From assembly GCA_903813345.2 (NCBI GenBank), contig CAIIXF020000006.1:30794024-30858023 (forward strand): DNA of 64,000 nt. Reading direction: 5' to 3'. Below are positions 1-64,000 of the stretch, piece by piece. The notes beneath the pieces were generated by a model, which did no database searches, had not been told where the DNA came from, and saw only the letters and a list, made by a program, of their open reading frames with translations. Positions within the stretch are counted from its first letter, which is position 1. Each line of letters begins with the position of its first letter. The translations under genes and the position numbers were made by a program. Source of the stretch: Owenia fusiformis. Lineage: Eukaryota; Annelida; Polychaeta; Sabellida; Oweniidae.

Positions 1-370
1 TAGGTACAGCCTCCAAGAGTCTAAGATAGTACAACCTACAAGAGTCTGAGATGGTATAGCCTCCAAGAGCCTAATATGGTATAGCCTCCATAGTATACAA
101 TGGGTACAGCCTCCTAGAGACTAGGATGATATCGCCTCCAGAGTCTTCAATGGGTATAGTCTCCAGAGTCAAAAATGGTATAGCCTCCAGAACCTTTGAT
201 GAGTTCTTGGAACAGCCTTCGAAAGAAGATGGTACACCTTCCAGATGCAGAGTTAACAATGGGTACAGCCTCCAAGAGTCTACAATGGGTATAGCCTCCA
301 GAGCTTCTAGTGTTTAATGGGTACAGCATCCATAATCTAGGATTGATACAGCCTATATAGCCTAAGTTGA
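1..370. repeat. Degenerate minisatellite, unit about 24-26 bp
   Basis: Loose tandem copies of a unit like GAGTCTAAGATGGTATAGCC followed by TCCA run from the window edge to about 370. Copies vary at several positions and in length. The small open frames on both strands here arise from the repeat and have no protein signature. A related block lies at 430-650. Confidence 0.75.
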
Positions 371-1548
371 TAAATCTTCTAGAGTCTAAGATGTCAAGAA
401 TCACAATTTTGCCACATATAACATCAATATGTGATTAATAAATAGATATAAGATGGTACAGCCTCTAGAGTCTTAGAGGTTGTAGACTCTAGTGTTTAAT
501 GGGTACATCCTCCAAAGTCTACAATGGGTAGAATATCCATAATCTAAGATTGATACAGCGTACAGGGTCTAAGTTGGTACATCTTCTTGAGTCTAAGATG
601 TCAAGAATCACCATTTTGTCACATATAACACCAATCTGTGATTAATTAATAGGTCAGGAAATGCTTAGACAGATGGGCGGGCAGACGAACAAACAGAGTA
701 GTATATCAAGAAACAGCATTATTAGTTGTGTTACCATAGCAAACGCATATCAAAATTATCCAAACCTGTATTTGTTAAAAAAGATCATACACTAAAACAG
801 TTCTTAAGGATGAATGTAATAAACAATTAAGATTAACAAGGATTGCCTGAAATCACCTCTACCCACGATTCACATACAATATATGTTGTGTTACTATGGC
901 AACCAATTGACAAAAGATATTTGGACTCATCATTCCAGATAATTACATATGAATTAATGACCCTTGTAAATATGATTCCGTCAACATGAAATTATTTGGA
1001 ATTGTAATAACAAAAAGTGCCACGCCCACTTTGTGGTAAATTGAGCAGTAGTTATCAAACATGAGCCAAATATGTCATCCTATTAACCTATTTATCATGT
1101 TATCTTGTTGTAAACTCCTTCAATATGTATAACGCTCAAGTTTGTGTTCCTTTTGAAAAATTAAAAATGACAAACTACGATCTGTTTGTAGGGAAACGGT
1201 AGATTTATCCTTAATATTTACAATATTTTGCAATTAAGTTATGTTGCCATGGTAACCAATTGACCAATCAAGATCAGTCTTTTCATGACAACTAACTATA
1301 TATGGATGCATAATCCCTGAAAATTTGAATGTGATTGGAGGCACCCAACAGAAGATATAAATGCTTAACACAGTACCCCCTCATAAAATAAGACCAGGGG
1401 GTACAAATAGTGATTTTTACATGTCTTCCACTACTTAGATTTTTCTAGATTTTTGATATGTCTTTAAACTCATCAATATGCATTTGTTGCACTAGGTTTA
1501 ATAAGTGTTGCAATTTTTTCATTTATTTTTCATGTTTTTACTGGAGTA
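371..1548. other. Non-coding stretch with a short direct duplication
   Basis: No gene is recognisable. The segment around 390-470 (TGTCAAGAATCACAATTTTG and onward) recurs in divergent form at 598-655, each copy following minisatellite sequence, so a block of about 200 bp has been duplicated. The rest is AT-rich unique-looking sequence. Confidence 0.5.
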
Positions 1549-2010
1549 ATGGGACACTGTCCGACTTTTAATTTTGTCCGCCATTTTGTTAGAAAATGGT
1601 CATATGATCATCACGTGATGAAATGCCCCTCATTTGTCCGGTTTTGTCCCAACTTGTCCGACTTTGTCCCCCGGACATCATGGGACAATGTCCCACGTTG
1701 TCCCGTTTTGTCCGATGATGTCTGGAATATAGCGCCATCACATGATGAAATGCCCCTCATTTGTCCGGTAATGTCCCCAGAAAAGAATCAATATGTTCAT
1801 TCTTTTCTTGGGACATAAAGGGACAACTTAAAACAAAATCGGACAACGTCGGACAATGTCTTGGGGACGACTTGGGACAAAAAGGGACAATGTGGGACAA
1901 TGTCCCAAGCATGTCCGAAGGGAATGTCCCAACTTGTCCACTCATGTCCCATGAAAATACTTTACTCAATAACTTCGAATTCCTTGATGTCCCATCATGT
2001 CCCATTGGTG
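1549..2010. repeat. TGTCC/GGACA-rich inverted repeat
   Basis: The left half is crowded with TGTCCC, TGTCCG and related words; the right half with GGGACA and CGGACA. The two halves meet at a hairpin near 1770-1815, where AGAAAAGAATCAATATG faces CATTCTTTTCTTGGGACA. The overlapping open frames on both strands (about 80-89 codons) are by-products of the short-word repetition. It may be a foldback element, but no termini were identified. Confidence 0.6.
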
Positions 2011-3321
2011 TACGGCTAGCTTAATGTGCTACTCCCGGGGTGCTATTCAAATATTTAATAGAATGCAGTATTGCTTTTTGAATTTTTTTAACGATGGTGT
2101 CACTTATAGTGTTATTTTTTAATATACACTCCCCTCCATAAGTTTGGCAACCTTAGCTCCCCCATTGAACTACGTGTTAAAGCCTCTTTACCTTGGAATT
2201 TTTATTCACTTAACCTGCGATGAAAATGCTTATAGTATTGATGGAAACGTAATTTGACTTTATTTCCAATACCCCAAAATTTTCTCAATTTTTTCCTCAA
2301 TTGCGATAAGTCGAAAATTGATGATAAATTTGATGAATTTTTGAAAATCGACATTCCCATGTTAACCAATGGGAAATGGAAGGTTTGCCGCAAGTCATAT
2401 GACAGAATATCCATCCATTCATGTCCTAAATTTATTTAACAAAAAATTTATATGTTTCTTCACGTTCAACAAAGTTATATAGACAGGTTCCAATTCAAAT
2501 AATTCAAGTTTTTGAGGCATTTTTTAGAAAAAGCAACAGACCTATTTTTACTAGATCAGTTTTTCATGCTGATAAAGATATTAAAAGATGACAGCTCAAC
2601 GGGGTGGTCACGACACTAAATTTTGGCATTTTTACCCCCCTAGGAAAATATTCTAGGGGGTACTATGAAACTAGTTCATAACTCAAAGGATATATAAACT
2701 ATTGTTCTGAGTTGTACACCATACATTGCTAGTACAAATATGAATACTATCCTAAAGTTATAGGTTGATACCCTTATTGGTCTCAGACAAATACAAAAAA
2801 CAGGAAAAAGATACGCAATTTTTGTCTTGCCAATTTTATATTTGTAGCTTCAAGCACAATATAACAGCTTTAACAGCTCATAGTAGTATTCTAAAAACAT
2901 TTCCAAGCTATGTGTGGTATTGTAATACATCTATTTTAGTTATGAAGTACTATTTTGTAATTTTAATATGACTTTATAGTGCCCTACCCCTGGAAAATTG
3001 AAGAAAGTGGATATGGTGAATTTTATCATTTTGCAGCATTAAGTTAGAAACATGTATTGATAGACACCAAATCAATAAATTCATACCATCATCAAATGTT
3101 AGGTGACATTCTAATTCATTTATTACTAGAATATAGGACTTGAGATATTTTATATGTAAGTTTTCAATTTAGTACATGTATCATAATGAAATCTAGTGTA
3201 ATCACATACTAGAGAGGTTGGCATACAGTCTTGACATTGACATAAAGTCTAAACATTATAATCACCAATTGATCTCATTTGAGCAACTGGACTATGGTGG
3301 TCATCATGCACAAGTAATGTA

Positions 3322-4167
3322 CAGTAGAACCTGCTAAGTGGAACACCTCTGTAAGTGGAACACCTCCCAAGTGGAACGCCTTTTCAAAGTCCCGTTTTAA
3401 AAACCCATTGACTTAATGTTAATTGAACCTCTGTAAGTGGAACACCTCCAAACTTGAACAGTGAACACCCCATATTGAAAAATTAACCTGCTAAGTGGAA
3501 CAGTCAATTTCCATTTATTTCAATATTGATATATGTAAACAGAATTAATCTCCTTCAATGATATCTGGGTATGAAAACAGGTAATACTGTGATAATTGGC
3601 AAATTAGGACTTTAATGGATTTTAATGGATTAACCTCCTGTAGAGGTCAACATGTGATGCAACCAATAATTAATTTGATAATCAGCAAATTAGGATTTCA
3701 TAAGATTATCATTCAGAAAATTGGATTAACTTCCTGTAGAACTGGACACGTGATGCTACCACTAATTAATATCCCTTGCTGTTTGTTAACTTAATAAGTA
3801 AGATTAAAAATGTCATTTAAAAGAAAATTGAATTATTAGCAGTAGGAACAAGTCTTTAAAACTTAATTGCCTAATCTTTGTACCTGAGACTGGCACAATT
3901 AGGAGGATTAAGAATGTCAGAAAACATTTTTGGCAGAATGAGGAGGATTAAGAATGTCAGATACCTTTTTGAGTAAAATAAATGGATTATTAATGGTATA
4001 TACCTGCCCTGTAATGAAGGGAGAATCATATTTCCAATGATACATATAAATCCTATATTTGAACTTGTATGTTCCCTGCGAACCCAAAACCTCCATAAGT
4101 GGAACACCTTCTAAGTGGAACGCTTTGTGGTAGAATGGAGAGTGTTCCACTTACACAGGTTCTACTG
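3322..4167. mobile_element. Pogo/Tigger-like MITE nested in the long-TIR element
   Basis: It begins CAGTAGAACCTGCTAAGTGG and ends with the inverted TTCCACTTACACAGGTTCTACTG, with TA on both sides (3320-3321 and 4168-4169). Short copies of AAGTGGAACACCTC repeat inside both ends. CAGTAGAACCT plus TA duplication is typical of pogo/Tigger relatives. No transposase is present. Confidence 0.8.
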
Positions 4168-5917
4168 TATTTACATAATAATGTTATAAAGGAGCATGTA
4201 GGTTATCGCAAACAACTTCAGACAATTCTAACTTGAATTATGAATATTTTCTGACCATGAACATGGGTATATCTTTTAGATCTATTCATTATCTTCAAGA
4301 AAAGTAAATATTTGAAATCAGACCTAAGTGATATTAAAGGGAATGGCCCAATCAACATACTTTTTACTAAAAATGTTGACCTAATTTTCACCAAAGATGC
4401 AACCTTTAATTATATTGTTGAATGCATAATGAGAATATGCTTTGAGACATGTTCTATTTCCTAAGAGGAAAAGTGGATTGCTCCAGGGACTTTAAAGACA
4501 TCGAATTGTTAACATTGTTAAAATGATGGCATTTTTGGTGAAAATGAGGTCAACAACTTTGAAAAAATATATTGATGGGTTGATGGCTAGTGAAATATCT
4601 CTGAGTCCGATTGACTTTATTATCCCTGTATACCTGTCTTCATGGTCAGAAAATAGTCATAATCAAAGATATAACTGTCTGAAATTGTTTGTGATTACTT
4701 ACCTGAACCTTTCCAGGTCAAATCAGGAGTGACAAAATTATTTCCACCAAATTTTTGACATGTCTTCAAATACGATAATATTTTCTTCATAAGATAGAGT
4801 GTCACTTGTGAAAATTATTGATTGACCCTGAGATCGTACCACATCTTTATGACATAGAAGCAAAATAGCCATATTGAACTTTAATGATGTTTGTTTAATT
4901 GTTGTTTGCCACTTTTCGACAATTGTCAAAATTTGGGGGTTTTGGGGAGGGGTACAATTAGGTTAAAAAATTCACCTGATTCAGACTATCCTTAAATGAG
5001 CACTGATTCACCCGAGAGCATAACTTTTTCAAAACATGTAAGTGTTATTTTTGGACCACTCATTAATGTTTCGTCTAATTTTCCCTCAGAGTTTCATCAT
5101 CATTGTCCAAATCTTAGGCCATATTTGTTGAGATATATGAATGTTCATTATTAAAATCTTGCCTTCCTTTGCAGATGGAAAAGATTCGGCATTAGGTGTT
5201 ATAAGTCCCAGAGCACGATAAATAAATAAAAATAACAACAAAATGACATAGAACTGATAGACATTTTCTCTTGTGCGTGTCAGCCATGGTCTACCAAATT
5301 GCTATTCAGTAGGAAGAAACTCATTTTTCAGTTTCCATTTTAATTTCCCGACAAATAGAGCGATCATCTCAGGATTTTTTCTATGATCTATGTGACGCCC
5401 TAGCAATTTCTGTTTTAGAGAACAATAGAACAATAGAAAAGATTACTTTACCATAATTTTAATCAACCCACATTGTAGACATATTTAGAATTAAAAATAT
5501 GAAGAGAATGACAAAACCTCTTAAAACACATTTCTTAGGAAACAAATAGTGTCGTATTCTTGTTACTATGGCAACAGAGTTTTTTCTTTTTGTCATTTTT
5601 GTCATACAGATTACCTATCATACCAGGACCAAATCCTGAAAATTTGAATTCAGTATCTTCATTAGTATCTTAGATATATAGGTTTCTTATAGTATCCCCT
5701 GCAGATTTTATCGGAGTATAAGGAAAATGCTCTGAAGAGGGTTGCCCAAGGATGCCACTTAACAGTATTTTTGAGGTCCCAACCCTCTATTCATGGGAAT
5801 AGTTAACCATTGTAAAGCTTCTCATGGTTAACTGACAGAATTGATTGTATCTTCAACTAAGAAGACAATAAAATGTTATAAAACCAGAAGAAAACCACAC
5901 CAACTTTCTTCTATTTA
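4168..5917. other. Internal part of the long-TIR element, no recognisable gene
   Basis: AT-rich sequence between the nested MITE and the right arm. Only short open frames of 60-70 codons occur and none resembles a transposase domain. Confidence 0.5.
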
Positions 5918-7188
5918 CCAGGGGTAGGGCACTATAAAGTCATATTAAAATTACAAAATACTACTTCATCACTATAATAGATGTATTACAATATCACACA
6001 TAGCTTGGGAATGTTGTTAGAATACTACTTTGAGCTGTTAAAGTTATCATATTTTGCTTGAAGCTACAAATATAAAATAAGCAAGAAAAAAATGACAAAA
6101 ATTGCATATTCTTTTCTAATTAATTGTATTTTTCCGAAACCAACAAAGATATCAACCTATAACTTTAGGGTAGTATTCATCTCTGTACTAACAATGTATG
6201 CTGTAGAACTCAGAACAATAGTTTATATATCCTTTGAGTTATGAACTAGTTTCATAGTACCCCCTAGAATATTTTCCTAGGGGGGTAAAAACGCTAAAAT
6301 TCAGTGTCGTGACCACCCCGTTGAGCTGTCATCTTTTAATATCTTTATCAGCATGAAAAACTGATCCAGAAGAAATAGGTCTGTTGCTTTTTCTAAAAAA
6401 TGCCTCAAAAACCCTTTCCCTTAAGATATTCTGTAATTGGAACCTGCCTAATAGGGCTTTAAAGTCAAAATTGTTTTTCAAAAAACCTCTCCCATTGAAA
6501 CACAGGAGGCGAAAAATTATTTTCAAAAATGACTTTGAAGCGCTGTAACTTTAGTACTCATCAAATAAACTAAACACTTAATGTACAAAAAAGTTAGACA
6601 ATTCAATTATCTATGTAAAATTTTTTGCTGAATCTTACTGAAAAGATATCATGATTTCTGATTTGCCCCGAACCCTCCATTTCCCATTGGATTACATGGG
6701 AATCAATTTTCGACCTATTGTAATTGAGGAAAAAATTTAGAAAATTTGGAGGTATTTGAAATAAAGTCCAGTTACGTTTCCATCAATGTTATAAGTTATT
6801 TCATTGCAGGTTAAGTAAATAAAAATTCAAACGTAAAGAGGCGTTAACACGTAGTTCAATGGGGGAAATAAGGTTGCCAAACTTATGGAGGGGAGTGTAC
6901 TAATTATTATTATAATTTATTATCTCAGTCTTTAAACTTTCAAAGTTAACCAATATTGATTTCCTAATTAAACATGTTTTAAACATAACTTTAACATTCG
7001 TTTCTATGAGAATTAAAATAAAAATGCATTTTCTTTGAATCACTTTCATGCTGCGTTGATTAGTTCATTTATCGCTCAAACAAATCCACGATCCACTCGG
7101 ACATTGGCAATTATCTATTTACCCACTACAATGCATATGGATCTATAATATTATGTTTTTCTTGTCTAAAAGTTTAATTCTATTTCAG

Positions 7189-7391
7189 GCGACGTCGTTA
7201 ATCAAGGACAATTCAAAAAAGGGAAGGACGCAAAACATGGCCACATTAAGCTGTTTGGCTCAACATTTTCTGTGGCAGAGAAAGTAAAAGATATAAGTGT
7301 TGGGAAATGTTGGTTTCTTACGGACGGGTACAACGCACTGAATAGAAAATTGCGCAGCTACGTGAAGAAAACATTGTTCGGATCAAATTGA
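7189..7391 (+). pseudogene. Solo terminal exon of a second lysozyme/ITIH-type gene (copy 1)
   Basis: After an acceptor (TATTTCAG at 7181-7188) an open exon encodes about 66 residues ending FGSN and a TGA stop. It is closely similar to the last exon of the complete gene (18875-19071): shared GDVVNQG, HGHI, VGKCWFLT, GYN and VKKTLFGSN, about 12 substitutions by eye and a two-residue insertion before VGKC. Phase is the same (first G supplied by the previous exon). It would be the C-terminal end of an ITIH/VWD-like domain. No upstream exons are visible before it; a 4.8-kb transposon sits just upstream. Either the remaining exons lie left of the window or this is a relic of a partial duplication. 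The reading frame is intact, so the pseudogene label is provisional. Confidence 0.65.
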
Positions 7392-7419
7392 CACTTTTAA
7401 TAACATTGTTACGCGGAAT

Positions 7420-7645
7420 ATGGCATACATTCATGGTTGCGTGGTATTTGTGATACGGGTGAATATGCCATACTCACCTGCGGTATATGGCATATTCCGC
7501 AGGTGAGTATGCGATTTTCCGCAGTGAATATGCAATACATTGATTTCAGTGAATACTCGATACTCACCTGCAGAGTATGTCATACTCACTTGCGGAATAT
7601 GCCATATACCGCAGGTGAATATGACATATTCCGCAGATGAAAACG
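7420..7645. repeat. Palindrome-rich minisatellite
   Basis: Copies of TATGCCATA, CTCACCTGCGG and the inverse CCGCAGGTGAGTATG alternate in both orientations, so the stretch can fold into several overlapping hairpins. It follows the stop codon of the copy-1 exon by about 30 bp and is absent after the copy-2 exon, so it arose or inserted after the duplication. Confidence 0.7.
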
Positions 7646-9100
7646 TGATACAGAAAGGCTTGGTGTGATTGGTTGCGAAAATCGACTCTAAATGTAAAAC
7701 TACGCTGGGTTGCCAATATTGTTAGTGCGTTGAGCACTAATATATGAATCCTGGATTGATTGAGTAAGTTTATTACGTGAGATTGGTGAGTGATACTTCT
7801 GCATACGTTGATATATTCAATTAGCAATTAGCAATTCTCATCCAAATAAAATTTGGTCAAAATTAATTTTTTGTTTAGTATTTGGTATTATTAGCTATTA
7901 TTATTCTCTAGATCAAGTGTGTATGTTTATAGAAGTCCCATTTTCTGTCCAACAGGGATACAGTTTTAAATGCAAGTTTATGTGAGGTGTCTTTGTTGCC
8001 ATTATTTAAGTCATTTCTGGATAACTTTAATAAATACGTTAGGTGTTTCAAAAGTGAAGGCTGGTCAAAATGATAAATCATATTCCAATCATTGAGATCT
8101 TTGGTATATATAAGTTCATGATCTATCAATTATCCTCAAGTTCTAAGACTTTACTAGTTAAATGTTAGCTTATTGACATACGTCATGAAAGTATGCCCAG
8201 ACAATAAAATGATTGTCTTGGTTTTCGATGATGCCCACTTATATTCGTTGGACACTTCGTGACATGATAAATGAGAAAATTATTCCAAAATTAGAGGGTG
8301 TCGATGAACAAATTACTAGCTCTTAAATTCAATACGGGTGATGTGACCTCAATGTGACTTGCTTCAACAAGCAAGATGATTGCTCACAGTTTGTAATAAC
8401 TGAAAAATTACACAAACACAAAATACAAGTATTTGGGGATTTACCCTAAAGGCAACAATAATATTTTATTACATCTACTCGTATATAAAGTTGGAGGAAA
8501 TGCAGAATGTCATTCGACTTTTTGGTGATTTTGAAGTCATATCAGAACTTCACAGTTCAAAATCAACACCTTCTAATTTGCCCCATTGACCTTTTATTGT
8601 TTCTCAAAACATATTCTCTCAAAATCAGAAAATTATGATTGGCATGGAAATTTCGAAGGGAATTTCAGTCACAAAAAATATTGAGTGACAACTTACACTT
8701 CCTCGAGTGTAGTATTACAAGAATAACTGAGATGTTTCTCTGTGTCTCCGATTCTACCTTTAAACGTTTCAATTTATACTTTAACTGACTATCAGATTGT
8801 GAAGTACAAAACCATAGACTTTACACTGTTCATTTACATACGAGGGACCTGCAAAAAATTATTAACATAAATTTGTACAGACAATTGGACGGGTTGATTT
8901 ATGATTTAGCTACACTAATTCATCATTTATTCACATACCTTTTTTACATTTCATTCAATTCCAAAAATACAACTACAATTGTTACAGCATTAGGCAACTC
9001 CAACAACAAATAATCTACGGAACTTGTATATTTCTTTCTTATGATAACATTTCGAGTTAGTTCATGGTTAAGGAAAACTCCGTTTTTTTCAAAATTTTTC
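7646..9100. repeat. Segmental duplication, 3' flank of copy 1
   Basis: Ordered similarity to sequence downstream of the complete gene. Examples: TTTGGTATTATTAGCTATTA near 7871 matches 21338; TCATTTCTGGATAACTTT near 8009 matches 21460; ATTTTATTACAT.TACTCGT near 8462 matches 22150; and a CAACAA.TAAT.TACGGAACTT block near 9000 matches 24975. The copy downstream of the complete gene is expanded by at least three element insertions (19920, 22470 and 24029). No gene is recognisable within this flank. Confidence 0.65.
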
Positions 9101-9178
9101 TGGGAGGTGGGAGAAGGGGTCGCAGTCGCACCCATTAAACCTACCCCCTGACGGGCCTGCTCAAGTTCATATAATATA

Positions 9179-9799
9179 CAGGGTGTCAAATAAGTCTGTT
9201 CTCCCCCCTTAACTTTTTTATCTTTAAATTTATCATACTTTCCCATATATCATTTTGAAGCTCATGGAAAATGCTGATCACCCTCAAAAAATCAATCATA
9301 AACTCCTCCAAATAAAATTGCTACAATGTTTCTCGTGAGGTTGTAGTTGACCTTTGATGACGTCAAAACAAGTAAAATTACCAGGTATAGTGAATGAAAA
9401 GTGAAAAGTTGATACTGCAGTGACAATGCCAACATCGGGTGATTTCGATGTTTCTCAATATCATTACAGAATAAAATGTGTTACATTCAGGGGAGCCTTT
9501 GAAGCAGGGGCATATTTAATCACAAAATAATTGATAACACCTAAAACTAAACGTTCTGGATGATTTATACAGGATCATATCCTCGTAGAATTGAGGCCCT
9601 ACGAGCTGCTGGGGGAGATATACAGACTATTAAAAAAGTGAAATATGGACATCACTAAAAATACTATAAAAAAATTTGGATTTTAACCAATCACTCTGAA
9701 ATTTTGTGTGTGATCAGCAAATTAAATTCCCTTTAAGATGATATATACCAACTCTATGTTATCTCTGAATTAAAAAAGTTAAGGGGGGAGAACAGACTG
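9179..9799. mobile_element. Tc1/mariner-like MITE with CAGGGTGTC end
   Basis: The left end reads CAGGGTGTCAAATAAGTCTG and continues TTCTCCCCCCTTAAC. The right end is the inverted GTTAAGGGGGGAGAACAGACTG. TA flanks both sides (9177-9178 and 9800-9801). The right tip lacks about a dozen bases present at the left tip. No transposase is visible. Confidence 0.7.
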
Positions 9800-9915
9800 T
9801 ACTATAACTGTCTCCTTTACATAAAGGCAATCATATACATGTACATACATGCCATAGAGGTGAATGTTGTAAGAGGTACAAGAAACCTACATTATCCCTC
9901 GGGAAATATAATACC

Positions 9916-10290
9916 CTAGCTCAAACTCCCTGGGTCCTTGGTTTTCGTAACGCTTTCAACATATGCGTCATCTGAACTTTTACCAGCATTTGTCCCAATA
10001 CTCACTGCAGTTGCTGCAATAGCCGGTAGGGCGCCTACATCTGCAGATAAGAATGCAGCTCCAAAACTTGCTAAAGCGACTCCGTCTGCCGTTGTCGATA
10101 CAGCTGCTTTGTTGAAGTCCCGACCAGCCTTTTCTTTTGCCTCAATGTCTATAGTGTCTGTAGCCCTTGTAAGTTCTAGAATTGTGCTTTGACGTTTCTT
10201 CATATATTTTCCGAACTTGAAAATAGCGATCTTTGTCCCTCTTATCCCACTGCTTGCCGAATTGCTCTTCTAATTGCTTAACCCTGTGTG
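9916..10290 (-). pseudogene. Truncated apolipoprotein-L-like fragment
   Basis: On the minus strand this is clearly homologous to the middle of the ApoL-like gene at 29864-30936: shared words include RQSTI, DTIDIEAKEKAGRDFNKAA, STTADGVALASFGAAF and IAATAVSIG. The upstream part (about 10204-10290) aligns with the region coding KQLEDHFDK in the intact gene but carries a net deletion of about 20 bases, which breaks the frame. Downstream, similarity ends a few residues after YVE and a stop follows. Most of the protein is missing, so this is a dead partial copy. A 165-bp minisatellite begins right where homology ends. Confidence 0.75.
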
Positions 10291-10850
10291 GCTGTGTGGC
10301 TTGTCAAGAAGCTATGTGGTATGTCAAGATGCTGTGTGGCATGTTTAGAGGCTATGAGGTATGTTAAGAAGCTATGTGGTATGTCAAGATGCTATGTGGC
10401 ATGTTTAGAGGCTATGTAGCATGTCTATAGGTTGGGTAGTTTTTCATTGATAGAAGCTGTATGCCATGTGGTGAGGTTAGGTGGCATGTCTAGAGGCTGT
10501 GTGGCATGTTTAGAGGCTATGAGGTATTTTAAGAAGCTATGTGGTATGTCAAGATGCTATGTGGCATGTTTAGAGGCTATGTAGCATGTCTATAGGTTGG
10601 GTAGTTTTTCATTGATAGAAGCTGTATGCCATGTGGTGAGGTTAGGTTGCATGTATAGAGGCTGTGTGGCATGTTTAGAGGCTATGAGGTATGTTAAGAA
10701 GCTATGTGGTATGTCAAGATGATATGTGGCATGTTTAGAGGCTATGTAGCATGTCTATAGGTTGGGTAGTTTTTCATTGATAGAAGCTGTATGCCATGTG
10801 GTGAGGTTAGGTGGCATGTCTAGAGGCTGTGACATGTGTAGAGTTTATGT
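10291..10850. repeat. Minisatellite with higher-order period of about 165 bp
   Basis: Roughly 22-bp subunits like GGCTATGTGGTATGTCAAGA are organised in a larger unit that includes GGTTGGGTAGTTTTTCATTG. That larger unit recurs about every 165 bp, for at least three copies. It abuts the broken ApoL-like fragment. Confidence 0.75.
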
Positions 10851-11865
10851 GGCATTTCATTTATAGAGTATGTCATTTGTGTGGGAACATTAAAGTGAGA
10901 TTTTAAAGTTGAGAATAACTTTGCCCCCGACTTGACATTGTTTAAAACCACATAATTTAGGGTGGATAAAAAATGTCATTCTCTAGCTTGAGGATAATGT
11001 TTATAGTATTTTGATTTCCTCTTTTTATGAATTCACAATAAACATCTTATAAATAGCTATGCAATAAATATTCTATGTTGTGAAGCACACCCAAATAAAA
11101 ATAGATTTTGTTTACACAATGACTCAATAGGCCTAACCTGATGACTTGTACATACACATGTTTTGCTGAATATGTTGAAGAAAACGACAAATGAAAACAC
11201 TTCCAGTTTTTATTATACTGTTGATAGCCATTGAAACACAATATCAGAAATTTTGTTTTCTTACAATAGATAATGTATTTTCCATCTCGGCCGGTGGTTC
11301 ACATAAATGAAACCAATGAAGTACATTTGCCACTGGATCCATAAGCTCGGGTAAAATAATTGAATATCGTAAGATTTGCCTTGATAGTCCTTCTAACACA
11401 ATATTATATATTATATTTATCGAGCTGATGGTATTGATCACTAAAAACGGCTTTTGGTTCACACGTTTCAACAATAAATGAAAAAAGCTAGAGCATAGGC
11501 CACCTTACTTTTGGTACGCCCCTTGTACACCAAGACATTGTGAAGTAAACTCCAAAAAGGTGGTGAATTTTGAGCTATTTAAACGACAATCAATATTTGG
11601 CAAAAACTAAGGCCCTAGCTAGAAAATATATTAGGAATCTAAATAATAGAGGTGAAGATGAACTGCTAATGAATCAGGCCGAATTAAGGGCTGTAACAGG
11701 GAAATCTATTCATATTCAGCGACCTTGGCGACAGCTACGGTTGCACATCGTTTAGGTAAGGTAGACGGAATTGTTAGGTTGGTTTCATGTTTGATTTTAA
11801 AGAGAGGGAAATATCATATAATCAAAAACTCTTTATTCGAATTGGTTTTTATATCACCGCCACAA
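10851..11865. other. Intergenic, no confident gene
   Basis: AT-rich. An open frame near 11570-11755 followed by GTAAGG could be an exon, but there is no recognisable domain and no supporting neighbour. Confidence 0.4.
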
Positions 11866-12150
11866 GTGGTGCCATAATGCAGTATTGTCATGGTCTCCAA
11901 TTTTTTTGTGGACGGTGTTTGGTGGTTGGTGTTTGGAGGTCGGCATTCGGCGTCCGTAATAAATGACAGTTGGTGACATTTTCCATGTTAATGTCTTATT
12001 TATTATTGTTTTTTTTTATGTCACCATCATAACTTTTTTATGGACGGCGGTTGGTGTTCGCTTTCGGTGGTCGGCGGTCGGCGTCTGTTACAAATGACGA
12101 CATGGTGTCTTTAACAAATAGCAGGTGGTGACATTTTGCATGTTATTGCC
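11866..12150. repeat. Two tandem copies of a GGTGG/TCGG-rich repeat family
   Basis: Two adjacent copies contain GTGGACGG or ATGGACGG, then GGTGGTTGGTGTTTGG or related GGTCGGCGGTCGGCGTC words, then AATGACAGTTGGTGACATTT or similar. The right end of the repeat at 16684-17254 contains the same words inverted (AACCGCCGATCGCCAGCCAC), so both belong to one dispersed family. Confidence 0.55.
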
Positions 12151-12526
12151 TTGTTTTTGTGTTTTGAGTCCCTGGTAATTTTAACGATGTTTAGGCGATC
12201 TTTAATTATGTTAAGCACCAGTCCTTTAAAATGTAACACTTGATAATAATTATATTACATGAATGAAAAAAATTGTTGATAACCATAAAAATATCATATT
12301 TTTGTGTAAGTAGGTTAATGGTAGTTTTAGAGTACGTAGGTGCATACAATGCAACTCAATTTAAATGGTCTTGCTAATTAATCATACCTCGACATGCTTA
12401 ATTGCTATAACCAACACTTGCGCTCTTCGCACTTAAACCATTCCAGATTCATTCGATAACTCTAGGAAGTTTGAAGGACTGGCGATACTTGAAAGGATAT
12501 AACAACCAGGACAAATCTGACGCAAC

Positions 12527-15500
12527 ATGATGCAAAAGGGTGCATTATTTTGCATTCTTTTTGTTGGATTGCTCACTCTAGTTGGTAAATATGTTTTCAG
12601 TAAATTATCCGTTCGTTTAAAAAAGGTGCGATAAAGTGTGTTGAGAGTAACATTTAAGTAAATACAGATTATATATATTTAGCTCACAAAATTCCAAAGC
12701 ATGCCTGTTTTCCATAAAGAACTTTGAAGAAATTCATAAAGTGGACGGAAATGGACTCAATTTGTTTTTCTGAAATAAAATTCACACATAGCTAGGCAAG
12801 GTGTGTCCGATTCCAGTCAATCCGAACAGAGTATTCACATAATGAACAGTGTGTAAAATATCAATAACACATGCAAGGTCACTAGTTAAATAGTTGTCAT
12901 GGTGATGAATGGAATTTCACATTGGATTTGATGACTTGCCAACTTGACCCTCCCTTGCAATTTTTTTTATTGAAAATGTGTTCTTTTGGTGATTTCGTTC
13001 CTTTTAGATGATTTTATAGAAAAATTGCAATGTGTGAAAAGAATTTAAGCCCACGACTCAATGCATTGTAGCTGCTTAATTCCACTTAGGCGTTGTTTCC
13101 TAAACTTTGCATTCCCGCTGCGCGGTTATGCAAAGGTTTGGAAACAACACCTTCATGGTATGATTTAGCAAACAATGCATTGAGTCTTGGGCTTAAATCC
13201 TTTAATACGGGCGAGGTAGAATGTCCATGGTCAATACAAACTTGGTAGTATCATTTGGCCCGCAAAAAACGCAATGCCTCAATCATAAAACATGTTTGAT
13301 AATTCAGAAAAAACATTGAATTATATAGATGCTGCAGACAATATTGATGACATCGCGGAATATATAAGACCTAATGAAGGATTAAGGACGACAGCATATG
13401 AGGACTCCAAAGGCTTTACGACCGTCGGTAATTATGCTGTTTGATTTCTCTATGTGATAATCAGTAATTAGTATGACAATAACAAATCATTTAATTAGCA
13501 ATACGTTATTTTCATTAAATATAGGCCTACGTTGAATTTCAGTAAAAAGTTAAGATGGATTCCCAAAGAAACGGCAATAGGTTGGCAGGTCAGGAACATA
13601 ATTGTTTGCTTGCCTTTCGTTTTCGTTTTTGGGTAAACACAATGTGGTCTTCATTTCTCCGTAGAGACATATCCGTTAAATTATTATGCAATTCTTTCGT
13701 TTAACAAATACAATCAGTATTTTTTTTTAACTTTTCGAAAACATGATATACTGTATTAGAAAAGGAATCCATGTCGAAGATTTTTTTCCCATCTGTCTGA
13801 CAAATTTGCGCCAACCATTTTTTGGTCGCCGTTTTGAACGCACTTAACGAACTAACGTCCAAGGATCGGGAAGGAATCTTAAGATATGGAATCTTTTGGA
13901 AAAATGGAATTTAAAATGATTTAAAATGTTCATAAAATAATTGTGTTTCATTTATTTATTTTCAAATTGGGATATTATGATAAAGATTCTTCAAAACTGA
14001 AAAACACTGGAAAGATAAATTAGTATTGTTTATTAAAAAAAATAATACCAGGTCACCGACTTTTTCATCAAATTTTATTTCTTTTGGAAAAAAACTCTCT
14101 TCATTTTTTCTATGTTTTCGTCTAATGTTTTGTTAATTACAAGGCAACATGCATGAAGAATCCATTACTAGACTAGACATCATTGCATACATACAAATCA
14201 CTCACTAAAAATTTAAATTTGATATCACGTTTATGTGGATTTGAGCTATTGACTAGTCTATTTGAATTTGATCAAAAATTGATGAAAATTAAAAATACTC
14301 TCAACATTTTCCAAATAAAAAGTTTATTTTGTCATATTCCTATCAGTCACTTTTTTCTAATGAAGCCTCGGTGAAAATGTACTAATCATAAAAAATTCCA
14401 AACAGGTGTTGGCTTTAACATGGAACGCGCTGGTGCAAAGGATGATTGGGAAAAGGTTCTTCCCGATGTTGATTTTGATAAAGTTAAGAACAAAGAACTA
14501 GATTTAACGGAGGAGCAGGCTTTGAAACTATTTAAGGTAGCCTTATTATAGGTTGGGTGTTACTTTGATCCGTTTGACCATCAAAGGAATTTCAAGTAAA
14601 TAAGAGCACGTCATTCTCAACTGTAGAGAGCGTATATGTTATGCAATATTTACATAATTAATGACTTTACTGTAGGCTGATTTGAAAAATATATACATCC
14701 CACGTGCAAAGGGAATATTCCCAAAGTTTGACGAATACTGCGCTGAGCTCCAATCTGCAATCGTGGACGCCCTCTATCGTGGCGACTTAGGACCAAAGAC
14801 CCAATCTCTGATCAAAGAGGAGAAGTGGAAAGAGGCTGGAAAGGAGTATATCGACCATGGTGATTACAAGAAGGCTGTTGCTGGTGAAGCTGGTTTTGCA
14901 GGAATAAAAACTAGGATGGATAAAAACAAAAAGATATTTGAAGAACAGGGTTAGTCAAATTGAAAATAAAATATTTATATGTATATTTTTATATTTTACA
15001 TAATAATATAGTTATTTTATCAATTTTAAATCATACATGTCGATCGTTAGAAAGATTGCTATATATATGAAGGAGAAGCCTATAGAGGGGATATGACTGC
15101 AAAGGACTAGGTTATTTCTGATGATTTAGCTTGTGACGCTCCGAAGGAGTGTGAGAAAGACAAAGACTGCGATTGTTGTGATGATCGTCCATACTGTTGC
15201 GAGGGTATATGTAGCGAGTGTACAAAAGATGAACACTGCACCAAGGCAAACAGGAACAAGTGCGTTAAAGGGGACGCCGGGGCTTGGGTATGCGGTGAGT
15301 CATCATATCACATTTTTTATAGATACAGGAACATAATTTCGAAAGTAGAAGTTCGAAATTTTCGAATTTCTTTTCATGTCAAACTTTTCTAAATATGCTA
15401 ATCTTCAAAAATAAACCAATGCTGATTGTCTAACCAGGTTAAAATGATGAATATATTATAGGATTTTATTAGTACTGATGCCCTTTTAGGGCAAAACGTA

Positions 15501-18500
15501 CATCCGATCCAATTGTTTACATTTGAATAAAAGCTATATTTCAATCATGTATTTTCCTCACAGGTCAAGTAAATAAAAATTCAAATATAAAGAGGCTTTG
15601 ACATGTAGTTCAATAAGGGAGCTAAGGTTGCCAAACTTTTGGAGGGGAGTGTACAACATAAAAATAACTGATATCTGTTGACTTTCCATAATTATATTAG
15701 TTCTTTGTAAATAAAATCAGACCAAAATCAGAAATATTGACTTGACCAAAACATGAAAAGTGTAAACGGGAAATGTATTTTATTCAATAATCAATCAACG
15801 CGATGATTTATTCAACGCATTCCTGACAAATATGGTTTGGACCATTAGGATTCGAACGAATTGGGCGACCAGTCTTTTTAAGTTTATGTTGTCCTGTTCA
15901 AAGTAGTTTCAAGATTTGGGATATCCTCCGAAAACAAGCCTCCGAACACAGGTCTCCAGAATTGGGACCACATTAGTGTCTGTTATGATGTCATTTAGAA
16001 AGTGATTAACTTACTTGCATCATTGATAATAAACATAGTGGTGGTGTTGTTGCATCAATAGTGAGGAACTAAAACCGTGAATTTATCGCTTCTGGATGAT
16101 GTTACATGTATATCAATGACAGTATTTTAAAATTTCGATCGTGCGCTAACTGCACGTGTATGATTGTCGAGAAACTCGTCCTAGAAATGGGTTTAAATAA
16201 AAACAAAATATCTTGCAGAAATCGATCACCGGAAGGCTGGCCATCTTGATGCAAGAACACGGTGTTGTCGCATCACGATACCCCCCCAGTGTAACATGAA
16301 ATGAAATGTCAGCTTCAGTTGCCGTAGTAGAGGAAATAGTTGCTATGTTTATATATTTCTATGTATTTTACCAGGTGACCCACATGTGTCTGTCCAGTTA
16401 AACGATGGATTAAAGACCCATTTCTGTTTTGATGTCCTGGGCAAATCTGGCGAGATATTTCAGTTTGTTCGAGACAGGAATATTGGTGAGTAAATAAAGT
16501 AAAAAGGCTCTGCCATCAATTTGCGTATTCTCTATTCTTTTCAAATTGTTTTTTTAACTTTACATTGAATAAGATCATTCCTCTATTGTGTAATATAGTC
16601 CCAAATTGACTGGTTGAGATGTTAGACCTTCGAAGGGAATCTCTCTATTATCCAACAAGGGATGTGTTTATCTTAGAACGAGGCATGACAAAATGTCACC
16701 ACCTAGTTGCTTACAATATGAGCTCAATTCTTCAATTTTAAGTCAGATTTGAATTTCTGAGAACTTGTAGATGATTTTGATAAGACCTTTTTTGACCCCC
16801 AGAAGGTCGTTGAAGGTGAAATCTCAAATCTAAAGTCAGATTTGAACTTCTGAGAACCTGTAGATGATTTTGGAAAAATGGTCAATATGAAGGAATTTGA
16901 AAAAGACCCTTTTGACCTTGAGAAGGTCAAATCTTTTTGACCTTGAGAATGTCATTGAAGGTCAAACCTATAGATTTAAACTGTTGAGAAAAAAATTGGT
17001 CAATTTGAAGCAAGTTGAAAAAGGACATTTTAACCTTTTTCTGATCTTGGAAATGTCATTAAAGGTCAAATCTTAAATATAAAGTCAGATTTGAACTTCT
17101 GAAAACTTGAAAACAATTGAAGTCAGTCTAAACAGGATTTGTTAAGATAATGGAAGTTGTAAGAATTTGTTATAGACACCAACCGCCGATCGCCAGCCAC
17201 CAACCGCCGTAAAAACGGAGACCACTATGTCACCACTTTTTGGTGGTGACATTATAAAATCAATGGTTTAGTATTCCCAGGTTTTATGTTTGATTATCCT
17301 GCTTCAGAGTACGGCGATAAGGTTTGCCTATTTTCGTATAAAATTGAATGATCATAATTCCATTTCGAGAAATAATTAATGTTAAACATAATCTTCTCAT
17401 GGGGCGCATGAGCAATTATATTGATCTATGATGTTTTTTCATTTTCATTGGTTTGACGTAAACAGAAATCAGAATTAGAATCTTCAGTCATGGTGCCAAA
17501 CAAGTGGCGAAATTGGTTGATTTGATTGCTATTCGGACCAATGAGGCTCAAATAACCGTGGATAGTAAAGGAATCACTGATGGTAAAACCAAATATAAGT
17601 GGGGATCAGAGAGTGTTGGTGAATTTGGGGACGCCAATGTGATGATTCGAAGAAACTACGCTGAGATATTTGTTGACAAAACCGTCACTGAAATTGAACA
17701 CCAAGGCGATCATTTGAAATTCAGTGTTCACCAGCATGGTGGTCTCGGACCCCACGTCCGTGGAATCTTAGGTGAGTCTGTATTGAATCTGCCAAAGGTA
17801 TACAATTCTTAAAAACTGAAGTGTAATCAAAACAGTATTGTAAAATATAAGTGTTCCATGTAACTGTATTGGAACTGCTTTAACAATTTTTTTCTCTGAA
17901 ATAAAAAGTAAGTAAAAAAACTTTGTCAAGAGTAATTTTTAAGAGTCAATGAACATTATCACAGTGATTATGCTTGTTTTAATTTAAACGGGCTTCTTAT
18001 GCCCTATATAAAGTGTCCCATGGTCATTACCGCAGTAGTTTTAGTTTCAATCGATATGCATTTTAGAATCATTGAAACGCATATGTTCTTTTTTATCATT
18101 TATTGTCGGACAATTAAAGATTATTTACTGCAAATGACCTGACAATGCGAAAGAGTAAATCTCGATGAATGCCTTGATTTTAACCATTTGTTGTCTAGTG
18201 TATCAGTTTATTGTATTAGACTACCTATTTGAGAAGGCCATTCATTATGGCTATAATCTGATATCAAATTTATTAAAAATTAAAAAATTACAAAAGCGCT
18301 GAATTAGCAATGAGTTTTCGTTGTTTATAGATCTATTCAATTTACATCTGTTCATTTAACTAAACATTAAGACGAAATGAAGTGACCAGGCATTTAAAGT
18401 CTCCATGCAATAATTTGAAAATATATTTTTATCATAAATTGTTTTTCATGAGTTTAAAAGTTATTTTAGAAATTAAAAAAAGTTGTCAGCTTTTTATTTC

Positions 18501-19071
18501 TCAAATATTCAATTTTCCACCATTTTTTAACAAGAAATAAGATGCATGCAAAGATGGATAGAACAGAGGATATAATTATATAGAAGTAAATTGAATTTTT
18601 CCAAATAAAAATAGTTCTTGTCAGCCATTTTGGATTGTCTTGGGCTACCTTCTTCCAAGGCTGTCCTATATTCTGGCCTTGCATCAACAAAAATGTGCCT
18701 TGTTGCTTCCTTGGTACTAGGGTCATTCGTTCGTGTGCTTAGTGCTAGATGGTCGCGCTTTTACTTATGCAACATATTAATGAATTTTAGATACACGGGA
18801 GTAGGGTCGTCTAATTTTGGAAGACCCGGAGCATGATTTTTTATTAAGATATATCAATTATTTTGATATTCCAGGCGACGTTGTTAATCAAGGACGATTC
18901 AAGAAGGGGGAGGACGAAAAGCATGGCCACATTGAGCTGTTTGACTCAACGTTTTCTGTGACAGAGAAAGTAAAAAATGTTGGGAAGTGTTGGTTTCTTA
19001 CAAATGGGTACAACTCACTGAAAGGAAAATTGCGCAACTACGTAAAGAAAACATTGTTCGGATCAAACTAA
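12527..19071 (+). CDS. Secreted GH24 lysozyme / Cys-rich / ITIH C-terminal-like fusion protein, eight exons
   Basis: Predicted exons: 12527-12584, 13308-13427, 14406-14536, 14676-14949, 15130-15294, 16375-16485, 17466-17771 and 18875-19071. All junctions have GT donors and AG acceptors, and the lengths sum to 1362 bases (453 residues plus TAA). Residues 1-19 (MMQKGALFCILFVGLLTLV) form a signal peptide, so the protein is probably secreted. About 36-193 is a phage-type (GH24, T4-like) lysozyme; 195-250 is a 12-cysteine module; about 250-453 resembles the ITIH heavy-chain C-terminal/VWD-like domain. Likely role: extracellular peptidoglycan hydrolysis tethered or stabilised by the C-terminal domain. 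The role is inferred from domains only. Start choice: two adjacent ATGs at 12527 and 12530 precede the hydrophobic stretch; either gives a signal peptide. Exon 2 could start at 13329 instead of 13308 (both AG sites are in frame). A related last exon lies at 7189-7391. Introns contain MITE 13041-13200, a solo TIR at 15580 and a repeat at 16684. Confidence 0.85.
13041..13200. mobile_element. Short foldback MITE in intron 1
   Basis: ATTTAAGCCCACGACTCAAT and GCATTGT at the left pair with ACAATGCATTGAGTCTTGGG and CTTAAAT at the right. A second inverted pair (GTTGTTTCCTAAACTTTGCA and ATGCAAAGGTTTGGAAACAA) lies inside, giving an almost complete hairpin of 160 bp. Confidence 0.7.
13308..14949 (+). 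CDS. Lysozyme module of the fusion gene (exons 2-4)
   Basis: The motif NEGLRTTAYEDSKGFTTVG, continuing VGFNMERAG across the exon 2/3 junction, is the GH24 signature. Counting from the first ATG, Glu43, Asp52 and Thr58 keep the exact spacing of T4 lysozyme Glu11, Asp20 and Thr26, so the catalytic set is complete. The T4 His31 position is Phe63, so the supporting His-Asp pair is not conserved. The C-terminal part has the family pattern of a GDYKKAV helix followed by GFAGIKTRMDKNKKIF, corresponding to the GLxxRR/xxE ending of GH24 enzymes. The domain is split by introns at 13428-14405 (phase 1) and 14537-14675 (phase 0), so it has long been a eukaryotic gene rather than bacterial contamination. 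GH24 lysozymes in animals are usually explained as ancient transfer from phage or bacteria. Confidence 0.85.
15130..15294 (+). CDS. 12-cysteine module of the fusion gene (exon 5)
   Basis: A single exon encodes about 55 residues with 12 cysteines, including KDCDCCDDRPYCCEGICSEC. It is bounded by phase-1 introns on both sides, so it is a classic shufflable 1-1 module. The spacing resembles small disulfide-rich extracellular modules (dickkopf/colipase or EB-like), but I cannot assign a family. It links the lysozyme and ITIH-like domains, so it could be a disulfide-stabilised spacer or a binding module. Confidence 0.75.
15580..15651. mobile_element. Solo end of the CACTCCCCTCC transposon family, in intron 5
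   Basis: Reads TAAAGAGGC, then GTAGTTCAATAAGGGAGCTA, then GGAGGGGAGTG followed by TA. This matches the right end of the element at 2127-6897. No partner left end was found in the intron, so it is a truncated copy. Confidence 0.7.
16375..19071 (+). CDS. ITIH C-terminal/VWD-like module (exons 6-8)
   Basis: Exon 6 opens with GDPHVSVQLNDG and contains THFCFDVLGKSGEIFQFVRD, the layout of the ITIH heavy-chain C-terminal domain (GDPHF, then LCFN, then a Leu-rich strand). Exon 7 ends GLGPHVRGILG, matching the conserved (H/R)GLLG turn of that domain. Exon 8 has VGKCWFLTNGYNSL followed by a basic tail, matching the CWF end of ITIH proteins. In vertebrates this domain bears the hyaluronan ester linkage site, but I do not see that motif, so covalent linkage should not be assumed. 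The module enters in phase 1 and ends with the gene's stop codon. Confidence 0.75.
16684..17254. repeat. Degenerate tandem repeat in intron 6
   Basis: Copies of TCAGATTTGAACTTCTGAGA, TGTAGATGATTTTG and GACCTTGAGAAGGTC recur several times at irregular spacing. The block begins near ATGACAAAATGTCACCACCT and ends in TGTCACCACTTTTTGGTGGT, so its outer ends are inverted TGTCACCACC words. The right end shares the AACCGCCGATCGCCAGCCAC segment with the repeat at 11866-12150. Confidence 0.6.
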
Positions 19072-19269
19072 CATTTTTAATAACATGACGATCTAGATCA
19101 AGAATACTGATGGACTATAACTTGTCAAAATCTCACAAGAATTCCCCCACTCTATTATATTTTGTGTCTTTATTATTCTATATTGTTCCATTCATTCTCA
19201 GTTAAAAGATGTCGTCGCCATTTTCACTCATTAAAACTGCTTGCTTTATTTTACGTTTCACGAGTTAGT

Positions 19270-19279
19270 AATAAAATAA
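19270..19279 (+). promoter_or_regulatory. Candidate polyadenylation signal of the fusion gene
   Basis: AATAAAATAAA lies about 200 bases after the stop codon at 19071 and is the first canonical AATAAA downstream. Cleavage position cannot be told from sequence alone. Confidence 0.45.
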
Positions 19280-19558
19280 ATCATGAACGCACAGTGTATT
19301 TCTGTCTATAAGAGGGGGATACCATGTAAGTAATTTTGATGTTTCCATTATTTCTAATTCAAAGAAATTGCTAATTTTATGGTTGCCTGAAGTTATGTAA
19401 ATGATTAATGGTACCACAATTGCCAGGATTCAAACGTAGCTTTTTCTGGATTACCAAACCATGACTCAAAATTAACTTTTAAATGTTTTTATCGGCTTAA
19501 TTAAACATTCTTAGCTGAGAATAGAAAATCATGTTTATAAATGATAAAATCATGTTTA

Positions 19559-19650
19559 CACTCCCCTCCATAAGTTTGGCAACATTAGCTCCCCCATTGA
19601 ACTACGTGTTAAAGCCTCTTTACCTTTGACTTTTAATTCACTTAACCCAG
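19559..19650. mobile_element. Solo left end of the CACTCCCCTCC transposon family
   Basis: CACTCCCCTCCATAAGTTTG, then TTAGCTCCCCCATTGAACTA, then GTGTTAAAGCCTCTTTACC, preceded by TA. The body stops within about 90 bp and no matching right end follows nearby. Confidence 0.75.
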
Positions 19651-19919
19651 AAGGATAGAGATGGAGAGGGCGTGGTTTACCACGATGTCTAAAAGTAGGA
19701 AAGAAAGAACATGCCAGAGGTGAGCGATTGCATAACCCATACAGCTACTAAAGTGACAAAATCATCGTCTCCATTTTTCAGTAAAGAGGAAACTGACCAG
19801 TTATTTACTTTATTGAGGACCAACTCTAAGCATATATAATATATATCATTTGGGTTCTGGGAGACTCCTTTATGATATTGATATGCATATATTGATATAT
19901 TCAATGAATATTATTCATA

Positions 19920-21258
19920 TTAGAACAAGAAAGGGAATAGGGCTTCACGAACCAGTCAAAACGGACTGCCCTGGCCTCTTTCTTGAGAATATTTAATTAA
20001 GAAATATAGACCGAAAAGCAGGGGTTCGAAAGCTTTTGTGTCTAGCCCCAAGGGGTGTATTCGACGATATTACCCCTGCTCTGAGGTCTATATTACGATT
20101 CGAACATGAAAACTCACCAAATTGTTTCGAATATTCATCATGGTCCGACCCATCGTTTTGACGTCACACATTACACGTATTAACTGGGTTATTGATCTCG
20201 AATATAACCCAGCTGAAGCATTGACTTTGTTTACAGTTTATAGAAGGTGTGAATACAGTCATGTTCGAATAAGTAATACACCCAACAATAGTCATCAAAA
20301 TTAAATATGCTTGATACCCATGAAGTTAGGTAAAAAAAATGTTGAATATGTAACTAGATTTGATCTTCCAAGGCAAACATATCTGGGAAGTTTGGTCAAA
20401 CTGAATTTTTTAATCAAGATTGCTTGGACAAAAACGAACAAACGGTAAACTGAATAAATCATTTCAAAACGGAGTCACAGGCTTGAACTTGTAATTCAGG
20501 AGAAGAGGGGTCATATCAAACATTGTCTAGTTTAATGCATTAACTTTACATCAGATAAATAAGTGACTGAACAATACTCAGTGAAATTTTGATGCATTTT
20601 AGAGGGAAAATAACGATCTTGAGTTCAGTTTTCAAATGTTCCATTTTTTGGACCACCCTCTATTTTTTCTATTATTTCTATTTCTATCACGCCCGGTGAT
20701 CGTACAAAAATGATGCAATAAAACTCAACAAATTTGGAAGATTTATTTTTTTCAAGAGAAAATTTACAACTGAATTGCCAAATGAATAGGCGCAGTGCAT
20801 GGCAAAATATGTTAGTGATCTCGTATTTCTTTTTAACTGATACCCTTCAAAGATATGAGATCTATTAAAAAAAAGGCGCATCATCATCATGTGAGATTTT
20901 GCAATAATTTCAATCTATTCAGAGGACCGCTATATTATACTCAAATTGTAGGAATTTTAGAGTAAATCACATGTTTTGATTTGTGCCTTAAAATTCAAAA
21001 TAGTTGTCTAGAGCAGGCATTCTCTATTACTTAGAGATTTTTTAAGTATGGTTACATGATACAACAATGGATCTCAAATATTTATTCAAGGGAAGATTAG
21101 ATCGTAAATCTTAAATTGTGTTATACAATTAATGAATATATAGTGTTCGCTGGGATTCGCCACTCCGTGGAGTTGCCATTTTCAAGTTAAACAGTCTTAG
21201 CTGAAAATGAAAAATCATGTTAATTATGTCACAAAACCTTTTTTCCTACTTGTTCTAA
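19920..21258. mobile_element. TIR element inserted in the copy-2 flank
   Basis: Starts TTAGAACAAG and ends CTTGTTCTAA, with TA on both sides (19918-19919 and 21259-21260). Sequence outside the two ends matches a continuous stretch in the copy-1 flank near 7800-7850, which acts as an approximate empty site. Inside are a small hairpin (20005-20095, AATATAGACC... against GGTCTATATT) and a partial CACGCCCGG-family copy at 20688. No transposase was seen. Confidence 0.6.
20688..20940. mobile_element. Partial copy of the CACGCCCGGTGATCG element family
   Basis: Begins CACGCCCGGTGATCG and continues with AACAAATTTGGAAGATTTAT and GAATTGCCAAATGAATAGGC, matching the left portion of the full element at 28555-29395. 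The right inverted end is missing. Confidence 0.65.
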
Positions 21259-22469
21259 TATTGTGTCGAAATTAAAAATTCTGATCCAAATAACATTATG
21301 TCAAAATGAATTTTCTGCTGTGTATTACTTTAAGCATTTGGTATTATAGGTTATTATTATCAAGACGGATCTTTCTAAATTAATTGTGTATGATTATGGA
21401 AATCACACTTCCGCCCACTTATTTTGTTTAAAAGCATTTTTCTTTTGCCATTATTTGAGTCATTTCTGGATAACTTTCATAAATAAATGTACGTGGGGTG
21501 AATCAAAAGTGAAGTATAAAATTGAATATTATATTGTTAGTATACACATTGTCTTTGAAATAGCAATTCGGAGATGAATTCCGGGGTCCTTATTAGGTGA
21601 TTTTGGTAGTATAGGTTTTAGCATTTGGAGCATGTTTTGTAAAATGGCCATAAAATAGTTGCACTTAGAAATAGACCAAAATATCACAAAACCCATGCTG
21701 GATAACTGAGATTTCTCTGTGTCACCTTTTTTGGCTCACTCTGTATCTACAAATTCTTAAGATATTTCACTTTTGAAATGTAAAAATATTTTAAGTTATG
21801 AGCTTATGAGACTTTCCACTGAAAATGTGGTGTACCCAGTATTCACACACTGGATAATTAGATTGCTTTGCTTTTACGATGCTATACAAGTACATCACAG
21901 TTTAATCCATATTCGTTGGGCACTCTGTACACTACAAACTTCAAAAATATTTCAAGCCTGATTGAGAGATTAATTCTAAAATTACAGGGTGTCGAAAAAC
22001 AAATTTGCCAGCTCTGAAATGCGATTACGTGTGGTGTGACCTCAACAAGCAAAGCGTAAAAATAATGAGAAGATGGTTTCTCACAGTTAGTAATCACTGT
22101 AAAAATTACACATAAGATACAAAATAACATTTACTCTAAAAGCAACAAATATTTTATTACATTTACTCGTATATAGTAAAGCATAATTTTGCACATTTTA
22201 TTTCATCAAAAGGTAGCATCGATATCTACAGAGGGTTTCTTGCACTAATCAATCATACTCGCCAAGTGTATCTCACATTGGCACAATAATTGAGAAGTTT
22301 CTCTCTGGACGCAGATTCTACCCGTTAAACATATCAATTTATAATGTTCTACATAAATACCTTATTAGACTTGCCATCCAAGGACAATATAATAATATAT
22401 GAAAATGTCTTGAATGAAATGTATAATCAGAATGCGGAATACAAAAACAAATGTTTTACCATTCACTAA

Positions 22470-23885
22470 CCCCCCTATCACACCAAACTCGTTCTTACCC
22501 GTTCTTGCCAGTCCTACGAAAACGTCGTAAAACGGGCTCAATCTGGCTGTGGTCGGGAAATATGTCTGAAATAATTAGCTTCTTCGTTCTTAAACAGTCT
22601 TCAATACGTCCTTCTCGTTCGCAGTTCGTTCAGGTCGCACCACGTCGGTGTGCAACGTAGTAGAACGCGTCCCTTAATCTAGAAGGTCAACATGACCTGA
22701 TTACAGAACGTTATGGTCGCCATCGAATTTTGAATCGATTCAAAATTCTAAAATCACACTCCCGTCTGAGAACGATCATAAAGTTCGTAAATAGACCTTA
22801 GAAAGTTGCAGCTACGTTCATTCCGTTCGCACACAGTTTTGAAGAACGCAGTGGCAACTTGTTTGGTGTGATAGCTATATTTTTGCTAGCTCGTTCATAA
22901 GTAGTGTTAAATACGTTCTCAATCAGTTTAAACCCGTTTGCAATTAGTTCTACCTCGTTCTCAACACGTCCTCAGACAGTTCAACTCGTTGTTAAAACGT
23001 CCCTAGTAGGATTGAAGTACGACGGTTCCGTTCGTAGTACGTCCAGCTCGTCGTTAGTACGTTGTCACTCGTTCTAATTGTAGAACGTGACGACCACGAG
23101 AACATTTTGAGCATTGTCTAAGTTCTAGAGGACCTACCCGTTCGAGTACGTTCGATGAAGTTTGTTAATAGATCCCAAACGGTTCTTAGTAGGTCCAGTC
23201 CGTTCGTACACAGTTGAAGCCCGTTTTTGAGAACGTAGTGAGAACTAGTTTGGTGTGATAGTAGGGTAACCCTACTATCACACCGTACTAAGGACGAGCT
23301 GAACGTACTACTAACGGAACCGTCGTACTTCAATCCTACTAGGGACGTTTTAGCAACGAGTTGAACTGTCTGAGGACGTGTTGAGAACGAGGTAGAACTA
23401 ATTGCAAACGGGTTTAAACTGATTAAGAACGTATTTAACACTGCTTTTGAACGAGTTAGCAAAAATATAACTATCACACCAAACAAGTTGCCACTGCGTT
23501 CTTCAAAACTGGTTTAAACTGTTTGCGAACGGAATGAACGTAGCTGCAACTTTCTAAGGTCTATTTACGAACGTTATGAACGTTCTCAGACGGGAATGTG
23601 ATTTTAGAATTTTGAATCGATTCAAAATTCGATGGCGACCATACCGTTCTGTAATCAGGTCATGTTGACCTTCTAGACTAAGGGACGCGTTCTACGACGT
23701 TGCACACCGACGTGGTGCGACCTGAACGAACTGCGAACGAGATGGACGTATTGAAGACTGTTTAAGAACGAAGAAGCTAATTATTTCAGACATATTTCCC
23801 GACCACAGCCAGACTGAGCCCGTTTTACGACGTTTTCGTAGGACTGGCAAGAACGGGTAAGAACTAGTTTGGTGTGATAGGGGGG
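22470..23885. mobile_element. Long-inverted-repeat foldback element, TAA target site
   Basis: Ends are CCCCCCTATCACACCAAACT and its inverse GTTTGGTGTGATAGGGGGG, flanked by TAA on both sides (22467-22469 and 23886-23888). Arms of about 600 bp (to about 23062 and from about 23285) are close inverted copies. A 3-bp TAA duplication fits PIF/Harbinger-type elements. TTTGGTGTGATAG recurs internally at about 22862 and 23260, so the element is compound. The whole body is crowded with CGTTC/GAACG and ACGTC/GACGT words and is clearly less AT-rich than the surroundings. Open frames inside have no known domain. Confidence 0.8.
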
Positions 23886-24028
23886 TAACATACGAGAGAT
23901 GTACAAAAAGGCACTAGTTTATTCATTTGCATAGACAATAGCATAGGTTGATTTCTGATAAAGCTTCATTCATGAATCAGTATTCACATTCCTTTTTACA
24001 TTTCAAATAATTTAAAAATATGATTATA

Positions 24029-24953
24029 CAGGGTGACCAAAGGAAAACAGGACAGTAAGAAAGTTGAATCTGAAAGTTTGATCATAACCTGTCTATTGTG
24101 TCAAAAACTACAGTACCTTACAAAACATACTCAAAGTATGCACTTTTCCTCTCTATGCACAAATGAATCACGCAAGCAAAGTTGTTGATGGCCCTGACCT
24201 ATAAATGAAAGAAATGATAGACCGCACGGCCGCCGTGGGAAATGTGACTGGGATGTTAAGATTGTTAGGGACCTGTCAGTATACACATTGGCTTTGAGAA
24301 ATCCCCAAAGATAGAAATCTGGGGGATTTGGATCTTGCGAATGAACTGTCCATATGTTTTGCATTCTGCGACTGATGAGCTGACCACCAAAGTATTGCCT
24401 AAACCATCAGTGTATCATTTGCACTGTTATATGGTGGTATTTGCTTGTTGAAACCACTGCTTATCTCCTAAGATGCCCATTCTGGTGCATAGTGACCTCC
24501 AAAACTTAGTGAGAACTTAAATATACTGGTCCTTGTTCATGGTGATAGCACATCCCCAGTCATCTTCAAACCAAAATGGACTGACTGAAGATTCCATGTT
24601 TGCTCAATGCCACCCAGGTAGGGCATTGTTCAGAATCCAATGTATGCTGTAACACTTCATCAGGACGATGTTAGCCCCAGTAGCAACTGTTCTTGGAATG
24701 AACTTGTCCATTCAAAAAGAAATGTGTGTTGGAGGACCATCAACAACTTTGCTCTCCAGATTGAATTGTGCATAGAGAGGAGGGGTGCATATTTGGGGCA
24801 TGTTTTAGAAGGAACTGTAATTTTTGACTCAATTAGAATATTTTCACAACAAAATTCACATTTGATGAACTAAATAATTCTGAAATTTCAAAGGCAAAAT
24901 ATGCAAAATTGACCGAGTAATTCAACTTTCTTACGGTCCTGTTTTTTGGACAC
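24029..24953 (-). mobile_element. Tc1/mariner-like element with decayed transposase
   Basis: The left end CAGGGTGACCAAAGGAAAAC and right end CGGTCCTGTTTTTTGGACAC are inverted copies; TA precedes the left end and the right tip is eroded. On the minus strand a relic of the catalytic region reads DPNPPDFYLWGFLKANVY, the DLxPxDFYLWG signature around the third catalytic Asp of mariner-type transposases. Frame breaks elsewhere show it is dead. It is the same family as the element at 54686-56935. Confidence 0.75.
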
Positions 24954-25106
24954 ACAAAGCCCATGATAAACTCCAACAACACGTAATATACGGAACTTAT
25001 ATTTTTATCATTTGATACCATTTTGAGTCAGTCCATGGTTAGGGTGAACCCCGAGAGGAAACATTTGCCAGCCAGGGGTTCCACCCGAATAACTGATAAT
25101 ATAATA

Positions 25107-26465
25107 GCCCGGACAGAATCGTTCAAGCGTCACTTTTTCTTTAATAACCTTTTTAATTTTCAGTATTATCGAGATCCGATTACATAGAGTAAAATTTTGA
25201 CATACATAAAACATATTTAAGGAACGTCTCTTAATATATTAATATTATTGGCATTCATAGTATGAGTGACCCCAATACAAAATTCACCATTTTGTCTCAT
25301 TTATGTTAAAAAATGGCAGCATTTTTTGTGAATTTGAATATTCAGTTGAAAGTTAATATTTAGGAAATGGCATAGACCTACACTACCCTCCATAAGTTTG
25401 GCAACCTTAGCTCACCGATTGAACTACGCTTCTTCACCTTTGAATCTTTATTTACTTAACCTGCGATGAAAATACTTATACTTTATTTCCAATACCTCCA
25501 AATTTTCTCAATTTTTTCCACAATTACTTTATGTCGAAAATTGATGATAAATTTGATGACAGGTTGAGTAAATAAAAATTCAAACATAAAAAGGTGTTCA
25601 CACTTAGTTCAATGGGGAGCTAAGGTTGTCAAACATATGGAGGGGAGTGATCGAAGCCATATACAGTAGACTGCTGCTTTGGTATAAGGTAATGACTGCT
25701 TTTAAAACCTTTTATTTCAAATTGACTCGTAAGTATACTTGAAAAAGTTCATACATTGTATGCACAGTATATTGCAATTGGTACGGTCGCAGGACTTAAG
25801 TTTTCGGCCATTCCATTGTTACCCGTAGTGGATTGGCAACCCTAGTCCTAGCACGTACAGCCCTAGTCCTAACCCTTGCAGTTATATGGTCATACTGCCA
25901 CCGTTTTAATGTCTTCCAAGTAACACACCTCTCAACCCATCCTTGGCATGCATGTGAAATGTTCTTCAGCTTTTTAATAGATGGTTGTTTGGGCCTCTTG
26001 AAATAATTGAGGACCTACTCTCATCACACCCCACATATTTGGGCGCCAACTTTTCATATCCTCCTGAACACAACCCTGAACATTTCAATAGAGTTGAGTC
26101 ATGACCCTTGAAGTTAGACTCCTTGTATCTGATGATTGATCAGTTGCTGTATTACACCAGGATTGTAACAGTGGCAGCATGACCATATAGGCCTATGGCA
26201 TTCTTTATATAATAAATGTCAATTGAACATTCAAATTCACGAAACATGCCACCTTTTATGAACAAATATGAAGTAAAATGATGAAATTATGTATTTGAGT
26301 GTATTTAAATGAAGAGTGTATTTAAATGAAGAGATATTCCTTAAATGTTTTTTTTTGCATGTCAGAACTTTACTCTAGTTTCATATATGTAATCAGGTTT
26401 TGATAATACTGAAAATTAAAAAAGTTATTAAAGAAAAAGTGACCCTTGACCAATTCTGCCCGGGC
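25107..26465. mobile_element. TIR element with GCCCGG ends, TA target site
   Basis: GCCCGGACAGAATCGTTCAA, then TCACTTTTTCTTTAATAACC, at the left is repeated inverted at about 26370-26465, ending in GCCCGGGC orientation, with TA at 25105-25106 and 26466-26467. Inverted arms are about 100 bp. A small CACTACCCTCC element (25381-25649) is nested inside. The remaining interior (25680-26230) has no recognisable protein. Confidence 0.7.
25381..25649. mobile_element. 269-bp MITE of the CACTCCCCTCC family
   Basis: Both ends are present: CACTACCCTCCATAAGTTTG at the left and the inverted ACATATGGAGGGGAGTG at the right. The subterminal CTTTATTTACTTAACCTG and GGTTGAGTAAATAAAAATTC also match the large element at 2127-6897, of which this is a deletion derivative. 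Confidence 0.8.
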
Positions 26466-26625
26466 TACTAATTTATAATGTAGTTTCAGACAATGGCCAT
26501 TCCTTTCGTACATACCGCACTGTAATTCCGACCTTGGGAAGGTACTCCAGTGTTTTGCTATCATCCAGTTTATTTTCTTCCTTCCTACCTACACTAGAAC
26601 TGCTTGTTGTGAATTGAACATTAAT

Positions 26626-27912
26626 CACAGTGTTATAGCATGACGGTTATGCCACCTCTGAAAACGAGGTTGGACGGCAACGTTCACTGATTTATCCAAT
26701 AAAATCGCCGTGATGGAAGGGAAAACTAAGGTTGGTGCATTATTTTCTACTACTGTGTATCAATGAAAGGATGAACGACTTATGTAAGCGTCGCATTCGG
26801 TGATGCATTCAGTAATGTATATTTTGAACGTAGTCTTTGCAAATTGATGTCCAGGGATAACATGAAATAGGAGAAAAACTGTCGAGTTTGAAATTCAAAA
26901 CTACACAAAGTTTAGTAATTTGTTTTTATTTTTGTTGTTAGGGCATGGTCTACATTGCCTAAAAACCTTGGGGTATATAGATGTACCCTACATACGATCA
27001 TACAAAGCCAATTGAGCATTGGAAACCACCTTATATGTTCTACTCAAGCCCTAATAATGTATTTTGAATTCGCGGTAATGTAAAAAATTGATGGACGGTT
27101 ACGCGAACCTGATTCAAATATGAAACCAAGATTCATTGTCATTAATTTGTCATCTTCATCAGTACTTGATCCTTAATCTTCTTTTGCCTCTTCATTGCTA
27201 TCTTTTACTTTCATTTGTTTGATAAATAAAGCAAGCGACAGTTTTTTCCTTGCTCTATAGAGGCTGAAACAAGAGCGTCTCTTGAGAGTCCTGAAAACAA
27301 ATCCCGGTATAGGGAATTCAATATTCCGTTTCTTACCCATTGAAACAATAACATGGAAAGAGGCTATCAGATCTAGCAACCTTGACTTGACAGATGTATA
27401 GGCACGTAACCGTCCGCTAATTATATTATGTACAACTAATACAATACGTTACCGTCCATAGAATTCGATAGAAGTCATACGTAGTCGTCTAACGACATTG
27501 CGTTTGAAACCTTATTATTTACGATATACACGTTCCTGTTCTGAATTTGTCATTTTATGCCTTGTTTATACACAGTTACATGTACTTACAGGTAATATTT
27601 TAAGTGGCTCTGAGACACATGTACTGAGAAAACAAGAGAATGGACCAAAAATTATGAACTTGGATATCTCAGTCGGTAGGTTTATAGCTTATATTCTGTT
27701 TCTTGTAGACCACCTGGCAGATTTGACCCAGTCTTTATAACCATCCATATATACGTCACCGAATGGAACTAGTTTAAAAGGAAATCTTATCTGTGAATAT
27801 TGCCTACAGTCGAGAAGAGGACATGCTGCCTTTCCCATCCGTCATTTTTTGTCATCGTTACCGCAAAATTATGCAAATCGCCTAGACTTAACCGTCATGC
27901 TATAACAGTGTG
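26626..27912. mobile_element. TIR element with RSS-heptamer-like ends and 5-bp duplication (Transib-like)
   Basis: The left end is CACAGTGTTATAGCATGACG; the right end, read inward, is CACACTGTTATAGCATGACG. The 5-bp sequence TTAAT flanks both sides (26621-26625 and 27913-27917). CAC-initial termini with a CACNRTG heptamer and 5-bp duplications are the hallmark of Transib/RAG-like transposons; the left heptamer equals the consensus V(D)J heptamer, the right one differs. Internal copies of the word CGTAACCGTC or its inverse occur near 27093, 27403 and 27448. Only short open frames (68 and 80 codons) are present and neither is recognisable as a transposase, so it is probably non-autonomous. Confidence 0.6.
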
Positions 27913-28554
27913 TTAATACTATTTCGTGTTGGATGTAAATACTAATAATACTTGTATTATCTACATGTATATTGTTGTCTGGAACGCAATAGTCTGACGT
28001 CCGTAAACGAACGGGGACTCATTGTTATATTAATATTTTCCAAGTACTCTAAGTACATATAATATAAGTCTCTTTTACATACAAATGGTAAGTTTACAAA
28101 ACACAATACATCTTTATAAAGTTATTATTCGCATTAAACATTTTACATTGCAGAGTTTTGATTCATTGAACATATTATTTACATATAATAAGGTGATTGG
28201 TTTTTCACTTATGCTCTCCGATAATATATCACAACATACCATAATACATTTTAAACATTTACATTTGTGTATTACAGATTTAACATCGATCATCGAACTT
28301 TTATGTATTTTTGGTTTACAAATTGTTTGTACAGGATGTCCCCAAAATGCAGCCCATGAACAGAAAAGGCAGAAGTTAACTTCAGTAAGTACCTGTCTAA
28401 ACCGAATGATCTAATGAGAGATACAAAGTCAAAATCATCTAAGTTACAGACATTTCAAAAGAAATACCAAATCTCACCAATTATGCTTTAGAGATGCCAG
28501 CATTTGATGCAAGAAGTTTTTTGAAACTTTTATACCAAGCATTCAACGCACATT

Positions 28555-29395
28555 CACGCCCGGTGATCGTGAATATGGGACGGAGGGGGGGGGGGGGGGG
28601 GGGGGGCAGGCAATTTCTGCTAGGAAATTCAACAAATCTGGAAGATTTATTTTTTCAAGAAAAAGTTTACAATTGAATTGCTTAATGGATAGGCGCACGG
28701 TATGGTAGAATATGTTAGGTTTTCTGGGATTTTTTTCTGAAACGATACGCATCTAAGGTATGAGATCTATTAAAAAAGGCGCAAGGCCATCAACAGGCAC
28801 AAATCAACGTTTTTGCTATAAATCAAGCAACAATGGTCTGGACGACCTGTAATAAATACTTGTAAGTGATGTTATCATAACTAAATTAATGTCATTGCTG
28901 AATTTATAAAATAAGTTTCCATATGTGAAATAAAAAATAATTGAAAATAATGAAGTTGGGACGGAGGAGGGAGGGGACGGAGGGGGGGAGCAATATGTAT
29001 ATAAGACATGATTAGAGATGTTTCGCGACTTTAAGTCCTTTTACTCCAAATGTCCCCATTTTCAATCTCCAGGGATATATCATCCAGTTTCTTACTAAGT
29101 TAATGAGTACATTTTTCAAATACAAGAATTCGTGTGAAGTTGTTTCACTTTATAGAATTATTACTCCCCCCCTCCGTCCCCTCCCCCCTCCGTCCCATTT
29201 TAATTATTTTCGACTATTTTTTATTTTACGTATGGAAACTTATTTTATAAATTCAGCAATGACATTAATTTAGTTATGATAACATCACTTACAAGTATTT
29301 ATTACAGGTCGTGTAGTCCATTGTTGCTTGATTTATAGCAAAAACTTTGACTGCTCCCCCCCCCCTCCGTCCGATTTTCACGATCACCGGGCGTG
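28555..29395. mobile_element. CACGCCCGGTGATCG foldback element, 5-bp duplication
   Basis: Begins CACGCCCGGTGATCGTGAA and ends with its inverse, flanked by ACATT on both sides (28550-28554 and 29396-29400). Second inverted blocks with GGACGGAGGGGGG / CCCCCCTCCGTCC lie near 28960-28990 and 29165-29200, so most of the element folds on itself. Long G tracts occur at the left. Partial relatives lie at 20688 and 34275. It has 5-bp duplication and a CAC terminus, but the heptamer position reads CACGCCC, so affiliation with Transib-like elements is less certain than for 26626 or 55364. Confidence 0.7.
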
Positions 29396-29580
29396 ACATT
29401 GTTGGAATGGGAGATAAATCACTTTGGGGTCACTTTGTTCAAATCATAGCATTACTACATTAGCTCTAATTCACGAGAGCCATTCTTTTGCACTGTTGAA
29501 TAAGCACTCACAATAAATAAATGGTTGAGGAATCACTCTCCAACCTTCAATAAGCACTAACAAAAATACAATCTTAGGTA

Positions 29581-29746
29581 GCATTCGCGAATTCAACTGC
29601 CGGCTGACGCTTTAGCTTACTGTTTTATGGTCAACTCATTTAGATATAAATTATACCCGCCACCATTCCTTTCATATTTAGATTAGTTGGTCATAAAAAC
29701 AGTAGGTTAAACTGTCAGCCGACATCCGGCATTTGAATTTGCGAAT
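29581..29746. mobile_element. Short foldback MITE downstream of the ApoL-like gene
   Basis: ATTCGCGAATTCAACTGCCG and CTGTTTTATGGTCAACT at the left pair with TTGGTCATAAAAACAGTAGG and CCGGCATTTGAATTTGCGAA at the right, a hairpin of about 165 bp. Confidence 0.6.
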
Positions 29747-29863
29747 CCTAGCTTACAGACGGCAGTATGTTGAAACAGGATTCAAAAAGCACAAAAAAAC
29801 TGTTAACGCGCACTTCATATATTTTGATGGTTTCATATTTTTATGATGTGATAAAAACTATTT

Positions 29864-32800
29864 CTATATGGTAGAATAACCATTTAAATAATTCTCAAGA
29901 ATTGTGTCCATGTCTTGCTCATTTGGAATGCCACGCTCCAATTCGTCAGCTATACTCCTTATTTGACGTGCAGTACTTGAATTTGTTCCTTGTGAAGCCT
30001 GATGAGCGTGAAACAAAGATTGTACATCTTTGTACAGCATAACAGCACTCAATACTCCACCGCCGACATGAAAGACTTTGCCAACTTTACCCATAGACTC
30101 AAATGCAGTTTTATTAACTGCATTGGTTGCGCTTGTTGTTGTCTTGGTGAGAGATAGCGCTTTTGTTTTGGAGTCCAAAACAGCATAATTTCTACCGACT
30201 TTCTCAAGTAATTTTTGCCCCTTGTGAGCGAAAGGGATTATCTTATCCGACTTTTGCACAAACATTTTTACAGATTTGTTGACAACTTGAACTACTGTTT
30301 TGGACGCGTGTACAACTTTTTCAGGATTTTGAGCGATGGCTTTACATGTTAGAGATGCAACACCAGTCAGCGGTTGATACTTCCCATAACTCGCATTCCT
30401 ACTTTTAACATAATGACTCATTTCTTGAATACTGTCAGAATGTGACATTTGATAATTTGCAAAGTCATTAATTTCATTTTTCAACTGATCAAGAAATGAA
30501 AAGAATAAAACACGTTCACGTTCTTCTTTTGCTATTTTTTCATTGACCTCGTCGATGTGCCTTTTCATAACCCTTTCAACATATTGGTCATCTGAATTTT
30601 TACATATGTCTGACCCAATACTCACTGCAGTTGCCGCAATACCTGGTATGGCACCAACACCTGCAGTAAAGAATGCAGCTCCAAAACTTGCTAAAGCGAC
30701 TCCGTCTGCTGTTGTCGATACAGCTGCTTTGTTGAAGTCCCTACCAGCCTTTTCTTTTGCCTCAATGTCTATAGTGTCTGCAGCCCTTCTAAGTTCTGAT
30801 ATTGTGCTTTGACGTTTCTCCATATATTTTCCGAACTTAAATATAGCGAGATTTGTCATCTTTTGTATCCTCTCATTCTTCTTATCACACTCCTTGTCGA
30901 AATGGTCTTCAAGTTGTTTAACCTTTTTTGCCAATTCTAAAAACGAACAAATATTTAAAGCAGATATGAAATGGCATTTTTAACCTACAGGAATCAATAT
31001 GATTTTTTGATAAATGTATTTAGACATGTTTTCTCATCAGTAGTGCGAAAACTATTTCACTCTAACGATCGTTATCAGAGGCGTAGCGTGGGTATCTTGT
31101 GAGAGTACGCCACGAGTGAGCGAAGCGAACGAGTTCGAGGGGGGTTGGGGGGGTTCTCCCCCAAGAAACTTTTAAAATGAGATTGCATTTGAAGCGTCCT
31201 GGGTCGATTTGTCATACGAAATTCCGACTTAATCTGGACCAATTAAATGTAAATCATTAGTCATTTTTATCCAATATTTTATGATTACATGAACCCCATT
31301 TAAAATAATGGCAGACGAAATAGGTGCTTCTTGGAAATAAAACTCGTTGGCGTCATTTTATTGTTTATAACTGTATACTCATTGTTTATAAGTATAAACT
31401 TCGTTATAAGTAACTGTGAAACTGTCATATTAAACACGTATCGCGTCGTTCATTATAATATAAGGTTCACACGCCTGTTTTTGGAGTTAGCGAATTTTTC
31501 AATGACTCTTTCGACATTCATATCTTTGGAGCAGTCTCTGTGAATATGAAGCAACGCCAAGGCACTCAACCGGTCCTCGTCCATTGTCGATCTGAGATAA
31601 GTTTTAAGCCTTTTCAGAGCACTAAAGCTTCTCTCAGCACAACATGTAGAGACTGGCAGCGTTAACGAACATAAAGAAGCTCGCAGCCGTATAAAAATAT
31701 ATGTATTTCAGAGAGAAAATTTAGATTATTACAACACAATTAAAAAACAAACAACACAGGATTAGAACAAATCATTTATTTTGTTTTTCATATGTGATTG
31801 TTACTGTTACTATTATCTTACTATTTAAGATCTATCCAGTATTTTTAAAGTGCGGGGCAATTCATTCATCCCTAAGAATTTCAAATGAATCCCTCAAACG
31901 GTTTGGCTGGAAACCTGTAGACAAGCCTTGACAGACAAGATTTTAGGACGGAAAATCCATAATGGCCGCCTTAACATTTATCCAGAATGCCGAAAAATTA
32001 ATCAGTTCTAAACTTTCATAGGTAGAAACATCCCTGAGAATTTCAAATGAATCCCTTAAACGGTTTGGCTTGAAACCTGTAGACAAGCCTTGACAGACAA
32101 GATTTTAGGACGGAAAATCCAAACTGGCCGCCTTAACATTTACCCAGAATGCCGAAAAACTAATCAGTTCTAAACTTTCATAAGTAGAGACATCCCTGAG
32201 AATTTCAAATGAATCCCTCAAACGGTTTGGCTGAAAACCTGTAGACAAGCCTTGACAGACAAGATTTTAGGACAGAAAATCCAAAATGGCCGCCTTGACA
32301 TTTACCCAGAATGCCGAAAAACTAATCAGTTCTAAACTTTCATAGGTAGATTCAACCCTAGGAATTTCAAATGAATCCCTCGAACGGTGTGGCTGGAAAC
32401 CTGTAGACAAGCCTTGACAGACAAGATTTTAGGACAGAAAATCCAAAATGGCCGTCTTAACATTTACCCAGAATGCAAAAAACTAGTCAGTTCTAAACTT
32501 TCATAGGTAGAAACATCCCTGAGAATTTCAAATGAATTCCTCAAACGGTTTGGCTGGAAATCTGTAGACAAGCCTTGGTAGACAAGATATTAGGACGGAA
32601 AGTCCAAAATGGCCGCCTTAACATTTACCCAGAATGCAAAAAACTAATCAGTTCTAAACTTTCATAGGTAAACATCCCCGAAAATTTCAAATGAATCCCT
32701 CAAACGGTTTGGCTAGAAACCTGTAGACAAGTCTTGACAGACAAGATTTTAGGACGGAAAATCCAAAATGGCCGCCTTAACATTTACCCAGAATGCCGAA

Positions 32801-33962
32801 AAATTAATCAGTTCTAAACTTCCATAGGTAGAAACATCCCTGAGAATTTCAAATGAATCCCTCAACCGGTTTGGCTAGAAACCTGTAGACAAGTCTTGAC
32901 AGACAAGATTTTGGGACGGAAAATCCAAAATGGCCACCTTAACATTTACCAAGGATGCCGAAAAACTAATCAGTTCCACACTTTCATAGGTAGAGACATC
33001 CCTGAGAATTTCAAATGAATCCCTCAAACGGTTTGGCTGGAAACCTGTAGACAAACCTTGACAGACAAGATTTTAGGACGGAAAATCCAAAATGGCCGCC
33101 TTAACATTTACCCAGAATGCCGAAAAACTAATCAGTTCTAAACTTTCATAGGTAGAGATATCCCTGAGAATTTCAAATGAATCCCTTAAATGGTTTGGCT
33201 AGAAACCTGTTGACAAGTCTTGACAGACAAGATTTTGGGACGAAAAATCCAAAATGGCCGCCTTAACATTTACCCAGAATGACGAAAAACTAATCAGTTC
33301 TAAACTTTCATAGGTAGATACATCCCTAAGAATTTCAAATGAATCCCTCAAACGGTTTGGCTGGAAACCCGTAGACAAGCCTTGACAGACAAGATTTTAG
33401 GACAGAAAATCCAAAATGGCCGCCTTGACATTTACCCAGAATGCCAAAAACTAATCAGTTCTAAACTTTCATAGGTACAAACATCCCTGAGAATTTCAGA
33501 TGAATTCCTCAAACGGTTTGGCTGGAAACCTGTACACAAGATTATTCGGGACGCCCGCCCGCCCGGCAAACTGATTACAATATAGCACCTGAGGGTGCGA
33601 TAAAAATTGTTCAGAATTCCAATATCCTGGCTTTGAAGTTTGATATACTTTTTTGTGGACGCTAGTATATTTGAATTTAGTTGTCGGAGATTATATTTAC
33701 CATTAACATCGTCCATACGGTTGCCCATATCTGATATATCCGAGTCAATTGTCAGTGTCGATAATGTTTCATTCAGATATCTTTCTTGTTCTTTAAGTTT
33801 ATGATATCTTAGTCGCTTTATTTCAGCAGCCTTTCTTTTGTTTTCAGCTTCCAGCTGGTCGATGAGTTCATCATCAATTGATGATTCATCTGCATAACTA
33901 TGGGGTTGGTCGATGTTAGAATAAGAGAAACCACTAGCGTTGTCACCTTGGAAATTGTCCAT
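29864..33962 (-). CDS. Apolipoprotein-L-like protein, two exons
   Basis: Minus-strand exons: 33962-33701 (ATG at 33962; 87 codons plus one base) and 30936-29864 (terminal, TAG at 29866-29864). The donor at 33700 reads GTAAAT; the acceptor before 30936 is CGTTTTTAG. Phase 1 joins to phase 1, giving 444 residues. Residues 1-90 are acidic/charged with a coiled-coil-like stretch (DELIDQLEAENKRKAAEIKR). Residues about 165-198 (ADGVALASFGAAFFTAGVGA, then IPGIAATAVSIG) form the Gly/Ala-rich hydrophobic hairpin of the ApoL pore-forming region. Near 371-423, VFHVGGGVLSAVMLYKDVQS followed by ADELERG matches the ApoL C-terminal membrane segment and helix. No signal peptide, so probably intracellular. 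ApoL proteins act in membrane permeabilisation, cell death and defence; the role here is inferred. The exon 1 frame stays open past the chosen donor, so an alternative or extra exon is possible. A broken copy lies at 9916-10290. Confidence 0.75.
31076..31690 (-). mobile_element. hAT transposon 3' remnant
   Basis: A terminal CAGAGGCGTAGCGTGG is followed by a minus-strand coding relic (about 31690 to 31453) with the hAT dimerisation signature: LPVSTCCAERSFSALKRLKT, then YLRSTMDEDRLSALALLHIH. It ends at a TAA. The N-terminal part and the other terminus are missing; sequence upstream of 31690 is unrelated. It lies in the intron of the ApoL-like gene in the same orientation as that gene. Confidence 0.8.
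31857..33545. repeat. 162-bp tandem array, about 11 copies, intronic
   Basis: The unit contains AATTTCAAATGAATCCCTCA, ACGGTTTGGCTGGAAACCTG, AGGACGGAAAATCCAAAATG and TAATCAGTTCTAAACTTTCA. Measured from successive CCTGTAG words the spacing is 162, 162, 162, 161, 159, 162, 162, 162, 162 and 162 bases. Divergence between copies is low and spread evenly. The array ends about 150 bp before the donor of exon 1 of the ApoL-like gene. The open frame that runs from exon 1 into it is an accident. Confidence 0.9.
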
Positions 33963-34274
33963 GTTGAGTATTTCTCTTTAATTCACATAACCTTGTTCAT
34001 CTTTTTGATGGCAGCCATCTACAATCAGAATTTAGAAAATATGTTCTCTCAAATTAACTAATTAAGTTTTTAAGTTCTTGAGAATAATCTTAAAAGTATC
34101 TTCTTTAAATGGAGATCCTAAAAAGGCCTTTGAGTTTGAACAAGAAAAAGGTCAATTTGCATAAAAGCACACATACATTCCAAAATGGGCTACCATTTTG
34201 GAATTTTCAGGGCACAAACAAAACAAGATGGTTCAATATTTGTTATCACTAAATAAATTTCATTTGTACATGAT

Positions 34275-34780
34275 CACGCCCGGTGATCGGAAGAATCGGA
34301 TGGAGTGGGATTAGCTGATTTTCGGTAGAAAATTCAAGAAATCTTGGAGATTTGATTTTTTAAGAGAAAGTTTACTATTGAATTGCTAAATGAATAGGCG
34401 CAGTACACGGGGAAATATGTTAGGTCTTCTACGATTTTTTTGAACTGATTGACTTCTAAGGTAAAAGATCTATTAAAAAGGCGCAGCGTCGCCATCGTGC
34501 AAATGCCAATGTTTTGGCTGTAATAAATACTTGTAAGTGAAGTTATTATCAATAAACTATATTGTCATCATTGGTTTTGTTACTACGTTACTATACGTTA
34601 TATAAAAATAATCGAAAATAATTAAAACGGGATGGAGGGGGGGGGGGGGGGAGGGGTCGGTCGGTCCCGTTTAAACTCTTTTCGATTATTTTTTTACGTA
34701 TAGTAATGTGTTTTACAAAACCAACGATGACAATAGTTTACTCTTTTGCTAGCGATTCATGGAGCGAGTCTGTTTTGGTT
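34275..34780. mobile_element. Truncated CACGCCCGGTGATCG-family element with G tract
   Basis: Starts CACGCCCGGTGATCGG and shares AATAGGCGCAG and AGATCTATTAAAAAGGCGCA with the 28555-29395 element. An inner foldback centred on a run of more than a dozen Gs near 34640 pairs 34545-34635 with 34660-34745. The expected right terminus is missing. Confidence 0.6.
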
Positions 34781-35220
34781 GCATAATAAACCCTCTCCAG
34801 TATTTGTACATTAATTGTGTTTCATGTTCATCTCCAAAGTCTTTTTTTAACATAATATATTTATTTTCATTTTTACTTTTACATTTACCATTTACAACAC
34901 ATCATTATTCACACGCATAAACACAGCTTTGGGTACTTGTAATCGCTAACAGAATTACCTCGTTATTAACGAAATATAAAAACATTATAAATGGCACATG
35001 TTTGTACAACATAATCATAGCATACAGGTACATAGAATGGTGAAAATACAATACGGTAATAAAAACACAAGTAAGTACAGTCAGGTTTTTTGTTAAAAAC
35101 GAATCTCCAGTTTGTTAAGAATAGAAATTCATTTTTTAATAAAGATTGGCCTAGTCTGATTTTCTGTTCATACTCTTAATTCATTTTTTATTCTGTTTCT
35201 TAAGATATTTTTAAAACCGT
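34781..35220. other. AT-rich spacer without a gene
   Basis: Nothing recognisable apart from possible 3' tail sequence of the LINE relic that follows. Confidence 0.4.
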
Positions 35221-35224
35221 TGAT

Positions 35225-35830
35225 GTTGATAATCGAAATACCCAATTTGAAAGGGTAAATGAAGTAGGCAATAGTTAAGTACAGATTTATTGTCATTTTC
35301 TTGATTATTTGTAACGCCTAGTAATATATCCCTATTGTATAATTGAATGTTATTGAAAAAAATTGACATGTCATTCCAGAAATTCACTACTGTTAGGCAA
35401 TCGATGTAGAAATGAAGGGTATAGTCAATTTGGCCAAGGTTACATTTGTTGCATAAGTTTGATGCAGAGATTTTTTTTATTAAACAGAAATAAATTGCAC
35501 GGCGTGAGGTTTAATAAGAGTTTATATTGAAAGCTCGTGGAAAAAATGATATTCCTCAAAACCATATGATATCCTATAGCTTTGTATTTTTGGTTCACGG
35601 GCAACTTCAAAGGGTAATCTAAAGGTCGATTTCCATTCATATTCGGAGAGATTGTATTTTTCATTGAAGTATCGTTTCCCTGTTGGTTCTCTAAAAATAT
35701 ATTTTATAATATACCAGTACATTTGTTTTGTGCTGGTGTGTTTTTTTTACTCGAATGTTGTTTGCACCTAGAATTTTGATATTTTCATTTTCATTTCGCA
35801 AAATGAACATTTTTATTGGTTTTGATCATT
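35225..35830 (-). mobile_element. Non-LTR retrotransposon (LINE) 3' coding relic
   Basis: On the minus strand, pieces in shifting frames show the C-terminal tail of a LINE ORF2 protein: NIKILGANNIRVKK, WKSTFRLPFEVAREPKIQSY, then LCNKCNLGQIDYTLHFYIDC, then VVNFWNDMSIFFNN. The CxxC plus HxxxxC arrangement is the zinc-binding zf-RVT type motif. At least two frameshifts separate these pieces, and the reverse transcriptase core is absent, so it is a 5'-truncated dead copy. Confidence 0.7.
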
Positions 35831-36512
35831 TAAGGGACTAAGAGATCTCAGACATGATAAATACGGTTTAAAAGTTACAAATAGTTTGCATTTGAATGTT
35901 ATATTACATCCGACATTTTGAGATTTTTTACTAGCCTTCGTTATGTTACACCTTGTATTTTTATTTAGAAACACAAGTTTACGTACAATTTGACCAAATA
36001 ACTTATATCGAAAGCTCTCTAGTAGATATACTATATAAAAATACACTTTTTAAAATACTAGTCTTATAAAATACAATGTGTTCTAGTTTCCCCGCGGGTA
36101 TTGATAAATTCTCGTTGGCAAAATATTTTAAATGGACCCATGTTCGTGCACAACCTATTTAAGACTAGATTTTAATACTATGGTTTTATCGAACATTCAC
36201 GAGCATGTCCAGGGCACAATCAAACGAGTGGTACCAGCCTCACAAAACAGATGTAAACACTTTTCTAAACATAGGGCTATAAGGACAATATTTATGCTCA
36301 AAACATATTTTAGTCACTTTTGTGATCCTGACAAATATGTAACATGTAAATCGTAGCATGTCAAGGTTGATATTTAATAATATGCTTCACTCATCAACTA
36401 TCGAATGCTTTATGAGTATGCTGCTGTATGATAAAACCCCGGACATTTCGAGGACTTACTCGGTGATATTGATATGCACTCGTTCGCTTCGCTCTCTCGT
36501 GCAGATATAAAT

Positions 36513-38617
36513 CACGCCTAACCATCGACAAGGTACAGTCACGTGACCGTGACAAAATATGCCGTAGTACACTTTTGATGTACAATGTCACTATTAACTG
36601 ATTTTAAGCAAAGACTATGATGTAGGTTTGATGCAGGTTTTCAAAAATAAATTTGAGGAATACAAAAAGGATTTCCTGTTTGATTTCGCGTGTATTCGAT
36701 TTCAAAGACATTTATTTTTCTAATTACGTTAAAAGATCTTCGAGCAGTGCTCGATTTTTTTCGTTATACGTCTACCCATACAATTGTTCGGTTGGAAAAA
36801 TGTTGTTTTTTACACATTTCCTTTGATAATTTTCTCCCCTGACGTCTCAGAGTGACGAATATTTTAATGAGAATGTGTTTCTCTAAACTGCACAATTTAA
36901 GACGGGTTAAGATTTAATAAATATTCATGCATTTGGTATAATTTAAAAAATCAGAAATGTACGTTGTCAACTCACAGTGTATGTTGTCCCTGTAATTGAA
37001 ATTCATGAGTTATAATATTAAACATTGCAATGATTTAATTTCAAAATGCATAAAGGGTTTTATGCGTAACAAGTGATGTTCAACGAACATGCTCCTGTAT
37101 CCCTAGTAGAGATAAACAGGTAAACGTGATTTTTTCGTTGAATGCTATTTTATTTTATGAAAGTGTTAACTATGGTGATTAATATGTGACAATGGCGTCA
37201 TATCTTCCGACCTTTTTGGCCACTCGGCGTCGGTACGTTACGTTATGTTTAGTTGCATTTTTATGAATTTTAATAATCTCAAGGAGTTCATGGAGAGATC
37301 TATACTAGCAAGATGACTTTCAAAATTTATGCTATAGGGTGTCCCGAGAGTATGGGCCCCCTAGGCAGACATATACCAATGTCTCCATAGTATGTGTCAT
37401 ATATCATTTTAAAGCTCATCCAAAGTTATATTAATTTGCCGAGTATCATGGTTCAACTCACAAATGGAAAAAGTTACATGAATACAAAAGTTAGTGTTTG
37501 GCCAAAATTAAAGTCAGTTTTACACCAAAACAATAGTCGGCGTGTCTCCTTAGCCGCCGTGCAGCAATACTTTCCATATATGACCTTAAACAGGCTTCAA
37601 AGAGGGATATGGCGTTTTGTAATCCTCATGAAACCTTTTTAAGGCATAAGAAGAGTTTCCTTGGAGTATCTACCCTAAACGTCATCTTTTTAGAACTCAA
37701 TAGCCATCCTATCTTCGAGAATGGCATCCATATTTTCTGTCACAGGGTCAGGGCTGTTTCCAGGATACTGAAATGAACTATATTTTTGACAAATCAGTGT
37801 AACTTTGGATAAGCTTAAAAATGATATTTGACACATACTATGGAGACATTGGTATATGTCTGCCTAGGGAGGGGGGCATACTTTGGGACACTATATATCT
37901 GAAAAGTGCAGAAGTTCAAAAGCCAGGTATGGAACACAAAAAAAAGAATTAGTAACATTGACATTTAATTATATCAATGACAATTTCATGGATTAACTGA
38001 AAAAATATTAGGGTAAATATATCTGATATGCCTATTAAATATTATTACTTTATTATCGAATATGTTCCTTCTATTACACGTACATTATAGCATTTCATTC
38101 ACTGTAAAATTAACTGTGAATTGAGATCTGTAAGGTCAATGTGACAACATACATTCGAGTTGACAACATACATTATCTATTTTTCGTAGTAGCATCCAAA
38201 GTAAAAAGCGGTTTTGCATTAACTCTGAATGTATATTTTTATACTTATCTTAAGTTGTGTTAGTCGTAGTTTGGCTGTTATTTGCATCGCAAAACAAAAA
38301 TTAGAGAGAATTTTGAGAAATTCAGTCAAGATTTAGAGATCCCTGACGTGCTGGGTAGATCTATAACAAGATATTGAAGTTGCTGAGGATCATTTAAAGT
38401 AGATATGCATATTTGCAACTTAATTACAAATCGAATGCAACAACTACCCGATGATGAACTGACACAATATTGATCAAATCAATGCTAGTTCTTTCCTCGC
38501 TTCCTCATTCTAGAAAATGGCGATCTAAAATGGCGGAAATGACATAGTACATCAAAAGTGTACTACGGCATATTTTGTCACGGTCACGTGACTGTACCTT
38601 GTCGATGGTTAGGCGTG
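36513..38617. mobile_element. TIR element with near-identical 70-bp CACGCC ends, 5-bp duplication
   Basis: The left end starts CACGCCTAACCATCGACAAG and continues to TTTTGATGTAC at 36582. The right end (38547-38617) is its inverse with no mismatch that I could see. TAAAT flanks both sides (36508-36512 and 38618-38622). The interior contains a 0.56-kb MITE (37334-37894) and otherwise no recognisable gene. The CAC start and 5-bp duplication are shared with elements at 26626, 28555 and 55364. Confidence 0.75.
37334..37894. mobile_element. Nested MITE with AGGGTGTCCC ends
   Basis: TAGGGTGTCCCGAGAGTATG followed by CTAGGCAGACATATACCAAT at the left is inverted at the right as ATTGGTATATGTCTGCCTAG and then GGGACACTA. 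Arms are about 95 bp. Ends resemble Tc1/mariner-type MITEs. It lies inside the 36513-38617 element and is therefore a later insertion or internal component. Confidence 0.7.
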
Positions 38618-38622
38618 TAAAT

Positions 38623-40430
38623 ATCACCTCGTAGAAAAAAATGATATTCCTCAAAATCACATGATATCCTATAAATATTATATCATATCGATTTTTACAT
38701 ATTATATAATATATTATGATGATATTATAGCTATCATATCAATTTTTCGTATTATACTATATTGTATTATACTAGTAAGGCCCAAGGTCAAATATTTCAC
38801 TATATTGCTCGCAGAAATGACGTAGCATTATTACCAACAGCAAGAAAATCTTACGCACTGAACGATATCTAATTTCGGCAAAACTGCCCTAATTCACGTC
38901 ACCATACTAGTCAATGGGCAAAAGGGCAAACGCCTGACTTTTTATCTCGAGTTATGGATTTATGTGGCCTCACTGGCCTATCTGAGGTTCTAAAGCTATG
39001 TCTAAGCTACATCTTGACACTAAACTCGATAGGGGCCAATCATCTACTTTTTGAAATAATTGGTCAATTGTGACACTACCCCCTCTCTCTGCAGACACAA
39101 ATTGAAATTCACAAAAATGAAGGCAAAATTAATACGCCACTTGACTCGAAATTTTCCTTCAGATAACCCAAATAAACGCATTTTCAGAAGAAATGGCATG
39201 TTGCCATTGCAAAAAGATTACAACTGTGCCTACATACTAGCTTACTGACTCGTCATGATCACAATTGTGTTGGGACTACATTTATTTTTGAATACTACTT
39301 TTTTCTATTCAGCGGAAGTGACGTATTAGGGCATTTTGGCCTTCCCAGGGAAAATTGCCGGTCATAAATGCATTCTTGACCTATATTGACCGCCACTATG
39401 ACGTCACATATTGCTCAGGTCGATATAGTAAAATGAATGGCTTCTAAACTAGCACTAAAACCCCTAGAACTGGCCCGGCAAGGTGGCAATAATGCCATTT
39501 AAACTAGCACTAAAACCCCTAGAACTGGCCCGGTAAGGTAGTAATAATATATTATATTATTTTAAGTATCATATTAGGCCTGTATTCAATTTGTAAGCAT
39601 TTTTGAAAAGGCTAATAATAGGAAATAACCGCGAAACCGTTACCTTTATTTATATCATAGTGCGGGATATATCGACAGCACAATGGTGCTTCGATCAAAT
39701 TTCCATTAAAATGTTTATTGGAAAATTGTAAAAAACACAGGCCAAAAGTGGTCATAAAAATAAAATCTACCCTGAAATATGACGAAAAAAGCTTACCGAA
39801 TATGCAATTAGTGTTGAGTAGACGCTCTTCTGCCCAGGCTCTTCTGGCGACAATGGAAATTCAACTTCTAAGTGGTTCTGCTTCTGTGCTGTATACACAA
39901 ATGCTTCCTATTACAATTTCTTAGAAGTCAGGCATAAATGAATCAATGGGAATTCTGTGTGTCATTTAAAATATTTGAATGAGTTCTGCGAATTATGTGG
40001 TCCGTATAAATTCGTCGAAGTGGCATTGACATTGGGTCCACATTGTATGTTTTTTTTATCAACCGTTGCACAGTGCAATGGTAAATTCTTTTGATCCGGG
40101 CTTATGATATGCAGCATTTTGTATTTGGTATGCAACGTGACAATACGAAGCTACGAAAATCTGCATATGAGTCATTTAAAGTTATTATAATTAATTAGTA
40201 AAATAATATCAATATGGGTCACGATTTCTAAAAACGTTTTGATAATAATACAGAAAATATGCTGTTTTCTAGAAAATAACTAAATTCCTGAACATTCCGT
40301 TTATAATATGTTCAAATCATTGGAAAGGGGAGAGCGCCAGCGTAAAGGATCTGAATTAAAAATCACAATTTTTCAATCAAAATAATTTTTTGAAACTATG
40401 GACTTCTAGAGTCCATGGTTGAACTCGACA
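38623..40430. other. Intergenic, one short tandem duplication
   Basis: A 55-bp direct duplication occurs at 39446-39548 (AAACTAGCACTAAAACCCCT, GAACTGGCCCGG). An open frame near 39090-39246 follows a good acceptor-like CTCTCTCTGCAG but has no recognised domain. Nothing else is supported. Confidence 0.4.
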
Positions 40431-40432
40431 AC

Positions 40433-40500
40433 AGCACTGGCGGATCTGGGGGGGGGGGGGGGGGGGGGAGGGGGCAGGGGCCGAGATCCGCCCCTGAACA
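40433..40500. repeat. Poly-G hairpin
   Basis: GGCGGATCT followed by about 20 Gs and GGGGCAGGGGCCGAGATCCGCC: the GGCGGATCT/AGATCCGCC ends are inverted. It is probably one end of a MITE; G-run length may be unreliable. Confidence 0.5.
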
Positions 40501-40649
40501 GAGTCATGAATCTGAAGGTGATCAACTTTGTATTTTTGGTTTACTTTGTCATTTACTTCCTTGTTCAATACACGTTTGTGTGCAAAGTAAGAGACCAATG
40601 GAAAAGATCGATTGTTAGGGGAGGGTATAAACATGCTGGGGACCGTTCT

Positions 40650-40815
40650 TAGTACAATCGCAACTTGCGACCGTCGTAACTTACGACGAGTCGTAAGTTT
40701 AAATATTTACGACCGAGTTACGACAGGTCGTAAGTTACAACCGCGATGTTTTTGGAAGCCGTCGTATCTTAGTCGTAAATAACCATACTTACGACGGTTA
40801 TAAGAAGTAAAGTTA
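40650..40815. repeat. Cluster of TTACGAC/GTCGTAA words
   Basis: GTCGTAACTTACGACGAGTC, then TTACGACCGAGTTACGACAG and further inverse copies occur within 150 bp, in both orientations. This is CpG-rich compared with its surroundings and can fold into multiple hairpins. No termini were defined. Confidence 0.5.
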
Positions 40816-41286
40816 CATCACATGATGATCATGTGATTGTTTTACGCCTAAAAGTGCGCCGCGAAGTTTAGAATCAACGCGTCATGTGGGATTTTCAGAA
40901 TATTTTCATACAGTATCAATTGTTTTTATGTTTACTTTTAATAAACATACTATTGCCTTGGTCACATTTTCTCCGATTCATCGGCAAACCTTCCATATTC
41001 TATTTTACTGTATACGGGAATGTCGATTTTCGAAAATTCATAGGATACGTCATTTCCAACCTATCGTAATTTTTGAAAAATTGAGAAAAATTAGAGGTGT
41101 TAAAAATTCAAATACAAATTAAAACGCTTTAACAAATTATCGGATATGGGGTTAGAAACAGACAAAAAGATGCATCTCGTACTTTGTATTTTTAAAATTA
41201 AACATGGAACATTTTTGTCTCTGTAGCACAATTTAAATTTTTGTGATAAGACCTGTTTTCCTGTTTTGAGGGCTGAGGTTCATATA

Positions 41287-41975
41287 CAGGGTGTTCAAAA
41301 AACGCAAATATATCTTGAAAAATACTGATTCAATTGTGTTCATTTTTCAGGAAAGAAAGAACAGACTGTGAATGTATAGCTCCTGTAGATGGTTAGTTGT
41401 AAAACATGATGCCTTGGACACCTGCTCAAAAGACAGTTGTACTTGGAAACTACGAAACTACGAGGGGTGACTGCAACCGCAAAAACTGAATAACTTCCTA
41501 ACAATAGTGTTTTGGCTCTTCAGATTTGAACAAATCATCTTTATTCAATGTATTGTAAATCTGTAGAGTGAAATCAAAATAACTTCAGGGACTTTACAGT
41601 CATGGTCGAAATGCTTTCAAATCGCAGCCAAACGCCCTGGTTCAGGCAGAATTAAAGAAGGCATTTTGACCATGACTGTTAAGTCCCTGGAGTGATTTTG
41701 ATGAAACTCGCCAAATTCACCACACCACAATTTGTGCCAAATCTGAAGTGCCAAAACATAGTTAGAAAGTTATTTGGTTTTTATTGCTGTGGCACTCACC
41801 TCTGACTGTGCGTTTTTCGTATTTATCTAGTACAACTGTCTTTTGAGCAGGTGTCCAAGGCATAATGTTTTACAATTAACTAACAATGGGAGCTATACAC
41901 ACACAATCTCTATTTTCTATCCTGAAAAAATGAACATAATTGAATTAGCATTTTCCAAGATATAGCGTTAAGTTC
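41287..41975. mobile_element. Mariner-like MITE with long inverted arms
   Basis: Begins CAGGGTGTTCAAAAAACGCA after TA. ATGCCTTGGACACCTGCTCA at about 41410 is inverted at about 41845, and TTGTGTTCATTTTTCAGGA is inverted near the right end. A central hairpin pairs CATGGTCGAAATGC with GCATTTTGACCATG. The right tip has diverged, so its end is approximate. Confidence 0.65.
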
Positions 41976-42955
41976 TGCCGACATCGATCATTGTATTCCC
42001 GGGAATTTTCGTCATGATCATTTCGTCCAGTGTAGTTGGCGTTTTGCGAATTACCATGTTTTTCGAGCCCACCCCTCCTCAACCTCAAGCACAAGCTGTG
42101 GACAATCCCGAGACAGCCATGTGAGGCAGTCAGCTGACTCATGTTGGACTGTCAATACAGCGGGACCATGGTTTAATGAACAAGCCCAAAACTTTGTATA
42201 TTTTTCTACAAATAATACAATCATCAATCAGCCATATAGGAATATATGAAAGTGCAAGAAATACAACTTAGTAGTGGAGTTTCTAAATAGCTTTGAAACA
42301 TCGCAAATGCGATCATGAGATTTGCACTTTTTACCTCTAGTGACTTACTTTTATTTCTTTTTAAAAGCATATTTGAATTCAATGAAAATTTTTCCCAATA
42401 GTAGCTTTGATTTACACGGTTACTGTATGTCATTTAAATCATTTTCCATGACATTTAAAAAAATTGGGCCAAATCAATTGGTGCAATGCTAAAATTCTTG
42501 AAAACCCTGATTTGTTCGTATGACGTCCAATATTTTCATGTTTACTCAATTTATGTACATTGACAGGGTCATTCGAGTTTCAGACAGATTCAACCAACAC
42601 GTTTTGATAAATCGTGAAATAAATGACTATTGCAAGTTTCTAGCATTGAAGTCAATGGAAGTTTGGGCCAAGCAAATCAAAAACAAACAAGGGTGACACG
42701 TATAATTTAAGCTTTATTCAGCTTTATCCAGCTATTATAGAAACTGTACAATTTGCTGGAACAACCCGATATGATGAACTCACGTGATTTTACTTAGGCT
42801 CTCACATTGACGTAAGGATCAACATTTCTCACATTTAGTTAACAGATGGAGAGGGGGGGGGGTGTCTGGGATTAACCACTACTACAGTGTCAAAATCTAG
42901 ATAGCTCTAATACATTGAACGTTGCATTGGTCCCTAATTTCCTCAAATCTTCTAG

Positions 42956-43065
42956 TTACATTGCAGTGTAGTGTAGAATTGAGAGACATCTATCAAAGAC
43001 GTGCAAAAGTCTTCTTTCAATACATCTGGTTTACGAAGAAAGCTTACATCAAACTTGAGAATCTG
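42956..43065 (+). CDS. Candidate internal exon, gene unknown
   Basis: After acceptor AATCTTCTAG, an open 110-bp segment encodes QCSVELRDIYQRRAKVFFQ then YIWFTKKAYIKLENL, ending at a strong donor GTAAGT in phase 0. Three later candidate exons (53579, 53842 and 54491) are also phase 0 and multiples of three, so a single frame could run through all four. No protein family was recognised. A 9-kb inverted-repeat structure would fill the intron to the next exon. Confidence 0.3.
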
Positions 43066-46000
43066 GTAAGTACAAAGCATCTGGGTCCCACCAAAATAAT
43101 GCACTTCTACTACTTGGGCTGTTGAGGAAGCCGATGGGAACAGTTTCTATTGTATATTGTATTCAATAAGGGAGTTTTTATCTGCTCTTGAAAGCCCATG
43201 GTTATATCCAAATGCTTATAACAGAAAAAATTGTTCCAACCATTCCCGGCAAATTATCAGCAAAGAAGTGCGAAACATTGTTTTCCATTGAAAAGTGGGC
43301 GTCGTCCACAATGTAATCCAATGGGACGGAAAGAATGGCCGACGGACCAGTCTAAACGTTAACTGATTTTGTTGAAAAATAAATCAGTGAACAATCAGCA
43401 TATATATATAACCCCATGTTAAAGGGCCGTTATGATCTGAGAACATTCTTGAAAAATGAAACACCCTACATGACTCGTATAGACGGCAGTTAACTACTGC
43501 GTTGTTCTTCACATCTGGCCCATTGTTTTGCGTGTAAAATATTGTTGTTTTAAAACTTCAAATTCACTACACAAAAATATCAAATAGATATCATATTTTC
43601 CTTCATTAGTATTTACAAATATGTTCTTAAGATTCAAAACTAAAACATCATCCTCAGCAGGTATCCAGAATCCGTACCTCCTTATCAAAAAGAAAGAATA
43701 TATTCTGGATTTTGAAGCCCTGTGATCGGAGGATGAAATTAAAAGGTTTTGAATATTTTCAATAAAATCTATCTTGGAAGATTTTTGGAGCAATTTTTAC
43801 ATGCTATTGTATAGACATACTTTGAAGGGATCGAAAAATTATTGCGAAATCGTACATTAGACGGCCATTTTGAATTTTACGAGGCTCGAATCAGAAAAAA
43901 GATACAATATTTGCAATCTACTCTTAATTGCCTTTCATTTGGGTATAATAAAGCTATACTTCAGAAAGATCTAAAAATTAGCGCCTGGGGGTCAGGATGA
44001 AAAACACTGAATATATGTGAAATAGATAGATGTTGCGAATATACTACCAATAAATTTTGGGCCAAAAAAGGCCTTCAGGCCCCAAAAAGTGGGCCTTTTT
44101 GGTCATTACTGGGCCTTTTAAGGCCTTATTATCCCAACAAACGAAGTTCGGTAGGGATATAGTGAAGCCCTTCGTCCGTCCGTCCGGAAGATAACTCAAA
44201 TATTAGTCGACGGATTTTCTTCATATTTGGTCGAAAGATGTATATTGATGAATAGTTTTACGCAAATTTTTTTTTATCAAGATGGCCGCCGCTTTAAAAA
44301 TGACGGGACTTTTTCGCAAAAATCATAATTTTTTCATTCTAAACCAAAGTAATTAATATTATTGTTTGAAATTTTGGTATAAACTGCAGGTATAGGAAAT
44401 AATGTATTTTCTTTACAGAAAAAAGGAATAGAATTACATGGATGTTCACAGATAGCATTTAGCTACATCTCTGTGACACAATTTTAAACTCATATTCAAG
44501 GTAATCACAGTGTCGTTTGAGTAATCCGAATAACGTTTGTTTCATAATATATTACTAAGATGTGGTTAATGATGAGAAAACAACTAACCTCATGTATATT
44601 TATGAAATGGAAATTGAACGGAGGGATAATGTTCTGGATTAGGGACGAACCGATATATGTATATTAAACAAAGGTGACCGTTTTACAAAAAATATATTCG
44701 CTATTAATTAAAGGCACACTTTACTTAATTTAGAAGAAAAAAATCATTGAAACATGTTACTCACACACTTGCTCAAATATAACACAAAGTTTGATTTGCT
44801 TTATAATATTGGATCAAGAAAAAAATAACTCACAGAGAAAAAGTGCATGTTTTAAATTACTATTGATTTAAAAGATGGCGACACTTCTAAAAAAATTAAT
44901 GTATCATGTAATACAAACAACTTCGCCATCTCAATGATATTAATAAAATAGTCCATTTGTCACCCCTATACATCCTATAGTGAACCTAGAAATTATTAAA
45001 AGTACAAGGTTTTATGGTCAATTCATGATAATAAGGTTTTTTTGAAGTGATTGTATTGGGTTGGACAAACAGTTAGTTTGGGGAAAAATTAATATAGGCT
45101 AATAAAGGAGGCCATTATTGAAATATTAATTTTTTTCGATACCTTGAAAAGTAAGAATGATAGCAGCATAATTATTTTGTCTAAACCTATGTTTTCACGG
45201 TTAAAGAATAAGATAATGTTAAAATATACAAGAACAGCTAATTAGATATTGTGCATATATGCAAATTAGCACGTTTTATGATTGAAATATCGCATTTATT
45301 AAAAGTATTTTGTATGTCAAGATTACAAACAATGAATATAACTGACAAATCAAGGGTTTCCTTAATGATTAATTTGAGGAAAATTAAATAAATAACCTTT
45401 GGGGAAAATCATATATGCAAATTAAGGCGGCCATTATTGAAGCATTGAATTTTTTACATTCTTTTATAGCGGAATCAATTGGTGAATGATCTTGCGTTTT
45501 CATACTAAAGTTTGTTTTTGAGTTTTTTCTTATAGTTTTATATATTTTAAGTTATTTAAGAGACAGGGCCCTTTTTCTAAAGCCCTTTCTAGAAAAACAA
45601 TTGAGATTACAGAAGATACCTGTTATTTCTGCTTTTTAACACAATTTTAATAGAAAATTCCAATTCCAAACTCCTTATCTCACTATAATTCACCAATGGA
45701 GAATGGGAATTGAGCAGCCAAACTTGGCACAAAGTTAGATCCTATGATAAACTCTAATCTTAGGGCTTTGATTTTTTGTGATATCTTATATTTGCCTAGC
45801 AACCACATAGCAACCACCTAAAATAACATATTTTACAATATAAATCCACTTAATATATGCTAGGATGCTATAAGACCATTACAAAAAAGTATTCTTATCC
45901 TAAAATATAACAATTTTAACATATTTACTGAAGTGACATCCCCATGTTGCATAGCAACAACATGGCAACAGGTTACAATGCCCATTTTGACATTTGCAGA

Positions 46001-46480
46001 CCATATATCTATTATATGTTCACTGCTTTTGGATCTGTTCCACATTATTTCTTAACATATAGAAAATGTATTGATGCAGTTATATCTGACCATTTTCCTA
46101 GCAACGGCTTGAAATAAAGATTAAATTTGCCTAGCAACGACCCAGCAACATCTTAAAATAGCAATGTTTCTCATAAGAATTTCACTATATATCCACTATA
46201 TGACTTGAAGAAAATCAATGTATATGTCTTTTGTAATTTATAAAGCTTTATAGTTGTTCACTTAAAAATCTTTTGTCTCTTGTGTAAAGCATGCTGGGGC
46301 ATTTCTTGGCATTTCTTGTCTTACGTATATCAAATTGCAATTCATGTTTCAGTTCTGATTCATCACATTGATACTTGATACATTTTCAGCATTGATACCC
46401 CTAAGATAATACTCTATTTGGGTGAATTGCTACAATTATCTTTGCAATAGTTCGATGCAGTAGAATGCACCATGGCATTA

Positions 46481-46659
46481 CAGGCCCGTAGCCAGAGGGG
46501 GAGCTGGGGGAGAGGAAGCTCCCCCCTGGCCAGAAATTCTTTCAAAATCATGCAGTTTTTCACCATTCTGAGAATTTTTTGCATGATTTTTAGCCAAAAT
46601 TGTGAAAAAGCTCCCCCCTGGAAAAAGCTCCCCCTCCTGGTAAAAGCTGGCTACGGGCA
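46481..46659. mobile_element. hAT-like MITE with 8-bp duplication
   Basis: Starts CAGGCCCGTAGCCAG and ends CTGGCTACGGGC. Flanks are TGGCATTA (left) and AGGCATTA (right), matching at 7 of 8 positions. The inverted partner arm near 48515-48535 (CAAATGCCATGCTGCATTCT) lacks the insertion and serves as an empty site. Four GCTCCCCC-like words lie inside. Confidence 0.75.
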
Positions 46660-47683
46660 AGGCATTAGCAGTTCCCTTTGCAGTCACATTTGGTGCATCC
46701 ACATTTAATAATTGACTTTACATGCTATGGATGCTTGGGCAATATTGTCCATCTGGGCACCCACAATCCTGATGGGGTAATAAACCATTCCCATAGGCTT
46801 GGTGAAGGAAAAGCTGGATCCACTATATACCACTGCCCCCATACATGTGCTTCTTGTCAAAAGGGCACCAGTAAGATCATTACGCTCCATTGCTTGAAAA
46901 CTGTCACCTTGCTATGATGGTAAAATCCAGATGTGGTATCAGTTCCAGTAAGGATGTGGAACATTGGCAGCGCACATGATCTTTGTGGTCCTAGTGCTCA
47001 AGCAAATTCATAAATTGGAATGTAGTGTTAGTTTTGAAAATGCTACATAGATCTCAGTCTGTAGCTCAGAGGCACAGGCTATTAGGCTATCACAACATTA
47101 CTGTCCACCGATCTTATCATAAATGTCCTGCAACCTTTTCCGACACCATGAGACACATCCAAAATCATATGTGTATCTGCCTCTTCCTGGGAGCAGGAAC
47201 TATTATGGCATAATTAGCAGGATTACTGATGCACTTTCCTTCAATGGTTGAGACAAAGACTCTATCGTCTGCCATAATATGTCTTGTAACAGTTGCTAGT
47301 AGTGCAAAGAACTCTATCTTGTTGTCATTGTTTCTGAGAAATCCTATCCTAACACCAAACTACCAAGCAATATTGGCAAGACTTTCTTGAAAGATAGAGC
47401 TCTTTGCACAATTCCTACATCCTTCAGCATCTCACGTGGTAAAACTTGAAACTTTGAAACCAATGACTTGTATGTTTCAGCAAATCCCAGACAGGATTTT
47501 AAGCTTTTTACAAGTACCTTGACCTAACGATTTAATCAGTAAAATGTGGTGTCTTGATTTAAAATCTATACACTAGTATTTTCAACACGCCCTGCTGGAA
47601 TACATAAACCCCATATGCTGGGTTCAGTGGAATATTACTATCCAAATGTGAAAAATTAACAATGTCATGAGGCAGATATATAT

Positions 47684-48545
47684 ATGTTTTTGCATGTGTC
47701 TCATGGTGTCGGAAAAGGTTGCAGGACATTTATGATAAGATCATTGGACAGAAATGTTATTGCTATAGCCTTAGCCTGTGCCTCTGAGCTACAGATTGAG
47801 GTCTATGTAGCATTTTCAAAATGCAAAACGTATAACTACATCCAGTTCATGAGATTGCTAGAGCACTACAACCACAAAGATCATGTGGGCTGCCAATGTT
47901 CCACGCCAATACTGGAACTGATACCATGTCTGGATTTTACCATCAGAGCAAGGTGACAGTTTTCAAGCAATGGAACTTATGTAATGATCTAACAGGTATC
48001 CCTTTGACTCTAGTAGATCGCCCATCAAGCGTAACAACAACAGAAGTTATGGGCACAATTGAGAGGTTCATTATCCTTGTTTACCAGTCTACAAGCAGCG
48101 AGACAAATCTCAATACCATGCGCAGGCACATGTTCACTCATGACAGATGGATCCTGATAGATTACCTCCAACAAGCGATGCCACAGTCAATGGAACATAG
48201 AAATAATCCCCCCCCACTCTCTATATATAAGTAAAATATTTTACTTATATATAGAGAGTGGGGGGGGGATTATTTCTATGTTCCATTGCCTGTGAGCGAT
48301 GCAGTACTCTATAATGTCATGCTCCAAGGAGCACATGTATGGGGGCAATGGCATATAGTAGATCCAGTTCTTCCTTCAACAAACCTATGGGGATGGTTTA
48401 GGAGCGCATCAGGATTGTGCGTTCCCAGATGGACAATACTGTCGCAAGCATCCGAGGCATGTTAAGTCATAATTAAATGTGGATGCACCAAATGTGACTG
48501 CAAAGAGATCTGCAAATGCCATGCTGCATTCTACTGCACCGAAAC
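47684..48545 (+). pseudogene. Relic of a transposon-associated protein (GCDT-type)
   Basis: Pieces in different frames read VYVAFSKCKTYNYIQF, then MFHANTGTDTMSGFYHQSKV then TVFKQWN, then ERFIILVYQSTSS, then GAHVWGQWHIVDPVLPST then NLWGW, then a Cys-rich tail CGCTKCDCKEICKCH. From memory this order (D-rich strand, FHALTGCDTVS..GKGKxT, YxAGHxWGQ..P.LPSP..WGW, CxC tail) belongs to a protein family carried by transposons in cnidarians and molluscs. The frame is broken by stops and by the 48188-48298 palindrome. An inverted copy lies at 46660-47190. Confidence 0.5.
48188..48298. repeat. Near-perfect 110-bp palindrome
   Basis: CAATGGAACATAGAAATAAT followed by CCCCCCCC and ACTCTCTATATATAAGTAAA runs into ATATT and then the exact inverse. 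The centre lies near 48239. It interrupts the transposon protein relic, so it is probably a tiny foldback insertion. Confidence 0.85.
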
Positions 48546-49979
48546 TATGCAATTGCAAAGGAAATTGTAGCTATTAACCCAAATAGAGTATTATCTTAGG
48601 GGTATTTATGTTGAAAATGTAACAAGGATAAATACGATGAATATTTTGTGTTTACTTTATCTCAGAACTGAAACATGAATTGCAGGACTTTTGCAGTTTG
48701 ATAAACATAAGACAAGAAATGTCCCATCATGCTTTACACAAGAGACTACAGATTTTTGAGTGTGCAGCAACAAAGCTTTATAAATTAAAAGACATACATA
48801 TTATATAATAGTGGATATATAGTGAGATTTTTATGAGAAACATTGCTATTTCAAGCTGTTGCTAGGTCATTGCTAGGCAAATTTAAGCATTATTTGAAGC
48901 CGTTGCTAGGAAGTTGCTAGGGAAAATGGTCAGGCATAACTGCATCATTTATGCTTAAATACAATTTCTGTATGTTAAGAAATAATGTGGAAGGGATCCA
49001 AAAGCATACAAGTGAGCATATAATAGGAACATGGTGTGCAAATGTCAAAATGGGCATTGTAACCTGTTGCCATGTTGTTGCTATGCAACATGGTGATGTC
49101 ACTTCTGTAAATATGTTTGAATTGTTGTATTTTATGATAAGAAGACTTTTTGTAATGGTCTAATAGCATCCTAGCATATATTAAGTGGATTTATATTGTA
49201 AAATGTGTTATTTTAGATGGTTGCTATGTGGTTGCTAGGCAAATGTATGATTTCACAAAAGATCAAACCCTTCAGATTAGAGCTTATCTTAGGGTCCAAC
49301 TTTGTGCCAAGTTTTGTTGTTCAACTTCCATTCTCCATTGGTGAATTATAGTGAGATAAGGAGTTTGAAATTTGAATTTTCTGTTCAGATTGTGTTAAAA
49401 AGCAGTAATAATGGGTATCCTCTGTAATCTCAATTATTTTTCTAAAAAGGGCTTTAGAAAAAGGGCCCTGTCTCTAAAATGTCTTGAAATACATAGAACA
49501 ATAAGAAAAAATTCCAAAACGAACTTTAGTATGAAAACGCAAGGTCCCTATGGGGGCCTTGCACCAATTGATTCCACTATTAAAAGTAATAATGATAGCA
49601 CCACAATTACTGTGTCCTTACCCATGCTTTCAGGGTCAATGAATAAGATAGTGTAACAAGATACAAGAATAACTTATTATGTATTAATGTGAATATGCAA
49701 ATTAGCATATTTTGTATTCGAAATATCACATTTATTCAGAATATTTCATTTATCAGGTTTACAGTGCAATTGAAACACCTAATTTATAATAGGTGTTTCG
49801 CATTTATTCAAAATATTTTGTTAACCAAGCTTGCAGTGCAATCGAAAGTATTGACCAATTGGTGGTTTCCTTAGTATTAAGTGGGCTGCTAAAATAAGTT
49901 TGGGTGACATTATATATGCAAATTAGGGCTGCAATTATAATTGATGAGAATATGGCTGTTTGAGAAAAGGGGATAAATC

Positions 49980-51055
49980 TGTCCTAGTCAATCGTCTGGG
50001 TGTACAGAAACGTTGTGCAGAGGGCCCTGATGTCATCATTGTGGATGTGGCTTAACTATTGTATCATGTCACTTGGCCCCACAAAGGAAATGTCTCTGTT
50101 CTAGCTGAGAATATGAGAATATTGGTCTTTGACAAATGCAATGTCCTATGAGAGGATGAGGCAAGCAGTAGATGGTTCTATAGATTACACCATGACAGCC
50201 AACAGTCCATAACCCAATCATGATGAAATTCATGATGCAATGTCATCTCTCAACCTAGGTGATTGTATAAGCATTGAAAGTAGAGAGTACGGAGGATTTG
50301 AACAAGAAGAAGCAGATGTAACAATAAGTTGCTGAATGTGGAAAGTCACTTGAATCCCCAGTGATGATACTGATGTGTTTATCTTCCTAGTATATTGGGT
50401 ATGGAAGGCCCAATTGTGTGGTGTCTGTACTGTTCAGAAGGAACACTGGAGCGGGTTAGTTACAGATATAGATGTGTCCTGTCTTCTTCTTTGTAACAAC
50501 TGCTTCCAGCTTTTGTGAATGCATGCTCTTAGTGGGTGTGATACTGTGTCCTACCCATTTGGCATAGGGGAGAATTAAAACTCTGAATGCTCTCAATATG
50601 TATGACTTCCTTGGATTACATGAGGTACTGGGTAAAATCCCGGGGGTAAAATTGAGGCTTCAACTCCCGGGCTTCAACTGCAGATCTGATGGAAACAGGG
50701 CAATGTGTTTCTGCAGCACTGTATAGCAAAGCACCAGTATTGCTCGCTACAAAATATATTCCAAAAAGAAGGGAAAGCAGCTGATTAAGAAGGACCACAT
50801 ATTGCTGACATAGCTGCGTATGGATGGGAAATAAAGGATGGATTCCCGATACCAGGTACTGATCCTACACCCCCCCCCTTTGGGTGCAAAGGTGAACAAG
50901 GCTTCTGCAAGGCCTTTGGGAGGGAAGGATGTTGCTGTCATGGACATGGCATGTCATGTCCAGTTTACTGTTTGTGTGGTAGTGGTAACGGATGTTTTAG
51001 TCCATACACCAAAAGATGAGCTTGCTAAACAGGGTGAGCCAGATCTGGGTTAAGA
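49980..51055 (+). pseudogene. Second set of transposon protein relics
   Basis: Near 49978-50110 a frame reads SVLVNRLGVQKRCAEGPDVI then IVDVA, stop, LLYHVTWPHKGNVSVLAENM. Near 50790-50990 another reads DIAAYGWEIKDGFPIP, then a Cys-rich stretch CCCHGHGMSCPVYCLCGSG. These look like the N-terminal and C-terminal parts of the same family as the relic at 47684-48545, separated by stops and frameshifts. Confidence 0.4.
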
Positions 51056-51059
51056 CGCC

Positions 51060-53010
51060 AATACTGTGATGCTTTCATGAGTTTTCGAAATATTGCGGCC
51101 CTGATTTGCATAAATATTTTAATTATGCTTTAAATCCTTTTCAAATGAGTTTATCTTATTCTTTAACCTTGAAAACCTGAGTTTAGTTTCGACAAAACTA
51201 TTGTATACAGGATGTTCCAAAAGTAACAGGACTGATGCTGGTATTTTGTTAAATATGCACCAATCGTCTTCAACATTTTACATAGTGAACCTTCATGTTT
51301 TGTGACTAAAACTGCAAAGTTTCGAAAAAATATGAAACTTGGGTAGACTTATGGTTGCTATGGTAACATGATATATCACAATACCCGGGGCAACATTACA
51401 TGCAGAAAGTTACACAGACTTTAAGCATTTTGTACATCCCATATCAACATTGAAATGCAACACCTGGTGGAAATTACACTTGCTTTACACCATTTGATAT
51501 TCATATGTATCATCTACTTTGATATGTAGCCTCCTCTGGTCAGTACAAGAGTAGCACTCTGTATCCATTACTCAAACACATAAATGAACACATTTGAGCA
51601 CATTGCACGCAGGGTCGATTGGACAACTTGGAGATGATCATTCTCATCTTTAAAGGTCTTACAGCGCAGATTAGCATTCCATTCTCCATATAAGTAAAAA
51701 TTAGATTAATCGCATGATCAGAAGAGTATGGTGCATGATCTAAGACCTCAAGACCTTGTTCCTTTATATATAGCTGCAGTGGTCTTTAATGTTGACTCAT
51801 GGGCAGGCGTGTTATTATCAAGTTGGATGACTGGCTTTAAATTGGGTATTTTCAAAAACTCAACCGTGAATTTGGTAGACTGTTATACGTACACGTAGTG
51901 ATATTCCAGGATTTTGAATAGACATTATTATTATGAAAAAAATACTTGAATCTGAGTTATATAACAACACCATTACAACAAAGCAACTAATAAAACAAAC
52001 AAGAAATGTTGTGTTGTAATTGGTGAATTCGATTTTTCAGTAATACAAAAAGATTGTTAGATGTCACATTTTCATGAAAAATTTGCCTCGGGTATTGTGA
52101 TGTCATGTTACTATAGTAACCATAACTCTACCTGGATTTTATAATTTTTTCTGAAACTTTACTATTTTAATTGCAATACTTCAAAGTACAATTTGTGAAA
52201 ATTTGAAGACACTCAGTGTAGAATTAACAAAATGCCAGCATCAGTCCTGTTACTTTTGGAACACCCTGTATTGTAATTTTACTTTATTCGTAGTCTTGGA
52301 TATTTCTGAGACAATTCAACGATGGCTGCCCTTATTTGCATAATCACAATGATTATTGTTTTAATCCTTTTTATTATCATTTTATCTTATTCTTTGACCC
52401 AGAAAACCTGAGTTTAGACACCAGCTTTGTTATGCTTCTTTGCTTAGTCTCAGACATTTTGAAGATAATCAATAATTTGATAATGGCCATGCCAGGCCAC
52501 CTTGATTTGCATAATCACAATCATTATTGCTCATGATTTTTTTTTATTATTCTATCTTATTATTTGGCCCTAAAAACTGGGTTTAGACATCAGCATTGTG
52601 AGTTTTGTGGGCTTAGTTTTCGAAATATTAGGGATAATCAATAATTCGATAATGGCCGCCCTAATTTGCACAATCATAATAAATATCTTTTTCTGATAAG
52701 GCCCAATTTATCGTATTCTTTGACCCTGAAAACCTAGGTTTAAAGATTAATATTGTGATGCTACTATACTGGTACTTCGAAATATTGAAGGTAATCACTT
52801 TTTCAATAATGGCTGCCTTTACTTTGCAAAATAATAAAATAATTGTTCTAATCTTGATTATTGTAATTTTATCTTATTCCCTGACCATGAAAACCTGGGT
52901 TTAGATACCAATATTGTGATGTTTCTGTACTTAGTTTTCAAAATATTGAAGAAAATCCCGTTTTAGATAATGGCCACCTTCATTTGCATATATCATTTTT
53001 TCCCCAAGGT
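51060..53010. repeat. Tandem repeat of about 160 bp interrupted by a mariner-like MITE
   Basis: GAAAACCTGAGTTTAGAC, TTCGAAATATTGAAG and AATAATGGCCGCC words recur in order near 51100-51190, 52320-52420, 52490-52580, 52620-52740, 52780-52900 and 52930-52990. Related units occur at 45090-45450 and 49560-49950. Confidence 0.6.
51208..52268. mobile_element. Tc1/mariner-like MITE, CAGGATGTTCC ends
   Basis: CAGGATGTTCCAAAAGTAAC, then AGGACTGATGCTGG, at the left; inverted CCAGCATCAGTCCTGTTACT then TTTGGAACACCCTG at the right; TA on both sides. GGTTGCTATGGTAACATGAT and ATCATGTTACTATAGTAACC-like words form further inverted pairs inside. No intact transposase. Confidence 0.8.
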
Positions 53011-53578
53011 TGCCTTTTGTCCAACCCAGCTAAATCACTTCATAAAACCCTCATGATAGTGATTACACAATAAAACATCGTACTTTTACATATTTCTACG
53101 TTCAGAAAATGACAAATGGACTAAAAACTTGATATATAAAGCTTGACAGATCAAAAATATTTTTTGATAATCTATTGTAAGCTTTGATGTGGTTCATTTG
53201 AGCTGTTGTTGGTGTCGAATGAAAGATAAGGTTCTTATCAATACATTGGCCATACTATGAAATTTAAATGTAATTCTTTATTTTGCCCCAAAATGTTGAA
53301 AAGTGGGCCTTTAATTGGCTGAACCACGTTTGAACTTCAGCTGGGGGTGGCACAATTTAGAACCCCAGCCTTAACATCATATGGTTTTTCCCTGGAGATA
53401 ATGGACAACATCGCATCTTCAGTGCAACTCCATGTCGATTCCATGGCATCACTGTCCTACAACCTAAGTACAAATAAATCATGAGATATGACATTTTGTT
53501 GATCGATTTTTTACAGAAAGACTGGGATTAGATTGTTATTGAATATATGCTAGATGGTCATTTTTGCATCTTATTCAG

Positions 53579-53650
53579 TTGATCGATACTAAGTCGACAT
53601 GGCACTGGCCAAAAGCAATTCAAGGAATCATTCGAGTGGCAATTTATGGT
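53579..53650 (+). CDS. Candidate internal exon, gene unknown
   Basis: Between acceptor TTATTCAG and donor GTAAGC, 24 open codons read LIDTKSTWHWPKAIQGIIRV then AIYG. A second donor GTAAGT at 53664 would change phase and lead to a stop in the following exon, so that form would be terminal. Unrecognised. Confidence 0.3.
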
Positions 53651-53841
53651 GTAAGCAGCTCCCGTAAGTGTGATTTTGTTATGATATGGAAGTTAACTAA
53701 ACCATAGACTGATTTACGATAATTCGATTTAATAACCATACATTATATCAATCTGATTTGGTGATACGTATCATTATGAAATAGCTACCTAGGTGGGTGA
53801 GAAGTCTTAAGTAATATTTTCTTATTGTTTTGTGTGTTTAG

Positions 53842-53964
53842 AATCACGTAATCGAAGTCGGTGTTATCGACATACAGACTTTGTACTGTTCGGGATCTCT
53901 TGATGTTTTCTATAGATTATTTAAGATTTACATCATCATCTCGTGTTTGGCCATGCCAACCTGT
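53842..53964 (+). CDS. Candidate internal exon, gene unknown
   Basis: Between acceptor TGTGTGTTTAG and a strong donor GTAAGT, 41 open codons encode HVIEVGVIDIQTLYCSGSLD then VFYRLFKIYIIISCLAMPTC, with a hydrophobic stretch that might be membrane-associated. Phase 0 on both sides. Unrecognised. Confidence 0.3.
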
Positions 53965-54490
53965 GTAAGTATTCATATATTTTATTGTTACTTTAGTTCA
54001 TATCTGTGGAGTGCCTTCTCCAGTTTAATTACTCCCGACAAGAGCAAATCAATTGCAATGGCATAGTTACCTGGGATGCAAATGACTAGTTAATTCTACA
54101 ATTCCAATATGATTGAAATAATGACATTAAGCATCTTTTACTTACATAGAAACATGCTCCACATTCAAAATTACAAAGAAACTTTTTTGACTAGTCAAAT
54201 GATGTAAGTTCTTTTGGGAATTGATGTACGATTGACATGACCCATTTGATGTTTTACTCACGGGCAAGATTAATAACACAAGATATTTGACTCGCAAATC
54301 TAAGAGCTCTTCAGCAATCACATGGATGACAAACATAGTCAGATTTTTATAACTGAACAAAACAAACTAATTTATTTTTCGTTTCTGACTTTATTAGCAA
54401 AATGATGAATATGAAATATAATAATTTTCGTTTGTGATTTTAATCGGAAGATGAAGAATATAAAATATGATTGGAATCTATTTGAATCAG

Positions 54491-54595
54491 TCTGACATCG
54501 AAACCGACCTTTTATCTGATGCAAAGCCTAATTGCCAATTCGAAAAACCAATTTGCAAATGCACGTATCAATGTCAGAGATTTCTAAAATATAAT
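54491..54595 (+). CDS. Candidate internal exon, gene unknown
   Basis: Between acceptor TTTGAATCAG and donor GTATGT, 35 open codons encode SDIETDLLSDAKPNCQFEKP then ICKCTYQCQRFLKYN, with four clustered cysteines (CxFEKPxCxCxYxC). It continues the phase-0 series. The next exon is unclear: an acceptor at 57781 would add about 11 codons and a stop. Confidence 0.3.
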
Positions 54596-54685
54596 GTATG
54601 TATACCAAAACAGCTATTTAGACTCTTAAGGGCTCATCAGAAATTCTCATCCATATGGTGCACTTGAAGAATGTTTTGAATCGTA

Positions 54686-56935
54686 CAGGGTGTCCAAAAA
54701 ACAAACAGGACCGTAAGAAAGTTGAATAACTCTGTCAATTTTGCAATTTCAGAATTATTTAGTTGATTCAATGTGAATTTAGTTGTGAAAGTTTGATAAT
54801 AATCTACCAATTGAGTCAAAAACTACAGCTCCTTTCAAAACATGCCCTAAATGTGCACCTCTCCTCTCTATGCACAATTCAATCCGGCGAACAAAGTTGT
54901 TGATGATCCTCCTACACACATGTCTTTCTGAATGGACAAGTTTGTTCCAAGAACAATTGCTACGTACTGGGGCTTACATCCTCCTGATGAAGTGTTACAA
55001 CATCTATTGCATTCTGAACAATCCACTGCCTGGGTGGCAATGAGGAATCATGGAATCAATCATCAGTCCTTTTTGGTTCAAAGGTGACTGGGGACGTGCT
55101 ATCACCATGAACAATGACGAGTAAGTTGTTCACTAAGTTTTGGAGGTCACTTAAGCACCAGAAGGGACATCTAAGGAGATAAGCAGTGGTTTCAACAAGC
55201 CAATACCACCCCAACACTGCAAATGATATGCTGAAATGGTTTCGGCAATGCTTTGGTGGTCAGCTCATCAGTTGCAGAACGCAAACCATATGGGCAGCTA
55301 ATCCCCCAGATCTAAGTCCCCCAAATTTTTATCTATGAAGATTTCTCAAAGCCAATGTGTATACACGGTGCCCATGTCAAGCTGCGCGCCTACTTAGGCG
55401 CGCAGTTTGTTTCGATCACAAACTGCGTGCCTAACAACATTGCATCATTTAAGTTGGTGTCTGTATTTTGAAACGTAATTTAAAGACATTTATCCTGCAT
55501 TGTTTTCTTGTTCAATACGTTCATTCTGTGGCAAATATATGAATCTTGCAAATAATAGCAAAAACTATGTGCAAATGAATCTAAGTTTTAAAACATAAGC
55601 AGATTAATGGCATTTCCGTCACTGATTTAACGGGAATTTATACGTAAATCGATCTAGCACTTTAAGCATAAATGACAAATACTTTAGACTCGTTTTATAT
55701 TTAATTCCTTACGCATTTATCATGTATAATTCAAAATATTTCGAGATAAAACAGATAATCAGGAGATTAAAAAGAAATAAACCACAAACTGCGCGCCTAT
55801 TTTAGCCAGAAATTACAAACTGTGTACATACACTATTAAAACTACATATTATCATTGGAATTTCTACAGAGGCTTGTGTAGGTGTTTTTCATATACGTAG
55901 CTTTGGAAATTTTGCTTTATCATCAGATTTTATGAGATTTTCATATTGAAAGTCAAAATGTATAATAGAAGTGACAATTAAGTTGGGGACGAAAAAAACT
56001 TTTATATTCAGATCACCATCTTGGTGGATGGACTCTCATAGTGTTTCAGTTATGGGGTTCTACTATTAGACACATATGTGCCTTACGTAATGACGCTTAC
56101 GTTTTCTAATAATACAAAACAAGCTTGGATAGGCAAGCAGTTTGGAAATATTAGGCACGCAGTTTGGGAAATACATGTGAATATAGGCTCGCAGTTTGAC
56201 AAGAAAAATGTTTAAATCACGTTTATGGCGTATTATCGTTTTGAACACAAACTATGCTGCTTTAATCAGATGGAGTGATCCTATATATTCCAGCATACAC
56301 AGACACAATGGCTGAATAAACGGCAAATGACGATAAAAAGACATAGATATAACTTTACACTGTAAATTTTGAACACAGAAGTTACTTAAGACCCTTATAT
56401 TGAGATAACTAGGTTTACATCGGGAACAACATTGAGTACTATGAGTAAATTAAGTTCATCTTCACAGAATGGTACTATCTTTAGAACGAGACTAACCTTG
56501 TATTTTTCGTATTTTGGCTCTTTTTGGGAGTCGTGTCCTCCCCGTCTTCCATTTTGAAATATGCGCGCAGTTTGTCAGAGTTTCAAACTGCGTGCCTAGT
56601 AGGCACGCTGCTTGACATGGGCATCGTGGTATACTGACAGGCCACTAACAATCTTAAGAGGGCAATAACTACCCCAATAGTTACCATCCACATTAATGTG
56701 TATAGGTCAGGGTCATTAACAACTTTGGTCGCAAGATTCGTTTGTGCATAGAGAGGAGAAGTGCCCACTTTGAGCATGTTTTGTAAAGTACTGATAGTTT
56801 TTGACACAATAAACAGATTATCATCAAACTCTCAGAACAAAATTCATATTGAATGAACTAAATAATTCTAAATTTTCGAGGCAAGATTGACCGAGTTATT
56901 CAACTTTCTTACGGTCCTGTTTTTTGGACACCCTG
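54686..56935 (+). mobile_element. Tc1/mariner-like element, dead, with a nested insertion
   Basis: CAGGGTGTCCAAAAAACAAA, then CAGGACCGTAAGAAAGTTGA, at the left and its inverse ending GGACACCCTG at the right, with TA at 54684-54685 and 56936-56937. A plus-strand transposase relic at about 55230-55360 reads CFGGQLIS, then WAANPPDLSPPNFYL, with a stop where the family has Trp. The element is split by another transposon at 55364-56628. Same family as 24029-24953. Confidence 0.8.
55364..56628. mobile_element. TIR element with CACGGTG/CACGATG ends and GTATA duplication (Transib-like)
   Basis: The left end is CACGGTGCCCATGTCAAGCT; the right end, read inward, is CACGATGCCCATGTCAAGCA. GTATA lies on both sides (55359-55363 and 56629-56633). 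The related mariner copy at about 24272-24295 has the uninterrupted site (AATGTGTATACTGACAGG on its coding strand), confirming a 5-bp duplication. Both ends carry CACNRTG heptamers as in Transib/RAG-like transposons; I recall that a known insect Transib also begins CACGGTG. Many copies of GGCACGCAGTTTG or its inverse (AAACTGCGTGCC) lie in the subterminal regions. No transposase frame. Confidence 0.65.
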
Positions 56936-56937
56936 TA

Positions 56938-59900
56938 TTTTATCACCTAGTACCACCAAGAAGTGGGGGTATCTTAATCCAGATAGGGTCACTAGGTGCC
57001 ACGAAACTCCGAACGCACCCCTCATCGAGTCATAAAAAATCGAAAAAATCGACTCGAAACCATACTCTACTTATACCAATTTGCAAAACCATATTTATCT
57101 TTTGCTAAATTTTGTCTTGGATAACGCTTGGAAAAGGGAAATTGTACGGGTCCCTGTTATGATACGGATATTTAGAAATAACATGAAAAAGCCGCTCATT
57201 ATTACGGCTTAGATAATGGTGCAATATTGACTACTCTGTCCGATACTACATTAGTAACACATATCAATCATGACATAAAGCTAAGCTAAAGGACGATATC
57301 AGAGCACAACTCTAATGAATTCTATTTCTTAAATATTGAGTTTAAATTGAATAATTTTTATGAGATTTTGAGACGTTTTGTGTTTCCTTACTTTTTCATT
57401 ATAAAACAATTTTGGTTTACATCCCAAGAAGGTAGATATAAATATATTGTTGCATTAATGAATTTCGAGTCTCTCAGTGTTCTTATAGCAGTACAGCCAG
57501 AATCACTAAATCATAGATTCTAGTTTTTAAGAAATAACATAGGCCTATATCGTATATGCATTTGGTATAATATAATCGTCTCCCATCAGCTATTTTTGCC
57601 ATTTAAAAATTGTATTGGTTTTATTATATTGTATGATAATGCATTGTGGTCGACTAAACCAACTTCATTCATTTTACTTTGAAAATCATCGACGCACCAA
57701 TAACTTTTCACTTATACAGTATTTCCTAATGGTAAATGTTCCTCCGTATAGAATTAAGCATTTATTTCTTTCCTCATTTAGGGAATTCAATTACCAGTTC
57801 AACCATCCCTTGTTTGAAAGCCCTGGTTAGTATTATGTCTTTCTCAACAGCCATTTATGACTTTTTAAATAAAACATGAAGTGGTACACTGTAAAATGCT
57901 CATCATGTTACGTTCAAGTCACGGAAGAAGCAGTAAATGTAGCACGTGGACGTAAAACATTATTTATTGTTGAAACAAAAGTTTTGTTATGTCGTAATAA
58001 AAATGTATTTTTAGTAATTGTAATTATATTTATATATATTTGAACTGCTAAGTCGTTTTTAAGATTTTTGAGTGGACTTTAGCATGACCATTGCTTGCAA
58101 TTTCATTTACTGAATTTCAGCAATCGTCATGTAAAATATGATACGCATGCAGGGTGAATTGGTGACATAGTTATAGGGTGACCCCAAGATTAATTTAAAT
58201 GTACTTTTACATTCTACCTACTTTCCAATAATCAATCTTAGTGGAACCTATGCAAGACTATAAGTGCGTACCTAAACACGCTACCTACCCGGTACCTGCA
58301 AAGTATGTTATGTATACAAGAGAGCTCTTGGGTGATGTAATCTTCTAAGATTGATAGTGATAATGCCTACTATGCAACAACTAATCAAGGAGTCTTGAGG
58401 GCGTTACGACATGTTTCTCTAGACATATGTTAACCTAATTAGATGCGAGCTTCCTCTTAATGTTATTGTATCAAAATAGTTAAAAAAGTACCCAGTGCGT
58501 ATACAGGGTGGACCAATTTCTTTTCATTTTTATCTCCAGACATTAGTTATGATGTTTAATTCACTCTCCTTTTAGTTGACACATTTCTGAACAATTTGGC
58601 AAAATCCTCTTCAAGAGTTTATGGATTTCTTGTTTTTTCAAATATTTGAAACTGAAAACAATGTATTTTGTGTGATGTGTACTTGCCTCGTATACTCTAA
58701 ATGTTGGTCAGTGCATTGGACCAAGACGTGTTTGGTTAAACATAATCAACTCAAGAACTTATTATGAAAATTAGAATAAAAAAGGGACAGAAATGAAATT
58801 GTGCTACTAAATGGAGATTTTTAATCAAAATGTGCTTTAGTAATTAAGCCTCGTGAAGGTTGTATTGATAGGAACCGGATTTTGAAGTCCGTAAAATTCC
58901 AATGGGATGGCACAAATGGAAATGGATTTGTAAGTGGCCCTGATGACGGTAACATTGGGACGTGAGAATGTTTGAGTTCTTAACGAATTGATTTGCCGTA
59001 TTATGATATGACTTGTTATTTAGCGCTTAACAAATTGGCATCTTAACGGAAGTGATATTTACGTAAATGTTTCAATTTGCATGCGATTTCACCATGAAAA
59101 CATCTTACTTATAAGCCCCGATGACCTAACGTAGATGTTAAAGTTAATCTGAATCCCTTTTTGTATCCAAGTTAGTATACATTTAATATGGGATATCATC
59201 GTGAAAGATGAAGGTCATGCCGCAGAACAACATGGATTGAGTACCACCAGGTTAGGCCAAAATGACTTAATCATTTAATTAGCATATTTTTAAAAAATGA
59301 CCAGATAACCAAGCTTTTTATTTTAGTTCCAAATCGCAATTAAAACGAGAGAATGCTGTTGAGCCGTTAAAATATAGAAAAGAGTTTAACCACAGAGGTT
59401 TTGGGATAAGCGCCGGTGAAACGTGTATTTATTTGTAAAGGCCTTGGAAAGGTAGGTGGAATCCAGGTCTGATAGGGGAGCTCTAAGATCCCGCGAAACG
59501 ATTCTCTGCTCTACGAAAACAGCGGTGGTTACCCTGGTGTAGTCGAGATTCTAATTTGGCTTTTGTGAGCGCCAGACATAAAACATTTCTCCTTCAATAC
59601 AAAAACCTAGGCCTCTAGGCTTCTAAAATGACTCGAATCATATAAAATTAGTAGATGCACGAGTTTTATGGATAAGAAATTTCAGTTTGAGAGATGTATG
59701 ATATTATATAAATGACATATTCTAACCTATATTCTAAAGCCTTGAAGAATAACTCAGATGCAAGTGGGTAGTTACCCGTTTCACCGCCAGGTGGCTCGTT
59801 CGGGTCAGACAGCATGGCGGGTATAGTAGGAAGTTCCCTTTTAAATATTTATATGTTTTAGTCGTTCAATTTTCATGATATCACTTTTATGTAGGCCTAT

Positions 59901-60690
59901 CTAATTAGTTATGTAAATTAAAATATGTCCAGTAAAAGAAAATGTTACCTCTCCAATACATGAAAAGATATTTAACTTTTTGTGATTTTATAACATGGGG
60001 TCTATGGATCGCGAATCTCCCCGAATTAGAAGTCAAACAAAAAATGAAATTTTCAAAGTTGATAAACAATTTTCGAAACCATTTTTCTAGAAGTACCTTT
60101 ACATGTAGATATCAAATATGACATCACTTTGACTGACTTTTGATTATTTAATGACGTAAATTAAGATTTTACTACTCGCATCTTGTCTATCGCGTGGCGT
60201 TATGTGTTTAGGTCGTAAAAGGAATCGAAACAATATGCCCTCAAAAATATAGGAAATGAATTTGTAAAGATAACCTTTGTTGAAAACAAAGAAATATGTG
60301 TCAATAAATACATGATTGCAAGTTTATTACTAGATATAATTGATTTCTATACCTGGATTTACGTTGATAATCAAAATGCCAGTTATAACGGAAGAAATTA
60401 TAATGGTATTCATTGATTCAATACTTGATAAGACCCTTTATTATATAGGAAAGGTTATTCAACACTTAATAGGCAAATACGAAAATATATTAATCCAAAT
60501 GCTATTAATATTTAGCATTACCTGAGCTTATATGATATTAGGTGTTGAATAGAGCTCGATTAAGATAAAATAACGCAATCTTTTTATTTGTCCTATTTTT
60601 CACCATGATGAAATGTTGACTATACTAATGTAAATGATTTATAAGTCATCGGTGCAGTGGCAATTTCAGAGAAAATTATTACTCAGGTTT
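56938..60690. other. Long stretch without a recognisable gene
   Basis: AT-rich sequence with only short open frames (about 60-75 codons). A CAGGGTGGACCAATTTC word at 58505 looks like a mariner-type end but has no partner. An acceptor followed by a short frame occurs at 57782. An imperfect inverted pair (GCCGGTGAAACG at 59412, CGTTTCACCGCC at 59778) could bound a small element. Confidence 0.4.
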
Positions 60691-60699
60691 GTTTCCAGA

Positions 60700-61740
60700 T
60701 CAGGCCAGGTTGTTATATTTAGTATTTTGGGCAGATGGTAGAATAGCCAAGTTGTCATATTTAGTAGGCAGGTGAGACAGGAGTAGAAAAGTTCAATTGT
60801 CATATTTATAAGTTAGGTGAGTTGTAGAATGGACAGGTTGTTATATTTAAGTATTTTAGGGAGATATGCTAGAATAGCCAAGTTGTTCACGGTATTTGGT
60901 AATTTGGGGATATGGTAGAATGGTCAAGTTGTTGTATTTGGTAATTTGGGGAGATGGTAGAATGGCCAAGCTGTTGTATTTGGTAATTTGGGGAGATAAT
61001 AGAATGGCCAAGTTGTTGTATTTGGTAATTTGGGGAGATGGTAGAATGGCCAAGTTGTTGTATTTGGTAATTTGGGGAGATGGTAGAATGGTCAAGTTGT
61101 TGTATTTGGTAATTTGGGGAGATGGTAGAATGACCAAGTTGTTGTATTTGGTAATTTGGGGAGATGGTAGAATGGCCAAGTTGTTGTATTTGGTAATTTG
61201 GGGAGATGGTAGAATGGCCAAGTTGTTGTATTTGGTAATTTGGGTAGATGGTAGAATGGCCAAGTTGTTGTATTTGGTAATTTGGGGAGATAATAGAATG
61301 GCCAAGTTGTTGTATTTGGTAATTTGGGGAGATGGTAGAATGGCAAAGTTGTTGTATTTAAGTATTTTAGGGAGATATGCTAGAATAGCCAAGTTGTTCA
61401 CGGTATTTGGTAATTTGGGGATATGGTAGAATGGCAAAGTTGTTGTATTTGGTAATTTGGGGAGATGGTAGAATGGCCAAGTTGTTGTATTTGGTAATTT
61501 GGGGAGATGGTAGAATGGCCAATTGTTGTTGCATTTGGTAATTTGGGGAGATGGTAGAATGGCCAAGTTGTTGTATATGGTAATTGGGAAGATGGTAGAA
61601 TGGCCAAGTTGTATTTGGTAGTATGTCCGGAGATGGTAAAATAACCAAGTTGTCACATCTAGTAGTATGGGTAGATGGTAGAATAGCCCCGTTGAATTAC
61701 TTATTGTAAGGTGAAATACAAGATGTCCAAGATGTCATTT
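60700..61740. repeat. 42-bp minisatellite
   Basis: The unit GTTGTTGTATTTGGTAATTT then GGGGAGATGGTAGAATGGCC then AA is repeated about 20 times, most regular at 60890-61600 with degenerate copies outside. Because 42 is a multiple of three, stop-free frames of 177 codons (+) and 266 codons (-) run across it; the plus frame repeats LLYLVIWGDGRMAK. These have no start context, no splice support and no known family, so they are treated as repeat artefacts. Confidence 0.9.
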
Positions 61741-62960
61741 TAGTATTATGGTGAGATTGTTGAATAGTCAAATCCTTAAATGTATTTGAGTAATGACATG
61801 ATAAAACAATAACCAAGTTGTGTAGTAGTTCTGAATGGGATAACCTTACTTGTATATTGGATATCCATTCTAGTTAAACCCGGGTACATCGACTAGATTC
61901 CTTCGATTACAACAGTAGCTTAGATATGCAATATTTGCCACGGGATTACCCTGGTTATGTCCCTACTCCCAGTGCAAGAAATATTCCAATTATATTATTC
62001 ATGAGAAAATATTGCCAATGGAAAATATAAACTGCAATGATTCCATCGATCGAAAGATAAAACGAACACAAATAAACACTCTCTAGGCGTAGGAATATAC
62101 GGAATGTTATTTTGATATACAAAGGATGTGACTGGTGAGTAAACAGCACAGAAGGATCTTGTTTTGAACCCTATAGGAGCTGAAATAAAATCAACGCTGC
62201 GAAAGAGGTTATACTGTTATCACATTCTTTTAGTGGCTAGAGAACTGCTCGCAGAACGTTGCAGTGTTCCAGTAGCTATTAGGATTTCAGACAATCAAGA
62301 GTCAAGAGGCTTTGGATGATAAATACACATTACAGGTAAGTAAGTATACGATGCTCCTACATTGCATGATCGTTTGTTCGCTAGATGTTTGAACAGATTG
62401 ACAGGTAATTTAAAGGATTCCAACAATCGCGATGGAATTCTGCAAGTTTATACTGCGGTTACAGCTGGTAAGATAGTTATCATGCCAGGTTGCGAGAAGA
62501 TAAGTAAAATATGGATTAGTACTTGTCAGAAACCTTAGGGCATGCTTAAATGGTGTATTTAAGATATATGCATTCGATACATTTTTTCCTGTCGAATTCA
62601 CAATATCTGGGGTAGATTTCCTATATTTAGGTGCATACGATAATAAACTTGTATGTTACATTAGGAAGTACTTTCTGTTCTTTGAATGTGAGTATGCAAT
62701 AAAATTCATGCCGATTTATCAAGGAGATTGTACATCTTTGGGTGTAACTTAGGGATAAGTTCTACTAACTTGAAGTTGAAAATATGTGTAATGGTACATT
62801 TATACCTTAATATGGATTCGATCACAACACTTTCTGATGTAGCGGAATTCATATCGTGTGTTGTAAACTATAGATATGAAGTGATCCTGTGTATAACCAA
62901 AGAAAGTACTTCGATTACTGTACTTGGAAATAAAGGCATTGATACATTTTAGATAGCATA
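61741..62960. other. No confident gene; possible 5' exon end near 62338
   Basis: A strong donor-like ACAGGTAAGTAAG at about 62334-62344 follows sequence that is less AT-rich than its surroundings. It could be the end of an untranslated first exon of a gene lying to the right. There is no coding evidence. Confidence 0.25.
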
Positions 62961-62965
62961 CCATA

Positions 62966-63270
62966 GATAATTCAGAGGTGTAATACTGCAGTTCGTGATA
63001 CATTTATACAAAGATACATTTTGTAAGATAATTCAGAGGTGTAATACTGCAGTTCGTGATACATTTATACAAAGATACATTTTGTAAGATAATTCAGAGG
63101 TGTAATACTGCAGTTCGTGATACATTTATACTAAGATACATTTTGTAAGATAATTCAGAGGTGTAATACTGCAGTTCGTGATACATTTATACTAAGATAC
63201 ATTTTGTAAGATAATTCAGAGGTGTAATACTGCAGTTCGTGATACATTTATACTAAGATACATTTTGTGA
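62966..63270. repeat. 61-bp tandem repeat, five copies
   Basis: AAGATAATTCAGAGGTGTAA, then TACTGCAGTTCGTGATACAT, then TTATACTAAGATACATTTTG repeats five times at 61-bp spacing with almost no differences (TACAAAG in early copies, TACTAAG in later ones). Confidence 0.9.
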
Positions 63271-64000
63271 GATAAGTTTCGTGTGTGAGGGAATAAGTGA
63301 AAGGGAAGGGGGAAATCTCACCAAGTTATTTAGCAAACTATCCTGCGCTCACAGTCTACCGAGACAAAGCTCTCTTTTAAGAAGTGAATTTGAACGAATG
63401 CAAAGGGTAAGGAAACACTATTTAGCCCAACATACACTAATGGGCACGGTGCTAACATTGCGCATTGCGTGGGACGTCGCTGGACTTCATTGGGACTCTT
63501 GAGACTCCGGCACGGCCATGTTATTAACCCGCGAGACTACTTTCTAAAAAGGACTATGAAGAAATGACTTTTTGTTCTCTTTGATTCTTTTATTGATATG
63601 ATTCCAAATGACCGATATTAACTCGACGACATACTTGCCATGAAACATTTTAACAATGCAATCCTGCCTACAGATTGACTTCATTACTGCCAAGAATATC
63701 GCATTTGTCATTCCAGAGTCTCACTCTTCTATACATACTTTGTTTGTTGGTGATATATGAAGATTGTCAACAGGAATGCCAAATGTTAATCGGATTCTTA
63801 AAGGCCCCATATAAAGTTTAAACCACTTTGGCTTATATTGTAGTCTTACCCAATGTTATCAAAGTGTGATATGTGAAACTTTTTTTTTTAATTTCAAAAA
63901 GTGGGTTTTGATAGACTTTTTGTTCCCAAATTTGGGAATTTATTTAAAACCAACTTTTAAAGGTCACTCATATCTTCTAATTAGCCACAATTCATACCAA
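63271..64000. other. No recognisable gene
   Basis: One 73-codon open frame at 63281-63502 has no domain signature. Nothing else is supported. Confidence 0.4.

Follow-up and report, generated by a model that had tools for sequence, protein, structure and literature searches.

The closest described counterparts of the lysozyme reported here are the GH24 genes of bivalves, which are of phage origin and, in the excerpted text of the 2017 study, are confined to Heterodonta and Palaeoheterodonta; three fusions, to PGRP, MALRD2 and HSPG genes, are described among them (PMC5303276). The preliminary description of the present locus had taken animal GH24 lysozymes to be usually single-domain proteins, a view that these published bivalve fusions qualify. 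For the C-terminal partner, the relevant background comes from ITIH proteins; according to the excerpts of PMC10880436, ITIH3, ITIH5 and ITIH6 are predicted to contain a VWD-like sandwich in which a GDPH motif separates strands one and two, and Asp-Pro cleavage is described there as autocatalytic in a VWD domain. The heavy chains are ester-bonded through their C-terminal Asp to chondroitin sulfate and then moved onto hyaluronan (PMC4661386, excerpts); ester bonds between heavy-chain C termini and chondroitin sulfate are likewise given in PMC7170535 (excerpts).

The gene compared with these systems lies in a window of 64,000 nucleotides (the whole stretch of DNA that was analysed) from the annelid Owenia fusiformis, on the forward strand at 12527-19071. 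The two syt1 primers published for this species (PMC8111721, excerpts) each match the genome assembly exactly at a single site on chromosome C11, on opposite strands and pointing toward one another across 32 kb, whereas their reversed controls have no match; COX1 was not recovered. By this one primer pair, the source is O. fusiformis or a very near relative; the assembly differs from the published one (505.8 Mb with 12 chromosome-scale scaffolds; PMC9977687). The encoded protein begins with a signal-peptide-like segment. Behind it come a GH24 (phage-type) lysozyme, a module rich in Cys and, last, a domain resembling the C terminus of ITIH. With a probability of roughly 0.6, it is read here as a real multidomain GH24 lysozyme that was joined by exon shuffling to a Cys-rich/ITIH_C protein family, is secreted, carries a self-cleaving tail, and is held in mucus or matrix. 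Host phylum and partner domain are new for animal GH24 fusions as far as the searches reach; searches of the open literature, with passages of PMC11083476 among the texts consulted, listed neither a report of an annelid GH24 lysozyme nor one of GH24 combined with ITIH, and the words "lysozyme" and "horizontal" are absent from the main text of the Owenia genome paper (PMC9977687).

Exon model of the window gene

The eight-exon structure proposed in the preliminary description was upheld: all exons have GT/AG borders, and the entry phases of exons 2-8 (1, 1, 0, 1, 1, 1, 1) are consistent throughout. A spliced aligner also fits the model to the window, but this is circular because its query was the window gene model. 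Exon 1 (12527..12584) provides the start codon and a hydrophobic, signal-peptide-like stretch, recognized by a hydrophobicity scan, in agreement with the signal peptide previously suggested ahead of GH24; from this start, the protein is predicted to be secreted. The lysozyme occupies exon 2 (13329..13427), exon 3 (14406..14536; assigned by gene model and Pfam) and exon 4 (14676..14949), which contains the C-terminal half of GH24 and closes with a phase-1 donor. Exon 5 (15130..15294) encodes the Cys-rich module, with 12 Cys between residues 189 and 242. The ITIH_C-like domain begins in exon 6 (16375..16485) with a GDPH motif at residues 243-246, the Gly codon being split with position 15294; its core lies in exon 7 (17466..17771), and its end, with the stop codon, in exon 8 (18875..19071). 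PolyA-like signals follow at 19230 and 19270.

The length of 454 codons given previously, in contrast to the phases, probably does not hold; it depends on an exon-2 acceptor 21 nt upstream, which moves the start of the exon from 13329 to 13308. The two candidate acceptors are separated by 23 nt in C6a, the tandem paralogue on the same chromosome; the upstream acceptor would break the frame there, and only the downstream one is in frame in both genes, so that exon 2 of the window gene probably starts at 13329. The resulting product has 446 residues plus stop (447 codons), and the V-D-A created by this acceptor looks like a signal-peptidase site.

The Cys-rich module and the ITIH C-terminal-like tail

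Searched alone, the window protein matched the Pfam profile ITI_HC_C (PF06668) below threshold (13 bits vs. a cut-off of 27, E 0.079); up to E 1, Phage_lysozyme and ITI_HC_C were its only Pfam matches, VIT and VWA being unmatched, and VWD (PF00094) was unmatched up to E 1 both in the window protein and in the rows of a tail alignment (A2, seven rows). A profile of the tail searched against PDB did not find ITIH chains and gave one chance match (E 1.5). The genome itself supplies the intermediates. Exons 5 and 6 belong to a large genome family: 41 of the 75 genomic matches of the window protein lie outside GH24-linked loci, and all 41 fall in this part. The ITI_HC_C profile matched the genome 20 times at E up to 0.1, and 17 of these matches sit 157-5,346 nt 3' of a match to the Cys/GDPH exon on the same strand, 12 of them exceeding the Pfam cut-off. 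The remaining three are all on chromosome C3, where VIT matches occur 7.7 and 10.4 kb upstream of two strong ITI_HC_C matches; these loci are likely canonical ITIH genes. About 0.5 kb upstream of one ITI_HC_C match on C3, a frame with the motif NDPHF aligns with window exon 6 (14/40 identical, E 2e-9 in a single comparison). Of the seven rows of the tail alignment, six reach ITI_HC_C with E values of 1 or lower, the best being 1.9e-5; Pfam gave no match at all for the row from locus C5a, and ITI_HC_C was absent for the paralogue C5b, both on chromosome C5. Since 17 of the 20 genomic ITI_HC_C matches closely follow exons that are homologs of window exons 5-6, the homology of the tail to ITI_HC_C, which is not significant for the window protein alone, is firm by transitivity through these relatives. 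Profile searches, a check suggested in the preliminary description, recovered GH24 directly and ITIH_C by way of the genome relatives; the sequence, its paralogues and profile searches together support a single protein that combines GH24 with a Cys-rich module and an ITIH_C-like domain.

The GDPH motif, at which ITIH and VWD domains can be cleaved, is invariant in all seven rows of the tail alignment, the more distant members of which are 27-28% identical to the window tail, and the exon of the likely canonical ITIH gene on C3 has its D, P and H as well. From this conservation, cleavage at GDPH in the window tail appears probable; it would be a self-cleavage between Asp244 and Pro245. A plain structural or binding domain that retains GDPH for its fold, without cleavage, is a more doubtful reading: GDPH sites are not all autocatalytic, the SUSD2 data favoring an enzyme over self-cleavage (PMC6696261, excerpts), and in FCGBP residues beyond the GDPH motif matter (PMC10880436, excerpts), but the motif has been kept across divergent tails and, in three of its residues, across to the ITIH exon.

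If the tail does cleave itself, the fate of the two halves may depend on Cys242, two residues ahead of Asp244, and Cys260, sixteen past it. The halves would stay together if these cysteines pair, like the strand-1 disulfide present in FCGBP (PMC10880436, excerpts), and the lysozyme could thereby be retained in mucus or matrix. GDPH supplies a candidate chemistry for the matrix anchoring raised in the preliminary description. Alternatively, the new C-terminal Asp might be passed to a glycan or matrix partner; the tethered two-chain product is considered more likely than this transfer. By analogy with ITIH heavy chains, the tail could act as an intramolecular acyl-transfer device, in which the activated C-terminal Asp after GD|PH is esterified to glycosaminoglycan or mucin, a speculative and rather improbable reading; covalent attachment of the lysozyme to a glycan, which the same analogy suggests, is possible but unlikely. 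A counterpart of Cys242 is missing from the compared Owenia ITIH exon, so that the chemistry of the tail may differ from that of ITIH.

The lysozyme module and its genomic copies

The window protein passes the Pfam cut-off for Phage_lysozyme (PF00959) by a margin of 0.1 bit (22.4 vs. 22.3 bits, E 1.7e-4); the paralogue on chromosome C11 reaches 26.8 bits, and C5b, with 13.0 bits, stays under the cut-off. In a phmmer search of PDB, the window protein matched T4 lysozymes (best 6e-7). Its Glu-Asp-Thr triad, E36 (13376-13378), D45 (13403-13405) and T51 (13421-13423), all encoded in exon 2, aligns with E11, D20 and T26, the catalytic triad of T4 lysozyme. Among PHROG families the lysozyme matches one annotated as endolysin, one as internal virion lysozyme motif, and one of unknown function. 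Protein queries against the genome assembly (498.26 Mb, 525 contigs) placed the GH24 module at six loci on five chromosomes (C3, C5, C6 twice, C7 and C11), and all 16 genome matches of the C11 query fall within these six. The PF00959 profile gave zero matches to the same genome, in contrast to the protein query that did find the loci, and zero matches were also obtained with a distant phage GH24 query, run without a positive control. At all six loci the module consists of the same three exons with phase-1 splice sites on both sides: every one of them offers an acceptor in phase 1 ahead of the module, the exact acceptors being the analyst's choice among AGs that compete in other phases at C3, C5b and elsewhere, and donor-like sequence is kept at the end of exon 4 in six of six.

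With its intact triad, the GH24 enzyme would be expected to be secreted and then to cut peptidoglycan. Here the copies differ: the catalytic triad is complete in four (the window gene, C6a, C7 and C11), Tyr replaces Thr in C5b, and Asn replaces Asp in C3. The ratio dN/dS for GH24 is 0.28 between the window gene and C6a, 0.21 and 0.23 between C5b and these two genes, respectively, and 0.10 between C11 and C7; these are single Nei-Gojobori pairs without significance test, the four usable ones of 15, the other 11 being saturated at synonymous sites. The fusion could be real and its lysozyme part nevertheless have lost peptidoglycan cutting in favor of binding or another role, as the two degenerate triads might suggest, one of them (C5b) in front of the same tail; this is unlikely for the window protein, given the intact triads in its own copy and three others, the dN/dS of the tandem copies, and the bacteriolytic activity of the recombinant bivalve GH24 lysozyme HcLyso1 (PMC5303276, excerpts).

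The fusion of lysozyme and tail recurs twice. Exon 8 of C6a lies within the window (7189..7391, forward strand) and its exons 1-7 upstream of it; C5b, on another chromosome, has exons 2-8 at ~60% identity and its own signal-peptide-like exon. Both paralogues agree with the window gene in their exons, exon order and phases, and all three have a short intron separating lysozyme from Cys-rich module (180 nt in the window gene, 210 nt in C6a, 138 nt in C5b). Between the window gene and C6a, dN/dS is 0.45 for exon 5 and 0.19 for exon 7 (again a single pair without significance test). Since the exons recur in phase at three loci with dN/dS below 1, the joining of GH24 and tail, judged by sequence, is not an accidental juxtaposition. 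That two adjacent genes were wrongly joined, or that the lysozyme often ends in exon 4 and exons 5-8 form a separate Cys-rich/ITIH_C protein, is very improbable: although translation continued past the exon-4 donor runs into a stop immediately in the window gene, where retaining the intron would yield a lysozyme without a tail, and within two codons in C7 and C11, where exon 4 could be the last exon, three loci agree in the order and phases of their exons and in a short intron between exons 4 and 5, exon 5 begins inside a codon, a start exon for the tail is absent from those introns, and the donor-like sequence stands at the same place in all six loci.

Outside the fused genes, the surroundings of the module vary. 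At C5a, which adjoins C5b, the tail follows a frame that resembles PAN but scores below the cut-off (E 0.0086), and a GH24 exon was not found there. At C11, two Cys-rich frames and a signal-like exon precede GH24, and the Cys-rich exon that comes after it ends in a stop of its own. Downstream of GH24 at C3 there is, after 3.1 kb, a WAP exon (PF00095, E 4.7e-11) whose acceptor is in phase 1 and, after 6.1 kb, an exon weakly related to the Cys-rich one of C11 (E 0.007); signal-exon candidates at C3 are weak and mainly inside a repeat array. The joins of GH24 to neighboring exons at C3 and C11 are proposals from order and phase. The C7 and C11 copies could stand alone, because of the early stops after exon 4. 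The C7 copy lies between EGF- and TIG-matching exons and a cadherin-like frame (under the cut-off), all on the same strand; a signal exon was not found for it. Splicing of this copy into the surrounding gene was considered less likely, as the flanking exons seem to join in phase 0 and GH24 needs phase 1; it looks nested within the EGF/TIG gene. Small exons that the spliced aligner added at C11, C7, C3, C5a and the 5' end of C5b were taken as chance. That the phase 1-1 module is a shuffled antibacterial cassette for different secreted scaffolds (ITIH_C, WAP, other Cys-rich), in conjunction with the acyl-transfer reading of the tail, deserves little credence at present.

Phage or bacterial origin and comparison with known systems

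With an E limit of 1e-3, tblastn retrieved 693 phage records, every one below 60% identity. Contig scans confirmed 25 viral and 5 prokaryote relatives, selected by patterns containing VG[VI]GFNM, so that sharing of this motif among them is no evidence. A midpoint-rooted tree was built from 32 rows; in it the Owenia copies, all six, formed one group (support 89/97, not enough for the star that the tool awards; recovered in 88% of 200 bootstrap trees), neighbored by the IMG/VR locus L055 and Vibrio phage VPMCC5, both on long branches. Contamination is argued against by the position of six intron-bearing copies on chromosome-sized contigs. We infer a phage or bacterial source; a GH24 lysozyme of this kind would have entered the annelid lineage, become a three-exon module between phase-1 introns, and been joined by exon shuffling to the family of Cys-rich proteins with an ITIH C-terminal (VWD-like) domain.

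The locus extends domesticated phage-type lysozymes in animals from two bivalve subclasses (PMC5303276) to an annelid, and a single genome shows GH24 as a three-exon module beside differing partner exons. It becomes testable whether bivalves and annelids inherited one ancient transfer or received two. If the GDPH tail acts as in ITIH, it offers a testable route by which an animal could attach an antibacterial enzyme of foreign origin to the matrix that it makes; if acyl transfer is true, the worm would covalently decorate matrix or mucus with a phage-derived lysozyme, comparable to ITIH heavy chains on chondroitin sulfate and hyaluronan.

Compared with known systems, the window protein shares the aligned catalytic triad with T4 lysozyme; the window gene differs from phage and bacterial GH24 lysozymes (T4, VPMCC5, L055) by its introns, signal-peptide-like exon and fused tail, and the listed identities to the phage and bacterial relatives are just 23-45%. 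With ITIH proteins it has in common an ITI_HC_C-type C-terminal domain with DPH at the domain start; it differs in having no VIT or VWA match, a lysozyme and a Cys-rich module in front, and Cys242 just before GDPH. Like the bivalve genes, as excerpted from PMC5303276, the Owenia genes are phage-type lysozymes of an animal that have introns, have been duplicated in tandem and have fused with other genes; in contrast to the bivalve fusions and their partners, the Owenia lysozyme belongs to an annelid and carries a Cys-rich/ITIH_C tail.

Other features of the window

The window also contains an open frame of 371 codons on the minus strand (29864-30979) that matches the apolipoprotein L family (PF05461; 29.1 bits against a cut-off of 25.9), and two tandem arrays, one with 10.4 copies of a 162-bp unit (31867-33540) and the other with 23.1 copies of a 42-bp unit (60703-61688). 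Both strands of the 42-bp array carry long stretches of open frame.

GH24 copies on contigs C3 and C7

The GH24 lysozyme copy on C7 of the assembly searched, G000 (C7:35439177-35440631, minus strand; locus L036), retains the catalytic Glu-Asp-Thr triad and appears to lie within an intron of a same-strand EGF/TIG/cadherin-like gene; this surrounding gene possibly includes a transmembrane stretch. In the copy on C3 (C3:26445537-26452731 with its surroundings; loci L037 and L079), the catalytic Asp is replaced by Asn. A WAP exon follows 3.1 kb downstream, separated from the lysozyme by an array whose repeat units, about 68 bp long, are similar to the beginning of this exon; a reverse-transcriptase frame lies farther along the locus.

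Cys-rich loci on contigs C5 and C11

C5a (C5:38980500-38988000; locus L033), which adjoins the lysozyme fusion copy C5b, has a PAN-like frame followed by the same Cys-rich/ITIH_C tail as the window gene.

The GH24 module on C11 also has Cys-rich surroundings (C11:19800393-19805173; loci L075 and L035), with a signal-like exon and two Cys-rich frames on one side and, on the other, a Cys-rich exon that contains the motif CGGPPDRQCC and its own stop; this exon has 19 matches in G000, itself included (E <= 0.1). The C11 arrangement may represent a second kind of lysozyme fusion.
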